This document shows positions 1-46,584 of a DNA stretch of 46,584 nucleotides, piece after piece. The stretch is from Pelagimonas varians (GTDB lineage: Bacteria; Pseudomonadota; Alphaproteobacteria; Rhodobacterales; Rhodobacteraceae). The notes below the pieces were generated by a model, which saw only the letters and a list, made by a program, of their open reading frames with translations, was not told the origin of the DNA and ran no database searches. The translations under genes and the position numbers were made by a program. How positions within the stretch are numbered: position 1 is the stretch's first letter; each line of letters begins with the position of its first letter. Location: NCBI RefSeq assembly GCF_003208435.1, contig NZ_QKMF01000026.1, positions 1 through 46,584 of the forward strand, given 5' to 3'.

Positions 1-3000
1 CGGCCCCATCGCAAAACCCGCGGGTGCCGCCTGCACCAGTGAGTAGCTCTGGCTGTCGCCCGTATCCACATCCGTCGCAGACATCTGACCGGACATTTGC
101 GTCCCATCCTCCGTCGCAGACGCCGACGCAGCGCTCAGAACAGGCGCGTCATTCGTGCCCGTGATCGTAACCTCGATCTGATGGGTTGTGCCGTCGACAG
201 ACGCAACACGGTACGTTGCATGCCCAACTTGACCCTCTGCCAGTTGTTGAATTTGCGAGTTGCTGTTGTTTACCACATAGCTCCAGCTGCCAGCGGAAGT
301 GATGTGCAGATTGCCGCCGAACGGGTCTGAAACAGCGTGCTCGCCAAACTGGCTATATTGGAAGTGCTCCTGAGCCGCGCCATCTGGATCGCTCACAGAC
401 AGCATGCCATTGATGACGATTCTTCCTGCGACATGATCCTCTGTCGCCGAACCCGTATCCGTACCAGTGATCACGGCTGAATCTTTGACAGCCGCAAGCG
501 TGGTTGACGCGCCTGTATGTGTCACGCCACTGTGCGCATCTTTCACATCATAGTTAAAATGCACCGCCCCGTTGTAATCATGCTCGGGCGTGAAGGTGAA
601 TGTTCCGTTGCCGTTGTCCAAAATGGACCCGTGGTCCGACCTCAGGTTCGCAATGCTCAGCGTACCGGCATCATTTTTATCGACATCAACTGAGTTCTGT
701 AAAAGTTGCGCCGTGGTCAGCGTTTGTCGCGTATCCTCTGTCCCGCCAGGCAGGACAACCTCAGAGGAACAATACGGCCGATCATTGCTGCCATGAATCG
801 TAATCACGATGTCATGCGGTGTGCCGTCTTTGGCGTGTACAGTGATCGTATCCGTAAGGGTCTGACTCTCGCCGAGTTGATCAATTGCAGTGCCATGCGT
901 CGTTGCGAAACCACCTTTACCAATGTTGCCAGCATTGCCAAGGTAATGCCATGCTCCGTTCGCCTGCAGCAATAGGTCGCCATATTTGCCGCTGTAGTTG
1001 TACCCAACCCCATGCGTATCAAAGGAATTTTCGCCCGCATCTGGATCGATGATTGTTAGTTGTCCATCGACATACAGCGGTGCCTGAACAAGGTGCGCTA
1101 TTCCAGGCTGTGCATAATCCGGGGACATATTAACGCCGGCAGCGTTTTCAATCACAGACCCCGTATCAACGCCACCGATGATGGCGGCATCGCCGGTTGC
1201 GGTCAACGCGAGGGACGCGGTCTGCGAAGCGGTCCCTCCTTGGCCGTCCGTGACAGAGTAGCTCAGGGCGACAGGTCCGTTGTAATTGGCGTCCGGTGTG
1301 AAGGTGAAACCGGTGGCCGCGTCGCCGGAGATGCTGCCATGGCTCGCGCTGAGGCCGGTGACCGACAGCGTGTCGCCGGTATCGATGTCGGTGGCATGTT
1401 CCAGGAGCTGCGCCGCGGTGATCTGCACCGGCTTGTCCTCGGTACCGCCTGGCAAACTCACAGGACCGCTCACCACGGGGCCGTCATTTGTCCCCGTCAC
1501 CGTGATCACGAGGTTCTGCGTATCCGTCTCACCGGCACTGTCGGTTACTGTCACAGGGACCGTGATCTGCTGCGTCGCGTTGGCCGTAAGGTGCTGATAG
1601 GCTGCATCCGTCGGGTCAAAACTCCAGGAACCGTCCGCGCTCAGAGTGAAGCCCGCCGGCGCTGCCTGACCCAGAGAGTAGGCCTGAGTGTCACCATGAT
1701 CAACATCGGTCGCCGACATTTGGCCAGACGCAATTTTCCCATCTTCGGTCGCCGAGGCCGTTGCCGCACTTAGAACAGGGGTATCATTCGTCCCGTGTAT
1801 GGTTATATGAATCTGGTGCGTCGTTCCGTCTGTCGAGCGAACCCGATATGTGGCGTGTCCATCCTCGCCTGCTGCCAACTGTTGAATGGCCGCATTGCTG
1901 TTATACGTCACATAGCTCCAACCGCCCGCGGAATCGATGTGAAGATTGCCGCCAAACGGGTCGGAGACAGCCGTTTCACCGAACTGGCTGTATTGGAAAT
2001 GCTCTTGCGAGGGGCCGTCAGGATCGCTCACCGAGAGCAGCCCATTGATAACGATCCGACCTTGCACATGATCTTCGGTGGCAGCGCCGGTGTCCGTCCC
2101 TGTGATCACCGCGACGTCGCCGACAGCGGCCAGACTCGTCGTGGCCCCCGTATGCGTCACCCCACCATGGGCATCTTTGACGTCATAGGTGAAGTGGACC
2201 GTGCCGTTGTAGTCCTTCTCTGGCGTGAATATGTAGGTACCGTCCTTGTTGTCCAGTATAGAACCGTGATCCGGATGCAGGTTGGCAATGGCCAGCTTGC
2301 CGGCGTCGTTGGCATCCACGTCGACCGTGTTCCCGACCAACTGCGCAGAGGTAAGCGTCTGGCGCGTGTCCTCGGTGCCGGGGCGCAACACGACCTCGGA
2401 CGAGCAATAGGGCCGGTCATTGCTGCCATGGATCGTGATCACGATGTCATGGGGGGTACCGTCCTTGGAGTGTACCGTGATCGTGTCGGTCAGCGTCTCA
2501 CCGTCGCCCAACTGGTCAATCGCAGTGCCTCGCGTAGTGGGCCGTCCACCGACAAACCGCAAGCCACCGGCGTCCGCATTATAATGCCAGGACCCATCAG
2601 GGTTCAGAAGAAGATCACCGAACTGGCCTTGATAATTGAACCCAATTCCTTTGCCGTCAAACTCGGCTTCTCCCGCGTCAGGATCGATGATAGTCAACTG
2701 GCCGTCGACTTTCAGCGTCGCCTTATTAAGATAAGCCATGCCGGGTTGGGCATAATCAGGTGACATATCCTGACCTGCGGTTCCTTCGGTCACGCTTCCG
2801 GTATCCACACCGCCGATCACCGCCGCATCGCCGGTCGCGGCCAGTGTCAGAGCGGCCGTTTGTGCAACCGGTCCACCATGCCCATCCGTGACCTGATAGC
2901 TCAGGGCGACAGGTCCGTTGTAATTGGCGTCCGGTGTGAAGGTGAAACCGGTGGCCGCGTCGCCGGAGATGCTGCCATGGCTCGCGCTGAGGCCGGTGAC

Positions 3001-5487
3001 CGACAGCGTGTCGCCGGTATCGATGTCGGTGGCATGTTCCAGGAGCTGCGCCGCGGTGATCTGCACCGGCTTGTCCTCGGTGCCGCCGGGCAGGGCAACC
3101 GGGCCACTGACGGCCGGGCCGTCATTGGTGCCGGTGACGGTGATGACGAGATTTTCGGTGTCGGTGGCGCCGGTCTTGTCGGTGACGGTGACGGGGATGG
3201 TGACCTGTTGCGTCGCGCCCGCGGCGAGGTGCTGGTAGGCCGCGTCGGTGGGATCGAAGCTCCAGGAGCCGTCGGTGCCCAGGGTGAAGCCGGGCACGGG
3301 GTTGGCCGGGGCAAAGCTGAGCGTATCGCCGGTATCCACATCCGTGGCCGACATCTGACCCGTCACGGACTGTCCGTCTTCCGTCGCCGAGGCCGTTGCC
3401 GCCGTCAGGACCGGCGCGTCGTTGGTGCCTTGGATTGTGACCGTGATCTGGTGCGCCGTGCCGTCAGCAGAATGGATCGTGGCGGTGTCCGTCGCCGTCT
3501 CGCCATCGCCGAGCTGCTGAACCGCAGGCAGATCGTTGCGGATCGCATAACTCCACGTCCCGCTGGCCCCCAGAACGAAATGCCCGCCGAGCGTGCCCAG
3601 CACGAGCTGCGCCGCACCAAAATTGTCTTCTCCGCTGTCGGCGTCGGTGACGGTCAGCCGGCCACCTGTGTTGATCGTGACGGGCAGTCCCGGCACATGA
3701 TGTGTGTGATCGTCTTCCTTGACCGTGCCGGTCGATACACCGGAGATCACCGCCTTGTCGTCGGTGCCGTTGATGGTGACGGTGATCTGCTTGGTGGTGC
3801 CGTCGACGGTGGAGACGGTCAGCGTATCGGTGATCTGGTCGCCGGTCTTCAGTGCCTGCACCGCGGGTTGTCCATTGTCGAGCGCATAGCTCCAGGTGCC
3901 ATCGGGCTGCACGGTGAAACTGCCATGGGCACCCGCCGCGCCGGTCTGCGGCACAAAGCGCGCCTGGCCCGCATCCGGATCGGTGATATCCAGCTTGCCA
4001 CCCGCCGCGGTCAGCTTGTCCTCGGTCACCGCGCCCACCGCGGTGCCCGCAATCGCGGCCTTGTCGTCGGTGCCGTTGATGGTGACGGTGATCTGCTTGG
4101 TGGTGCCGTCGACGGTGGAGACGGTCAGCGTATCGGTGATCTGGTCGCCGGTCTTCAGTGCCTGCACCGCGGGTTGTCCATTGTCGAGCGCATAGCTCCA
4201 GGTGCCATCGGGCTGCACGGTGAAACTGCCATGGGCACCCGCCGCGCCGGTCTGCGGCACAAAGCGCGCCTGGCCCGCATCCGGATCGGTGATATCCAGC
4301 TTGCCACCCGCCGCGGTCAGCTTGTCCTCGGTCACCGCGCCCTGAGATGCACCGGCGATGATTGCTCGATCATCGGTGCCCATCACGTTCACGACCAGTT
4401 GGTGGCCCGTTCCATCCACGCTATGAACCGTGAAGGTTTCACGCTCGCTCTGACCAGAGACCAGCGCTTGGACCGAGGGGGAATTGTTGTCGAGAGAGTA
4501 GGTCCAATGACCTGATTGATCGATCTGTAAGTGACCAAAACTTCCAGTCAAGGAAGAGGCGTGAAAATGCGCCTCTCCCGGATCCGGATCCACAATTGTC
4601 AACGCGCCGGACACCGTCAGAATATGGTCTTCGGATGTTGTCCCGGTATCCGTTCCCGAGATCCTGGCAGCGTCGGGCTGTGGTAACACATTGAACGGCA
4701 ACTGAACCTGTGCCGAGTGGCCGTTGGGACCAACGACAGTTGCCGTAAGGTGCCCGGATCCGAACCAGTCGGTTGGGGGCGTCATGGTCAGGTTCTTCAG
4801 ATCGGTGCCCGGATTGAGGATCCAGGTCCCGCCCGGGCCTGCATGACCCTGGTTCATGGTCGTTCCGGGGGGCAACCCACCGAGGGTCACGGTGGATCCT
4901 CCGGGCGTGTTGTTTCCATTAACAACGGAGATCAGGACCGGGACGGGGTGGCCTTCCTTGCCGCCGGGAATGAATCCGGCGATGGCAGGCCCGCTCGGCT
5001 GGCCGCCCGTCACGATATGGCTCGGCACCTGTCCCGATCCGTGACCGCCACCACCGGTTGGCGCAATGGGAATGATCGCATGTCCGACATTCTGACCAGT
5101 ACCAATGCCGGGCAAGGCATGGGTGAAACCGGGATGGCCCGCGCCCGAGCCTTGGAAATGCGCCGGGGGCAGTGGCGCGAGCCCGGACGAGGCCAACCAG
5201 TCGGAGCCGGGTTCCGCCCCCAGCCGACCCGGCTCGGAATGCACCTCGGAAAGAACCACGCCCATGTGCCGTGCCAGGGCCGAAGCTGAGACCATCAACT
5301 GGCGGTTGCCGGAACCGCCGCCGCTTTGCACTCTACCGTCCGGCGCGGCATGGGAGCCTTCGATCTGAACTTCTGGCAACTCGCTCGTATCGGTCACAAC
5401 CCAAGCAAAAACCTCTTCGGACAACTCATCCCTGGGATCCGCGACGGAACGGGAAGTTTGGGACTTGCTCGGGTTCTGATCGGACAT
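1..5487 (-). CDS. Giant VCBS-repeat surface protein / type I secreted adhesin (5' part; runs off window)
   Basis: The minus-strand frame starting at ATG 5487 stays open to base 1, giving at least 1829 residues with the C-terminus outside the window. The start follows a GAGGAG ribosome site and lies 11 bases after the stop of the adaptor gene. Residues 1 to about 270 are low-complexity and rich in Gly, Pro, Ser and His, without a Sec signal. From about residue 275 the protein is a chain of VCBS and cadherin-like repeats of about 100 residues, recognisable by GTDTG..TEDH, DPDxGE, GSWSYxxDN, TVxxxDGTxHxI.VTIxGTND and D(Y/F)NGPVxxxYxVxDGxGG. Such proteins are large Ca-binding adhesins exported by type I secretion with a C-terminal signal. 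The exporter genes directly upstream fit this. Which surface or cell it binds cannot be told. Confidence 0.9.
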   Translation of the reverse strand, partial: MSDQNPSKSQTSRSVADPRDELSEEVFAWVVTDTSELPEVQIEGSHAAPDGRVQSGGGSGNRQLMVSASALARHMGVVLSEVHSEPGRLGAEPGSDWLASSGLAPLPPAHFQGSGAGHPGFTHALPGIGTGQNVGHAIIPIAPTGGGGHGSGQVPSHIVTGGQPSGPAIAGFIPGGKEGHPVPVLISVVNGNNTPGGSTVTLGGLPPGTTMNQGHAGPGGTWILNPGTDLKNLTMTPPTDWFGSGHLTATVVGPNGHSAQVQLPFNVLPQPDAARISGTDTGTTSEDHILTVSGALTIVDPDPGEAHFHASSLTGSFGHLQIDQSGHWTYSLDNNSPSVQALVSGQSERETFTVHSVDGTGHQLVVNVMGTDDRAIIAGASQGAVTEDKLTAAGGKLDITDPDAGQARFVPQTGAAGAHGSFTVQPDGTWSYALDNGQPAVQALKTGDQITDTLTVSTVDGTTKQITVTINGTDDKAAIAGTAVGAVTEDKLTAAGGKLDITDPDAGQARFVPQTGAAGAHGSFTVQPDGTWSYALDNGQPAVQALKTGDQITDTLTVSTVDGTTKQITVTINGTDDKAVISGVSTGTVKEDDHTHHVPGLPVTINTGGRLTVTDADSGEDNFGAAQLVLGTLGGHFVLGASGTWSYAIRNDLPAVQQLGDGETATDTATIHSADGTAHQITVTIQGTNDAPVLTAATASATEDGQSVTGQMSATDVDTGDTLSFAPANPVPGFTLGTDGSWSFDPTDAAYQHLAAGATQQVTIPVTVTDKTGATDTENLVITVTGTNDGPAVSGPVALPGGTEDKPVQITAAQLLEHATDIDTGDTLSVTGLSASHGSISGDAATGFTFTPDANYNGPVALSYQVTDGHGGPVAQTAALTLAATGDAAVIGGVDTGSVTEGTAGQDMSPDYAQPGMAYLNKATLKVDGQLTIIDPDAGEAEFDGKGIGFNYQGQFGDLLLNPDGSWHYNADAGGLRFVGGRPTTRGTAIDQLGDGETLTDTITVHSKDGTPHDIVITIHGSNDRPYCSSEVVLRPGTEDTRQTLTSAQLVGNTVDVDANDAGKLAIANLHPDHGSILDNKDGTYIFTPEKDYNGTVHFTYDVKDAHGGVTHTGATTSLAAVGDVAVITGTDTGAATEDHVQGRIVINGLLSVSDPDGPSQEHFQYSQFGETAVSDPFGGNLHIDSAGGWSYVTYNSNAAIQQLAAGEDGHATYRVRSTDGTTHQIHITIHGTNDTPVLSAATASATEDGKIASGQMSATDVDHGDTQAYSLGQAAPAGFTLSADGSWSFDPTDAAYQHLTANATQQITVPVTVTDSAGETDTQNLVITVTGTNDGPVVSGPVSLPGGTEDKPVQITAAQLLEHATDIDTGDTLSVTGLSASHGSISGDAATGFTFTPDANYNGPVALSYSVTDGQGGTASQTASLALTATGDAAIIGGVDTGSVIENAAGVNMSPDYAQPGIAHLVQAPLYVDGQLTIIDPDAGENSFDTHGVGYNYSGKYGDLLLQANGAWHYLGNAGNIGKGGFATTHGTAIDQLGESQTLTDTITVHAKDGTPHDIVITIHGSNDRPYCSSEVVLPGGTEDTRQTLTTAQLLQNSVDVDKNDAGTLSIANLRSDHGSILDNGNGTFTFTPEHDYNGAVHFNYDVKDAHSGVTHTGASTTLAAVKDSAVITGTDTGSATEDHVAGRIVINGMLSVSDPDGAAQEHFQYSQFGEHAVSDPFGGNLHITSAGSWSYVVNNSNSQIQQLAEGQVGHATYRVASVDGTTHQIEVTITGTNDAPVLSAASASATEDGTQMSGQMSATDVDTGDSQSYSLVQAAPAGFAMGP
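1259..3081. repeat. Super-repeat of about 1.64 kb within the VCBS gene
   Basis: Bases 1259-1443 and 2897-3081 are essentially identical at an offset of 1638 bp (546 codons). The flanking domains (for example the HGSNDRPYCSSEVVL stretch and the QEHFQYSQFGE stretch) recur with the same spacing but only moderate similarity. The protein is therefore built from a multi-domain unit of about 546 residues, repeated at least twice, with one segment recently homogenised. Confidence 0.8.
3752..4342. repeat. Tandem 306-bp coding repeat within the VCBS gene
   Basis: Bases 3752-4036 and 4058-4342 appear identical over about 285 bp, at an offset of 306 bp (102 codons, one VCBS domain). Neighbouring domains differ far more, so this is a recent duplication or gene conversion that adds or removes one whole domain without changing frame. 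Confidence 0.9.
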
Positions 5488-5498
5488 CGCGTCTCTCC

Positions 5499-6800
5499 TC
5501 ACCGCTCGGTCAATGCCAAGTCGAGATTGGTGTAAATGGGTTTCCAGACATACTGAAATACGGTCTTGGCACCGGTCTTGATATCGGCTTCACCTGTCAT
5601 TCCCGCGATCAATGTGAGACCGTCCTCGGCATTCCGGAAGTGGTCGCTGTCCAGCTGCACAAGGACTTCGTAAAACGCTGTTCCACGCTCATCGACTGCC
5701 GTTGTAGGCGAAACTTCCTCGACGGTGCCGGGCAATGCGCCGAAGCGGCTGTAATCGAAGCTGTCTATCTTCAATCGAACGGGTTGCCCGACCGAAACGA
5801 AGCCGACATCGCGCGGGGACAAACGACCGCTAAAACGATAGCCTCCATCCGCGGGGACAATGGTGACGACCATGCCGCCGGGATCGATGACATCGCCGAT
5901 CGTATCGTCGGGGATGGCTTGTATCACCCCGGCGATGGGCGACCGGATCTCCGTCTCTGAGACGCGGCTTTGCAAACCGGCGGCTTCAGCCTGCAAGGCG
6001 CGCCGCTGGGAGTCCGCTTCTGCAATCCGGCTCCTTGCCTTGGCAAACTCGTCCAGTTCCACCTGGGTCAGCGATGCCTGAAGCTCGGCAACCTCAGCCT
6101 CGGCAATGGTCCGGCGACCGGCAAGTTGGGCAAGGTCAAAACGATACTGCGCTTCCTGCTCGCGCAGTTCGGCAAGCTTCGCGCGCGCGCTCAGACCCCG
6201 ATCCAGCAGGTCCTGTTGAACGGCGCGCTCCTCCTCGGCAACAGTGATCTGTTGAATGAGTTGGGGGCGTTCCTCGTCAATGGCTGCAATCTCGGCCCGC
6301 TTCTCTTCGATCTGGGACACGATCACCGAGCGTTCGGCGCGAATGAAGGCACGCGTTGCCGCAAGCGCAGCCGTCTCGCGTTCCACGAGGTCATTGAATT
6401 CCTCGGCATGGGCCGAGAAATCCGGCTCCCGCCCCTCTGCAAGCGCCAGGAGACGTTCGATCTCGAGGGACAGTCCCGCGATACGCGCTTCGGCAGCCTG
6501 GAGCGCCGATTGCGCCTCCGCCTGATCCAAAAGCGCCACGATCTCGTCTGCTTCCACCATCTGCCCGCGCGTGACCCGCAACTCGGCCAACTGACCACCA
6601 TGCCGGCTTTCGACTCGCTTCACCTGGGCGATGGGTTCAATTTCCCCGCGCGCCTTGGAGATCTCGTCCACCGGCGTGTAGACCATCCAGATCACCAGCG
6701 CGGTCAGCCCGAGCAGAATGACGACGGCTGCCCAGCGCATCCAGACGAAGGTCGACGTATCGTCAAGGTCGAAAGACTGATCTCCGCGATATTCACCCAT
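5499..6800 (-). CDS. HlyD-family membrane fusion protein of a type I secretion system
   Basis: This is the periplasmic adaptor linking the inner-membrane ABC exporter to an outer-membrane channel. I chose ATG 6800 (MGEYRGDQSF), because an AAGGAGAAG ribosome site lies just upstream and the start overlaps the stop of the ABC gene by 8 bases; a longer frame reaches 6869 but is very Arg-rich. It has a short cytosolic N-terminus, one membrane segment at about residues 21-41, a first lipoyl half (RVESRHGGQLAEL), a long coiled coil rich in Glu, Arg, Ala and Leu (about 85-265), the second half (SPIAGVIQAI), and a beta-barrel (VRLKIDSFDYSRFGALPGTV) typical of HlyD/PrtE/LapC. At about 433 residues the length is normal. 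It lies 11 bases before the VCBS gene, in the same operon. Confidence 0.93.
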   Translation of the reverse strand: MGEYRGDQSFDLDDTSTFVWMRWAAVVILLGLTALVIWMVYTPVDEISKARGEIEPIAQVKRVESRHGGQLAELRVTRGQMVEADEIVALLDQAEAQSALQAAEARIAGLSLEIERLLALAEGREPDFSAHAEEFNDLVERETAALAATRAFIRAERSVIVSQIEEKRAEIAAIDEERPQLIQQITVAEEERAVQQDLLDRGLSARAKLAELREQEAQYRFDLAQLAGRRTIAEAEVAELQASLTQVELDEFAKARSRIAEADSQRRALQAEAAGLQSRVSETEIRSPIAGVIQAIPDDTIGDVIDPGGMVVTIVPADGGYRFSGRLSPRDVGFVSVGQPVRLKIDSFDYSRFGALPGTVEEVSPTTAVDERGTAFYEVLVQLDSDHFRNAEDGLTLIAGMTGEADIKTGAKTVFQYVWKPIYTNLDLALTER

Positions 6801-8733
6801 CGTTCTTCTCCTTCGCCGAAGCATCCGCCTCTGGCGTTTCTGTCTGAACCGGCCCGCAATAGACGACATTGCCTGCGTCGAGCACGATGGCTATATCGGC
6901 CAGCGCCGCGAGTTCTGTGTCATGGGTGGCGAGGAAAATCGTCGCCTTGCCACGCGTTTCGTTGATGAAATTCTCGATCTCGGTCACGGCGTCCTTACCA
7001 GTCGCAGCGAGCGGGTCATCGAGAACGAAGAACCTGCTGTCATGCCCCGTAATCACGCTCCACGCGGCGCGTTCCACATGTGCTTCTGCGGAAAACCCGA
7101 CACCGGGTTTGATACTGCTCAGCTCCAGCCAGACGCCTTTGTCGCCCCCCATGTAAGCGCATCGTGCGTCGATCTCGTCGGGATCGTACTGAGACATCTG
7201 TCGACCATTCAGCGTCAAATGCCCGGATTGTGGCCGGAGATCCCCTGCGATGAGCTGGAGCAAGGTGGATTTGCCGGACCCGTTCGGCCCCATTACGACG
7301 ACGATACTGCCGGGGGCCACATCGAATGAAACGCCGGTAACGGCAGGTGGCTGACCGGCTTCATAACGGTAGAACAGCCCTTGTGCGGCCACAGCGGGAG
7401 CCTCCGGTTCGAGCGCGATCTGAAGATGAGACTCCTTGCCCACCGTGGGTGCCCGGAGCTGGGCCTCAAGGGAGGTCCAGCCGCTGCGGATCGCCTTGAG
7501 GCGCGGTATTGCCAGGAACAGCGATTGAGCGGGGCCAGTGATGCGCCAGGTCAGCAACATGGTCCCGATCAGCGTACCGGCCGACAAATGACCATTCAGG
7601 GCCAGATCGATTCCGACGACCAATGTCACGAGCGCGGTGCCGGATCCGAGCGTGGTAGCGATTGCGGACTGGGACCCGGTCTTCGTCATGAAACGGTGCG
7701 TGTCCCGCGCGCTCGACCGCATGGTTGCATCGAATCGCTGAAGCCATTTCTCGCCCAATCCGGCGCGTTGAATGGCGCCGTTGGCATCGACCAACTCCCC
7801 GATCATCTGCGTACGTCGTTGGGATTGGCGGACGGCAAACGGGTCCCTGCTGCCGGTTCCTGCGTTCATCAACAGGCCGAAGCCGAAAAACAGCACCAGG
7901 TAGATTGCGGGAATGATCGCCATGCCCCCGCCAACGATCACCAGGGCGGCAAAGGTCAGCAGGATAAAAGGCGCATCATAGATCGCCGCGATATTCGCGG
8001 AGGCGAACAGGTCCGCGGCGCGCTCGCCCTGCCGGATCTTAGCCACGATTGCACTGCCTGAGGATCCTGCCGTGTTTGATATTGGCGAGCGGAGTGCCTT
8101 GCCGGCAAGCAATGTCGAGATCCTGCCCGAAAGCGATGCGTACTCCGTGGCAGCAAGCCCGGACCGCACCCGCCGCATCGCCAGCATCGTGATCAGAACG
8201 ATCACTGCACCTGACAACAGGGCCGGAAGTGAATGGGCAGCCCCCCCTCCCAGCACCCGGTCGTAGACGGCCATGGTGAAAAAGGGCACGGCAAGAGCGC
8301 AAAGGTTGATGACCAGGGATTGCCAGGCCACATGGACGAAGGAGCCGCGCGCGCGAGACGAGATATTGGCAAATGTGACCTTGCTGGCGTCGGCTTCGGG
8401 AAGCATGCGAAGATAAAGGAGCGGACCTGCGGGGGGGCGGACCTGCCCCGTTTCGTCGTTCTCTGGGAACGAAACAAGATCACCATCCCGTCGCACGAGC
8501 GCGGTCCAGTTGGTGCCGTCTCTCGCGATCAGGGCGCCATCATGACCGTCGCTCCAGGATGCGGGAACGCCCTTGTGAATGGAAGCGTCCACCCCGATCA
8601 GGTTGCTGGCCCGTGCCATGTCAGAAAGCGATGACGAGAAACCACCGAATGCCGCTTCTATGGCCAGACCGGAATGGCGCCCGTCGAGATGCTTCAGGAC
8701 GGATTGGAGGAAGCCGGTTGCATCAGACATCAT
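6793..8733 (-). CDS. Type I secretion ABC transporter subunit with Walker A/B but no signature motif
   Basis: A 646-residue exporter. Residues 1-120 form a C39-like N-terminal domain with no sign of a catalytic Cys. Six membrane segments lie between about 135 and 410, and the nucleotide-binding domain runs from about 450 to 625. Walker A is intact (GPNGSGKST, 482-490), Walker B is FFVLDD (568-573, with Asp at the usual catalytic Glu) and the switch His is in LATHD (604). The stretch between the Q-loop and Walker B is shortened and no LSGGQ-type signature is visible. Its start overlaps the stop of the preceding ABC gene as ATGA, implying translational coupling. It probably works as a heterodimer with that subunit, which keeps a signature-like motif but lacks Walker A. 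Confidence 0.92.
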   Translation of the reverse strand: MMSDATGFLQSVLKHLDGRHSGLAIEAAFGGFSSSLSDMARASNLIGVDASIHKGVPASWSDGHDGALIARDGTNWTALVRRDGDLVSFPENDETGQVRPPAGPLLYLRMLPEADASKVTFANISSRARGSFVHVAWQSLVINLCALAVPFFTMAVYDRVLGGGAAHSLPALLSGAVIVLITMLAMRRVRSGLAATEYASLSGRISTLLAGKALRSPISNTAGSSGSAIVAKIRQGERAADLFASANIAAIYDAPFILLTFAALVIVGGGMAIIPAIYLVLFFGFGLLMNAGTGSRDPFAVRQSQRRTQMIGELVDANGAIQRAGLGEKWLQRFDATMRSSARDTHRFMTKTGSQSAIATTLGSGTALVTLVVGIDLALNGHLSAGTLIGTMLLTWRITGPAQSLFLAIPRLKAIRSGWTSLEAQLRAPTVGKESHLQIALEPEAPAVAAQGLFYRYEAGQPPAVTGVSFDVAPGSIVVVMGPNGSGKSTLLQLIAGDLRPQSGHLTLNGRQMSQYDPDEIDARCAYMGGDKGVWLELSSIKPGVGFSAEAHVERAAWSVITGHDSRFFVLDDPLAATGKDAVTEIENFINETRGKATIFLATHDTELAALADIAIVLDAGNVVYCGPVQTETPEADASAKEKNDG

Positions 8734-10259
8734 TCGATCCCCTCGATCCAGTTTCCGGGGTTCTCGAGGCGCGTGGCATCTTTCAGGCCGTCGCGGAGAT
8801 CCTCCGACGACGTCAGCAACAGGATCTTGACCGCGTCCGAGCGGGACAGGAGAAATTCCGACAGCTTCTTCACCGCATCGACATCGAGGGACGCTTCAGG
8901 CGCCTCGAGAATGACCAGCCCGGGGCTGCCCGCAAATGCCTGGACGATTGCGGCGCGCTTGGTGCCGCCATCTGGCAGTGGTCGGCCGGAAGACGCAAGT
9001 TCCGTATCATACCCGTGGGGAAGCCGGCTAACGAGGCTGTCCAGCCCGATGTCGCGCGACAGGTTCAGCGCTTCCGCCTCAAGATCCCTATCCAGACGGG
9101 ACAAGCTATCCATCAAGCGACCGGTTAACAACCGCGGACGGGCTGCCACGATCCGGACGGTTTCCGGGTCTGTCAGGTTGCGCGGCATGTGATCGATGAT
9201 GGCTTCCAGCTTTTCGGTCGCTGTCTGACGCGGCGAAGCGTCGAGCACCCAGACTCCACCGCCTGCCGTGTTCAGAATTTCTGCCGTGCCTTTTGATGGT
9301 TGTCGTCCGATCTCTCCACTGGATTCAAGGATCGATTTCGATTTCTGTGCCGCGACAATCGCGGGCTGGGCGCGCAGGCCCGTCGCCGCTACGCCTACAA
9401 GCTGGGATGCCGCCCGGGAGCCCAACAACGTGCAGGCCGCAAGGCCGCCGGTTGTCATTTGCCCGGCGAGCACCTCTGAGGCGCCCAACCAGACAACACC
9501 GACGGTCGATATCAGCGCTCCGCTCTGCAACAGGTCCAACTGAAAGCTGCTGATGTTCTGGGTCGTCCTGTTTGCTTTCGCCAGAACCGTGCGCGCATTA
9601 GCCAAACGGGAAAATGCTGAACCAAGGCTGGCCAGGGTCGTCGTGTTCGAGGACGTATTCGCAAGCGCCGTGACACCGGCCTCGTATTGCGCGCCCGTCA
9701 GCAGTTCCTGCTCCAGTGCCGATCTGTTCCGCGGCGCCACCACGAGGAACGCGATCACCGAAACCGCAGCGACCAGTAGGGGCGCGGCAACAACGATTCC
9801 TCCGAGATACGCAATCAGAGCAAGGAAAACGATGGAGAAAGGCGCATCAAACCGCGCGAGCAGCGTTTGACCGACATTCACATCCCGCGCCTTGGCGGGC
9901 GCCGAGGCGAGGAGAAGAGCTTCCTCCCGGCTGTGATGACCCTGAATCAGTTGCCGGGCTGTTCGAGACCAGAGCCTGTGCTCTTCCAGCGCTGACCATC
10001 GCGCAAAGATGCCGGTCCGGACGTAACGGAGCGTTCCCGAAAGGAGCAAGGCCACGACAACCGCCGAGAAAATGACGATCGCGGACCCGGCAGACTGGTT
10101 CGGAAGAATGCGGTCGTAGACCTGAAGGAGCGCCAGAGGAAGCGCCAATGCCAGCGCATTGATTCCCACGGAGAGAAGGCCCACAAAAGCGCGCGAGCCT
10201 GGCTTCGAAACAGGAGCGCGATGGAGTCGCTCATCTGAAGGTGAGGCGTCGATAACCAT
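8730..10259 (-). CDS. Type I secretion ABC transporter subunit with degenerate ATP site
   Basis: A 509-residue ABC exporter half with membrane segments at about 25-310 (opening with LLSVGINALALALPLALLQV, then VYDRILPNQS, typical of type I exporters) and a C-terminal nucleotide-binding-like domain. Where Walker A should be (about 338-350) the sequence reads VLDASPRQTATEK, with no GxxxxGK(S/T). Walker B is LVILEA (448-453) and the switch His is replaced (LLLTSSED). What survives is LPDGGTKR (428-435) at the signature position and a D-loop SLD. It lacks its own ATP-binding motifs but could supply the signature to its partner, encoded by the next gene with an ATGA overlap. It is first in the operon; a weak purine-rich ribosome site precedes ATG 10259. 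Confidence 0.9.
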   Translation of the reverse strand: MVIDASPSDERLHRAPVSKPGSRAFVGLLSVGINALALALPLALLQVYDRILPNQSAGSAIVIFSAVVVALLLSGTLRYVRTGIFARWSALEEHRLWSRTARQLIQGHHSREEALLLASAPAKARDVNVGQTLLARFDAPFSIVFLALIAYLGGIVVAAPLLVAAVSVIAFLVVAPRNRSALEQELLTGAQYEAGVTALANTSSNTTTLASLGSAFSRLANARTVLAKANRTTQNISSFQLDLLQSGALISTVGVVWLGASEVLAGQMTTGGLAACTLLGSRAASQLVGVAATGLRAQPAIVAAQKSKSILESSGEIGRQPSKGTAEILNTAGGGVWVLDASPRQTATEKLEAIIDHMPRNLTDPETVRIVAARPRLLTGRLMDSLSRLDRDLEAEALNLSRDIGLDSLVSRLPHGYDTELASSGRPLPDGGTKRAAIVQAFAGSPGLVILEAPEASLDVDAVKKLSEFLLSRSDAVKILLLTSSEDLRDGLKDATRLENPGNWIEGIE

Positions 10260-11317
10260 TCTTTTCTTTCGTAAACGCTTAGCGAGAAAAACCCTGAGTG
10301 TAAGATTGTAGTTTTCGAATGGAAAAAATCAACTACAGATTTCCGCTGTCCCGTGTATTAAGATCAGCCACACGGCCTCCTGTTCAGAAGAGCGTTTTCC
10401 GCATGTGGAGCGATAGGCAACGGTGGTTCGACTCATGGCTTAAGTGATCTTCGGTTCAACCACCGAGTGCTTCTGACGTTGTGCCAGGCTGGCTGGTGAT
10501 GGCCGATAGGTTTTTCCAGCGCATCCAACAGGGCTGCGAGCCTTGCCGTGGCCTTCGGTGTGTCAAAGCTCATCTTGTCGCTTGTGGGCGCATAAGTAAC
10601 GTGCAGAACACAATGACTAACCCGATTTTCTCCACACAGTGCGATGACCCAAAACACTCTAATTCCCGCGCAATCAAGGCAATGGTATTGCTACGGTTTC
10701 CGTTGGTGACGTTTCGTAGCAGTGCGAACCGGATCGCAATGGAAGACCACAGCGTCGGATGCCTGCTATGAAGATCCTTCGCCAAACCGGTCTGAACTGC
10801 AGCGATGAAATTCGGATCATAAAGCGGTTTTCACGATCACTAACGTTGCAGATGCAAGGGTCTGGTTCATCCGAATTGGGATGGTTTTGGCATCAGGCAG
10901 CGAAAGCGCGGTTCGAATTTCGCCTTTCATCGTTGCTTTGAATGATCGCTCGGGTGACATTGACTGCGCCGCTGCAGTGAGCCTGCAGCACCTGCGAAGC
11001 GATGCTGCGCCAGCAATGCACAAGTTCGCTTGGACCCGCTTAAGAGACCTTAGTGCGAAATGCAGCGAATGGCATGTGTGGATGTCTCCTGCATAGCAAG
11101 ACATTCTTGATCAGATTTGTGCATTTGTCAGAAGCAGTCATGTGTCCGGCCTGTTTGCGCGGTTTTGACCGCTGGCCCTGAAGGGTTCCGCAAACCAAGT
11201 CCCTATCAGCTTTGCGGGCTATAATGCCCGAGCCATTCGGCGGGGTGTCTTGGTTTTGGCGGCAGACTTATGCACCATCATCTCACGGGTCTTGCTAACT
11301 CGTTGTTCTTTTTCCTC
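10260..11317. other. Intergenic region of about 1 kb without a convincing gene
   Basis: The first 150 bases upstream of the secretion operon are AT-rich and probably hold its promoter, but I cannot fix its boxes. An 8-bp perfect inverted repeat, CGGTGGTT (10421-10428) and AACCACCG (10458-10465), encloses a 29-base loop with no T-run. Two overlapping minus-strand frames (10433-10657 and 10570-10785) run through 10.4-10.8 kb, but neither matches a family I know. Given the adjoining insertion-sequence debris, this is probably decayed DNA. Confidence 0.5.
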
Positions 11318-12336
11318 TCAGGCTGTGTGAGGGGTGTACGGTTCGTTGCGGGTGAGGACCGCCTAGACAATCCTTGCCGTTTATTGGCCATAGCGACGGT
11401 TGCGACACGCGCTGGCTTGCGTTCCAGCAGTGATGTCAGCCATTTGCTTGCGCGCTCCGGATGCGATTTGGTCTGTCGGACGAGCGACGTCATGCCAACG
11501 ACGAGCAACGATCATAAGTATTGGTCACCCATCTTAGTAATCCGTCCAAGCCTCTCTTTGCCGCCGCTGGATTTGTTCGCAGGCGTCAGACCCAACCATG
11601 CTGCAAACTCACGGCCATTGCGGAACTGATGACCATCACCAATGCTGGCGACAATTGCCGAGGCCGTCACTGCGCCGACGCCCGGTATGGTGCGCAACAA
11701 ACGAACTCGCGTATCTTCCTTAGCGACCAGCTTGAGCCGATTTTCATACCATCGGATTCGAGTGTGAAGCGCCATGAGATGCTCACACAGATTATGGATC
11801 ACCTCATGGGCAATATCGGGCAGGTCCAGCACTTCGCCGGTCAAAATATCCTCCGCAAAGCCGACGATCTGCGCGAGGCCCTTCGCGGTGTATACGCCAA
11901 ACTCCGCGACCATACCGCGCAAACTATTGATCAGCTGGGTGCGTTGGCGGACAAGCAGACTTCGGGCGCAATGGAGCGACAACAAGGCTTGTTGTTCACC
12001 GGTTTTGATGGCGACAAATCGCATCGTAGGACGTGTCACCGTTTCACAAATAGCTTCGGCATCAATGGCGTCGGACTTCCCGCGTTTGACGTATGGTTTG
12101 ACATAGATTGGTGGGATTAGCCGGACTTCATGGCCAAACGCCGTCAACTCGCGCGCCCAATGATGTGCACTGCTACAGGCCTCCATGCCAATGAGACAGG
12201 GATCAAGCTTGGAGAAGAACGGCAGCAACTGTGCTCGTCTCAAAGGCCGGTTGAAGGCTACCTCTTCGTCTTCAGTAATCCCGTGAACCTGGAAAACGTT
12301 CTTGGCCAGACCAAGGCCGATTGTGGTAACTTGCAT
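11318..12336 (-). pseudogene. Broken IS110-family transposase
   Basis: The minus-strand frame 12336-11512 gives an IS110-type DEDD transposase N-terminus (KSDAIDAEAI; LLRTIPGVGAVTASAIVASIG; FAAWLGLTP; ITKMGDQYL). The family's first catalytic Asp, normally in IGLDxAK, is Gly here (IGLGLAKNVF). The frame stops at 11512 just after GDQYL. The next stretch (MLVVGMTSLVRQ, from 11508) continues the protein in another frame, and the tail TARIV*AVLTRNEPY around 11330-11390 needs a further shift and carries an in-frame TAG where Trp is expected. So there are two frameshifts, one nonsense codon and a lost catalytic residue: the copy is dead. Its ends were not identified. Confidence 0.88.
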
Positions 12337-12483
12337 AAGCGCGTTAATGGTCTTAGGTGTCCTCGCTGGCCGCAGGATTTAAGTGAGCTGATTGTGGCAG
12401 GGGCGCTGTTGGATGGCGCGAATGTGAACGCGATTGCGTCGCGCTATTTGTCAGGGGTGGATGGCATGGCAGAAGACCTCTGA
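12333..12483 (+). pseudogene. IS66-type TnpA (helix-turn-helix) fragment, copy 1
   Basis: The plus frame reads RCPRWPQDLSELIVAGALL followed by DGANVNAIASRYLSG. This matches the DNA-binding start of IS66 accessory proteins (RRWPDELKxxIVAETLxxGAxVNxVAxRY). It has no start and loses similarity after SRYLSG. A diverged second copy lies at 24908-25025. The assignment rests on recalled family patterns only. Confidence 0.6.
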
Positions 12484-12654
12484 CTACATCCAAGGTAGTC
12501 GCATAGAGGCGCAAATCGGCCACTGTAAAGCTGTTGTCGGAGCAAATCAAAAGACCCATCCAGGGAAAAAACAAGATTGGCACCTGCGGCCTCAATCGGG
12601 AGACCGGACTTGGCTGCATCAGTTTTGAACACCCCACCTGAATTCTGTTTCGGG

Positions 12655-12846
12655 CAAGGCAGGTTCCAAGTTGTAGTCGATCTATGCAACACAGCCTGTC
12701 AAAGTGAGCGACTGCCGCAATCAGCGTTGGGCTGTATGACGCCCTTGCAAGCGATGAAAGACTGGCACAAAATCAAACCGAAAATGTTAAACAAGCAGCC
12801 ATACGACCGTCCGGGATGTGACAGGTATGCTATAGCAAGGAGCTAA
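12655..12846 (+). pseudogene. C-terminal fragment of an IS481/IS3-type integrase
   Basis: The plus frame ends ALGCMTPLQAMKDWHK, then KPKMLNKQPYDRPGCD. This is the conserved tail of IS481-like transposases (ALGxKTPxQAMKxWHKxKPELF), downstream of the catalytic core. The D,D,E core is missing and no start exists. The fragment ends about 50 bases before the DUF1624-type gene and may mark the edge of the cluster that follows. Confidence 0.7.
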
Positions 12847-12899
12847 ACTGAACAGACGAAAAACACTCGACCCGATGAGTCCAATAGGCAGTTGTTGTG

Positions 12900-13664
12900 A
12901 TGATATCTTCCAATGTCCAAACTGAAGGCGGTAATTCCCTTCGGACGCAACAGCGTTTGATTGTACTTGATGTGCTTCGGTCAACCGCGCTGTTGGGAAT
13001 GATCGTGTTTCATTTTGCCCGCGATCTGGAGATGTTTGGGTATGTTGACGAGGGCACAACGATGAGCGGGGGCTGGGCACTTTTTGCACGTTTTATCGCA
13101 GGATCATTTTTGCTGCTGGCAGGGGTAAGCTTAAGCCTCGCGCATAGCTCTGGCATTCGCTGGGCCGCTTTCTTTCGAAGGTTGGTGATTGTCAGCACGG
13201 CGGCACTTGCAATCACGCTTACCACCTATGCTGCGGTCCCTGAGCAATTCATCTACTTTGGCGTTCTGCATGTCATTGCGGTCTCGAGCTTGGTGGGGTT
13301 GATTTTTCTAAAGTTACCGATGCCTACGGTCTTTTTCGCAACTGCATGCGCTTTCTTTTTGCCAGATGTGTTTCGAACAGATGTGTTGAACCATCCCGGA
13401 TTGACATGGATTGGCCTGTCCACACGATGGCGCCCATCGTTGGACTTCTTACCCCTGCTGCCATGGGTTTCGCCATTTCTGGCTGGCATCTGTATCGCAC
13501 GCATTTTCGTACGCTTTGGGGTATGGCACGTACCAAAGCAAGCCAGGCAGACACCAGGACAAGTCGTATGGATGCTCGCATGGTCCGGTCGTCACAGCCT
13601 CGCGATTTACCTCATACATCAGCCGTTCCTGATTGGGCTGCTCTGGTTGTTCAGCAATCTCTGA
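12900..13664 (+). CDS. DUF1624 / heparan-alpha-glucosaminide acetyltransferase-like membrane protein
   Basis: A polytopic membrane protein of 254 residues with about seven hydrophobic segments. The start has the family pattern: RLIVLDVLRSTALLGMIVFH followed by FARDLEMFGY, where the family reads R..(L/F)D..RG.A...M...H...D; the usual Gly after Arg is Ser here. The C-terminal segment GRHSLAIYLIHQPFLIG is also typical of acyltransferase-like membrane proteins (YeiB/DUF1624/HGSNAT). Members are thought to move acetyl or acyl groups across the membrane to an external sugar, but the acceptor is unknown. GTG 12897 and ATG 12900 are adjacent; I prefer ATG. A 74-base gap separates it from the next gene of the cluster. 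Confidence 0.85.
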   Translation: MISSNVQTEGGNSLRTQQRLIVLDVLRSTALLGMIVFHFARDLEMFGYVDEGTTMSGGWALFARFIAGSFLLLAGVSLSLAHSSGIRWAAFFRRLVIVSTAALAITLTTYAAVPEQFIYFGVLHVIAVSSLVGLIFLKLPMPTVFFATACAFFLPDVFRTDVLNHPGLTWIGLSTRWRPSLDFLPLLPWVSPFLAGICIARIFVRFGVWHVPKQARQTPGQVVWMLAWSGRHSLAIYLIHQPFLIGLLWLFSNL

Positions 13665-13738
13665 CGCGGGCTTACAAGCTGGTTGATTTCAACGCGCCTT
13701 TGCGTCAACTTTATCTTGGAACACCCGGAGGAGGAAAA

Positions 13739-14389
13739 ATGCACCGTTTTGTAGCATTGATTTTGGCATCAGCTTTGATGGCTAGCAGCGCGGCCGCTGA
13801 GTCCGTGACATCCAGAAATGGCGGACCATCCTCGGCAGAAATGACAGCACGAAGCAGTGCTGGTGCTCCCGAAGGGACAGCCTTCTTTCGTCCAGTTCTG
13901 AGCGGTGTTCTCTACCGGTCCGGATTTTCCGGGGGCGACAAGAAACGCACTGGTTTGTCACAAGCTCAGCGGGGCGCGCTGTGTGAAGCCGGATTTTCAA
14001 AAGCGTTCTACGCCGACTTTGGCAAAAGCACCTCCTACGGAGTGACAAGCTGCGCCTCGGGCTCGTTGGACTACCAATCCGCGCGGTCCTCGCGGCCATC
14101 GAACGTGTTAAAGGCTGTGCATGAAGCCATCAAGAAACCGTCCTCAGGGCCGGTTCTCGTTCATTGCATGTGGGGTGTCCACGCATCTGGTGCCTTGTCT
14201 GCCATGTCTCTTGTACAGTTTTGCGGCTGGTCCGAAACACGCGCTAAGGCATACTGGGACAAAACCCGCAATGGCGCTCCTTGCTCGGGCGGGTGTGACA
14301 AATGGATTGATGCCAAATTTGCTAAGTTCAAAGTCGATCCGAACCTTTCCATCACGGATGCAGAACGTGCTGCAATCTGCCCGAAATAA
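13739..14389 (+). CDS. Secreted tyrosine-phosphatase-like protein lacking the P-loop Arg
   Basis: Starts at ATG 13739 after a strong GGAGGAGG ribosome site, although the frame is open further upstream. Residues 1-20 are a Sec signal peptide (cleavage near SSAAA/ES). The mature part resembles dual-specificity or PTP-like phosphatases: LSGVLYRSGFSGG (54-66), GLSQAQRGALCEAGFSKAF, and a P-loop-like VLVHCMWGVHASG (139-151). The nucleophile Cys143 is present, but the Arg of the CX5R signature is Ala149. It may therefore bind phospho-substrates rather than cleave them, or use another residue. Four more Cys could form disulfides in the periplasm. It lies 18 bases before the kinase-like gene, in the same operon. 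Confidence 0.78.
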   Translation: MHRFVALILASALMASSAAAESVTSRNGGPSSAEMTARSSAGAPEGTAFFRPVLSGVLYRSGFSGGDKKRTGLSQAQRGALCEAGFSKAFYADFGKSTSYGVTSCASGSLDYQSARSSRPSNVLKAVHEAIKKPSSGPVLVHCMWGVHASGALSAMSLVQFCGWSETRAKAYWDKTRNGAPCSGGCDKWIDAKFAKFKVDPNLSITDAERAAICPK

Positions 14390-14407
14390 CAAAGATCAGG
14401 AGAGGAT

Positions 14408-15847
14408 ATGATACAAAACTTGTGCGCCACCATCGCCTGTTTTGTCGCCTTTACGGCGCCAGCATTTGCATCTGATGCCGTAAAGGGAGCAGAAACCCTT
14501 TTTTCCAGTCCGAACGGGCTTACGGAACGCTGCGTGCGCATCATATCAATTCCCGGCGGTGAGTATTCAAAGCACGATCTGACCGACGAAGCAGCGTATT
14601 GCGACATCGACTTGCATGCCCCCACTGTGGCCCTTTGCCCGAAAACCTGGAGTACCAGCCCAGGCACCATGATCTATGACGTGCGCAACGGACCCTATGC
14701 AAACAACCGATCCGAGTTTGAGCGCAACGCCTGCAAGGAAGGCAAATCTGCAAGCGCGCTAGCAGGTGATACGCTCGCTAAGTTTAAAATCACGATGAAC
14801 CAATCGGGAACTAGCGGGACCTTCTCGGCGTCGCCCCTGCTGTATTATCACTTCTCTCGCTATTTTGGTACGACGGTGAAAGTGCCCGTCGCCGTCTGGC
14901 GTTCTACAGACGCGAAAACCCACGCCAGCGAGGTGGCACAGCCCGGTTTGGCCTTGTCGGGCCACAACCATGGTGCACGCATGAATCATGAAGGTTGGCG
15001 TTATGTGGTAGAGGCCGAGCAAAACCCGGGGATCTATAAGCCCACGGATGATATCTTTACCGCGGATCGCAAACAAATTTATGGTGTGTTGCTCGACAGC
15101 CCTGGACACCGCTATGGATCAGAGATCAACGGCACACGGAAATCGGGCTGGGGCAAAGGCCAGAACCTGGATTTTCAAGAAACGCCTGCATTTCTTGCTT
15201 TACGCGACGCATCGCCGTTGGATCAAGCCATCAACGCCGGCCTAAAAAGGGGACGCCAAAACAGCCAGATCAACAAGGACCTTGGCAAAGACGTTTCACC
15301 GCAACAAATGGCGTTCTGGATGCGCGAAATCTCGGAAATTGTGCTACTGGATTTTATCTTTAGCCAGCAGGACCGAGTCGGAAACATCGACTTCACACCC
15401 TACTACTATTGGCTGGAATCCGATGAGCTGACGCACAAACGTGCGAAACATCATGCGCCCAAAGACGGCGATGTACCTGCCGGTGCGCAGCTACTCCGCC
15501 GGACCAATCTGAGCGACAATGACGCAGGTGGGCGTGTCCAGTATGCGAACTTTGCAAAGAGCACGCAGATGTTAGAAAAGCTTCGCCATTTCGACGCGGA
15601 AGTCTATAGAAAATTGATGGCGCTGGATCGTGACCTTCAGGCGCAAGGTCCAATCTGGCAGTGGACAGCAAGCAGCCTTGGGCTGACCGAAAGTCAGATT
15701 TCACAGATTGTGAAAAATACAAAACTGGCAACGGATATCCTGCGCTCTAGTTGCGAGAATGGAAATCTCAGATTTGACCTCAACCCCAAAAGGTTCTTTG
15801 AAACAAGACAGGTAACGGCTGACAATGTGACGTGCGATGGCGCGTAA
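14408..15847 (+). CDS. Secreted atypical kinase-like protein (FAM20/HipA-like fold suspected)
   Basis: A 479-residue protein with a signal peptide at 1-22 (AFTAPAFA/SD). I see three marks of the FAM20/PI4K/HipA kinase group in the right order. A possible nucleotide-binding lysine segment (KFKITMNQ, 125-132) is followed by SASPLLYYHFSRYFGTTVKV (140-159) and P160, comparable to the AEIAAFxLxRxL..VPPV helix of FAM20. A catalytic-loop-like stretch DFIFSQQDRVGN (315-326) contains D322, R323 and N326. A metal-binding-like SDNDAGG (369-375) replaces the usual DNG. The protein is exported, so ATP supply is an open question. The start follows a CAGGAGAGG ribosome site and the stop overlaps the phosphoesterase start by 11 bases. 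The family call is inference from motif order and needs structure prediction. Confidence 0.62.
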   Translation: MIQNLCATIACFVAFTAPAFASDAVKGAETLFSSPNGLTERCVRIISIPGGEYSKHDLTDEAAYCDIDLHAPTVALCPKTWSTSPGTMIYDVRNGPYANNRSEFERNACKEGKSASALAGDTLAKFKITMNQSGTSGTFSASPLLYYHFSRYFGTTVKVPVAVWRSTDAKTHASEVAQPGLALSGHNHGARMNHEGWRYVVEAEQNPGIYKPTDDIFTADRKQIYGVLLDSPGHRYGSEINGTRKSGWGKGQNLDFQETPAFLALRDASPLDQAINAGLKRGRQNSQINKDLGKDVSPQQMAFWMREISEIVLLDFIFSQQDRVGNIDFTPYYYWLESDELTHKRAKHHAPKDGDVPAGAQLLRRTNLSDNDAGGRVQYANFAKSTQMLEKLRHFDAEVYRKLMALDRDLQAQGPIWQWTASSLGLTESQISQIVKNTKLATDILRSSCENGNLRFDLNPKRFFETRQVTADNVTCDGA

Positions 15848-16814
15848 TCTTGCTGTCCTTGTTTCGGTCTGCTTCTGGTTCGGTGTCGCAGGCTTCGCCA
15901 GCGCTAAATCATATAAAGTCGCGGTTATTTCGGATCTGAACGGATCATATGGATCCACCGAATATGGATCAGGAGTAACACGTGCCATTGACGCCATAAT
16001 CGCCCTGGAACCAGATTTGGTTCTGGCAACCGGGGATATGGTCGCGGGGCAACGCCGACCGCAACTGAATGCGGCAGAGATCCGCGCCATGTGGAAAGGT
16101 TTTCACAAAGCGGTCAGCAACCCTTTACGCAAGGCAGGTATTCCGCTTGCTGTTACGCCCGGAAATCACGATGCATCAGCCTATGGAGGCTTTGAACGGG
16201 AACGGGAAATTTTTGCCGCAGAATGGCGCGGACGCCGACCCGCAGTGCCGTTTGTCGATGACCAAAATTATCCGTTCAACTACGCTTTCGATTTGGGAGG
16301 GGTTCGTTTTGCGTCTCTTGACATCACAACGTTGGGCACGCTCGGTTTTGATCAGGATCAGTGGCTCGCTCGGATTATGAACGATGGACCTGAGACACGC
16401 GTCATTTTCAGTCACATTCCCCTCTGGTCTTTTGCCCAAGGGCGAGAAACCGAGATCATATCCGATCCCAAGGTGACGACCCTTCTTGCTAAAACTGGCG
16501 TCGATATGCATCTCAGCGGGCATCACCATGCGTATTACCCCGGCGCATCCAGCGGCATTGCTTATGTATCCCAGTCTTGCATTGGTGCCGGTCCACGCCG
16601 TTTAATCGGGCAAAACAACCGCAGCGTTCGCGGTTTCACGGTCATCGACATCACGTCGGACGGATCACTGGGGTTGTCACATTATGGGGGGGCCGATTAC
16701 ACACGCAGAACAAACGCAAATAGCCTTCCTGCAAAGCTGACGACACCGCAGGGTGTTTTGAACCGGATTGATCTTGCAAACCTGCCAAATATTAGTCTGT
16801 CCAAGGCACAATAG
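15837..16814 (+). CDS. Secreted calcineurin-like metallophosphoesterase
   Basis: A 325-residue two-metal phosphoesterase with a signal peptide at 1-23. The motifs appear in order: ISDLNGSYGS (D33, with Asn35 where the family usually has His), ATGDMV (D67), TPGNHD (N110, H111, D112), FSHIPLW (H192) and LSGHHH (H228-H230). All other metal ligands are present. An Asn at the DxH position occurs in some subfamilies and may alter metal affinity. It should cleave phosphomonoesters or diesters outside the cytoplasm; the substrate is not evident. The start codon overlaps the end of the kinase-like gene, so the two are probably translationally coupled. Confidence 0.9.
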   Translation: MARNLAVLVSVCFWFGVAGFASAKSYKVAVISDLNGSYGSTEYGSGVTRAIDAIIALEPDLVLATGDMVAGQRRPQLNAAEIRAMWKGFHKAVSNPLRKAGIPLAVTPGNHDASAYGGFEREREIFAAEWRGRRPAVPFVDDQNYPFNYAFDLGGVRFASLDITTLGTLGFDQDQWLARIMNDGPETRVIFSHIPLWSFAQGRETEIISDPKVTTLLAKTGVDMHLSGHHHAYYPGASSGIAYVSQSCIGAGPRRLIGQNNRSVRGFTVIDITSDGSLGLSHYGGADYTRRTNANSLPAKLTTPQGVLNRIDLANLPNISLSKAQ

Positions 16815-16825
16815 GCGAGCACAGA

Positions 16826-17665
16826 GTGACACTTCAAAAACGATATTTGGCGCAACCTTTTGGCAATGTGACTGATAACAGCGGCGCAACAGCACTATTG
16901 CGCTTTGGTGTGACGTTGATCATTTTCATTCTGGTGATTTTCCCGACCTTACCGGCACTTGCGCAGTCACAGCCCATTGACGGCGTCTTGACCCTACCGC
17001 CAGAGGTAACGATTGATGGCAAGGGTTGGGCACAAATCCTCAATGTAAAAGAGATGATCCAATTTGGTTTGGGTGTTGTCGAAACACTCATCTTGACCAC
17101 ATTCTTGGCTTTTCATCCCCAAAACCGGGAGCATGTACAAGGCAAACGCAACTGGCGTGTGCCGCGTGCGCTTTTTCTATATGGGCTGATTGGCATGCTT
17201 GTGGGTTTTCTAGTCGTACACCACGGGTATCTCATTGGATTTGTTGTCTTTGGAGTAGGGGGCCTGTTTCGGTTCAGGATGGAGACGATGTCCATCTCAA
17301 ACGCTGCTCAATTGATACTTGTGTCATTAATCGGTCTGACAATTGGACTTGATCTTCCGGTCATGGCTGCTTCGGCGGCACTTGCGGCATGGATAGTGCT
17401 CTGGGTTTTTGGCGGACGCCAAGATCTTGTCCTGGAGGTCAAATTCCGCGAGGACCTTAATTACTCTCAGGCGCTCGACGGTCTCAAGAAAAGCCTCTCG
17501 GAAAAGGGCTTTGTTTGGGTCACCGTGACCAAACCAAAATTCAAATCGATGGCCGAGATTACTCTGGCCACGAATGCACAGGACGGGCGTGGAAACCTTG
17601 TGGCGCTTCTTTCTGCCATGCAGTCAGATGAAACGCTTGGTATTCTGGATTGGCATCTTGAATAG
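16826..17665 (+). CDS. DUF4956/MgtC-like multi-pass membrane protein
   Basis: Starts at GTG 16826, 11 bases after the previous stop. The protein has 279 residues. A hydrophobic segment at about 25-47 is followed by an external loop, then a membrane core from about 75 to 190. This core includes GVGGLFRFRMETMSISNAAQ, the R-R.....(D/N)A pattern of DUF4956 and MgtC-type proteins, and then LVSLIGLTIGLDLPV. The last 80 residues are soluble, of ferredoxin/ACT-like composition (LVLEVKFREDLNYSQALDGL). DUF4956 proteins often sit beside VTC-type polyphosphate polymerases or CotH kinases, that is, phosphate-transfer enzymes. This would suit the cluster, but the assignment is tentative. Confidence 0.6.
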   Translation: MTLQKRYLAQPFGNVTDNSGATALLRFGVTLIIFILVIFPTLPALAQSQPIDGVLTLPPEVTIDGKGWAQILNVKEMIQFGLGVVETLILTTFLAFHPQNREHVQGKRNWRVPRALFLYGLIGMLVGFLVVHHGYLIGFVVFGVGGLFRFRMETMSISNAAQLILVSLIGLTIGLDLPVMAASAALAAWIVLWVFGGRQDLVLEVKFREDLNYSQALDGLKKSLSEKGFVWVTVTKPKFKSMAEITLATNAQDGRGNLVALLSAMQSDETLGILDWHLE

Positions 17666-17714
17666 GGGCATTCCCCCCTTTGCGTCAGTTTGTCCTTGGT
17701 GTCGGCACGATCAT

Positions 17715-18578
17715 ATGACCCTAAGGTCCGTTTCATTTTTTTGCTGTGCACTCCTCTGGGGGGCCACTGAAGTTGTAGCGCAGGATGTTCCTACTCTGAC
17801 ATTTGAAGAACGACTGGGTGCATACGACAAGAGCGAAGGCCTTACCGAACCTTCAGGCCTTTCCACAGGGCATACTGTGCCTTTTTGGACTGTCAGCGAC
17901 GATCATCCATTTGTCTTGGGATTGGATGTCAAAGGTACTGTCGTTACAGTCATTCCACTGGGCAAAGGCGTCCATGATCTTGAAGGCGTGATCGAAGATA
18001 CCGCCCGTGCGAGACTTCTGGTTGTGTCAGAAAAGAAAACTGAAATCACTTCCATTGATCTCAACGATCTATCAGAAATCTCGCGCTATCCGTTATCTGA
18101 GATGGGCGGTTTCTCAAAGTTGCTCTCGGACTTTGACACTAACTGGAAGAAGAACGGGCTCGAAGGCATCACTGTCGCGCCTGAAACTGGGACCATCTAT
18201 GTCATCAAAGAGCGCGAGCCCCGAATGATAATCGCGATCTCTGCGGATCTTTCCACAATCTTGTCAATCGAGATGCTCGGACGGGATGCCGGGCTGATCA
18301 GCCCCCGAAAAAACGACCGGAAAATGGATATCTCGGGGATCGCAAGTGATCCGAGCCGAGACGGCCAGTGGATATTGAGCGACACAGATCAAGCCGTCTT
18401 TTTCCGCGATTTGCAAGATGGGACTGTGTATCGATATCCATTGAGTTGGATGTCTGAGAGCGGTCTGCAACATGTATCCAACCCTGAAGGCGTTGCGCTT
18501 AGCGCTGATGGAACTGAGCTGTTTATTATCACTGATAACGGTAAGGATTCCGCGCTTTTTCGGTATGATATTCAATGA
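17715..18578 (+). CDS. Secreted SdiA-regulated / phytase-like beta-propeller protein
   Basis: I take ATG 17715, which gives a signal peptide (MTLRSVSFFCCALLWGATEV, then VAQ/D). The frame is open further upstream but overlaps the previous gene. The mature protein of about 265 residues shows beta-propeller blades of the SdiA-regulated family, which is related to esterase-like phytases: EPSGLS.....FWTVSDD, HDLEGVIED, NGLEGITVAPETGTIYVIKE, DISGIASDPSRDGQWILSDT, NPEGVALSADGTELFIITDN. The conserved acidic (D/N)LEG(I/V) repeats could bind Ca2+ or phosphate. An enzymatic role is unproven for the family. It lies 49 bases after the membrane-protein gene. Confidence 0.82.
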   Translation: MTLRSVSFFCCALLWGATEVVAQDVPTLTFEERLGAYDKSEGLTEPSGLSTGHTVPFWTVSDDHPFVLGLDVKGTVVTVIPLGKGVHDLEGVIEDTARARLLVVSEKKTEITSIDLNDLSEISRYPLSEMGGFSKLLSDFDTNWKKNGLEGITVAPETGTIYVIKEREPRMIIAISADLSTILSIEMLGRDAGLISPRKNDRKMDISGIASDPSRDGQWILSDTDQAVFFRDLQDGTVYRYPLSWMSESGLQHVSNPEGVALSADGTELFIITDNGKDSALFRYDIQ

Positions 18579-18611
18579 GTTGTGCGAAGATCCTCTCGGA
18601 GTTGTGACAGG

Positions 18612-18878
18612 ATGATGCAAAGGACGTTCAAGATTATTTTCTGGGTTTTCATTGGGCTTTATATAGTTGCGCTGGCCTTATTTTTGGTCGGAACTTTCGG
18701 GCTTTTTGGTGCCGCGCGCGACCCGCTCTCCGGTATTTTTCTTATCCCCTTGGGCTGGCCGTGGAACTTTTTGACAGATGTGTTTCCAGAAGTGTTATGG
18801 CCTTGGGTCGCAGCAGCGATGCCCACGGCCAATGCAGGCATTTTGGGGTGGCTGAGTTACCGTATAAGCTCCACTTAA
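18612..18878 (+). CDS. Small membrane protein, two predicted segments
   Basis: An 88-residue protein starting at the tandem ATG 18612/18615, 33 bases after the previous stop. Two hydrophobic stretches are seen (about 6-32 and 40-80, the latter rich in Trp and Pro: IPLGWPWNFL). No family is recognised. Its position at the end of the export cluster and the short spacing suggest it belongs to the same transcript. Confidence 0.6.
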   Translation: MMQRTFKIIFWVFIGLYIVALALFLVGTFGLFGAARDPLSGIFLIPLGWPWNFLTDVFPEVLWPWVAAAMPTANAGILGWLSYRISST

Positions 18879-18892
18879 AGGAGAGCTGTAAG

Positions 18893-19026
18893 ATGGGGCA
18901 TCCTGTGAAATTGAAAATCGCGGCTTTCACCCTGATGATTGCACCTTTGCGGCCTGCGTCGAAGACACAGGAAATGCTCTGGGCGGACAACCTGAGATCA
19001 AAGTTAGATTGGTTCCAAATCGGTAG
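18893..19026 (+). pseudogene. Frameshifted small lipoprotein gene
   Basis: An AAGGAGAGC ribosome site precedes ATG 18893, and the frame begins with a good signal (MGHPVKLKIAAFTLMIA). The annotated frame then turns into unlikely sequence (PLRPASKTQ). In the frame that a single missing base near 18942 would restore, the text reads TFAACVEDTGNALGGQPEIK and ends VRLVPNR and TAG at 19026. FAAC directly after the hydrophobic stretch is a fair lipobox. The simplest reading is a lipoprotein of about 45 residues broken by a one-base deletion. If unbroken, the literal frame instead runs to 19081 (62 residues). Confidence 0.5.
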
Positions 19027-19031
19027 TCGTT

Positions 19032-19145
19032 CTACCCTAACAGGGGCAATCGTTGTTCCTGCCAACCATTGGCAAAGTTGATCGGCCCTGCTGAAGCGGC
19101 GGTCGTCAGGGCGGCGAACAGCGCCACAGATATCGCAAAGAGCAT
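19032..19145 (-). pseudogene. N-terminal stub of a DUF3047-like secreted protein
   Basis: From ATG 19145 on the minus strand the frame reads MLFAISVALFAALTTAASAG, then INFANGWQEQRLPLLG and a TAG at 19032. A clean signal peptide followed by F.nGWqEQrlplfg matches the start of DUF3047 proteins as I recall them. It ends after 37 residues, exactly where the plus-strand lipoprotein ends, so 19030 looks like a recombination junction. Confidence 0.45.
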
Positions 19146-19228
19146 TTGAAATTCCTATTTCCACCAACAATTAAAGTAGCGCCGGCCAGGCAAAAGCAAA
19201 TGGCGAAATCGTTGATGTAACGCGATTG

Positions 19229-19579
19229 TCATGCGTGCTTTAAACGCTGCGCGTCAGGCAAAGACAGACGAGTAATTTCAGAAGAACGGATTTGCGGTCG
19301 ATCAGATCGGCGTATTGTTGGTCGAGCCAACAAAACACTTGAGCAGCCCCGCCTGAGTGGTCCAAATTGAAAGTTAGTGCATGGTTGGCCTTTGGTCCCA
19401 AAAAAACTGACGATAGACACCGATGCCGGGTTGCCCGGACAGGTGATCTGACGAATATCACTCAATCTTAGATCAGTCATATATTCGCGGCACAATACCT
19501 CAGCGTAGCCTATGACTTTTTTGGTGGCATGATTCAAAGCCTGTTCGCTAACTGATGAACCTAATATCACTAACTTCAT
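19229..19579 (-). CDS. Hypothetical protein, doubtful
   Basis: A 116-codon minus-strand frame (MKLVILGSSVSEQALNHATK...) with no recognised family. A second overlapping frame (19240-19461) reads NLDHSGGAAQVFCWLDQQYA, which looks more protein-like in its second half. A frameshift near 19380 could join the two, so this may be a decayed gene rather than a live one. It stands between a pseudogene stub and IS3 debris. Confidence 0.25.
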   Translation of the reverse strand: MKLVILGSSVSEQALNHATKKVIGYAEVLCREYMTDLRLSDIRQITCPGNPASVSIVSFFGTKGQPCTNFQFGPLRRGCSSVLLARPTIRRSDRPQIRSSEITRLSLPDAQRLKHA

Positions 19580-19715
19580 TTGCTACCGTGCATTCAGTGA
19601 AGTTCTTCTAGTGAACTACCTACGGGTTTCACTTGCGCAACTTGTACCCAGATTATTCACCTGAAGCTCGGTGGGACAGTCAGTTTTGACCTAAGTTACT
19701 GATAAATTGACGAGA

Positions 19716-19939
19716 ATGTTGCGGCTAGAACACATCAAACCCGGCAAGCCAAAGCAGAACGCGTATTTCAAGCGCTACAAACGCAAGGTTCGTGGTGAGT
19801 GGGCGGGCAGTACATTTTCGAAACCATAGATGAGGCACAAGACTAGGCGACGGAATGGCTGTGGACCAATAGAAACGAGCGACCCGGCATGGTCGTCGAC
19901 GGTGTCACACCCGCTATGAAACTGACAACAGCCGCTTAA
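19716..19939 (+). pseudogene. C-terminal fragment of an IS3-family OrfB transposase
   Basis: The frames read HIKPGKPKQNAYFKRYKRKV, RGEWAG, then after a shift YIFETIDEAQD*ATEWLWTN and ERPGMVVDGVTPAMKLTTAA with a stop at 19939. This is the end of the IS3 rve domain (PGKPxQNAxxERxNRTVRGEWL...EAxxxATxWLxxYNxERPHxxLGxxTP). The catalytic Glu of (I/F)ERYN is Lys here, and the copy has a frameshift and a nonsense codon. It is dead. Confidence 0.85.
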
Positions 19940-19956
19940 ACTCTACGAGTGGACCC

Positions 19957-21391
19957 GATGGATTCAGCCGGTCATCGCAACACTTGCTCTAATCTATTAG
20001 ATGGTGACTGGAAGCCCAAGGTTTTTCGTGGGCGTCCATTCAAATGCCGTGCGACGTCATCCAAGTCTTTCTGAGAGTAACCCGCAAGACAGGAACCCTT
20101 TGGGAAGTATTGTCGTAGGAGACCGTTGGTATTTTCATTCGTACCGCGTTGCCATGGGCTGCTTGGGTCGCAAAAATAGACATCGATCCCAGCCTGGTCT
20201 TTGAGCTTATGATGTTGCGCCATTTCAGCACCCTGATCCCAGGTTAGCGATTTGCGCAGATGGCCGGGCAAATGTTGAATGGATTTGGCGATGGCATCTC
20301 GCACAGCTTCGGCACCATGCCCTTCAAGAGCGGGGCCGTTTCTCCGGCGCGGGCCATCGCCGTGACCCGGCATCGGTGGCAGGTGCAATAGAAGGGTGAA
20401 GCGGGTTTTGCGTTCAACGAGCGTCCCGATAGCGGAGCTTTTCAAGCCAAGGATTAAATCCCCTTCCCAGTGGCCCGGCACAGCGCGATCAGCAACTTCA
20501 GCCGGACGTTCACTGATCATGATTTCATCTGGTACAAAGCTTCTTCCACTCCCTTTTCGGCGGGCCCGTGGCACCCGTAAAGCGCGGCCTGAACGTAAGC
20601 ACGTGACGAGCTCGCGGCGCAGTGCGCCACGTCCCTGAATAAACAAGGCCTGATAAATGGTTTCAGGGCTGATGCGCATTGAGGGATCTTCCGGATAGTC
20701 TCGCGGCAAGCGTCGTGCAATTTGTTCAGGCGACCAAGCTGTTGCCCAACGACGGTGCTGACGCCGCACGGATCGACGTTTGGTCCAAGCAACATCAGGG
20801 CCAGGTACAATGTCGCCGTCTGGACCTGTCACATTACCAGACAGCCGGTCTTCGATATACTGGCGCAAAATCGGGTTCTGAGCCAGCTTTGTAACTTTAG
20901 GACGCCTTGCCGCGCGGTTTGCATGCCATTGCGCCGTCGTTGCGCGGTACTCAAAACCGCCGCTGCGTGTTGCAGCATTACGGCGCAACTCCCTTGATAT
21001 CGTCGATGCCGCCCGTCCTATTTTGCGCGCAATGACACAAACGCCAAGACCCTGCGCACGGTATAAAGAAATCTCCTCACGCTCAGCGAAGGATAGGTAC
21101 CGCCCCGTTAGTGGCGGCGAAGACTTTGAATATTGCGATGGTGGCATGCCTCCAGCCTCCCGAAACCAACGACCGCCAACCGGGGCAGACGCGCCAACCT
21201 GAACCGCCGCATCTTCGCTGGAAAGTCCTTTGCCGATCAGCTTCCAGAACATTACGTGTTGCTTTCGATGCGCCGCTTTCGGCCTTCCCGGTGAACTTAG
21301 TTTTCTTCGCGTACTTTGATCTGAGGCTCGTTTGTGTGTCGTCATAACCGTCTCCATCTTGAAACCGTTGCGACGACCGATTGAATCCGCC
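19957..21391 (-). mobile_element. IS30-family element A (chimeric left end)
   Basis: The left end begins GATGGATTCAGCCGGTCATC and the right end is an imperfect inverted match, GTTGCGACGACCGATTGAAT (21367-21386) continuing to 21391. The element carries one intact transposase gene on the minus strand. Its left 231 bp (19957-20187) are near-identical to 38264-38494 of the second IS30, with one mismatch seen near 20166, whereas the rest of the two elements is clearly diverged. The two ends of this copy no longer match each other exactly. Confidence 0.85.
19972..21357 (-). CDS. IS30-family transposase
   Basis: A 461-residue transposase. The N-terminal region holds helix-turn-helix segments (LSFAEREEISLYRAQGLGVC then ARKIGRAASTISRELRRN). 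The central part has WSPEQIARRLPRDYPEDPSM and ISPETIYQALF, and the DDE catalytic domain has GHWEGDLILG (first Asp), SLTWDQGAEMAQH (second Asp) and DPSSPWQRGTNENTNGLLRQ (Glu in NENTNG). All three acidic residues are present, so it could be active if its ends still work. The last 70 or so residues are identical to those of the second IS30 transposase at 38279-39424. Confidence 0.95.
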   Translation of the reverse strand: METVMTTHKRASDQSTRRKLSSPGRPKAAHRKQHVMFWKLIGKGLSSEDAAVQVGASAPVGGRWFREAGGMPPSQYSKSSPPLTGRYLSFAEREEISLYRAQGLGVCVIARKIGRAASTISRELRRNAATRSGGFEYRATTAQWHANRAARRPKVTKLAQNPILRQYIEDRLSGNVTGPDGDIVPGPDVAWTKRRSVRRQHRRWATAWSPEQIARRLPRDYPEDPSMRISPETIYQALFIQGRGALRRELVTCLRSGRALRVPRARRKGSGRSFVPDEIMISERPAEVADRAVPGHWEGDLILGLKSSAIGTLVERKTRFTLLLHLPPMPGHGDGPRRRNGPALEGHGAEAVRDAIAKSIQHLPGHLRKSLTWDQGAEMAQHHKLKDQAGIDVYFCDPSSPWQRGTNENTNGLLRQYFPKGSCLAGYSQKDLDDVARHLNGRPRKTLGFQSPSNRLEQVLR

Positions 21392-21473
21392 TTGGCTGCC
21401 GCGGTCCGTGTGATGGATGCAGCCCTTGGGCGGTGTGCGGAACGCGATGGCCATCTTCAACGGATGACCCGTA
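21392..21473 (-). pseudogene. IS3-family OrfB fragment interrupted by IS30
   Basis: Just outside the IS30 right end, the minus strand reads GHPLKMAIAFRTPPKGCIHH then TDRGSQ, the conserved stretch before the second catalytic Asp of IS3 transposases ((K)GCIHHTDRGSQY). The remainder is absent. The IS3 fragment on the other side of the IS30 (19716-19939) lies on the opposite strand, so the two are not halves of one copy in its original orientation. Confidence 0.7.
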
Positions 21474-22463
21474 TCAACCGCATGGGCTGAACCCCATACA
21501 CAGAGTTTCGGATACTCCCGCGTCCATTAATTCGCGATCAAGTTTCTCGAACATGGATACATCCTCTTCGGCGTTCTCAAATAGGTGCCCGTAAACGTCC
21601 ATTGTCATCGTAATTGATGCATGGCCGAGCAGCGTTTGAATCTTCTTCGGATTCCAGGCTTGCTCAATGAAGAGTGACGCGGCCGCGTGGCGCAGGGCAT
21701 GAATGCCGAATTTTGCCTGGCCGTTTTCTCCAACAATTCCTTCGGCTACCAACATCGGCTTAAAGACGCGGTTGTAAATGTTGGAGTAGTTCTGCACTTT
21801 TCCAACAGAATTGGGAAACACGAGCCCCAACGCGCTCTCAGGTGCATTTTTCTGCCAAATGGACAGCTCAGAAAACACGGTCGGAGCCATTGGGATCTCT
21901 CGTGTGCCCGCCCGGCTTTTTGGCAGCCCGATCTCGCAGTATTCGTCAGCCCGCTGACAGACGCGGATCACCTTTCGGTCGAAATCTACGGCCTCCCAGG
22001 CAAGCCCTCTCAATTCGGAAATTCGCATACCAGTGAAGATTGCGGTGATGAACATGGCGCGATGCGAGGCGGGGGCGTTCTCGATGATGCTTCTGATCTC
22101 GTGTTTGGTAGGGACGACCACGCGCTTTCCGTCTTTGCGGGCGCTGCGCTTGACTTTGATCTCGGCAGCCACGTTGTGAGACGCCCATTCACGCTCAACA
22201 GCCTCTGTCAGGATCGCGCGAAGGCTAACCATGATTTTCTTGACCTGCGCGAGGGAAACTCCGTTGTCGACAAGATCATCCATAAAATCACGCACGTCTC
22301 CGCGGGACAGAGTGGTGAGCAGGAGATCGCCGATCTTCGGTTCAATGTGGATCCGGGCATGGCTGCGATAGGCTTTCATTGTCGAGCGCTCCAATTCGTT
22401 GCGCTCACAGGATTTGAGCCAACTTTGGCAGGCATCGGACAGGGTTTTGGACGGACGGGGCAT
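21474..22463 (-). CDS. Tyrosine recombinase / phage-type integrase
   Basis: From ATG 22463 (MPRPSKTL) the protein has 329 residues; the frame is open to 22589 but the upstream part is poor. It has an N-terminal SAM-like core-binding domain (about 5-95: SDACQSWLKSCERNELERST...) and a C-terminal catalytic domain. The catalytic set is visible: FTGMRISELRGLAW (first Arg), FGIHALRHAAASLF (H-x-x-R), LLGHASITMTMDVYGHL (His and the Tyr nucleophile). It is probably an element integrase. The last residues (ETLCMGFSPCG) may have been altered by the IS3 fragment joined at its 3' end. No tRNA lies next to it. Confidence 0.92.
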   Translation of the reverse strand: MPRPSKTLSDACQSWLKSCERNELERSTMKAYRSHARIHIEPKIGDLLLTTLSRGDVRDFMDDLVDNGVSLAQVKKIMVSLRAILTEAVEREWASHNVAAEIKVKRSARKDGKRVVVPTKHEIRSIIENAPASHRAMFITAIFTGMRISELRGLAWEAVDFDRKVIRVCQRADEYCEIGLPKSRAGTREIPMAPTVFSELSIWQKNAPESALGLVFPNSVGKVQNYSNIYNRVFKPMLVAEGIVGENGQAKFGIHALRHAAASLFIEQAWNPKKIQTLLGHASITMTMDVYGHLFENAEEDVSMFEKLDRELMDAGVSETLCMGFSPCG

Positions 22464-22654
22464 GTTGTTCTCTCGGGCTGATTGATGACCTTCTACTATA
22501 GGAGAGGGAAAATCGTCCTTCGGGTATTTTCCGCCAGTCTTGTGATTTCTGTTCGTCAGGATCAGCATGCGATACCTGTGCCTTTCCATCTGGTCTGATT
22601 ATCTGTAACACTCCAATTGGCGGCGTTTGTGTTGCTGCAACGTTAAGGTCCAAA

Positions 22655-23401
22655 ATGCCAATCGCTTATCTATTACTCACGCATGGTCCGAAGCCAAAGG
22701 GCCCGATCAGAGATCATCCCGCCGTCAGGCAACAGCTCGCAAATTTGGAAAGTTTCATTGCGGAGAAAGGCAAGCCTGAGGCGTTTGTTTTCGTCGCCGA
22801 TTACGCAAGGCAGCATCGGTCTTTGAAAGACTTGCCCAAGCTTGAGCACGTTTTGAAGGTTGCCCAAGACAATGACACTACCGTCATTATTGACGATTTT
22901 CGACGACTGTTCGCACACTACGCGGGAACAGAAGTGGGTCAGTTTCTGGAAGAGCTACGTGTGTTCAAAGATCAGTTCATCGATTTGAAAACAGGAATGC
23001 GGCTTGGGCGCTTCTCCCAAAATCAACTGTTGCTTCTTTGCGTCACTGAAAGCCCTATCAAATACGTCCGCGCCCCTACGCCTCGCAAACCGCGTTCACT
23101 TGAAGACCGGCAAAGTCAGACGCAGAAAGCCAAGGCTATTTCAAAGTCCGTCCGATCAAAGGCTGCAAATGAGAAAGCGCTTGAATTGACCGACTTGCGC
23201 GACAAGCTTCAGGATGAAACCAGGGAAGTCACTCTGACACAGCTCGCCGACGCAGCAAGTGAAGCCGGGCTGCGCACAACGCGTAATAATCTTTGGACGG
23301 CGAGTTCTGTGGGACGGTCACTCAAGAGGTTTGAAGCAAAGTCAGACGTGGCAAAGACGACGGATACACAGGCAAAGGCGGCACTTAAAGCGACAGACTA
23401 A
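22655..23401 (+). CDS. Resolvase-like protein without the catalytic Ser
   Basis: A 248-residue protein whose plan resembles a serine recombinase. It has an N-terminal strand MPIAYLLLTHGPKPKGP, then DYARQHRSLKDLPKLEHVLK with VAQDNDTTVIIDDFRRLFAH. This parallels resolvase (RxxLxxxLxxAxxxDTLVVxxLDRLxR). The C-terminus GLRTTRNNLWTASSVGRSLK resembles the GxxxxxGxxWxxxxVxRIL tail. The usual YxRVS(T)xxQ with the nucleophile is missing (AYLLLTHGP). The middle is Lys/Arg/Ser-rich. It probably binds DNA without recombining it, or is a relic with a new role. It is divergent from the integrase, with about 190 bases between them. Confidence 0.55.
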   Translation: MPIAYLLLTHGPKPKGPIRDHPAVRQQLANLESFIAEKGKPEAFVFVADYARQHRSLKDLPKLEHVLKVAQDNDTTVIIDDFRRLFAHYAGTEVGQFLEELRVFKDQFIDLKTGMRLGRFSQNQLLLLCVTESPIKYVRAPTPRKPRSLEDRQSQTQKAKAISKSVRSKAANEKALELTDLRDKLQDETREVTLTQLADAASEAGLRTTRNNLWTASSVGRSLKRFEAKSDVAKTTDTQAKAALKATD

Positions 23402-23923
23402 CCATAAGTGTAGGGTCGTTTTGAGTGGACGTTCATTGGCATCGCCAAGTTGGCCGGACCAAACCCTTACACGAAGGATCTCGGCGATATAGCTCGGCGG
23501 AACAGGGTAGGGTGCGTGTTTGATCGAGAAATGCTCGGTTTGTCGGTTTTCCCCGCTCTAACCCCGTATTAAACCCGTACCAATTTGGCGTTTTCTCTAA
23601 GGGGTAGGGTATTCAATGCTCCCCCAGTGATAGATTGTGCGCCAGAGTGCGTGGCTCGAGTTCTGGTTGCGTTTGGCGATTTTTGCGCTGCCGTGCAGGC
23701 ACCCGCGCACGGAGACGCGCACAGAGTCTGCCTGCGTCGCTGGTGGGTGGAGCCGCTGTTTAGACACTGCCGTCCGACAAACTCCTTTTCCCTTTGACGC
23801 AGATCATGGGGGAATATGTCCCATGCATGCGGTTATTACATGACCATGAAGGCGCGTTTAGAATTCATTGGACAGTGGTTGTTTCGATAGGAGAGTGGAT
23901 TTTGAAGTTCAGAGGTGTTTAAG
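23402..23923. other. Intergenic, no gene supported
   Basis: Short frames here (23585-23843) are rich in Arg and Trp and have no family resemblance. The 3' part holds a possible FnrL-type site (23794-23807), and the ribosome site of the next gene (AGAGG at 23911-23915) decides its ATG 23924. Confidence 0.5.
23794..23807. promoter_or_regulatory. Possible Fnr/FnrL-type site
   Basis: TTGACGCAGATCAT matches the Fnr-family palindrome TTGAT-N4-ATCAA at 8 of 10 positions and the Rhodobacter FnrL style (TTGATCCAGATCAA). It lies 117 bases upstream of ATG 23924. A single site of this quality can occur by chance. Confidence 0.35.
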
Positions 23924-24478
23924 ATGATCAATCTTACAAAACACATGACGCTTGGTGCTCTTCTTTTATTTGGCATGCCCGTCTTTGCCGGACAGAGTTG
24001 TGCGCAAATGGGGGCAACTGAGCTGGTAAGGAGCCAACTCTATTGCGCCTCGTCGGTGCTAGCTCCTCAATCCGGCAACACCTATGGGCCAGAGAACCTG
24101 TTCGATGGCAATTTTCGTACTGCTTGGTGCGAAGGTGTCGCAGGCAATGGTGAAGGGCAGGAAATATACGTCAGGATAGAAGACGGAATTCCGTTCCGTC
24201 GTTTGTTGATACACAATGGCTATGCCAAATCGACCGATACCTACCGAAGCAACGGGCGGGCTCGGTCCATCGATGTTTTGACGGACCGGGGTGATCGTAT
24301 TCGAACTGTGTTGCCAGATACATCCAGTGAAGTGGTGTTAAATCTTCCGGGTCCCATTGAGTACCACGAACTTAGAATCCGGATCGTAGATGTATATCCG
24401 GGTGCAAAGTATCAAGATACCTGCATCAACTTAATTATCCCGGATTTCGAGTATGAAAGATCTCTGGAATTCCAATAA
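23924..24478 (+). CDS. Secreted discoidin-like (NADase-type glycan-binding) domain protein
   Basis: A 184-residue protein with a Sec signal at 1 to about 23 (LGALLLFGMPVFA/GQ). The mature part reads like the discoidin-fold glycan-binding domain first named for bacterial NADases: SSVLAPQSGNTYGPENLFDG, FRTAWCEGVAGNGEGQEIYV, LLIHNGYAKSTDTYRSNGRA, then a beta-rich C-terminal half. Cys residues near both ends may pair. It likely binds a carbohydrate or cell-wall ligand in the periplasm or outside. The SH3-domain gene follows after 41 bases, so the two are probably co-transcribed. Confidence 0.72.
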   Translation: MINLTKHMTLGALLLFGMPVFAGQSCAQMGATELVRSQLYCASSVLAPQSGNTYGPENLFDGNFRTAWCEGVAGNGEGQEIYVRIEDGIPFRRLLIHNGYAKSTDTYRSNGRARSIDVLTDRGDRIRTVLPDTSSEVVLNLPGPIEYHELRIRIVDVYPGAKYQDTCINLIIPDFEYERSLEFQ

Positions 24479-24519
24479 ATTCGATCAGTTTTTCAAAATA
24501 AACCAGTGGAAGCATTCTC

Positions 24520-24873
24520 ATGGAAAGACGTTTTGTAAGCTTGGCGCTTGTTGCCCTTTTGTTTTCACCTCTTTCGGCCAGCGCAGATGCATCCGGGCCG
24601 GACTATTTTCGAATTGTTGGTGTCGCCTCAAGCGATGTTCTTAACATTCGTTCACAGCCTACAGCGCGGTCCGCCATCATCGGGACAATTTCACCGAGCG
24701 GAGACGGTATTGAGAACCTCGGATGCCAAGGTGGTTTCAGCTACGCTGAGTGGGAAGCGGCTTCGCCTGCTGAACGCGAAGCCGCAAGAAAGCGGGTATG
24801 GTGCCGGATTAATTACCGGGGCGTGAGCGGTTGGGTTGCGGGGTGGTTTCTGGCCGAAGGAAGTGCCCGTTGA
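24520..24873 (+). CDS. Secreted bacterial SH3 domain protein
   Basis: A 117-residue protein with a signal peptide (MERRFVSLALVALLFSPLSA, cleavage near SASA/DA). A type 3 SH3 domain follows: FRIVGVASSDVLNIRSQPTA, then IIGTISPSGDGIENLGC, an inserted helix (YAEWEAASPAEREAARKRVW) and the closing WCRINYRGVSGWVAGWFLAE. Such domains bind peptidoglycan or proteins in the cell envelope. The helical insert between the fourth and fifth strands is seen in many alphaproteobacterial SH3 proteins. It is paired with the glycan-binding-like gene just upstream. Confidence 0.85.
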   Translation: MERRFVSLALVALLFSPLSASADASGPDYFRIVGVASSDVLNIRSQPTARSAIIGTISPSGDGIENLGCQGGFSYAEWEAASPAEREAARKRVWCRINYRGVSGWVAGWFLAEGSAR

Positions 24874-24907
24874 TCAGTTCATGATCCTTGCTTGCAGGGA
24901 GAGGGTG

Positions 24908-25025
24908 TTGATGGTCTTAGGTGTCCTCGCTGGCCATAGGATTTGAATGAGCTAATTGTCGCAGAGGCGCTGTTGGATGGTGCGACTATGAACGCGATTG
25001 CGTCGCGCTATTTGTCTGGTGTCCT
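24908..25025 (+). pseudogene. IS66-type TnpA fragment, copy 2
   Basis: This is a diverged copy of 12341-12462: RCPRWP*DLNELIVAEALLD followed by GATMNAIASRYLSG, with an in-frame TAG where copy 1 has CAG (Gln). The shared stretch starts and stops at the same places in both copies, so both may derive from one already truncated fragment. Confidence 0.6.
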
Positions 25026-25515
25026 TACGGGTGTCCTCAACGCACAGGCTGTCTTCGAACATTTGGAATGGGAGTAAAGCATGTCCGTAGCCAAACTGAA
25101 TTATGGAGTGGGGCGTGCCCGAGCTCTCGGGAAAGGCGGGCCCGCCAGCCATTGCGCTATCTTTCCACATCAGTCCGCCTGACACGAAGTCCTAGGACCG
25201 TGCTGTCCTGCTATGGGCGGAGTGCCTTGCTTCAAATCCAGATCCTGCTGCAATCCTTATAGTGGCACGGACAAAGTGAATGACCGCTGCATGATGGCAG
25301 GCTGAACTCGCGCGGCCCCAGGGGCGGCACAAGGCGCGGTCAGCTGAAAACCTTAGCTCACCCCAGGCAAGCACCCGTTGGGGTGGTCTAGTGGGGCTTG
25401 TGGTGACTCTGGCGCGTGTCTGCCCTTCGTTCGGCGGTGATTGGGCGCGCCTAGATAAGGACGTGTCACAATTCTCTATCACAACACATCGAAACAAAAT
25501 CACGAGGTGATAGAA
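25026..25515. other. Intergenic, no gene supported
   Basis: About 490 bases follow the IS66 scrap. Frames on both strands are short and in unlikely composition. The last 60 bases (from about 25450) hold AT-rich sequence that could be the promoter of the regulator that follows. Confidence 0.45.
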
Positions 25516-25926
25516 ATGACCACGAGCCCAACAGCAAAGATGCTTTCCGAGGCGATTGATGCTTCTGACATGACCCAAAGGGAGATCGCTGACCGGATCG
25601 GGATGAATAACGCCAATGTCATCAGCATGATGAAACAAGGCATTACAAGGGTTCCATTGAACAGGATTCCGGCCTTTTCCAAAACCTTGGACATGGACGC
25701 ACAAGCCTTCCTTATGACCGCCATTGAAGAATATCACCCGGGAACACGCGAAGTGTTGGTGGACGTTCTTGGGCTGCCATTTAGCGAGACGGAGATGAAA
25801 GTGCTGGGTTTAATGAGATCGGCCGAAGCCAGCGGGATTGTTGATGCTATCGAACCGTTATGGACGTATCTGAAACCGGTTCTGAAGTTGATTGAGGCAG
25901 AAGGCTCGAAAGGAAAGAGCAGCTAG
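25516..25926 (+). CDS. Small XRE-type helix-turn-helix regulator
   Basis: A 136-residue protein from ATG 25516, chosen because GAGGTGATAG precedes it; GTG 25507 is less likely. Residues about 5-60 form a Cro/C1-type helix-turn-helix (MLSEAIDASDMTQREIADRI, then GMNNANVISMMKQGITRVPL). The C-terminal half is helical, without a known domain. XRE regulators of this size often control element replication or toxin-antitoxin genes. The next gene on the other strand encodes a Rep-like protein 670 bases away, so control of that gene is possible. Confidence 0.8.
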   Translation: MTTSPTAKMLSEAIDASDMTQREIADRIGMNNANVISMMKQGITRVPLNRIPAFSKTLDMDAQAFLMTAIEEYHPGTREVLVDVLGLPFSETEMKVLGLMRSAEASGIVDAIEPLWTYLKPVLKLIEAEGSKGKSS

Positions 25927-26594
25927 AGAGGTTGGCTAGCGGGCAGATTGCATATGTTGGATTTGGCGATGGATTTCCGCGTAGCAAATGAATGTGTGAT
26001 CTGCCCAATACGCAAACTTCCGCCCTTCTTGTCTATCGCCCTGCCTGTATTTGTTTTGCTGATTAGTGTTTAGATAGATAGATAAGTAAGTTATTAGGGA
26101 TCGGCTTGAAGGGATTGTCCGTCCTAAGGGTTCAACTTTGGGATCAGTTAAGCCTGTATGGCTGAACGCTCTCAGGTAGGCGGAAATGGGACGTTCCCTC
26201 TATAAGGGGATTCCGTCAACAAAAGTTTCGCAAATCCGTGCCCTAGAGGCCGCGGTTGGCTACACCTGAGCGGAGCTTCAGGCGTCCCCGTTTTGAGCTT
26301 TTAAAATGTCTCAAGCGAGCTGTGAGAGTCATGTCTACCTTCCTGTTTAGACCAGGTTCGGACACAGGCTTTAGTGCCTTTCTCATCGTGCACCGTAGGG
26401 GTTGTGACATGAGTTGCCCGGTCGTTTGGGGGCAGCGCTGAATTAGATCAATGCAGCCAGTGAAGCTTCGTTTCGGCGCAGCTCCTTCTAATGTGTTTGG
26501 TCAGGCTTGGCTATAGCTGCTTGGAACATTCCCAGAGAATCGCGGTAAGTCCAGCGGACTGCAACAAAAGCATCAGTTTTCTAGAAAGTGATGT
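25927..26594. other. Intergenic between the XRE regulator and the rep-like gene
   Basis: About 670 bases. A short GATA run (TTTAGATAGATAGATAAGTAAG, 26069-26091) is AT-rich. A partial, decayed copy of the 3' end of the rep-like gene lies at 26243-26386. If this element once replicated, its origin could lie here, but I see no clear iterons or nick site. Confidence 0.4.
26243..26386 (-). pseudogene. Partial duplicate of the 3' end of the rep-like gene
   Basis: The minus frame MRKALKPVSEPGLNRKVDMT, ending at TAG 26243, resembles the end of the neighbouring protein (KKGRLVSYPNLNRKVDRALK). At base level TGTCTACCTTCCTGTTTAGA is shared exactly at 26332-26351 and 26633-26652, 301 bases apart. It seems to be what remains of a second copy in the same orientation. 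Confidence 0.55.
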
Positions 26595-27872
26595 TTAGGT
26601 TGTCCACTGCGTTTCAAGAGCCTTGAGAGCTCTGTCTACCTTCCTGTTTAGATTAGGGTAGGAGACAAGCCGCCCTTTCTTCCCAAGTTTTTGAGTATGA
26701 TATGAATTTTCATCGAATAGTTCGGTTTGTGTTGCCGCTAATGTGAGTGATCTATGCAACCTATCCAGTCCGTAGACACCTCCGCGTCGAAATGTTTCCA
26801 GCTCGAAAACGCCGGTTCCTATTTCATGGAACTTTGCCGTTCCATCCCCTTCAAAGGTTGGAAGGTAGAACTCGAATATTAGTTTTCTGATCTCTCGGAA
26901 CTTGTAGCGAAATAAATCCTGGAGCGAATGGATGCCAAGCGCTCTCGGAATACCGAACAAACCGTTCTCTTCAAGCAGACTAACCTCTATTCTCGCCCGC
27001 CAGTGATTTTCGGGCAATTTGCCAGCGACGGATTTGCCCGGATCTCTCCGGTCCGAGGTTTTGTCCATTATCCTCAACAATACGCTTTGCTGGTTGGACC
27101 CCACATAGTAGGTCATGTCTAATTGTGGAGGATGGTAGGCCGATAGTATCAAGGCCGAAGCGCTTTTGTCCCTAATTCCAGCAGAAGCAAGTTTCGAACC
27201 CAGCTTGGGTATTGTCTGACGTACAACAAACTCAACCTGTTTGTGTTTTGAGCCGAAAAACCTCGGGGAACATTTCTGCAGTTCTGTCAAATTTGGGGCC
27301 ACGCGTAGATGTCTCAAGAGCAGGTCTTGTATTTGCCATCTCTTGAGGTCGCGTTCGCTCCGCGACCAGTTTCCGTTTGCTCTGGCTTTGAAGTCGACGG
27401 ATATCTCAATCCCCGAGACAGGTAGGCATCGGACGCATGTATCTTCTATTTTGTAATATAAGATAGCACTTTGAAACAAAGGGACCACGTCCCGCGGGTT
27501 GGGTTGTTGAATCCGTACAATGAAATAGCTCCCACGGTAACCAGATTTTCGCTCAGGACCGGATACGTGCAAGGTGCAGTTTGACCCGAGATCCTTCAGC
27601 TTACTGTTTAAGAAACGGTGAACATTTACCGCTTGGTGGACACCGGGTGTTTCCAGAGAAACTTCAAGCCAATCGACAACAGCGGTGCAATTGTAATCGT
27701 TCAGCTCAATTTTCGGTGACAGGACGCTTCTTCCAGCAAGCACTGGCTGTGGCTTGCGACCACCCGTAGGACAGTAGCGCTCCAAAAAGTAGGGAACACT
27801 CGTCAGCGCTTTTGACGGTATGTCGGTCGGAGGTTTCGTGAATTTAAGCGGGAAAGTCATTGGCGTGGACAC
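26595..27872 (-). CDS. Putative replication initiator (Rep_trans / phage-plasmid Rep-like)
   Basis: A 425-residue protein from GTG 27872, or 421 from ATG 27860; no good ribosome site decides between them. Two features suggest a rolling-circle-type initiator of the Rep_trans/filamentous-phage group: the opening VVDWLEVSLETPG and the later DMTYYVGSNQQSVLLRIMDK, followed by NHWRARIEVSLLEENGL. These resemble the (V/I)DWL..., Y.GS....(I/L)R.Y.K and W.R.E..L stretches of that family. I do not see a certain catalytic Tyr motif. It is the only long gene in 25.9-28.4 kb. If correct, it marks an integrated plasmid or phage with the nearby integrase and XRE gene. Unrelated alternatives remain open. Confidence 0.5.
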   Translation of the reverse strand: MSTPMTFPLKFTKPPTDIPSKALTSVPYFLERYCPTGGRKPQPVLAGRSVLSPKIELNDYNCTAVVDWLEVSLETPGVHQAVNVHRFLNSKLKDLGSNCTLHVSGPERKSGYRGSYFIVRIQQPNPRDVVPLFQSAILYYKIEDTCVRCLPVSGIEISVDFKARANGNWSRSERDLKRWQIQDLLLRHLRVAPNLTELQKCSPRFFGSKHKQVEFVVRQTIPKLGSKLASAGIRDKSASALILSAYHPPQLDMTYYVGSNQQSVLLRIMDKTSDRRDPGKSVAGKLPENHWRARIEVSLLEENGLFGIPRALGIHSLQDLFRYKFREIRKLIFEFYLPTFEGDGTAKFHEIGTGVFELETFRRGGVYGLDRLHRSLTLAATQTELFDENSYHTQKLGKKGRLVSYPNLNRKVDRALKALETQWTT

Positions 27873-28389
27873 GAGTTGGGCAGTTTCCTATTTGACGTTT
27901 GTAGGTCGTCAAAAACTGGCCGGTTTAGGTAATGAATTCAATACCCAAAGCGTTAGTCGTTCGTCTCTTTTTATAAGCGCGAAACAGCTCAATCATTTGA
28001 AATTTCTTTGTTGCACAAATCGGGTGATGGGCTTCCTGCTGCGACCCAAGCGTGGCGGATGACATCCACGAAGTGCAGGACACGGACGACGTACAAGACC
28101 CGGAACTGGGCGGAGTACAATATTTCTACTGGCCGTTCGTTGTGCCACGTCGCTAGCTCCGGCCCCCTAATAGGAATGCTTGGGAGTCGCGAGCGGCCCA
28201 AACCGGCCTTTGGCTGGGAGGCCTAACGCCGCAATGCAGCTTCATCAGGCCAGCCGTTCGACGCACTGCGCAGCATTATTGACGGCCAGAAGGAAGGACT
28301 GCGGACAAAACGGGCTTTCGCTGCGGCTGCGCCAATGACCGCTTTCCAACCAAACAGACTTGAATTGAGATTCGGGGTCGTTTGTCACG
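27873..28389. other. Intergenic, possible insertion-sequence debris
   Basis: Sequence around 28010-28050 (TTGTTGCACAAATCGGGTGA) resembles the ends of IS5-group elements as I recall them, but no transposase reading frame survives. Nothing else supported. Confidence 0.35.
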
Positions 28390-29025
28390 CTAAGACGGTT
28401 CACCACCCAAAACTTCCCAAAAGTCTGCCCTCAGATTGTGGTGGGGAAACGGAGTATTGGGTACAGGAACGTCAAGAAAGGCGCATAGTGGCTCCCACCC
28501 TTGTGCGACATCAAAGACTAACAGCTTTTCAGCGGGCACAGTCGCGCGGACATCCTGTGTTCTTTGCTCAAAAGCGGCGATTGCGGCTTCGCGATCTCGG
28601 AACTTCCCGCCGAACGTTTGCTCGCCAATAAAATCGCGATTCATATCGAGCAATTCGCGAATAGGCGGAGGGACGTCCATGGAGGGATACGCGTCCAACA
28701 GTTTGCCAATAGTCTTATCAAAGCTGGCCCACCATTTTCCGGGTGGACGGACAGAATGTAGAACCTTTGCATCTGGAAACGCGGTCATTGATTGCCGCCA
28801 GAAATGCGCGCCGGGCCAATCAACCTGACTGGAATATCCCTCATATACGCCGTTCCAATCGCGATCCTGCCCACCGACCAACGCCTGCCAGTTTGGTAGC
28901 TGGTCAAGATTCTCAACAATTTCGTACATGTGGTGACAGGGACCAAAGCCCAAAACTTCGAGCGCTTCCTTGATTGACTTCGTACCTGTCCGGCCAAAGC
29001 CAGACCCAATTACTTTCAATGCCAT
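28390..29025 (-). CDS. Sulfotransferase-family protein
   Basis: A 211-residue protein with a strong GGGGAGGAAA ribosome site before ATG 29025. The N-terminal loop GSGFGRTGTKSIKEALEVLG, then FGPCHHMYEI, is the 5'-phosphosulfate-binding signature of the sulfotransferase_4 family, and AFPDAKVLHSVRPPGKWWAS is the 3'-phosphate-binding stretch. Ends with ADFWEVLGG. Members transfer sulfate from PAPS to a hydroxyl or amine of a small molecule, glycan or lipid; the acceptor is unknown. It is monocistronic, between the rep-like gene and an IS91 element. Confidence 0.9.
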   Translation of the reverse strand: MALKVIGSGFGRTGTKSIKEALEVLGFGPCHHMYEIVENLDQLPNWQALVGGQDRDWNGVYEGYSSQVDWPGAHFWRQSMTAFPDAKVLHSVRPPGKWWASFDKTIGKLLDAYPSMDVPPPIRELLDMNRDFIGEQTFGGKFRDREAAIAAFEQRTQDVRATVPAEKLLVFDVAQGWEPLCAFLDVPVPNTPFPHHNLRADFWEVLGGEPS

Positions 29026-29433
29026 GCCTATTTTCCTCCCCTTTAAATGTCATTTGACCTTAAACGCACCGCGCATCATATCCATGCAAAAAAGCTTATT
29101 TTCTTTGCAGACGTTCATGCATCGTGCAGCATCGGTCAAAATGGGCTCCGACTTGCCACTCGCTGCACTCGGCTCGAAGGACCGCTGTCGGGAAATCGCC
29201 CAGACTTTGCAAACTCCGCTCCCTGCGCAGAGCCGCCGTTGCAGTGCCCCATGGGTGGCCGGGTGCCACACGCAAGCACTTGAAGTTCCGCTGTCAGCCC
29301 AAGGACTAAGCCGCTCTCGCGGCAATGGCGCTTGTGGTTGGCGTTTCGAGCGATACCAGATCTGGCCGCATTTTGCGATCTGGCTGACCTGTCTGACGAT
29401 TGAGGTTTCTCATTCTGATGACAGGAGGATTTT
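29026..29433. other. Intergenic upstream of the IS91-type element
   Basis: About 400 bases with no credible gene. The left terminus of the IS91-like element should lie here, but IS91 ends have no inverted repeats and I cannot place it. An ACAGGAGGA ribosome site (29421-29429) serves the recombinase start at 29434. Confidence 0.4.
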
Positions 29434-30321
29434 ATGACAGAGGAAAAGATGAGCCCGCTGCGTGCGCGGATGATGGAGGATATGCGCATTCGCGGGATGG
29501 GTGATAAAGCCCAGAAGTCGCATATCCGAGCGATTAAGGATTTCGCTGCGTTCCTTGGTCATTCACCGGATACTGCCACGCCCGAGGAACTGCGCGCGTA
29601 TCAGTTGCATTTGACTGATACCGGGGTGACGCCTTCGACCTTTAACACCCGCATTGTGGCACTGCGGTTCTTTTTCGGCATCACCTGTGGGCGCGAGGAC
29701 ATGAAGTGCTTCATGCAGTTCAAGACCAAGCCGAAGAAGCTGCCGGTGGTGTTCAGCGTGCAAGAGGTGTCTGATCTGTTGATGGCGACGCCGGGACCGG
29801 GGCTGAAGTACCGGGCTGCACTCAGCATCTCCTATGGTGCTGGCCTGCGCGCATCCGAGGTTTGCAGCCTCAAGATCAGTGACATTGATAGTAACCGGAT
29901 GCTGATCCACGTTGATCAGGGCAAAGGCGGCAAGGATCGCAAGGTGATGTTGTCACCGGGTCTGCTCGACCTGTTGCGGGAGTATTGGAAGGAAGCGCAT
30001 CCGGAGGGCTGGCTGTTCCCTGGAAAGCCCAAGATTAACCCGATCTCGTCGCGCCAATTGAACCGTGCATTTACCTCGGCCAAGCACATGGCGGGCATTT
30101 CCAAACCTGCAACACTGCACACGTTGAGGCACAGCTTTGCCACGCATCTGTTGGAGGCCAATACGGATGTCCGCGTCATTCAGGTGCTACTGGGCCATGC
30201 CAAGCTGACGACAACGGCGCAGTACACCCATGTGGCCACCAAGACGATCAAAGACACCGTCAGCCCTTACGAGATGCTGGCTGGCCTGCAAGACCAGACC
30301 CTCAAACGAAGCCTGGAGTAA
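29434..30321 (+). CDS. Tyrosine recombinase of an IS91-type element
   Basis: A 295-residue XerC/D-like recombinase. Its N-terminal core-binding domain reads MEDMRIRGMGDKAQKSHIRA, and its catalytic domain has SYGAGLRASEVCSLKISDID (first Arg), GKGGKDRKV (Lys), LHTLRHSFATHLLEANTD (H-x-x-R) and QVLLGHAKLTTTAQYTHVAT (His and Tyr). All catalytic residues are present. This type of recombinase regularly precedes IS91-family transposase genes in proteobacteria, here with an 11-base gap, so it is part of that element and not a chromosome-dimer recombinase. Confidence 0.92.
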   Translation: MTEEKMSPLRARMMEDMRIRGMGDKAQKSHIRAIKDFAAFLGHSPDTATPEELRAYQLHLTDTGVTPSTFNTRIVALRFFFGITCGREDMKCFMQFKTKPKKLPVVFSVQEVSDLLMATPGPGLKYRAALSISYGAGLRASEVCSLKISDIDSNRMLIHVDQGKGGKDRKVMLSPGLLDLLREYWKEAHPEGWLFPGKPKINPISSRQLNRAFTSAKHMAGISKPATLHTLRHSFATHLLEANTDVRVIQVLLGHAKLTTTAQYTHVATKTIKDTVSPYEMLAGLQDQTLKRSLE

Positions 30322-30332
30322 TCGGCGCGGCA

Positions 30333-31528
30333 TTGTCCCGCCCGACGCTGGAGATCGCTGACATTTTCCGCAGTTATGGCCCCGCGTACCGGCAGGCCAA
30401 TGCCGGGCATATCAACCTGAGCCAGCTCAAAGTGATGTCGTCAATTGAAGCCTGCCGGACCGAGGCGCTCGGCGGGCATGTGGCGGCGTGCACTAAGTGC
30501 AATCATCAGCATATCGCCTATAACTCCTGCAAGAACCGGCATTGTCCCAAATGCCAAGGACCGGCGGCGCGCGACTGGATGGCGGCGCGTGCTGAAGACC
30601 TGCTGCCGATCGAGTATTTCCATGTGGTCTTCACACTGCCAGCAGAGATTGCCCGGATCGCGTATTGGAACAAGAAGGCAATCTACGGACTGCTGTTCCG
30701 CGCATCGGCCCAGGCGGTGACCACCATTGCCGCTGATCCCAAACGGCTTGGTGCGCGGGTAGGTATGACCAGCGTGCTGCATACTTGGGGATCGGCTCTC
30801 ACCCATCACCCTCACGTCCACATGATCGTTCCCGGCGGGGGCCTGTCGAAAGACGGCAACCGTTGGGTCGCATGCAAGCCGGGGTTCTTTCTGCACGTGC
30901 GGGTTTTATCCCGACTGTTTCGACGCTTGGGCACCTCGAAAGGCTGCTGGCTCTGCATCGTGCAGGCGAACTTAACTTCTTTGGTGATCTAGCTGCATTA
31001 TCAGAACCGCAGGCCTTTGCGGCATATCTCGCCCCGTTGCGCAAAAAGGAATGGGTCGTTTATGCCAAACCACCCTTCGGTGGCCCCGAGGCTGGGCTAG
31101 CTTATCTCAGCCGTTACACGCACCGCGTCGCCATCTCCAACAGCCGCATCGTCAGCGCCGATGCCAACACGGTTGCGTTCCGATGGAAAGACTATCGTAT
31201 CAAGAATGGAGAACGCCTAAAGGTGATACGGCTGGCTACACCCGAGTTCATCCGCCGCTTCCTGATCCATGTCCTGCCGGACGGGTTCCACCGCATCCGC
31301 CATTACGGATTGCTGGCGAGTGGAAACCGTAAGGCCAACATCGCAAAAGCCCGCGCGTTACTTGGGGCAGAACCGGTCAAAAACGAAGATCCGCCAACCG
31401 CAGAGATCATCCCACTTACGCTCCGCGAACCATGCCCCGATTGCGGCGGACAAATGCGCATCATCGAGACCTTCAGGCGGGGGCAAAAGCCACAGACCCG
31501 AGCGCCACCACGAAAGGTCGCCGCATGA
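30333..31528 (+). pseudogene. IS91-family HUH transposase, frameshifted
   Basis: The first frame (from TTG 30333 to 30992) holds the zinc-finger-like CTKCNHQHIAYNSCKNRHCP and KCQG, then the HUH motif HPHVHMIVPGGG. It runs well to RVLSRLFRRL, then into unrelated sequence and a stop. The second frame resumes at about 30930 with LERLLALHRAGELNFFGDLA and carries the catalytic YLSRYTHRVAISNSRI and the C-terminal CPDCGGQM. A net shift near 30920-30935 (about GGGCA in place of TTC) separates the halves. Both catalytic centres survive, so the damage may be recent. The element may be immobile unless the shift is bypassed. Confidence 0.88.
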
Positions 31529-32397
31529 CGAGATGTCCGTCAAAATGCAAAATACCTGCTCCCTCATGCACTTCTTCAGGGTGGAGTATTGTGCTGCCTC
31601 AAGCGATCCAATATGCTGAAAACGCGCCAATGTTCATCGTTATCAAAGCCAAGATCATGCCACCCAAGGCCTATGAAACGCTTCGAATGCCATCGATAAA
31701 TACGCCAAGGCTCAAAACAACCTACAGCAGCCTCGCACTTTCCCCATAGGTCACACTCAGCATCCCACGGCTTCCTCCTTGAGAGGTTTGTCAACGCGGG
31801 CCAAGGTCAGTCCCGCGCCGAAACCTCGCGCAGTGGCCCGCATCGAAAAACCTTCATCAAAGCCGCCTTGCGGCAGCGCGGCAGCCCGTCTGCATCGAAA
31901 TCACGCGTGATCGCCGCTGCCCAGTGACCGGTGTCAGCCCATTCTGTTGAAAAACTCACCGCTTCGCCTGAAGGAACTGGATTGCCGGAAAATAGTCCCG
32001 CTAACATACATATTTTCAAACAACGTTTGCCAAGGGGGCTATCGCGAGAACAGCGTTCCAAATTTTGGAGGCGATTTTACTGTGGCAGAGTTTTTCAACA
32101 GAATAAGCCCAAAGCGGTTGTTGCTAACGGGGCATCTCGCCGCCTCATCTTATGTCGATCTGAAGAGACGTGGGCAATCGTAGTAGGCCGCACAGAAGTG
32201 GGACTTTTCAGACATTGATTTGGCCTAAAGATTCCTAACCACCCCATGCATGATGCGCTCAATGTAATCCACAGTACTGATTACGCTGGCTTCGCGATCA
32301 GCCCGTCGCCACCCTGCGACACCACGTTTGCATTCGACCGCCAAAGACCCGCACCATCCTCGCAAGCACAAGCTATGGTGGCTGCCATACTAAAAGG
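31529..32397. other. Intergenic with a MITE-like insertion
   Basis: About 870 bases between the IS91 transposase and the DeoR gene. Apart from the small inverted-repeat element at 31941-32104 I see no gene. Minus-strand frames at 31576-31794 and 31807-32061 are open but match no family known to me. Confidence 0.45.
31941..32104. mobile_element. 164-bp MITE-like element with 17-bp terminal inverted repeats
   Basis: ATTCTGTTGAAAAACTC (31941-31957) and GAGTTTTTCAACAGAAT (32088-32104) are perfect inverted repeats. TGTTGAAAAACTC-type ends are common on IS5/IS1182-like elements. The interior of 130 bases has no long frame. AGCCC lies directly left of the element and again at 32106-32110, one base beyond its right end, so it may be the target duplication. 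Confidence 0.7.
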
Positions 32398-33147
32398 TTA
32401 GATGACTTCGATGTTGGCCATTTGAAACTGGTCGAGTAGGGCTCTGGGGGCAGCACGATTGGTGACCAGCGTTTTGATCTCTTCCAGGTCCCAGGCACGA
32501 ACTCGGTTGGTAGTGCCCAGTTTGGCGTGATCGGCCAGAACAACCGTTCGCACAGCCTGCGCGGCCATTGCGATCGAGACTTCGGCCTCTTGCAGGTCAT
32601 AAAAATATGACCCCTTTTCCGGATGCAATGCGACAGGCGCCGAAAAGCAGAGTTCGACCTCAAAGCGGCGGATCTCCGACAGGGTCAGTTCTCCCACTGT
32701 TGCTGGCACATCTGCTGCGATCCGCCCGCCCAGCAGGATGACTTCAATACCACCGGCTTGCAGCGTTGTGGCGATGTCCAGCGAATTGGTGATGACTGAA
32801 ACACCAGGGACCTTGACGAGCTCTCGGGCAAAGACCGCGGTGGTCGATCCGGCATCTACCATGATTGTCTGACCTGGCTGGATCAGGCCGACGGCTTTCT
32901 TTGCGATCTCGGTCTTTGCCCGGATCTGAGTTGTCATTCGCTGGCGAAAAGGGTCCTCTGTGCGGGTTTCAGGCAGGACGGCACCGCCGTGTACCCGCGC
33001 CACCTTGCCGATCTCTTCGAGGTCGAGCAAATCTCGGCGCACGGTTTCTCGCGAGACGCCAAGCATCTCAGCCAGATCATTGGCGCTGACCTGCTGATTG
33101 GCGGCGAGCATCGACAAGATACGCTGGTGACGCTCCTTTGCCCACAT
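32398..33147 (-). CDS. DeoR/GlpR-family transcriptional regulator
   Basis: A 249-residue regulator from ATG 33147, which overlaps the permease stop (TGATG) and begins with the standard MWAKERHQRILSML. N-terminal helix-turn-helix: VSANDLAEMLGVSRETVRRD, then LLDLEEIGKVARVHGGAVLP. The C-terminal sugar-phosphate sensor domain (DeoRC) has IMVDAGSTTAVFARELVKVP, LLGGRIAADVPATVGE and VLADHAKLGTTNRVRAW, with the family's D-(S/A)-(G/S)-(S/T)-T loop. The family usually senses a phosphorylated sugar or similar intermediate. It is the last gene of the transporter operon, so it probably regulates that operon and perhaps the divergent phosphatase. Confidence 0.92.
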   Translation of the reverse strand: MWAKERHQRILSMLAANQQVSANDLAEMLGVSRETVRRDLLDLEEIGKVARVHGGAVLPETRTEDPFRQRMTTQIRAKTEIAKKAVGLIQPGQTIMVDAGSTTAVFARELVKVPGVSVITNSLDIATTLQAGGIEVILLGGRIAADVPATVGELTLSEIRRFEVELCFSAPVALHPEKGSYFYDLQEAEVSIAMAAQAVRTVVLADHAKLGTTNRVRAWDLEEIKTLVTNRAAPRALLDQFQMANIEVI

Positions 33148-34841
33148 CAGACCGCCCCTTTGCTGCGACGCCCCATCAGCGCAATCGTTACCTTCATGGA
33201 CAGGACCGCTACACAGACCACTGCCATCACGCAAGTGGAGAAGGCCGCCGCCTGAGACGTTAGCCCGGCATCATCCAGCCGCATGATCGTCACGGCGGCG
33301 ACACTCAGTTTCGGTGTAGTCAGGAAGACCACGGCCGAGAGGGTCACCATGGAGCGCATGAAGAGGAAGAAAAAGACGGAAACGAGCATCGGTGCAATGA
33401 AAGGCGCAACGATGTCCCGCGCCGTGCGGCCAAGCCCGGCACCCAAGCTCCCGGCGGCTTCCTCAAGTGCTGGAGGCAGTTGGCGAAAGCCCGTCATCAC
33501 GGTCAGGAACCCCTGTGTGTGGTAGTGGTAGAAGTTGACAATGGCTATCAGCGCTGCGGTCCCATACAGTAGATAGAGCGGTGTCGCCGTGGAATTGAAG
33601 GTCAGGATATAGGCCAGTCCAAGCACCATGCCCGGCACGGCGGCAGGCATCGCCGCGAGAATCTGGATCGGCTGGGCGATGGCTTGCGGCAAACGGCGCA
33701 GCCCCAGACCCAGTAAGAACACCGCAACGGTCCCGCCGACCGCTGCCGCCAGGGACACAACGATTGTCATCCAAAGAGACGAGTACCCGCCTGCAAGAGT
33801 GATGTTGTAGTGTTTGAGCGAGAGCGACATGTTGTAGGGCCAAAGCGTCACAAAGCTGGCATAGACCACGATCCCGATCACAGCGACAATGCCAGCGCAG
33901 ATCACCAGCGAGACCGCCGCCATAGTAATATCGCGCAGCGGCGCAAAGCTGGGCTGGTAGGCAACCTGTCCCGTGGACTGTCCTGCCTGCTGTCGCTTCA
34001 TTGCCTGCCGTTCGATGCTGTAGGAAATCACCGTGGGTAGCAGCAGCATGATACCGACCACGGCTCCCATGTTGAAGTTTCTCTGGCCAACAACCTGACT
34101 GTAGATTTCCGTTGCCAGTACAGAATAGTCACCACCGATCACGGCTGCATTGCCAAAATCGGTGATGGTTATGGTGAAGCAGACGAAGGCGGCATTCAGG
34201 ATACCAAACCGCGCGGCAGGAAGGGTCAGATCGCGGAACTGCCGCCAGGGAGACGCACCCATGACCTCGGCGGCCTCATAGGTGCGCGCGTCCAGCAGAA
34301 CCAAAGCGGCGCCGATGATCATCACCGCCTGCGGTAGCGCATAGAGCGTGTTGGCGATCAGCAGCCCCCAGAAGCCATATATCTCAATCTCTACCCCAAG
34401 CGCCCGGCTGATGACGCCATTGCGCCCCAACAAAAAGATAAGTCCAAGCGCCTGCACCAGTGAGGGCGCCAGCAGCGGCAGTACGATGATACCGCGGACC
34501 AGCCATTTTCCCCTGAAGGCGCAACGATAGAGGCCCTGTGCTATGATGAAACCAAGGAAAACGCTGAGAACCGTGGTGGCGCCGCCCATCGTCAGCGAAT
34601 GCCGCGTCGCCCGCCAAAAGCCGGCAGAGCCGAGTACCTCGGTATAATTGCCGATTCCGTAGCTGTCTCCTACGGTGATAGAGCGCAGGAAGACAATCAC
34701 CATCGGGTAGGCAAAGAACAGGATCAGCCCGATCAGTGGCAAGCCAACACAGGCCAGCGTCAAGAGCCGGTCCGCGTCAAGGGAGCGGCGCAAGGGGGAG
34801 CGCTGCAATGGGGGGCGGGTAGTCTGGCCAATGCTGCTCAT
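33147..34841 (-). CDS. ABC importer permease, two fused domains (FbpB/AfuB/PhnV-like)
   Basis: A 564-residue inner-membrane protein with about 12 membrane segments in two homologous halves. Each half carries the EAA loop that contacts the ATPase: AAEVMGASPWRQFRDLTLPA in the first half and EEAAGSLGAGLGRTARDIVA in the second. This fused layout is typical of ferric-iron, 2-aminoethylphosphonate and hexose-phosphate importers of the FbpB class. The start codon overlaps the end of the ATPase gene as ATGA. With one ATPase and one binding protein it completes an importer. The DeoR regulator and the phosphatase next door favour an organic phosphorylated substrate over iron. Confidence 0.93.
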   Translation of the reverse strand: MSSIGQTTRPPLQRSPLRRSLDADRLLTLACVGLPLIGLILFFAYPMVIVFLRSITVGDSYGIGNYTEVLGSAGFWRATRHSLTMGGATTVLSVFLGFIIAQGLYRCAFRGKWLVRGIIVLPLLAPSLVQALGLIFLLGRNGVISRALGVEIEIYGFWGLLIANTLYALPQAVMIIGAALVLLDARTYEAAEVMGASPWRQFRDLTLPAARFGILNAAFVCFTITITDFGNAAVIGGDYSVLATEIYSQVVGQRNFNMGAVVGIMLLLPTVISYSIERQAMKRQQAGQSTGQVAYQPSFAPLRDITMAAVSLVICAGIVAVIGIVVYASFVTLWPYNMSLSLKHYNITLAGGYSSLWMTIVVSLAAAVGGTVAVFLLGLGLRRLPQAIAQPIQILAAMPAAVPGMVLGLAYILTFNSTATPLYLLYGTAALIAIVNFYHYHTQGFLTVMTGFRQLPPALEEAAGSLGAGLGRTARDIVAPFIAPMLVSVFFFLFMRSMVTLSAVVFLTTPKLSVAAVTIMRLDDAGLTSQAAAFSTCVMAVVCVAVLSMKVTIALMGRRSKGAV

Positions 34842-35872
34842 GCCGGGGTGGTCTCGGGCTGTTCCGCGTCATCAAGGACCCAGGTACAGGCCTCTGTGCT
34901 GATGCTCAGCTCAACGCTGTCCCCCGTGCGGCATGGAGACCTGCCGTGGGTTTCAACCAGCAGCGGTCCGGCCGGGCAGTCCAGCTCAAGCCGTTGCAGA
35001 TTGCCCAGAAAACTGATGCTTTGCACGGTGGCCACGCCATTTTCAGCTGGCTTTATCGCGATCTGCTCGGGGCGAATACAGGCGATATAGGCCTTTTTAT
35101 CAGCTGGATAGGTCGCCAGAAGGTCCGGAAAGTGCCGCGCCACCTCTTCGGTTGCCAGAAGGTTGCTGCTTCCCATGAACTCCGCCACAAAACGCGTTGC
35201 AGGTCGGTGGTACAGATCTTCGGGCGTGCCGGCCTGCACCACGATACCGTGGTTCATACAGATAATCTTGTCGGCAAGCGCCAGAGCCTCTTCTTGGTCA
35301 TGGGTCACCATGAGCGTAGGAATCTCCAGCGAGCGCTGCACCTGCCTGATTTCGTCGCGCAATGTCGCACGGACTTTGGCGTCCAAGGCCGATAGCGGTT
35401 CGTCCAACAGCAAGACCCGTGGATCAACAGCAATCGCCCGCGCCAATGCAATCCGCTGCTGCTGGCCGCCGGACAGTTGGCCTGGCAGTTTGTCGGCCAT
35501 TTTCGGTAGCTTCACGAGTTCCAAAAGCTCGGTCACACGTGCCGCGATTTCCTTTGCGGAAATACCGCGAATTTTCAACCCGTACCCGATATTCTCGGCC
35601 ACACTCATGTTTGGGAATAGGGAATAGGATTGGAAAACAATGCCAAAGTCGCGTTTGCGGGCGGGCAGGTCGGACAGGGTTGCCCCCTCTAGCGTGATTT
35701 CTCCGCCATCCAGGTCGGTCAGCCCCGCGATCAGCCGCAGCAGGGTGGTCTTGCCGCATCCAGACGGGCCAAGCAGGCAGACAAATTCGCCCTTCTCGAT
35801 CTCGATGGATACGCGATCGAGCGCAGTAAAAGTGCCGTAGGTTTTGGTGGCATCACGGACGGTCAGATACAT
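34838..35872 (-). CDS. ABC importer ATPase (PotA/FbpC class)
   Basis: A 344-residue ATPase from ATG 35872 (MYLTVRDATKTYG); the frame reaches TTG 35914 but the shorter form has the normal start. Walker A is GPSGCGKTT, the Q-loop FGIVFQSYSLFPN, the signature LSGGQQQR, Walker B VLLLDEPLSALD and the switch MVTHDQEEAL; all are intact. The C-terminal TOBE-like domain (IACIRPEQIAI onward) is about 90 residues. It drives the two-domain permease, whose gene overlaps its 3' end. An 85-base gap separates it from the binding-protein gene. Confidence 0.95.
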   Translation of the reverse strand: MYLTVRDATKTYGTFTALDRVSIEIEKGEFVCLLGPSGCGKTTLLRLIAGLTDLDGGEITLEGATLSDLPARKRDFGIVFQSYSLFPNMSVAENIGYGLKIRGISAKEIAARVTELLELVKLPKMADKLPGQLSGGQQQRIALARAIAVDPRVLLLDEPLSALDAKVRATLRDEIRQVQRSLEIPTLMVTHDQEEALALADKIICMNHGIVVQAGTPEDLYHRPATRFVAEFMGSSNLLATEEVARHFPDLLATYPADKKAYIACIRPEQIAIKPAENGVATVQSISFLGNLQRLELDCPAGPLLVETHGRSPCRTGDSVELSISTEACTWVLDDAEQPETTPA

Positions 35873-35957
35873 TGGAGATGTGCTTTCCTTGGCCTGAGGG
35901 TGGTCCACGACCAAACTTAAAAGTAACGGGACGACCTTGGCCGCCCCGCTGTTTGGC

Positions 35958-36965
35958 TCAGCGGCCGAACTTTTCTTTCCACAGTGCTTTCACCGCGGTC
36001 TGCTGGGTCGAAGCCTTCACAAAGTCCACATCCGCCAGGATTGTGGAGATGTCAGAAGGTAGGCCAGCGGCCTCTGCGGCTTTGGAAACGTCAACACCTG
36101 GTACGGTGATCAGGGCCTTATAGGTCTGGTACAACCCGATAGCTTCGTCTGACATGGTCCAATCAAGGAAAGCCTGAGCGGCCTCTTTGTTATCCGAGCT
36201 TGCCATCAGGCCCGAGGCCTCAAGCTCATAGCCAACTCCACCTTCAGGAAAGACCATCGCCAGAGGATAGCCTTCCTCAATTGATTGCATCGCGGTGAAG
36301 GCCAGCGAGATTCCGACGGTATATTCGCCGACGCGGGCTGCTTTGCACGGCTTGGATCCGGAAGATGTATACTGCGCCATGTTGGGATCAACAGCTTCGA
36401 GCTTGGCCCAGCCGGCGTCTTCGCCCATGCCTTGCAGAACCGCGTTCACATGAAGATAACCAGTGCCCGAAGAGTTCGGGTCAGGCATCACCACTTCGCC
36501 TTTGAAAGCAGGATTTTCAAGGTCCGACCAGCTTGTCGGCATTGGCAGGCCCTTTTCCTCAAGCCTTGCTGTGTTCACGCAGAAGGCCCCCATGTACCCG
36601 ATTGGCGCGAACCACTTGCCGCTTTCGTCCCGGAATGTGTCAGGCAGCACGCCAACACCCTCGGCGGCATAGGGCTCCAGCATGTCAAGGATCTGTGGGT
36701 CCATCATGGCGCTGACAGCCCAGCCCCAAATCACGTCGGCCTGTGGATTCCCGGCCTCGGCCAGCAGCCGCGCTCCGAGCTTGCCAGTTGACAGGCGCAA
36801 GACGTTGATCTCGGTGTCTGGCATGGCGGCTTGGGCAGCCTCGACATAGGCCGCAATCTCTTCTTCTTCCAATGCGGTGTAGACAGTCAGGTCATCGGCA
36901 AGGCTAGGCGCGGCAAAGCCGAGGGTGGCCATCGACAGCGCGGTGGTCTGAATCCAGGTTTTCAT
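35958..36965 (-). CDS. Periplasmic binding protein of an FbpA/AfuA/PhnS-type ABC importer
   Basis: A 335-residue protein with an AAGGAGATCA ribosome site and a signal peptide at 1-23 (LGFAAPSLA/DD). It has the family start DDLTVYTALEEEEIAAYVEA, then RLSTGKLGARLLAEAGNPQA, DVIWGWAVSAM and DPNSSGTGYLHVNAV. The Y-Y iron ligands of true ferric-binding proteins are not evident, and S(T)GKLGARLLAE with SSGTGY fits the phosphonate or sugar-phosphate binding members. The ligand is therefore probably anionic and phosphorylated. As the first gene of the importer operon it is expected to be the most strongly expressed. Confidence 0.92.
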   Translation of the reverse strand: MKTWIQTTALSMATLGFAAPSLADDLTVYTALEEEEIAAYVEAAQAAMPDTEINVLRLSTGKLGARLLAEAGNPQADVIWGWAVSAMMDPQILDMLEPYAAEGVGVLPDTFRDESGKWFAPIGYMGAFCVNTARLEEKGLPMPTSWSDLENPAFKGEVVMPDPNSSGTGYLHVNAVLQGMGEDAGWAKLEAVDPNMAQYTSSGSKPCKAARVGEYTVGISLAFTAMQSIEEGYPLAMVFPEGGVGYELEASGLMASSDNKEAAQAFLDWTMSDEAIGLYQTYKALITVPGVDVSKAAEAAGLPSDISTILADVDFVKASTQQTAVKALWKEKFGR

Positions 36966-37171
36966 AGTGATCTCCTTGTTGGTCCATATCTGTTGGCCCG
37001 GACCTATATCCGGAAGGCTGCGGGCCCTTGAATAGACCCGTTCTGATTGCCCCGCTCTTGTTGCGAGTCTGGGGTTATTTGTGTAGTCTTGCGTTTTTGT
37101 GGCATTTGTCTACGATTAATTCTCGAAGCGGGCGATCACGGCCTGCCAGAACCCGCATTTGAGGAAATTCT
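36966..37171. promoter_or_regulatory. Divergent promoter region of the importer and phosphatase genes
   Basis: 206 bases separate the two divergent starts and must carry both promoters. A short palindrome, CCGGA-CCTATA-TCCGG (36998-37013), lies 33 bases upstream of the binding-protein start and could be an operator. T-rich sequence at 37070-37110 may hold -35/-10 boxes, but I cannot fix them. Confidence 0.5.
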
Positions 37172-37984
37172 ATGCAGATGCTCACAACCCTTCCTGAAAT
37201 GGACCGGCTTACCCAGTTTGCGAACAGCCTAGCTGACGCGACTGACGTCATGGCCATGACCTTTTTCCGCAAGCCGCTGGATATTGAGGCCAAAGCGGAC
37301 GATTCGCCGGTCACGCAGGCAGACCGGGCGATCGAAGAAGAAATGCGGCGCCAGATCACCGAGGCTTTCCCATCGCATGGGATCCTTGGCGAGGAACAGG
37401 AAGCCACGCGGCTGGAGGCCTCCAGTCTGTGGGTCATTGATCCAATAGACGGCACCAAAAGCTTCCTGTCTGGCATGCCAACCTTTGGCACGCTGATCGC
37501 TTGCCTTACCGAGGGCAGGCCCGACCTGGGAGTGATTTCGATCCCACCTACTGCAGAACGCTGGGTCGGTCAGCGTGGCAAGCCAACCTTACTGAACGGC
37601 ACCCCCTGTCAGACCAGCGCGAAGACGCAGCTTGCCGATGCGATCCTGTATACCACCAGTCCGGACAGCTTTGACGCTGCGGGATTGGCACAGTTTGAGA
37701 CCCTGTCGAAACGGGCTGCTCTGAGGCGTTTTGGCGGCGATTGCTATGGCTATGGCCTGCTTGCTTCAGGTCATGTTGATCTGCTGTTAGAGATGAGCCT
37801 GCAACCCTATGACTACATGGCCCTCGTCCCGGTGATCGAAGGCGCCGGCGGCGTTATCACAGACTGGGAGGGTCGGCCGTTAACATTGAAGTCCGAGGGG
37901 AAAATCATCGCGGCCGCCAGCGCCCCGCTGCACGCAGAGGCGCTGACGGCACTGCGCAGGAACGATACAATCGGTAAGCCTTAA
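37172..37984 (+). CDS. Inositol-monophosphatase-family phosphatase (HisN-like)
   Basis: A 270-residue enzyme with a GAGGAAATT ribosome site. The Mg-binding motifs are complete: DDSPVTQADRAIEEEM, GILGEEQE (Glu), DPIDGTKSF (Asp, Asp) and LQPYDYMALVPVIEGAGGVI (the last Asp, usually in WD, here in YD). Short length and GDCYGYGLLASGHVDLLLE fit histidinol-phosphatase-type members of the family, but no his genes are near. Its place opposite an importer suggests it dephosphorylates what is taken up, or a derivative. It hydrolyses phosphate monoesters in the cytoplasm, since no signal peptide is seen. Confidence 0.92.
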   Translation: MQMLTTLPEMDRLTQFANSLADATDVMAMTFFRKPLDIEAKADDSPVTQADRAIEEEMRRQITEAFPSHGILGEEQEATRLEASSLWVIDPIDGTKSFLSGMPTFGTLIACLTEGRPDLGVISIPPTAERWVGQRGKPTLLNGTPCQTSAKTQLADAILYTTSPDSFDAAGLAQFETLSKRAALRRFGGDCYGYGLLASGHVDLLLEMSLQPYDYMALVPVIEGAGGVITDWEGRPLTLKSEGKIIAAASAPLHAEALTALRRNDTIGKP

Positions 37985-38024
37985 CCTGCACAGGCAATCG
38001 CAGGCAAAACTAGGAGGTCCGATT

Positions 38025-38183
38025 GTGCTGGATGTTCCAAAAGAAAGCGCTGCGGAGAAATATCCGATAGTTGAGGACCTCTATTTCTCGACAATATTCC
38101 CTCTAGAAAATTTGCCACCGTCATTCGCGCAACTCACGGCGAGTCCAATCCTAACTCGAACATTGCGCGGGACGTCAAACTAG
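38025..38183 (+). CDS. Short ORF with a strong ribosome site, possibly truncated gene
   Basis: A perfect AGGAGG (38012-38017) precedes GTG 38025. The frame reads MLDVPKESAAEKYPIVEDLY and so on for 52 residues, ending at TAG 38183, some 55 bases before the IS30. It begins 40 bases after the phosphatase stop. The N-terminus looks like a genuine protein start, whereas the end (LTRTLRGTSN) does not. It may be the head of a gene whose remainder was lost through insertion-sequence activity. Family unknown. Confidence 0.4.
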   Translation: MLDVPKESAAEKYPIVEDLYFSTIFPLENLPPSFAQLTASPILTRTLRGTSN

Positions 38184-38237
38184 TGTTCCGCGTCAGGCAG
38201 GAAGAACCGAAAGTGTCTGACGTCAGCGCCGATAGTT

Positions 38238-39505
38238 CGGTAATCCCCCCTAAAATTAGTGGTGATGGATTCAGCCGGTCATCGCAACACTTGCTCTAAT
38301 CTATTAGATGGTGACTGGAAGCCCAAGGTTTTTCGTGGGCGTCCATTCAAATGCCGTGCGACGTCATCCAAGTCTTTCTGAGAGTAACCCGCAAGACAGG
38401 AACCCTTTGGGAAGTATTGTCGTAGGAGACCGTTGGTATTTTCATTCGTACCGCGTTGCCATGGGCTGCTTGGATCGCAAAAATAGACATCGATGTCCGT
38501 TGCTACAGTAAATTTTTGATGTGCAGCTAACTCAGTACCCCTGTCCCAGGTCAGGCTTTGTTTGAGGTGATCGGGTAGGTTGCTCATTTGGCGGGCCAAC
38601 GCAGGAACGACGTGGTCTGTCTTCTTTCCACTTAGCTTTACGAGGATCGTAAATCGGGTCTGACGCTCCACAATTGTGGCGATATAGCTGTTTTTTGAAC
38701 CGCAAATGAGGTCTCCTTCCCAGTGTCCTGGGACAGCACGATCTTCTACGCTCGCGGGCCTTTCGCGAATGGGTATTCCATCGACGATTTGGCTTCCTGA
38801 CCCTGGCTTGTGACCTTTGGCATGTCGAAATTTGCGTTTGCTTCTAAGATGGTTACGAAGTTCTTTGCGCAACAGGCCTCGTGTTTGCACAAACAGGCTT
38901 TTGTAGATTGTCTCGTGCGACACGCGCATTCCTTCGTCGTCAGGGTACGTGAGCCTGAGCCATCCAGAGATTTGTTCAGGTGACCAGTCATCGCAAAGCC
39001 TGGCATCAACAAGATCTTTCAGCATCGGGTTCTGACCGAGCAAAAATGGCTTTGGTCGCCTTCCGCGTTGCCAAGCTGATTTGTCGGCGACGGTAGCACG
39101 ATATCGCCTCCTACCGCCGTTTTTGTTGATCTCACGACTTACCGTTGAAGGGCTGCGGCATAAGATTCCAGCAATAAACCGAATGCTATGACCATGCGCT
39201 ATTCCACGCAAGATCTCTTCGCGCTCTTCTAATCTCAGAGCTTGGGCGCGTCTTTGCCTAAACCGAGGTCGAATACCTCCATGATATTGCAAATATGAGA
39301 AAACCGTCGCCGGTGGCTTCTCGATAACGCGCGCAATACTCGCCATCGGTGTCCCGCGTTCCCACTCCTGCCAAATCACTGACTTCTTCTGTTCATCCAT
39401 CGGTAAATGTTTCCGCATCAACACAGTCCTTCAAATGTAAAGATCTACACTGTGTGTTGCGATGACCGGCTGAATCCATCCCCACTAAAAATGGGGGGAT
39501 TACCG
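38238..39505 (-). mobile_element. IS30-family element B, apparently complete
   Basis: The ends form a long inverted repeat: left CGGTAATCCCCCCTAAAATT from 38238, continuing through AGTGGTGATGGATTCAGCCG and GTCATCGCAACAC; right the complement ending CGG at 39505, with GTGTTGCGATGACCGGCTGA and ATCCATCCCC inside. About 50 bases match with few differences. One intact transposase lies between them. No clear target duplication is visible. Confidence 0.88.
38279..39424 (-). CDS. IS30-family transposase
   Basis: A 381-residue transposase of normal length for IS30. Helix-turn-helix segments are seen at LRLEEREEILRGIAHGHSIR then FIAGILCRSPSTVSREINKN. The catalytic domain has VPGHWEGDLICGS (Asp), SLTWDRGTELAAH (Asp) and SSPWQRGTNENTNGLLRQYF (Glu). 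It is about 80 residues shorter at its N-terminus than the other IS30 transposase here and diverges from it, except over the last 70 residues, which are identical. With intact gene and matching ends it is probably mobile, and it is the likely donor of the shared segment. Confidence 0.95.
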   Translation of the reverse strand: MLMRKHLPMDEQKKSVIWQEWERGTPMASIARVIEKPPATVFSYLQYHGGIRPRFRQRRAQALRLEEREEILRGIAHGHSIRFIAGILCRSPSTVSREINKNGGRRRYRATVADKSAWQRGRRPKPFLLGQNPMLKDLVDARLCDDWSPEQISGWLRLTYPDDEGMRVSHETIYKSLFVQTRGLLRKELRNHLRSKRKFRHAKGHKPGSGSQIVDGIPIRERPASVEDRAVPGHWEGDLICGSKNSYIATIVERQTRFTILVKLSGKKTDHVVPALARQMSNLPDHLKQSLTWDRGTELAAHQKFTVATDIDVYFCDPSSPWQRGTNENTNGLLRQYFPKGSCLAGYSQKDLDDVARHLNGRPRKTLGFQSPSNRLEQVLR

Positions 39506-39875
39506 CTACAGTTAAAGCCTCGCAGGCAAAGCGTTTAGAACACCTGAAAGAACCTGTCGTTTCAACAACTCCTTGATGCCAGCGGTGGTCACTCCACTTT
39601 CTTACACGGTTGAGTCACCCCGCCGAAACGCATCGTTCTGCTGGGCAATCTGTTGAACCGTTGGTGACACCAAGTGGACCTCTTACCGTGGGGTCCTGCG
39701 CAGTTGTGGCGACTTCATTGAGATAGCGACCGAAGACCGTATTCGCCAATAGGTCAGATCCCGATTGCAGGGTATTGGCGCAGCATCTGAGCTAGGTTTG
39801 ATGTTTTTCTTGCAAGCACATTGCACTGTATTTCCACCCGCGTATGCTGACCGGCGATACTGGAAAAGCACAAAT
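39506..39875. other. Intergenic between IS30 and the nuclease gene
   Basis: 370 bases without a supported gene. The frame of the downstream gene is open back to 39765 but its codons before 39876 look non-coding. A promoter for the two-gene module should lie in the last 150 bases; no box is certain. Confidence 0.45.
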
Positions 39876-41039
39876 ATGAGCAATCTGATACATTTTGACG
39901 TACCTCCCCCAAAGAGCTGGGAGCACTTTGAAGAGTTGTGCGCGGACATTTTTCAGTTCGAATGGTCCGACAAATCATTGGTGCGGCATGGTCGCTTAGG
40001 TCAGAGCCAAAACGGTGTCGATATTTATGGTCGCCATGGCGCGGTGTGGCCCATTGGGGTCCAATGTAAAAGAAAGTCGACCTGGCCTGTTGTAACGGTA
40101 AGTACGAAGGAACTAGATGAAGAAGTAGAGAAGGCAAAATCTTTCGAGCCAAAACTCAAGGAATTCATACTCGTTTCAACGGCTCAATCAGACGCTACAT
40201 TGCAAAAGCATGCCCGGTCTATTTCAGAGGAAAATCAAAAATTGGGCCTCTTTGAGGTTCATGTTCTTAGCTGGTCAGATTTGGTCAGGAAGTTAAAATT
40301 CCATGAAAGCGTAGCCAGCAAGCACTATGGGCAGTTCGCCAAGACCCCGATTTCTCCCCTGCTTGGCACTTGGACAACTAAATGCGGAAAACTGCAGGTG
40401 GATGATCGCGAGCTTCTTGTTGCAATACGTGAGCTTGCACACGATCTTGAGGATTTTCCTGAAGGGCGGTTAGTCATTCAACAGTATGAAACGGAAGCGT
40501 TACTCACTGAAATCCAAAGATTCCAGGCGATTATTCCTGCTGATCTGGAAACGAGGGAGAAAATTTCCGATCTACGGGATGATTTGCGAAAACAGCGCCG
40601 GGCAGAAAAAAGGGTGTTAACAGCGATAAACATTTTGCTGACGCATCAATCGTTTTCTGAATTGATGATTAAGGTTTGGGATGGGGCCGCGATAATTCGA
40701 GCAGTGCTCGAACTATTGTTGACTGACAAGCCAAAGCTCAACCAAACCAGCAACCTTAGATTACACCCACCAAGGGCGGTCAGCGGTGAATGGGTGACTT
40801 CCGGAATAGATCAAAGCGATGTTAAAGTGATTTTCGAGCGCCAATCCGATTTGCGAGATAGATATCCAAAGCTCAACGTAAATAGTTTGATCGAGATGTC
40901 CGATGTTGCAAAGTTTCGCTACGGCATTCCAACTATGATCAAAGGCATCCTGGAACAGATTGATAGTGGGGCAGATCTTCCTGATTTGGAAGATCGAAAG
41001 TGGCTCGATACGGAGGCTTGGACTTTCAGCTTTTCTTGA
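39876..41039 (+). CDS. PD-(D/E)XK nuclease-like protein (putative defence)
   Basis: A 387-residue protein from ATG 39876 (MSNLIHFDVPPPKSWEHFEE), with GGAAAAG upstream. Residues 10-150 look like a restriction-endonuclease/Mrr-type fold: helix SWEHFEELCADIFQ (Glu20 in FEELC), then LGQSQNGVDIYGRH (D49) and WPIGVQCKRKS (Q63-C-K65), an acidic D-x(13)-Q-x-K centre, and FILVSTAQSDATLQKHAR as the next strand and helix. The remainder is helical with a predicted coiled region (about 195-290) and no known domain. Such nucleases with variable sensor regions are common in phage-defence modules. The DUF2971 gene follows after 41 bases on the same strand. Confidence 0.75.
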   Translation: MSNLIHFDVPPPKSWEHFEELCADIFQFEWSDKSLVRHGRLGQSQNGVDIYGRHGAVWPIGVQCKRKSTWPVVTVSTKELDEEVEKAKSFEPKLKEFILVSTAQSDATLQKHARSISEENQKLGLFEVHVLSWSDLVRKLKFHESVASKHYGQFAKTPISPLLGTWTTKCGKLQVDDRELLVAIRELAHDLEDFPEGRLVIQQYETEALLTEIQRFQAIIPADLETREKISDLRDDLRKQRRAEKRVLTAINILLTHQSFSELMIKVWDGAAIIRAVLELLLTDKPKLNQTSNLRLHPPRAVSGEWVTSGIDQSDVKVIFERQSDLRDRYPKLNVNSLIEMSDVAKFRYGIPTMIKGILEQIDSGADLPDLEDRKWLDTEAWTFSFS

Positions 41040-41080
41040 AGAACGACAAAGATTTAGCGGTTAAGTGATTGAGACAGAGA

Positions 41081-41806
41081 ATGCAGGAACATCAATTCAT
41101 TAATTTCGACGCCAAGTGTGAGCTGGATCAACCAGTCTACAGAATCATGAAGCAGGAGCACGTGTTTTCGCTATTTCGCGACCGCCGGAACGCAATGAGC
41201 CGGTTCTCCAATTGGAAGGATAACTTCGAGAACTTCCTCATGAGGTGCGGACATGAGGTCGACGGTGTCAGATACGACAACACCACCCGAGAAAAGATGG
41301 TGGCACAGTGTTGGACCAAAGAAAAATACGCCGAAGCGATGTGGGGAATCTACGCCAACGACCAAGATCAGCGTTTCTTGCGCATCAGGTCTACTCCACG
41401 TCTCCTACTCAGCGCCTTATGCCAAGCCAAACCAGACAACGCTTCAGACCTTTGCCGGGTTGGTCGTGTCAAATACGAACTAACAAGCGAGATCAGGGCT
41501 TATTACGACAAGAACAAGAATGCGGATGTGAGCATGCAGCTCCTGTTTCACTCTCTTCTCAGGAAGCGCCGAGCGTTTTCCCATGAACGCGAGGTTCGAC
41601 TAATGTATTGTGCTTTGTTTGGGGCGTTGGATGAAAGAGGGCTGTTCTGGTACGACGTCGATCCCCAAACGATGATTACCCAAATCATGGCCGACCCGAA
41701 CCGAGATCGGTCAAGGTGGCGGAAAGACAAAACCGAGATCCAGAGGGAGACTGGGTTTCTTGGGGAAATCAAACGTTCGAAGATTTACGATGCGCCCGAT
41801 TGGTAA
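41081..41806 (+). CDS. DUF2971-like protein
   Basis: A 241-residue protein from ATG 41081; TTG 41069 is possible but less likely. It has the marks of DUF2971: YRIMKQEHVFSLFRDRRNAM, RFSNWKDNFENF, AQCWTKEKYAEAMWGIYAND, LRIRSTPRLLLSALC and RKRRAFSHEREVRLMY. The conserved Trp-Asp-Glu, CWT.....MW and FxHExEvR positions point to one active site, perhaps nucleotide- or ADP-ribose-related, but the activity is not known to me. DUF2971 proteins occur in defence islands. It is probably co-transcribed with the nuclease-like gene and may be its partner. Confidence 0.78.
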   Translation: MQEHQFINFDAKCELDQPVYRIMKQEHVFSLFRDRRNAMSRFSNWKDNFENFLMRCGHEVDGVRYDNTTREKMVAQCWTKEKYAEAMWGIYANDQDQRFLRIRSTPRLLLSALCQAKPDNASDLCRVGRVKYELTSEIRAYYDKNKNADVSMQLLFHSLLRKRRAFSHEREVRLMYCALFGALDERGLFWYDVDPQTMITQIMADPNRDRSRWRKDKTEIQRETGFLGEIKRSKIYDAPDW

Positions 41807-41955
41807 TCTAAGGCCGTAAGGGCCCTCAGCACCGGGTAAATAGTCAAACCACAAAAAACACAAAAACCACAGATTTCCACCAACAATCCCAACAGCTTAC
41901 CCACGAAAAATCACATTTGGAGCACCATAAGCACGGCAAGGAGCGTTGCTACCGT

Positions 41956-42061
41956 ACTGTGCTAGAACTGTGCTAGGTGCACGGCGCGGCGCTCACAACG
42001 TACTGTGCTAACAGGTAATTCTAAGGCTGTGCTAGGACTGCGCTAGGGTGAAACTGCGCTA
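41956..42061. repeat. Six copies of the 9-mer ACTG(T/C)GCTA
   Basis: Copies start at 41956, 41967, 42002, 42026 (GCTGTGCTA), 42037 and 42053, all in one orientation. Spacings are 11, 35, 24, 11 and 16 bases. Two pairs sit exactly 11 bases apart, one helical turn. They lie between the DUF2971 gene and tRNA-Phe. The pattern resembles iterons or a protein-binding array; no frame spans it. Confidence 0.75.
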
Positions 42062-42117
42062 ATCAAGTAGACGACAAAACAGTAGATTATTTAAGCTATT
42101 GTATTTGTTGTTTTAAA

Positions 42118-42192
42118 TGGTGCCCGGGGGCGGAATCGAACCACCGACACGAGGATTTTCAATCCACTGCTCTACCCCTGAGCTACCCGGGC
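42118..42192 (-). tRNA. tRNA-Phe (GAA)
   Basis: On the minus strand the gene starts GCCCGGGTAGCTCAGGGGTA and ends CCCGGGC-A-CCA. The acceptor stem pairs GCCCGGG with CCCGGGC. The anticodon loop is TTGAAAA (GAA), the T-arm has GGTTCGATTCC and the CCA end is encoded. The D-loop is compact. Unlike many tRNA genes it shows no adjoining integrase. Confidence 0.96.
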
Positions 42193-42339
42193 ATGGGTGA
42201 AGGACTGTCCTTCGGGTGAGGGGCGGTCTAAACGAGGCTTGGGGTGGTGTCTAGAGCCTTTTTGAAGAAAAATGAACTTGAGGGCGATCCTTCAGCTTTT
42301 TCCTTTCGGAACACCAATTTGGCAGTTAGATGATGTCTC

Positions 42340-43398
42340 ATGACACTCGTTCTTTCATCACTAAAAATGTGCTTGGATCACGGTTTTGACACGGTCATCG
42401 ATGTCCGTAGCCCGTCTGAGTTTGCCGATGACCATATTCCCGGCGCTATCAACCTGCCGGTCCTGAATAACGCCGAACGGGCCAAGGTTGGGACGATCTA
42501 CAAACTGCAGAGCCCGTTTACGGCGCGCAAACTGGGCGCTGCGTTGGTTTTTCGGAATGCTGCCAATCATATAGAACACGCATTGAGCCACCACGGAGGC
42601 GCGTGGCGTCCTATGGTTTATTGTTGGCGAGGGGGGCAGCGGTCAGGGTCGTTCACCTGGATGTTACGCGAGATCGGCTGGCGGGCGGAAGTGGTTGAGG
42701 GGGGGTACCGGACGTATCGGCGGCTGATCACCCAAACCTTGTATGATGATCCATTGCCATTCCGAATAGTGCAATTGGGAGGATACACAGGGACTGCCAA
42801 AACAGAATTGCTGCATTTGGTCCGCCTACAGGGTGTTCAGGTTTTGGATCTTGAAGGATTGGCGCAACATCGCGGGTCGTTGCTGGGTGCCATGAAAGAG
42901 GGGCAGCCTAGCCAAAAGGCGTTTGAGAGCCGTTTGGCCCTTGCCCTAAATGCGATGGATCGCGCCCGGCCTATCTTGGTTGAGGCAGAAAGCAGCAAAA
43001 TCGGTGTTCTCAACCTGCCGCCAAGTTTGTGGGACGCGATGAAGAAAGCGCCATGGCTTGAGATAACCGCACCGTTGCCGGCCCGGGCCCGTTATTTGGC
43101 GCAGGCCTATGAGGACATCCTTGCTGACACAGAAGGTTTGCTGAAAAGCCTGCAGCCCCTGCGCGTTCATCGCGGGCATACTTTGGTCGATCACTGGGCT
43201 GACTTGATTGCCGAAAACAGTAAGCTGGCCTTGTGCCAGTCACTTGCGCAGGATCACTATGATCCAGCATATGAAAAATCGATGCGCAGCGCGGCACCCA
43301 AAATTGCGCACAGTTTTCATGCGGCTAACCTGATGCAACCAGCATTGAATGAGTTGGCAGGAAAAATTTCCGAGCGCATTCACTCTATGGATATCTGA
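42340..43398 (+). CDS. selU: tRNA 2-selenouridine synthase
   Basis: A 352-residue SelU/MnmH (YbbB) protein that converts 2-thiouridine at the wobble position of Lys, Glu and Gln tRNAs to geranyl-thio- and then selenouridine. N-terminal rhodanese domain: TVIDVRSPSEFADDHIPGAI, and the catalytic loop VYCWRGGQRSGSF with Cys95. C-terminal P-loop domain: QLGGYTGTAKTELLHL. Here the second Gly of GxTGxGKT is Ala (A153), a rare change in this motif. The rest looks intact (LDLEGLAQHRGSLLG; VEAESSKIG). It needs selenophosphate from SelD, whose gene converges on it with a 19-base tail overlap. Confidence 0.93.
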   Translation: MTLVLSSLKMCLDHGFDTVIDVRSPSEFADDHIPGAINLPVLNNAERAKVGTIYKLQSPFTARKLGAALVFRNAANHIEHALSHHGGAWRPMVYCWRGGQRSGSFTWMLREIGWRAEVVEGGYRTYRRLITQTLYDDPLPFRIVQLGGYTGTAKTELLHLVRLQGVQVLDLEGLAQHRGSLLGAMKEGQPSQKAFESRLALALNAMDRARPILVEAESSKIGVLNLPPSLWDAMKKAPWLEITAPLPARARYLAQAYEDILADTEGLLKSLQPLRVHRGHTLVDHWADLIAENSKLALCQSLAQDHYDPAYEKSMRSAAPKIAHSFHAANLMQPALNELAGKISERIHSMDI

Positions 43399-45539
43399 CC
43401 GACATCAGCCGTGATCTCGCCGATGATTGCAGCCTCGAACCCGGCTGATTTAAGCTGTGCCATGTGTTCGGCCGGATTTCCTGAAACGGCGGTCAACAAG
43501 CCGCCTGCGGTTTGGGGGTCAAAGAGAAGGTCGCTCCGCGGGTCTGATGCAAGACCAGGCAAAACGAGTCGGTTTTCAGGGAACAAACTTGAGCGCGTGC
43601 CTGTCTGCGAAAGCTCTAAAGAGCCGGGCAGCAAGGGGACGTCTGACACTCGAAGGCGGGCACCGACGGCTGACTTTTGACAGATGTTCATCAGATGACC
43701 CGCCAATCCAAATCCGGTGACATCTGTCATTGCATTGGCTTCGGCCAAAATTTTAGCTGCTTGGCCTTGCGGAGCGCTCATATGCCCAAGCGCGCCCGCA
43801 ACCCATTCGCCGCGTGCGTCCCCGGTCATTTCCGCGGCCATAATCACGCCGCTGCCAATTGGTTTTGTTAAAATGAGTGTGTCACCGGGCTTGGCCGCGC
43901 AAAGAGTAATCGGTCTGTTTTCGCATAAACCGGTGACGGTAAAGCCAATCGTCAATTCGCCCCCTTGTGAACTGTGGCCTCCGACGATGGCGGCCCCGGC
44001 ATTTGAGAAAAATGTTTGCGCAGCGAGCATGATTTCGGTCAGAGTTCTTTCGGCAAGCATGGCCGACATACGCGGTAAAATGACCGTTGCAGTTGCGGCC
44101 TGCGGGCTGGCACCCATGGCCCAAATATCGCCCAGTGCATGATTTGCCGCGATCCGCGTCATCGCAACTGGATCGTTGATCATGGCACGCAGATGATCGG
44201 TGCTTATCACTTGATTGACACCGCCTGTTATCAGTAGGGCTGAATCGTCGCCAGCTAGATACTGAATATCTGGCCGCGCAGGGGTGTTGATCTGCGCCAA
44301 AGCAGCTTGCAAAGCATTTCGGCCAATCTTGGAACCGCAACCGCCACATAACGGTTTTCCGCCCAATACTTCGGCAGCTCCTGCGGCGCGTTCCTCGGGC
44401 AGTTTCGGTTGCGACATTTTTGGCAAAATCCGGAACTTGTCCATAAACGTTTGGTCAATCCGGTTTTTCCATTTCCATATGGCAGGCCCTTGGAATGACA
44501 CGCCAAAACGATCCCCTAAAGCTGACTTTTCACCAAGTGATATCAGTTTCAGATAATCCTTTTGAGGCCTGTAAGCCTGCAGGTTCCCCTTTTCACTCAA
44601 CCGGACACGCAAATTTTCATAAAGGATGTCGGCCTGCCTAACCGCAAAAACCCCAGCTTTGGGCCGAGGCGATTTGACCATATGGGCGCAATCGCCAACC
44701 GCAAACACATTTGGGTCTGAGGTCAAAAGGTGCTCGTCAACATTTATAAAGCCTTGCTGCTGTTCTAGCGTCGTGGAGGCAATCCAATCATGCGGTTTTG
44801 CACCTGCCGCCCCACAAACAAACTGTGCGGCAATGGTCTGTCCATCGCTCAGGACAACACCGTCACCGGTCACCTTGGTGATGTGGGCGTGTTCATAAAT
44901 TTGAACGGACTGGGCCTTCAAGGCTTCAAGTAATGTCTTTTTGCTTTTGGGGGGCATTGTGGACAGAACCGAATGGCGATCGATGAGGCTGACGTTCGCG
45001 TCACGTCCAGCCAGTCGCAAGGCATAGGCAAAAGCCATTGCGATTTCGGCACCCGCGACGCCGCCGCCAATAACTGCGACATCGGCACATCCGGATTGAG
45101 TCTTGAATTCGCTCCATGCGCGAGAGAATTGATCCAATGGTTTGGCAGGGACGGCATGTTGGGAAAAGCCGGGCAGGGTGGGCATTGCGCTGGTTATGCC
45201 GATGTCGATGGATGCCACATCATAATTGATAGGGGGATCTCCTGACACAATGATAGTTTTAGTCTTTGGATCTATTTCTGATACGGCACCCAATATGACG
45301 CGCGCGCCAGCGAAACGAGCCAGACGCACCAAATCAATATTCAAGGCGTCGCGTGGGTAATGACCGGCCAAAAAACCCGGTAGCATGCCCGAATATGGTG
45401 CCGTGGGTTCAGGGTTAATCACGGTTATCCGAGCGCCGGGCAGCGGGTTCATCCCCCATTTCCGCAAGACCAAAGCATGCGCATGTCCTCCGCCAATCAA
45501 AACCAGATCTCGGGAAAGCGGCAAGGGGTTGTTTTGCAT
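43380..45539 (-). CDS. selD: Selenide, water dikinase with N-terminal NDH-like flavoprotein domain
   Basis: A 719-residue fusion from ATG 45539, chosen for its AAGGAGC ribosome site (the frame goes back to TTG 45557). Residues 1-370 are a pyridine-nucleotide/FAD oxidoreductase of the kind known as the N-terminal partner of SelD: LVLIGGGHAHALVLRKWGM, VAVIGGGVAGAEIAMAFAYA, NVFAVGDCAH. Residues from about 390 are SelD: KPLCGGCGSKIGRNAL, with Cys398, Cys401 and Lys404; GDDSALL; and the Mg-binding IVGGHSSQGGELTIGF. Cys stands where some bacteria have selenocysteine. It makes selenophosphate from selenide and ATP. With selU adjacent and no selA/selB seen here, the product probably serves tRNA modification. 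The flavoprotein part may supply reduced selenium. Confidence 0.95.
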   Translation of the reverse strand: MQNNPLPLSRDLVLIGGGHAHALVLRKWGMNPLPGARITVINPEPTAPYSGMLPGFLAGHYPRDALNIDLVRLARFAGARVILGAVSEIDPKTKTIIVSGDPPINYDVASIDIGITSAMPTLPGFSQHAVPAKPLDQFSRAWSEFKTQSGCADVAVIGGGVAGAEIAMAFAYALRLAGRDANVSLIDRHSVLSTMPPKSKKTLLEALKAQSVQIYEHAHITKVTGDGVVLSDGQTIAAQFVCGAAGAKPHDWIASTTLEQQQGFINVDEHLLTSDPNVFAVGDCAHMVKSPRPKAGVFAVRQADILYENLRVRLSEKGNLQAYRPQKDYLKLISLGEKSALGDRFGVSFQGPAIWKWKNRIDQTFMDKFRILPKMSQPKLPEERAAGAAEVLGGKPLCGGCGSKIGRNALQAALAQINTPARPDIQYLAGDDSALLITGGVNQVISTDHLRAMINDPVAMTRIAANHALGDIWAMGASPQAATATVILPRMSAMLAERTLTEIMLAAQTFFSNAGAAIVGGHSSQGGELTIGFTVTGLCENRPITLCAAKPGDTLILTKPIGSGVIMAAEMTGDARGEWVAGALGHMSAPQGQAAKILAEANAMTDVTGFGLAGHLMNICQKSAVGARLRVSDVPLLPGSLELSQTGTRSSLFPENRLVLPGLASDPRSDLLFDPQTAGGLLTAVSGNPAEHMAQLKSAGFEAAIIGEITADVGQISIE

Positions 45540-46236
45540 GTCAGCGCTCCTTTGCAAGCTGACTTACCATGGTGGACAATCGACGCCCATGAGGCAGTTG
45601 GTCAATTTGCTGTGGGGTGAATGCGTCCTCACATAGGTATTGCATCCAGTGCTACTTTGAATGCTTTCTTCGGCGCGATGCCACCTTTTGTTAGCCCTGA
45701 GAGACTAGGGACGTGATGAAACTCGATTCGAGCGAACAATAAGCGGTCGATCCAGTCAGAAGCTCGCATTCGCTTTGATCAAGATTGAAGCGAGGGTCTT
45801 TTGGCGCACGAAATTGATCTGAGGACATAGAGTTGCGGGGGCGACTGCCGGGCTTCCTATGCTCTGTTCGGTCACAAAAGCAGGCGGAACTCTCTTGGCC
45901 GCGATATAGTGGCTGGTCTGATCTGTCCGGCAGGGCCAGCCTGCTTATTGCCAGCCTGAGCATCTGGCGCGTAGCCCAAATTACTCAAATACGGAAGATC
46001 GAACAATTTCATGCTGTACAGCATTGTAATGGCCACATGTTTGGCGTCAGACACCATGCCTGAAATTTGGTGGTGCCTTGGCGGTGCAAGTTCACTGTCG
46101 ATAGAGTCTGTGTCAGCCAAACTGGCAAGAAACAGGTGAAACGTGTTGACCAATGAGATGAGGTTTTCACTGGTGAGATCAAGCTCCGAACCTGAACACT
46201 GCGAACCAATCTGGACCTGTCGCGGTTTTGTTGCCG
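45540..46236. other. Intergenic between selD and the IS3-family element
   Basis: About 700 bases. The part next to selD holds its ribosome site and presumably its promoter. The part from 45872 to about 46200 has a minus-strand frame with fair coding character, listed separately. Nothing else supported. Confidence 0.45.
45872..46200 (-). pseudogene. Possible gene truncated by the IS3-family insertion
   Basis: The minus frame stays open from about 46200 and reads SGSELDLTSENLISLVNTFH, LFLASLADTDSIDSELAPPR, HHQISGMVSDAKHVAITMLY and so on to a stop at 45872. No good start exists before the IS3 end, so the 5' part may have been cut off. The helical, acidic sequence looks protein-like for the first 70 residues and less so afterwards. 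The family is not recognised. Confidence 0.35.
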
Positions 46237-46268
46237 CTCCTTTGATAGCATTTACTGCAGCAAAGGAG
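46237..46268 (+). promoter_or_regulatory. Stem-loop that covers the orfA ribosome site
   Basis: CTCCTTTG (46237-46244) and CAAAGGAG (46261-46268) are perfect inverted repeats. The right arm is the ribosome site (AAAGGAG) of orfA, whose ATG is at 46276. RNA entering from outside would fold and hide it, whereas a transcript starting inside the loop would not. This is a known way for insertion sequences to avoid activation by read-through. Confidence 0.6.
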
Positions 46269-46275
46269 ACGGGCT

Positions 46276-46551
46276 ATGGGACTGAAACGGACGGACGAAT
46301 TGCGCCATGATGCGGTGCGTATTGCACTGACAAGCGGGCTAACGCGCAGGGAAGTAGCTGACGATCTGGGGGTCGGCATGTCAACGCTGAACAAATGGAC
46401 CACAGCGCACAGAGACACCGATGTGGTGTCGAAAGAGGACATGAGCCTCGCTCAAGAGAATGACCGGCTTCGACGGGAGAACCGGCTTTTTAAGGAGGAG
46501 AGGGAGATCCTAAAAAAGGCCACCCAGTTCTTTGCGGGCCTAAAGCAATGA
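46276..46551 (+). CDS. IS3-family transposase OrfA
   Basis: A 91-residue helix-turn-helix protein: MGLKRTDELRHDAVRIALTS, GLTRREVADDLGVGMSTLNK and W, then a leucine-zipper-like stretch MSLAQENDRLRRENRLFKEE with REILKKATQFFA. This is the standard IS3 OrfA plan. It binds the element ends and, by frameshifting into OrfB in some members, forms the full transposase. The ATGA overlap with orfB is typical of coupling; no clear A6G slippery run is seen at the junction, although CCTAAAAAAGG lies near 46510. Confidence 0.95.
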   Translation: MGLKRTDELRHDAVRIALTSGLTRREVADDLGVGMSTLNKWTTAHRDTDVVSKEDMSLAQENDRLRRENRLFKEEREILKKATQFFAGLKQ

Positions 46552-46584
46552 GATTTAGGTTTGTAGAAGAACACTGGACCAACT
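46548..46584 (+). CDS. IS3-family transposase OrfB (start only)
   Basis: ATG 46548 overlaps the OrfA stop as ATGA and reads MRFRFVEEHWTN to the window edge, a common IS3 OrfB beginning (M.FxFIxxH...). The catalytic DDE part lies outside. Confidence 0.8.
   Translation, partial: MRFRFVEEHWTN

Follow-up and report, generated by a model that had tools for sequence, protein, structure and literature searches.

Little is known about how bacteria phosphorylate molecules outside the cytoplasm. TpbA, a periplasmic dual-specificity phosphatase of Pseudomonas aeruginosa, is active and carries both the Cys and the Arg of its class, and we know of no kinase partner for it. STYX, a pseudophosphatase that has lost the Cys, is eukaryotic and cytoplasmic, and the kinases PI4K-II, CtkA and HipA are not exported by a signal peptide. 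The Fam20 kinases are exported. According to the accessible part of PMC5413348, the kinase Fam20C has a catalytically dead activator, Fam20A, and in that of PMC7948968, R459 of Fam20C adjoins a cation-binding Asp. A text search of PMC5865150, on Fam20 structure and evolution, found neither 'bacteria' nor 'prokaryot'. In Gram-positive bacteria, Pel operons are described with CotH kinase, polyphosphate polymerase and DUF4956 accessory genes (PMC7112168, accessible part).

Here we analysed a window of 46,584 nucleotides from Pelagimonas varians, which carries a gene set that may be a system, not described so far, for phosphorylating a target beyond the inner membrane; no description of this set was found among the matches listed from the open-licence literature of PubMed Central. 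It is a defined set: a kinase-fold protein without a family model, a constant partner and three accessory proteins. Like the Pel-operon accessory genes, it combines a putative atypical kinase with a DUF4956-like membrane protein. The two sets differ in that the eight candidate frames of the locus, compared with Pfam up to E 1, gave neither CotH nor polyphosphate polymerase, and counterparts of the genes B, D and F described below are not named for the CotH/DUF4956 set in the accessible part of PMC7112168.

Layout of the locus

Seven plus-strand genes, termed A to G, follow one another with gaps of 74, 18, -11, 11, 49 and 3 bases. The initial annotation had counted eight genes at this spacing (-11 to 74 bases), five of them exported or bearing a lipobox; the N-termini of B, C, D and F are signal-peptide-like as judged from the sequence, and the eighth frame, given as a small lipoprotein ending at 19026, is broken. 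The frame that ends there (plus strand, 18893 to 19026) carries FAAC-VEDTG but has no upstream ATG, GTG or TTG, and the frame next to it lacks a lipobox, though it does have a start and a hydrophobic stretch. Since CVEDTG-type lipoproteins are intact in other loci, the frame looks like a remnant of that family.

Insertion-sequence debris had been noted earlier on both sides of the cluster. Upstream lies an IS110-family transposase with a cut C-terminal domain (minus strand, 11512 to 12336; PF02371 positions 2-64 of 87, PF01548), and downstream a transposase, presumably IS30-like, with a tyrosine integrase (minus strand, 19972 to 22589; PF13936, HTH_38, E 4.1e-17; PF00589, E 1.9e-23). For this downstream transposase HTH_38 scored above its cut-off and rve (PF00665) below.

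C is an exported protein with a predicted kinase fold

No family of Pfam or NCBIfam reached its cut-off with C (14408 to 15847, 479 aa). The kinase-like motifs D-R-x-x-N and D-N-D, which had first drawn attention to it, and a Lys were invariant in 37/37 aligned rows, and a distant copy (G869) kept all three. The invariant motifs of C read A-[KR]-x-K, YYHxSR, QxDRxxNI and LxDNDA. This invariance suggests that nucleotide or metal binding by C is still under selection.

As modelled, C has a kinase fold of the Fam20/PI4K-II type, in a structure of moderate quality (mean pLDDT 67.6, pTM 0.72; below 50 at residues 153-233). After re-alignment, Fam20A, Fam20B and Fam20C gave the best structural matches, the best Fam20 rows standing about 2 Z above PI4K; PI4K-II, CtkA and HipA scored lower and keep different gene company. 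The D-R and D-N motifs also stand in the order expected of Fam20, where they may supply the Asp of the catalytic segment and the DFG-type Asp (Asp478 of Fam20C). C is unlike Fam20 kinases in being bacterial, in sharing only 9-12% identity with them and in matching no Pfam family. Foldseek with the model returned no match at E <= 0.001, Fam20C ranking third (E 1.4, probability 0.18), and sequence searches matched no kinase family, kinase chain or Fam20 chain. Scans of 25 and 7 members at E <= 10, under HMMER filters that discard most weak matches, found neither Fam20 nor another kinase family. The Glu essential in Fam20 is Glu213 in ceFam20 and is Gln258 in the pseudokinase Fam20A (PMC5413348, accessible part); because it could not be placed in C, C may be a pseudokinase.

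The partner B and the accessory genes

B (13739 to 14389) is an exported protein with a DSP/PTP fold and a weak PTP-like sequence match. Its P-loop, HCMWGVHASG in the window, reads HCMWGVH[AS]SG in 35/35 rows, so that the Cys is retained and the catalytic Arg is replaced by Ala or Ser; B of locus L067 has the identical replacement. The C-x5-R loop with the catalytic Arg of active PTP and dual-specificity phosphatases is therefore absent, and B is probably no ordinary phosphatase, since the Arg is missing in all 35 rows. The phosphatase-like label first given to B is weakened by this loss. B differs from TpbA in this loss, and it reverses the pattern of STYX-type pseudophosphatases (2r0b) in keeping the Cys and losing the Arg. 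With an Arg-less PTP fold in every member seen, yet beside a predicted kinase, B offers a clean case for testing pseudophosphatase function. It is not required in all lineages, because loci L037 and L038 carry C without B. Genomes G300 and G223 have no B at the C locus.

D (15837 to 16814) is a probable exported calcineurin-like phosphoesterase (Metallophos, PF00149, above cut-off with E 3.8e-16). Such enzymes usually show D-x-H first, then GD, GNH[DE], H and GHxH. The first metal motif of D is SDLNG in the window, that is DxN instead of DxH, and SD[LMF]NG in 35/36 rows, the exception being the broken copy of locus L039; the later motifs were retained in the 35 unbroken rows. Because the His of the usual first motif is missing, the activity of D may be altered.

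E (16826 to 17665) is a membrane protein that had been likened to DUF4956 and MgtC; weak matches to both were found, and both fell below the curated cut-off. On PF16316 it scored 22.2 bits (E 1.3e-4) against a cut-off of 30.6, and 11/21 E members matched this family at E <= 0.01 (best 8.4e-5). F (plus strand, from an inferred start at about 17715 to 18578, the longest frame beginning at 17574) is an exported beta-propeller that passed the PF06977 cut-off with 71.5 bits versus 21. Of the two names it had been given, SdiA-regulated (E 8.2e-20) fitted better than Phytase-like (PF13449, 6.9e-8).

A (12897 to 13664) matched PF07786 over the whole profile (HGSNAT_cat/DUF1624; E 1.9e-66, 1-222/222), which bears out its earlier description as a DUF1624-like membrane protein; it is multi-pass and resembles acyltransferases. 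G (18582 or 18615 to 18878) is a small membrane protein with one strong hydrophobic segment, for which no Pfam family reached its cut-off.

Counted at up to 6 kb from C, D occurred in 35/36 loci, E in 31/36, F in 25/36, G in 12/36 (in either orientation) and A in 8/36. E was present in 14/18 C-bearing genomes and F in 10/18, versus 0/22 others in both cases. The conserved core consists of B, C and D, to which E and F are joined; A is an optional neighbour and G is loosely linked. Two outcomes had been named in advance as speaking against the cluster: a predicted structure in which C lacks a kinase fold, and homologues never found together elsewhere. C modelled as a kinase fold and the genes recurred together in many other genomes, so neither outcome was seen.

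A candidate extracytoplasmic phosphotransfer module

We propose, with a probability of a little under 60%, that the gene set is an extracytoplasmic phosphotransfer module. Exported C would phosphorylate an envelope substrate, for which a surface glycan seems slightly likelier than a protein. B would be a constant partner or regulator, binding either C itself or the phosphorylated product of C, and not a normal phosphatase, and D would take the phosphate off, closing the cycle. E may help to supply the phosphate donor or couple the periplasmic parts to the cell, and the F propeller could bind substrate or product. The periplasm contains little free ATP, which counts against phosphotransfer by C; if C is active, it would extend Fam20-like extracellular kinases to bacteria and raise the question of where the phosphate donor comes from. 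A more specific form of this proposal parallels Fam20C and Fam20A, a kinase with a catalytically dead partner, the partner here having a PTP fold instead of being a pseudokinase. A Fam20-type kinase would be joined by an Arg-less phosphatase-fold protein acting allosterically or holding the product, surface glycans or CVEDTG-tagged lipoproteins would be marked, and the donor would come by way of the DUF4956-like protein. We offer this form tentatively, as it is rather unlikely to hold in full.

The loss of the catalytic Arg from B, the Foldseek result and unplaced Glu of C, and the departure of D at DxH could be read as signs of a complex in which C and B are both dead and serve as periplasmic sensor or scaffold, leaving D the sole enzyme. 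We consider this unlikely, as the D-R-x-x-N, D-N-D and Lys of C are invariant, and kept even in G869.

It is also improbable, on balance, that C phosphorylates small CVEDTG-tagged outer-membrane lipoproteins in particular, with B and D reading or removing the mark. Two types of lipoprotein whose mature parts are unlike carry the tag C-V-E-D-T-G after the lipobox, and a remnant of the family ends the cluster of the window. In-frame tagged lipoproteins occurred in 5/8 C-bearing versus 0/8 C-lacking genomes (Fisher p 0.026). One lipoprotein of this kind, LPb, was found in 13/18 C-bearing genomes versus 1/22 others, with a query taken from a C-bearing locus and with weak matches in 4 of the 13 (best E 1e-6 to 1e-5); G009 carries LPb without C. 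Against this reading, the tagged genes lie outside the operon, on other contigs in some genomes, and some have a variant tag. The genome of the window has two tagged copies, both of them broken, though its B to F are intact, and co-occurrence is no proof of a substrate.

A third reading, in which C would be PI4K-like and act on lipids or inositol, with B, D and F handling the phosphorylated product, is very improbable, given the higher Z of the Fam20 rows, the better fit of F to SdiA-regulated proteins and the rarity of phosphoinositides in these bacteria.

Distribution and mobility

Near full-length C was present in 18/394 sampled genomes of the family, the source genome included. The set was missing from two genomes of the source genus (G001 and G002), and G015 had a broken C only. 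Profile searches found C in 1/385 genomes of the class (the source) and in 2/299 of the phylum (the source and G869); with the G869 protein as query, 1/297 genomes of its order matched, namely itself. Rare yet well conserved, the gene set occurs in the Roseobacter and Paracoccus families. Its carriers include Celeribacter sp. PS-C1, Roseovarius aestuariivivens, Aestuariivita boseongensis, Rhodovulum robiginosum and Marivita geojedonensis, the last with two unlike copies.

These two copies and the patchy spread agree in part with the transferable module suggested by the initial annotation; a plasmid, phage or viral carrier was not found. A tblastn search with C returned nothing from 72,556 plasmid records (E 1e-5) or 50,697 phage records (E 0.01), and the 3 pattern stretches found in an IMG/VR scan included no relative, so no mobile vehicle was identified.

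Other genes also lie near C. A hint of a glycosyltransferase came from two loci; save for a short partial match in locus L036, it was absent from the remaining loci and from the window, which counts against the proposed module. Relatives of an SH3b protein (24520 to 24873 in the window) lie near several loci, and this protein was excluded from the module because they are equally common in genomes without C (8/18 C-bearing versus 11/22 others). Further repeated neighbours were limited to subsets of loci and left out of the module. They include c14 and c15, examples of which matched nothing in Pfam at E <= 0.01, and others that we take to be DUF805-, GlsB- and YARHG-like.

Gene cluster and its flanks

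Seven plus-strand genes, A to G, occupied positions 12897-18878 of the window, with successive gaps of 74, 18, -11, 11, 49, and 3 bases. The initial annotation had counted eight genes spaced -11 to 74 bases apart. This spacing held for the seven, and the eighth, a putative lipoprotein frame ending at 19026, lacked its start and was a remnant. A was a multi-pass membrane protein (Pfam HGSNAT_cat, E 1.9e-66), B matched Pfam Y_phosphatase weakly (0.016, below cut-off), and D matched Metallophos (3.8e-16). E, multi-pass, matched DUF4956 and MgtC, both under the Pfam cut-off, and F matched SdiA-regulated (8.2e-20) and Phytase-like (6.9e-8). C, a kinase-fold protein, matched no family over cut-off in Pfam and NCBIfam searches. 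B, C, D, and F had signal-peptide-like starts as read from the sequence, and the earlier claim of exported proteins stood for these four, not for the broken lipoprotein. The reported insertion-sequence debris was present on both sides: a cut IS110-type transposase upstream, and a transposase, which we take to be IS30-like, with a tyrosine integrase downstream. Positions 23915-24873 encoded an exported protein (NADase_transloc/F5-8 type C domain) followed by an SH3b protein, whose relatives were equally common in genomes without the kinase.

Occurrence and linkage

Near full-length C was found in 18 of 394 sampled family genomes, that of the window counted. One further genome, G015, held only a broken copy, with C and D decayed and their frames broken (L039, 7032-7979). 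A genome contig scan gave 24 named loci with C, including Roseovarius, Cognatishimia, Ruegeria, Celeribacter, Tateyamaria, Marivita, Rhodovulum, Shimia, and Aliiruegeria. Of L022 to L064 (43 loci), five were duplicates, one was broken, and one was a fragment; the other 36, window not counted, made up the locus set. That the genes keep company elsewhere, on which the initial annotation depended, was borne out: within 6 kb of C lay B (34/36), D (35/36), E (31/36), F (25/36), A (8/36), and G, a small membrane protein (12/36), contig ends cutting some of the loci. The orders EFBCD and BCDEF accounted for 12 loci each, BCD with inverted E and BCD for three each, and BCDE for two; BCD with inverted E then F, EBCD, CD, and C alone occurred once each.

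Full-length B was present in 16 of 388 family genomes, all C-bearing and with B beside C in each; further matches in G367 and G396 were partial, with stops. E was found in 14/18 C-bearing versus 0/22 C-lacking genomes (Fisher p 1.3e-7) and F in 10/18 versus 0/22 (p 5.2e-5), every match at the C locus, where the 22 were the first in the genome listing rather than a random draw and a contig end cuts the C locus of G029. G869 belongs to a different family within the class and had a distant C (28% identical to that of the window) with B directly adjoining. On the C tree, loci with downstream E-F formed one well-supported side (97/97) and upstream E-F loci fell outside it, with five loci in no group and E-only loci assigned by E position. 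This separation indicated that E and F stayed near B-C-D and changed position at least once.

The proposal of a transferable module survived in part. The module was patchy and missing from two genomes of the same genus, and Marivita geojedonensis carried two unlike copies (L051 and L063) on different contigs, their C about 74-75% identical. Records named Shimia occupied two positions on the C tree, as did those named Tateyamaria. Searches of plasmid, phage, and viral contigs found no carrier of the module.

Function and candidate substrates

The initial interpretation held in outline: the module is conserved, exported, and includes a kinase-fold protein. That interpretation had called B phosphatase-like and missed the most interesting point, that the usual partner of C is a phosphatase fold without the catalytic Arg. 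Catalysis, donor, and substrate we can only infer. The best explanation, at a probability of roughly 0.57, is an extracytoplasmic phosphotransfer module in which C would phosphorylate an envelope substrate with B as constant partner. A pseudoenzyme complex, with B and C both catalytically dead, is unlikely.

For the phosphotransfer module, a surface glycan is one candidate substrate. L037 and L038, whose kinases were 46% and 37% identical to C, both lacked B. Near these kinase genes (L037 1614-7680; L038 10647-16576) lay a GT2 glycosyltransferase carrying a domain that resembles polysaccharide deacetylase (a weak match in L038, E 0.013) and a DUF3131 protein, the pairs being homologous at about 31-32% identity. 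The window and the remaining loci showed neither gene, except that L036 gave a short, partial match to the GT2. PMC7112168 describes DUF4956 genes that adjoin Pel exopolysaccharide genes in Gram-positives, in company with those for CotH, a kinase, and for a polyphosphate polymerase, and PMC5865150 gives xylose as a phosphorylation target of Fam20B. These parallels and the GT2 neighbors hint at a glycan.

Small lipoproteins tagged C-V-E-D-T-G or variants lay near a number of kinase loci: L026 2164-2484, L042 6891-7202 and 8636-8953, L051 7653-7964 and 9418-9735, L052 1780-2079, L060 17846-18157, and a remnant at 18955-18971 of the window. There were two types, unlike in their mature parts and sharing the tag, which follows the lipobox. 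One type occurred in 13/18 C-bearing versus 1/22 other genomes (Fisher p 8e-6), four of the 13 by weak matches only. The CVEDTG codon pattern matched 6/8 C-bearing and 1/8 C-lacking genomes, and was read in frame as lipoproteins in 5/8 and 0/8; the matches in G069 and G009 belonged to other proteins. Proximity and genome co-occurrence hint at a protein substrate. However, both tagged copies in the window's own genome were broken, and phosphorylation of these lipoproteins by C is slightly less likely than a pseudoenzyme complex. The broken copies and the two C-bearing loci without B slightly reduced our confidence in both this reading and the phosphotransfer module. Our confidence in the pseudoenzyme complex rose slightly.

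A further group of small exported proteins (c14, c15) recurred near several kinase loci together with membrane proteins that resemble DUF805 (L059 15984-18965, L027 12441-16461, L050 1028-3468, and L029 2668-4647).
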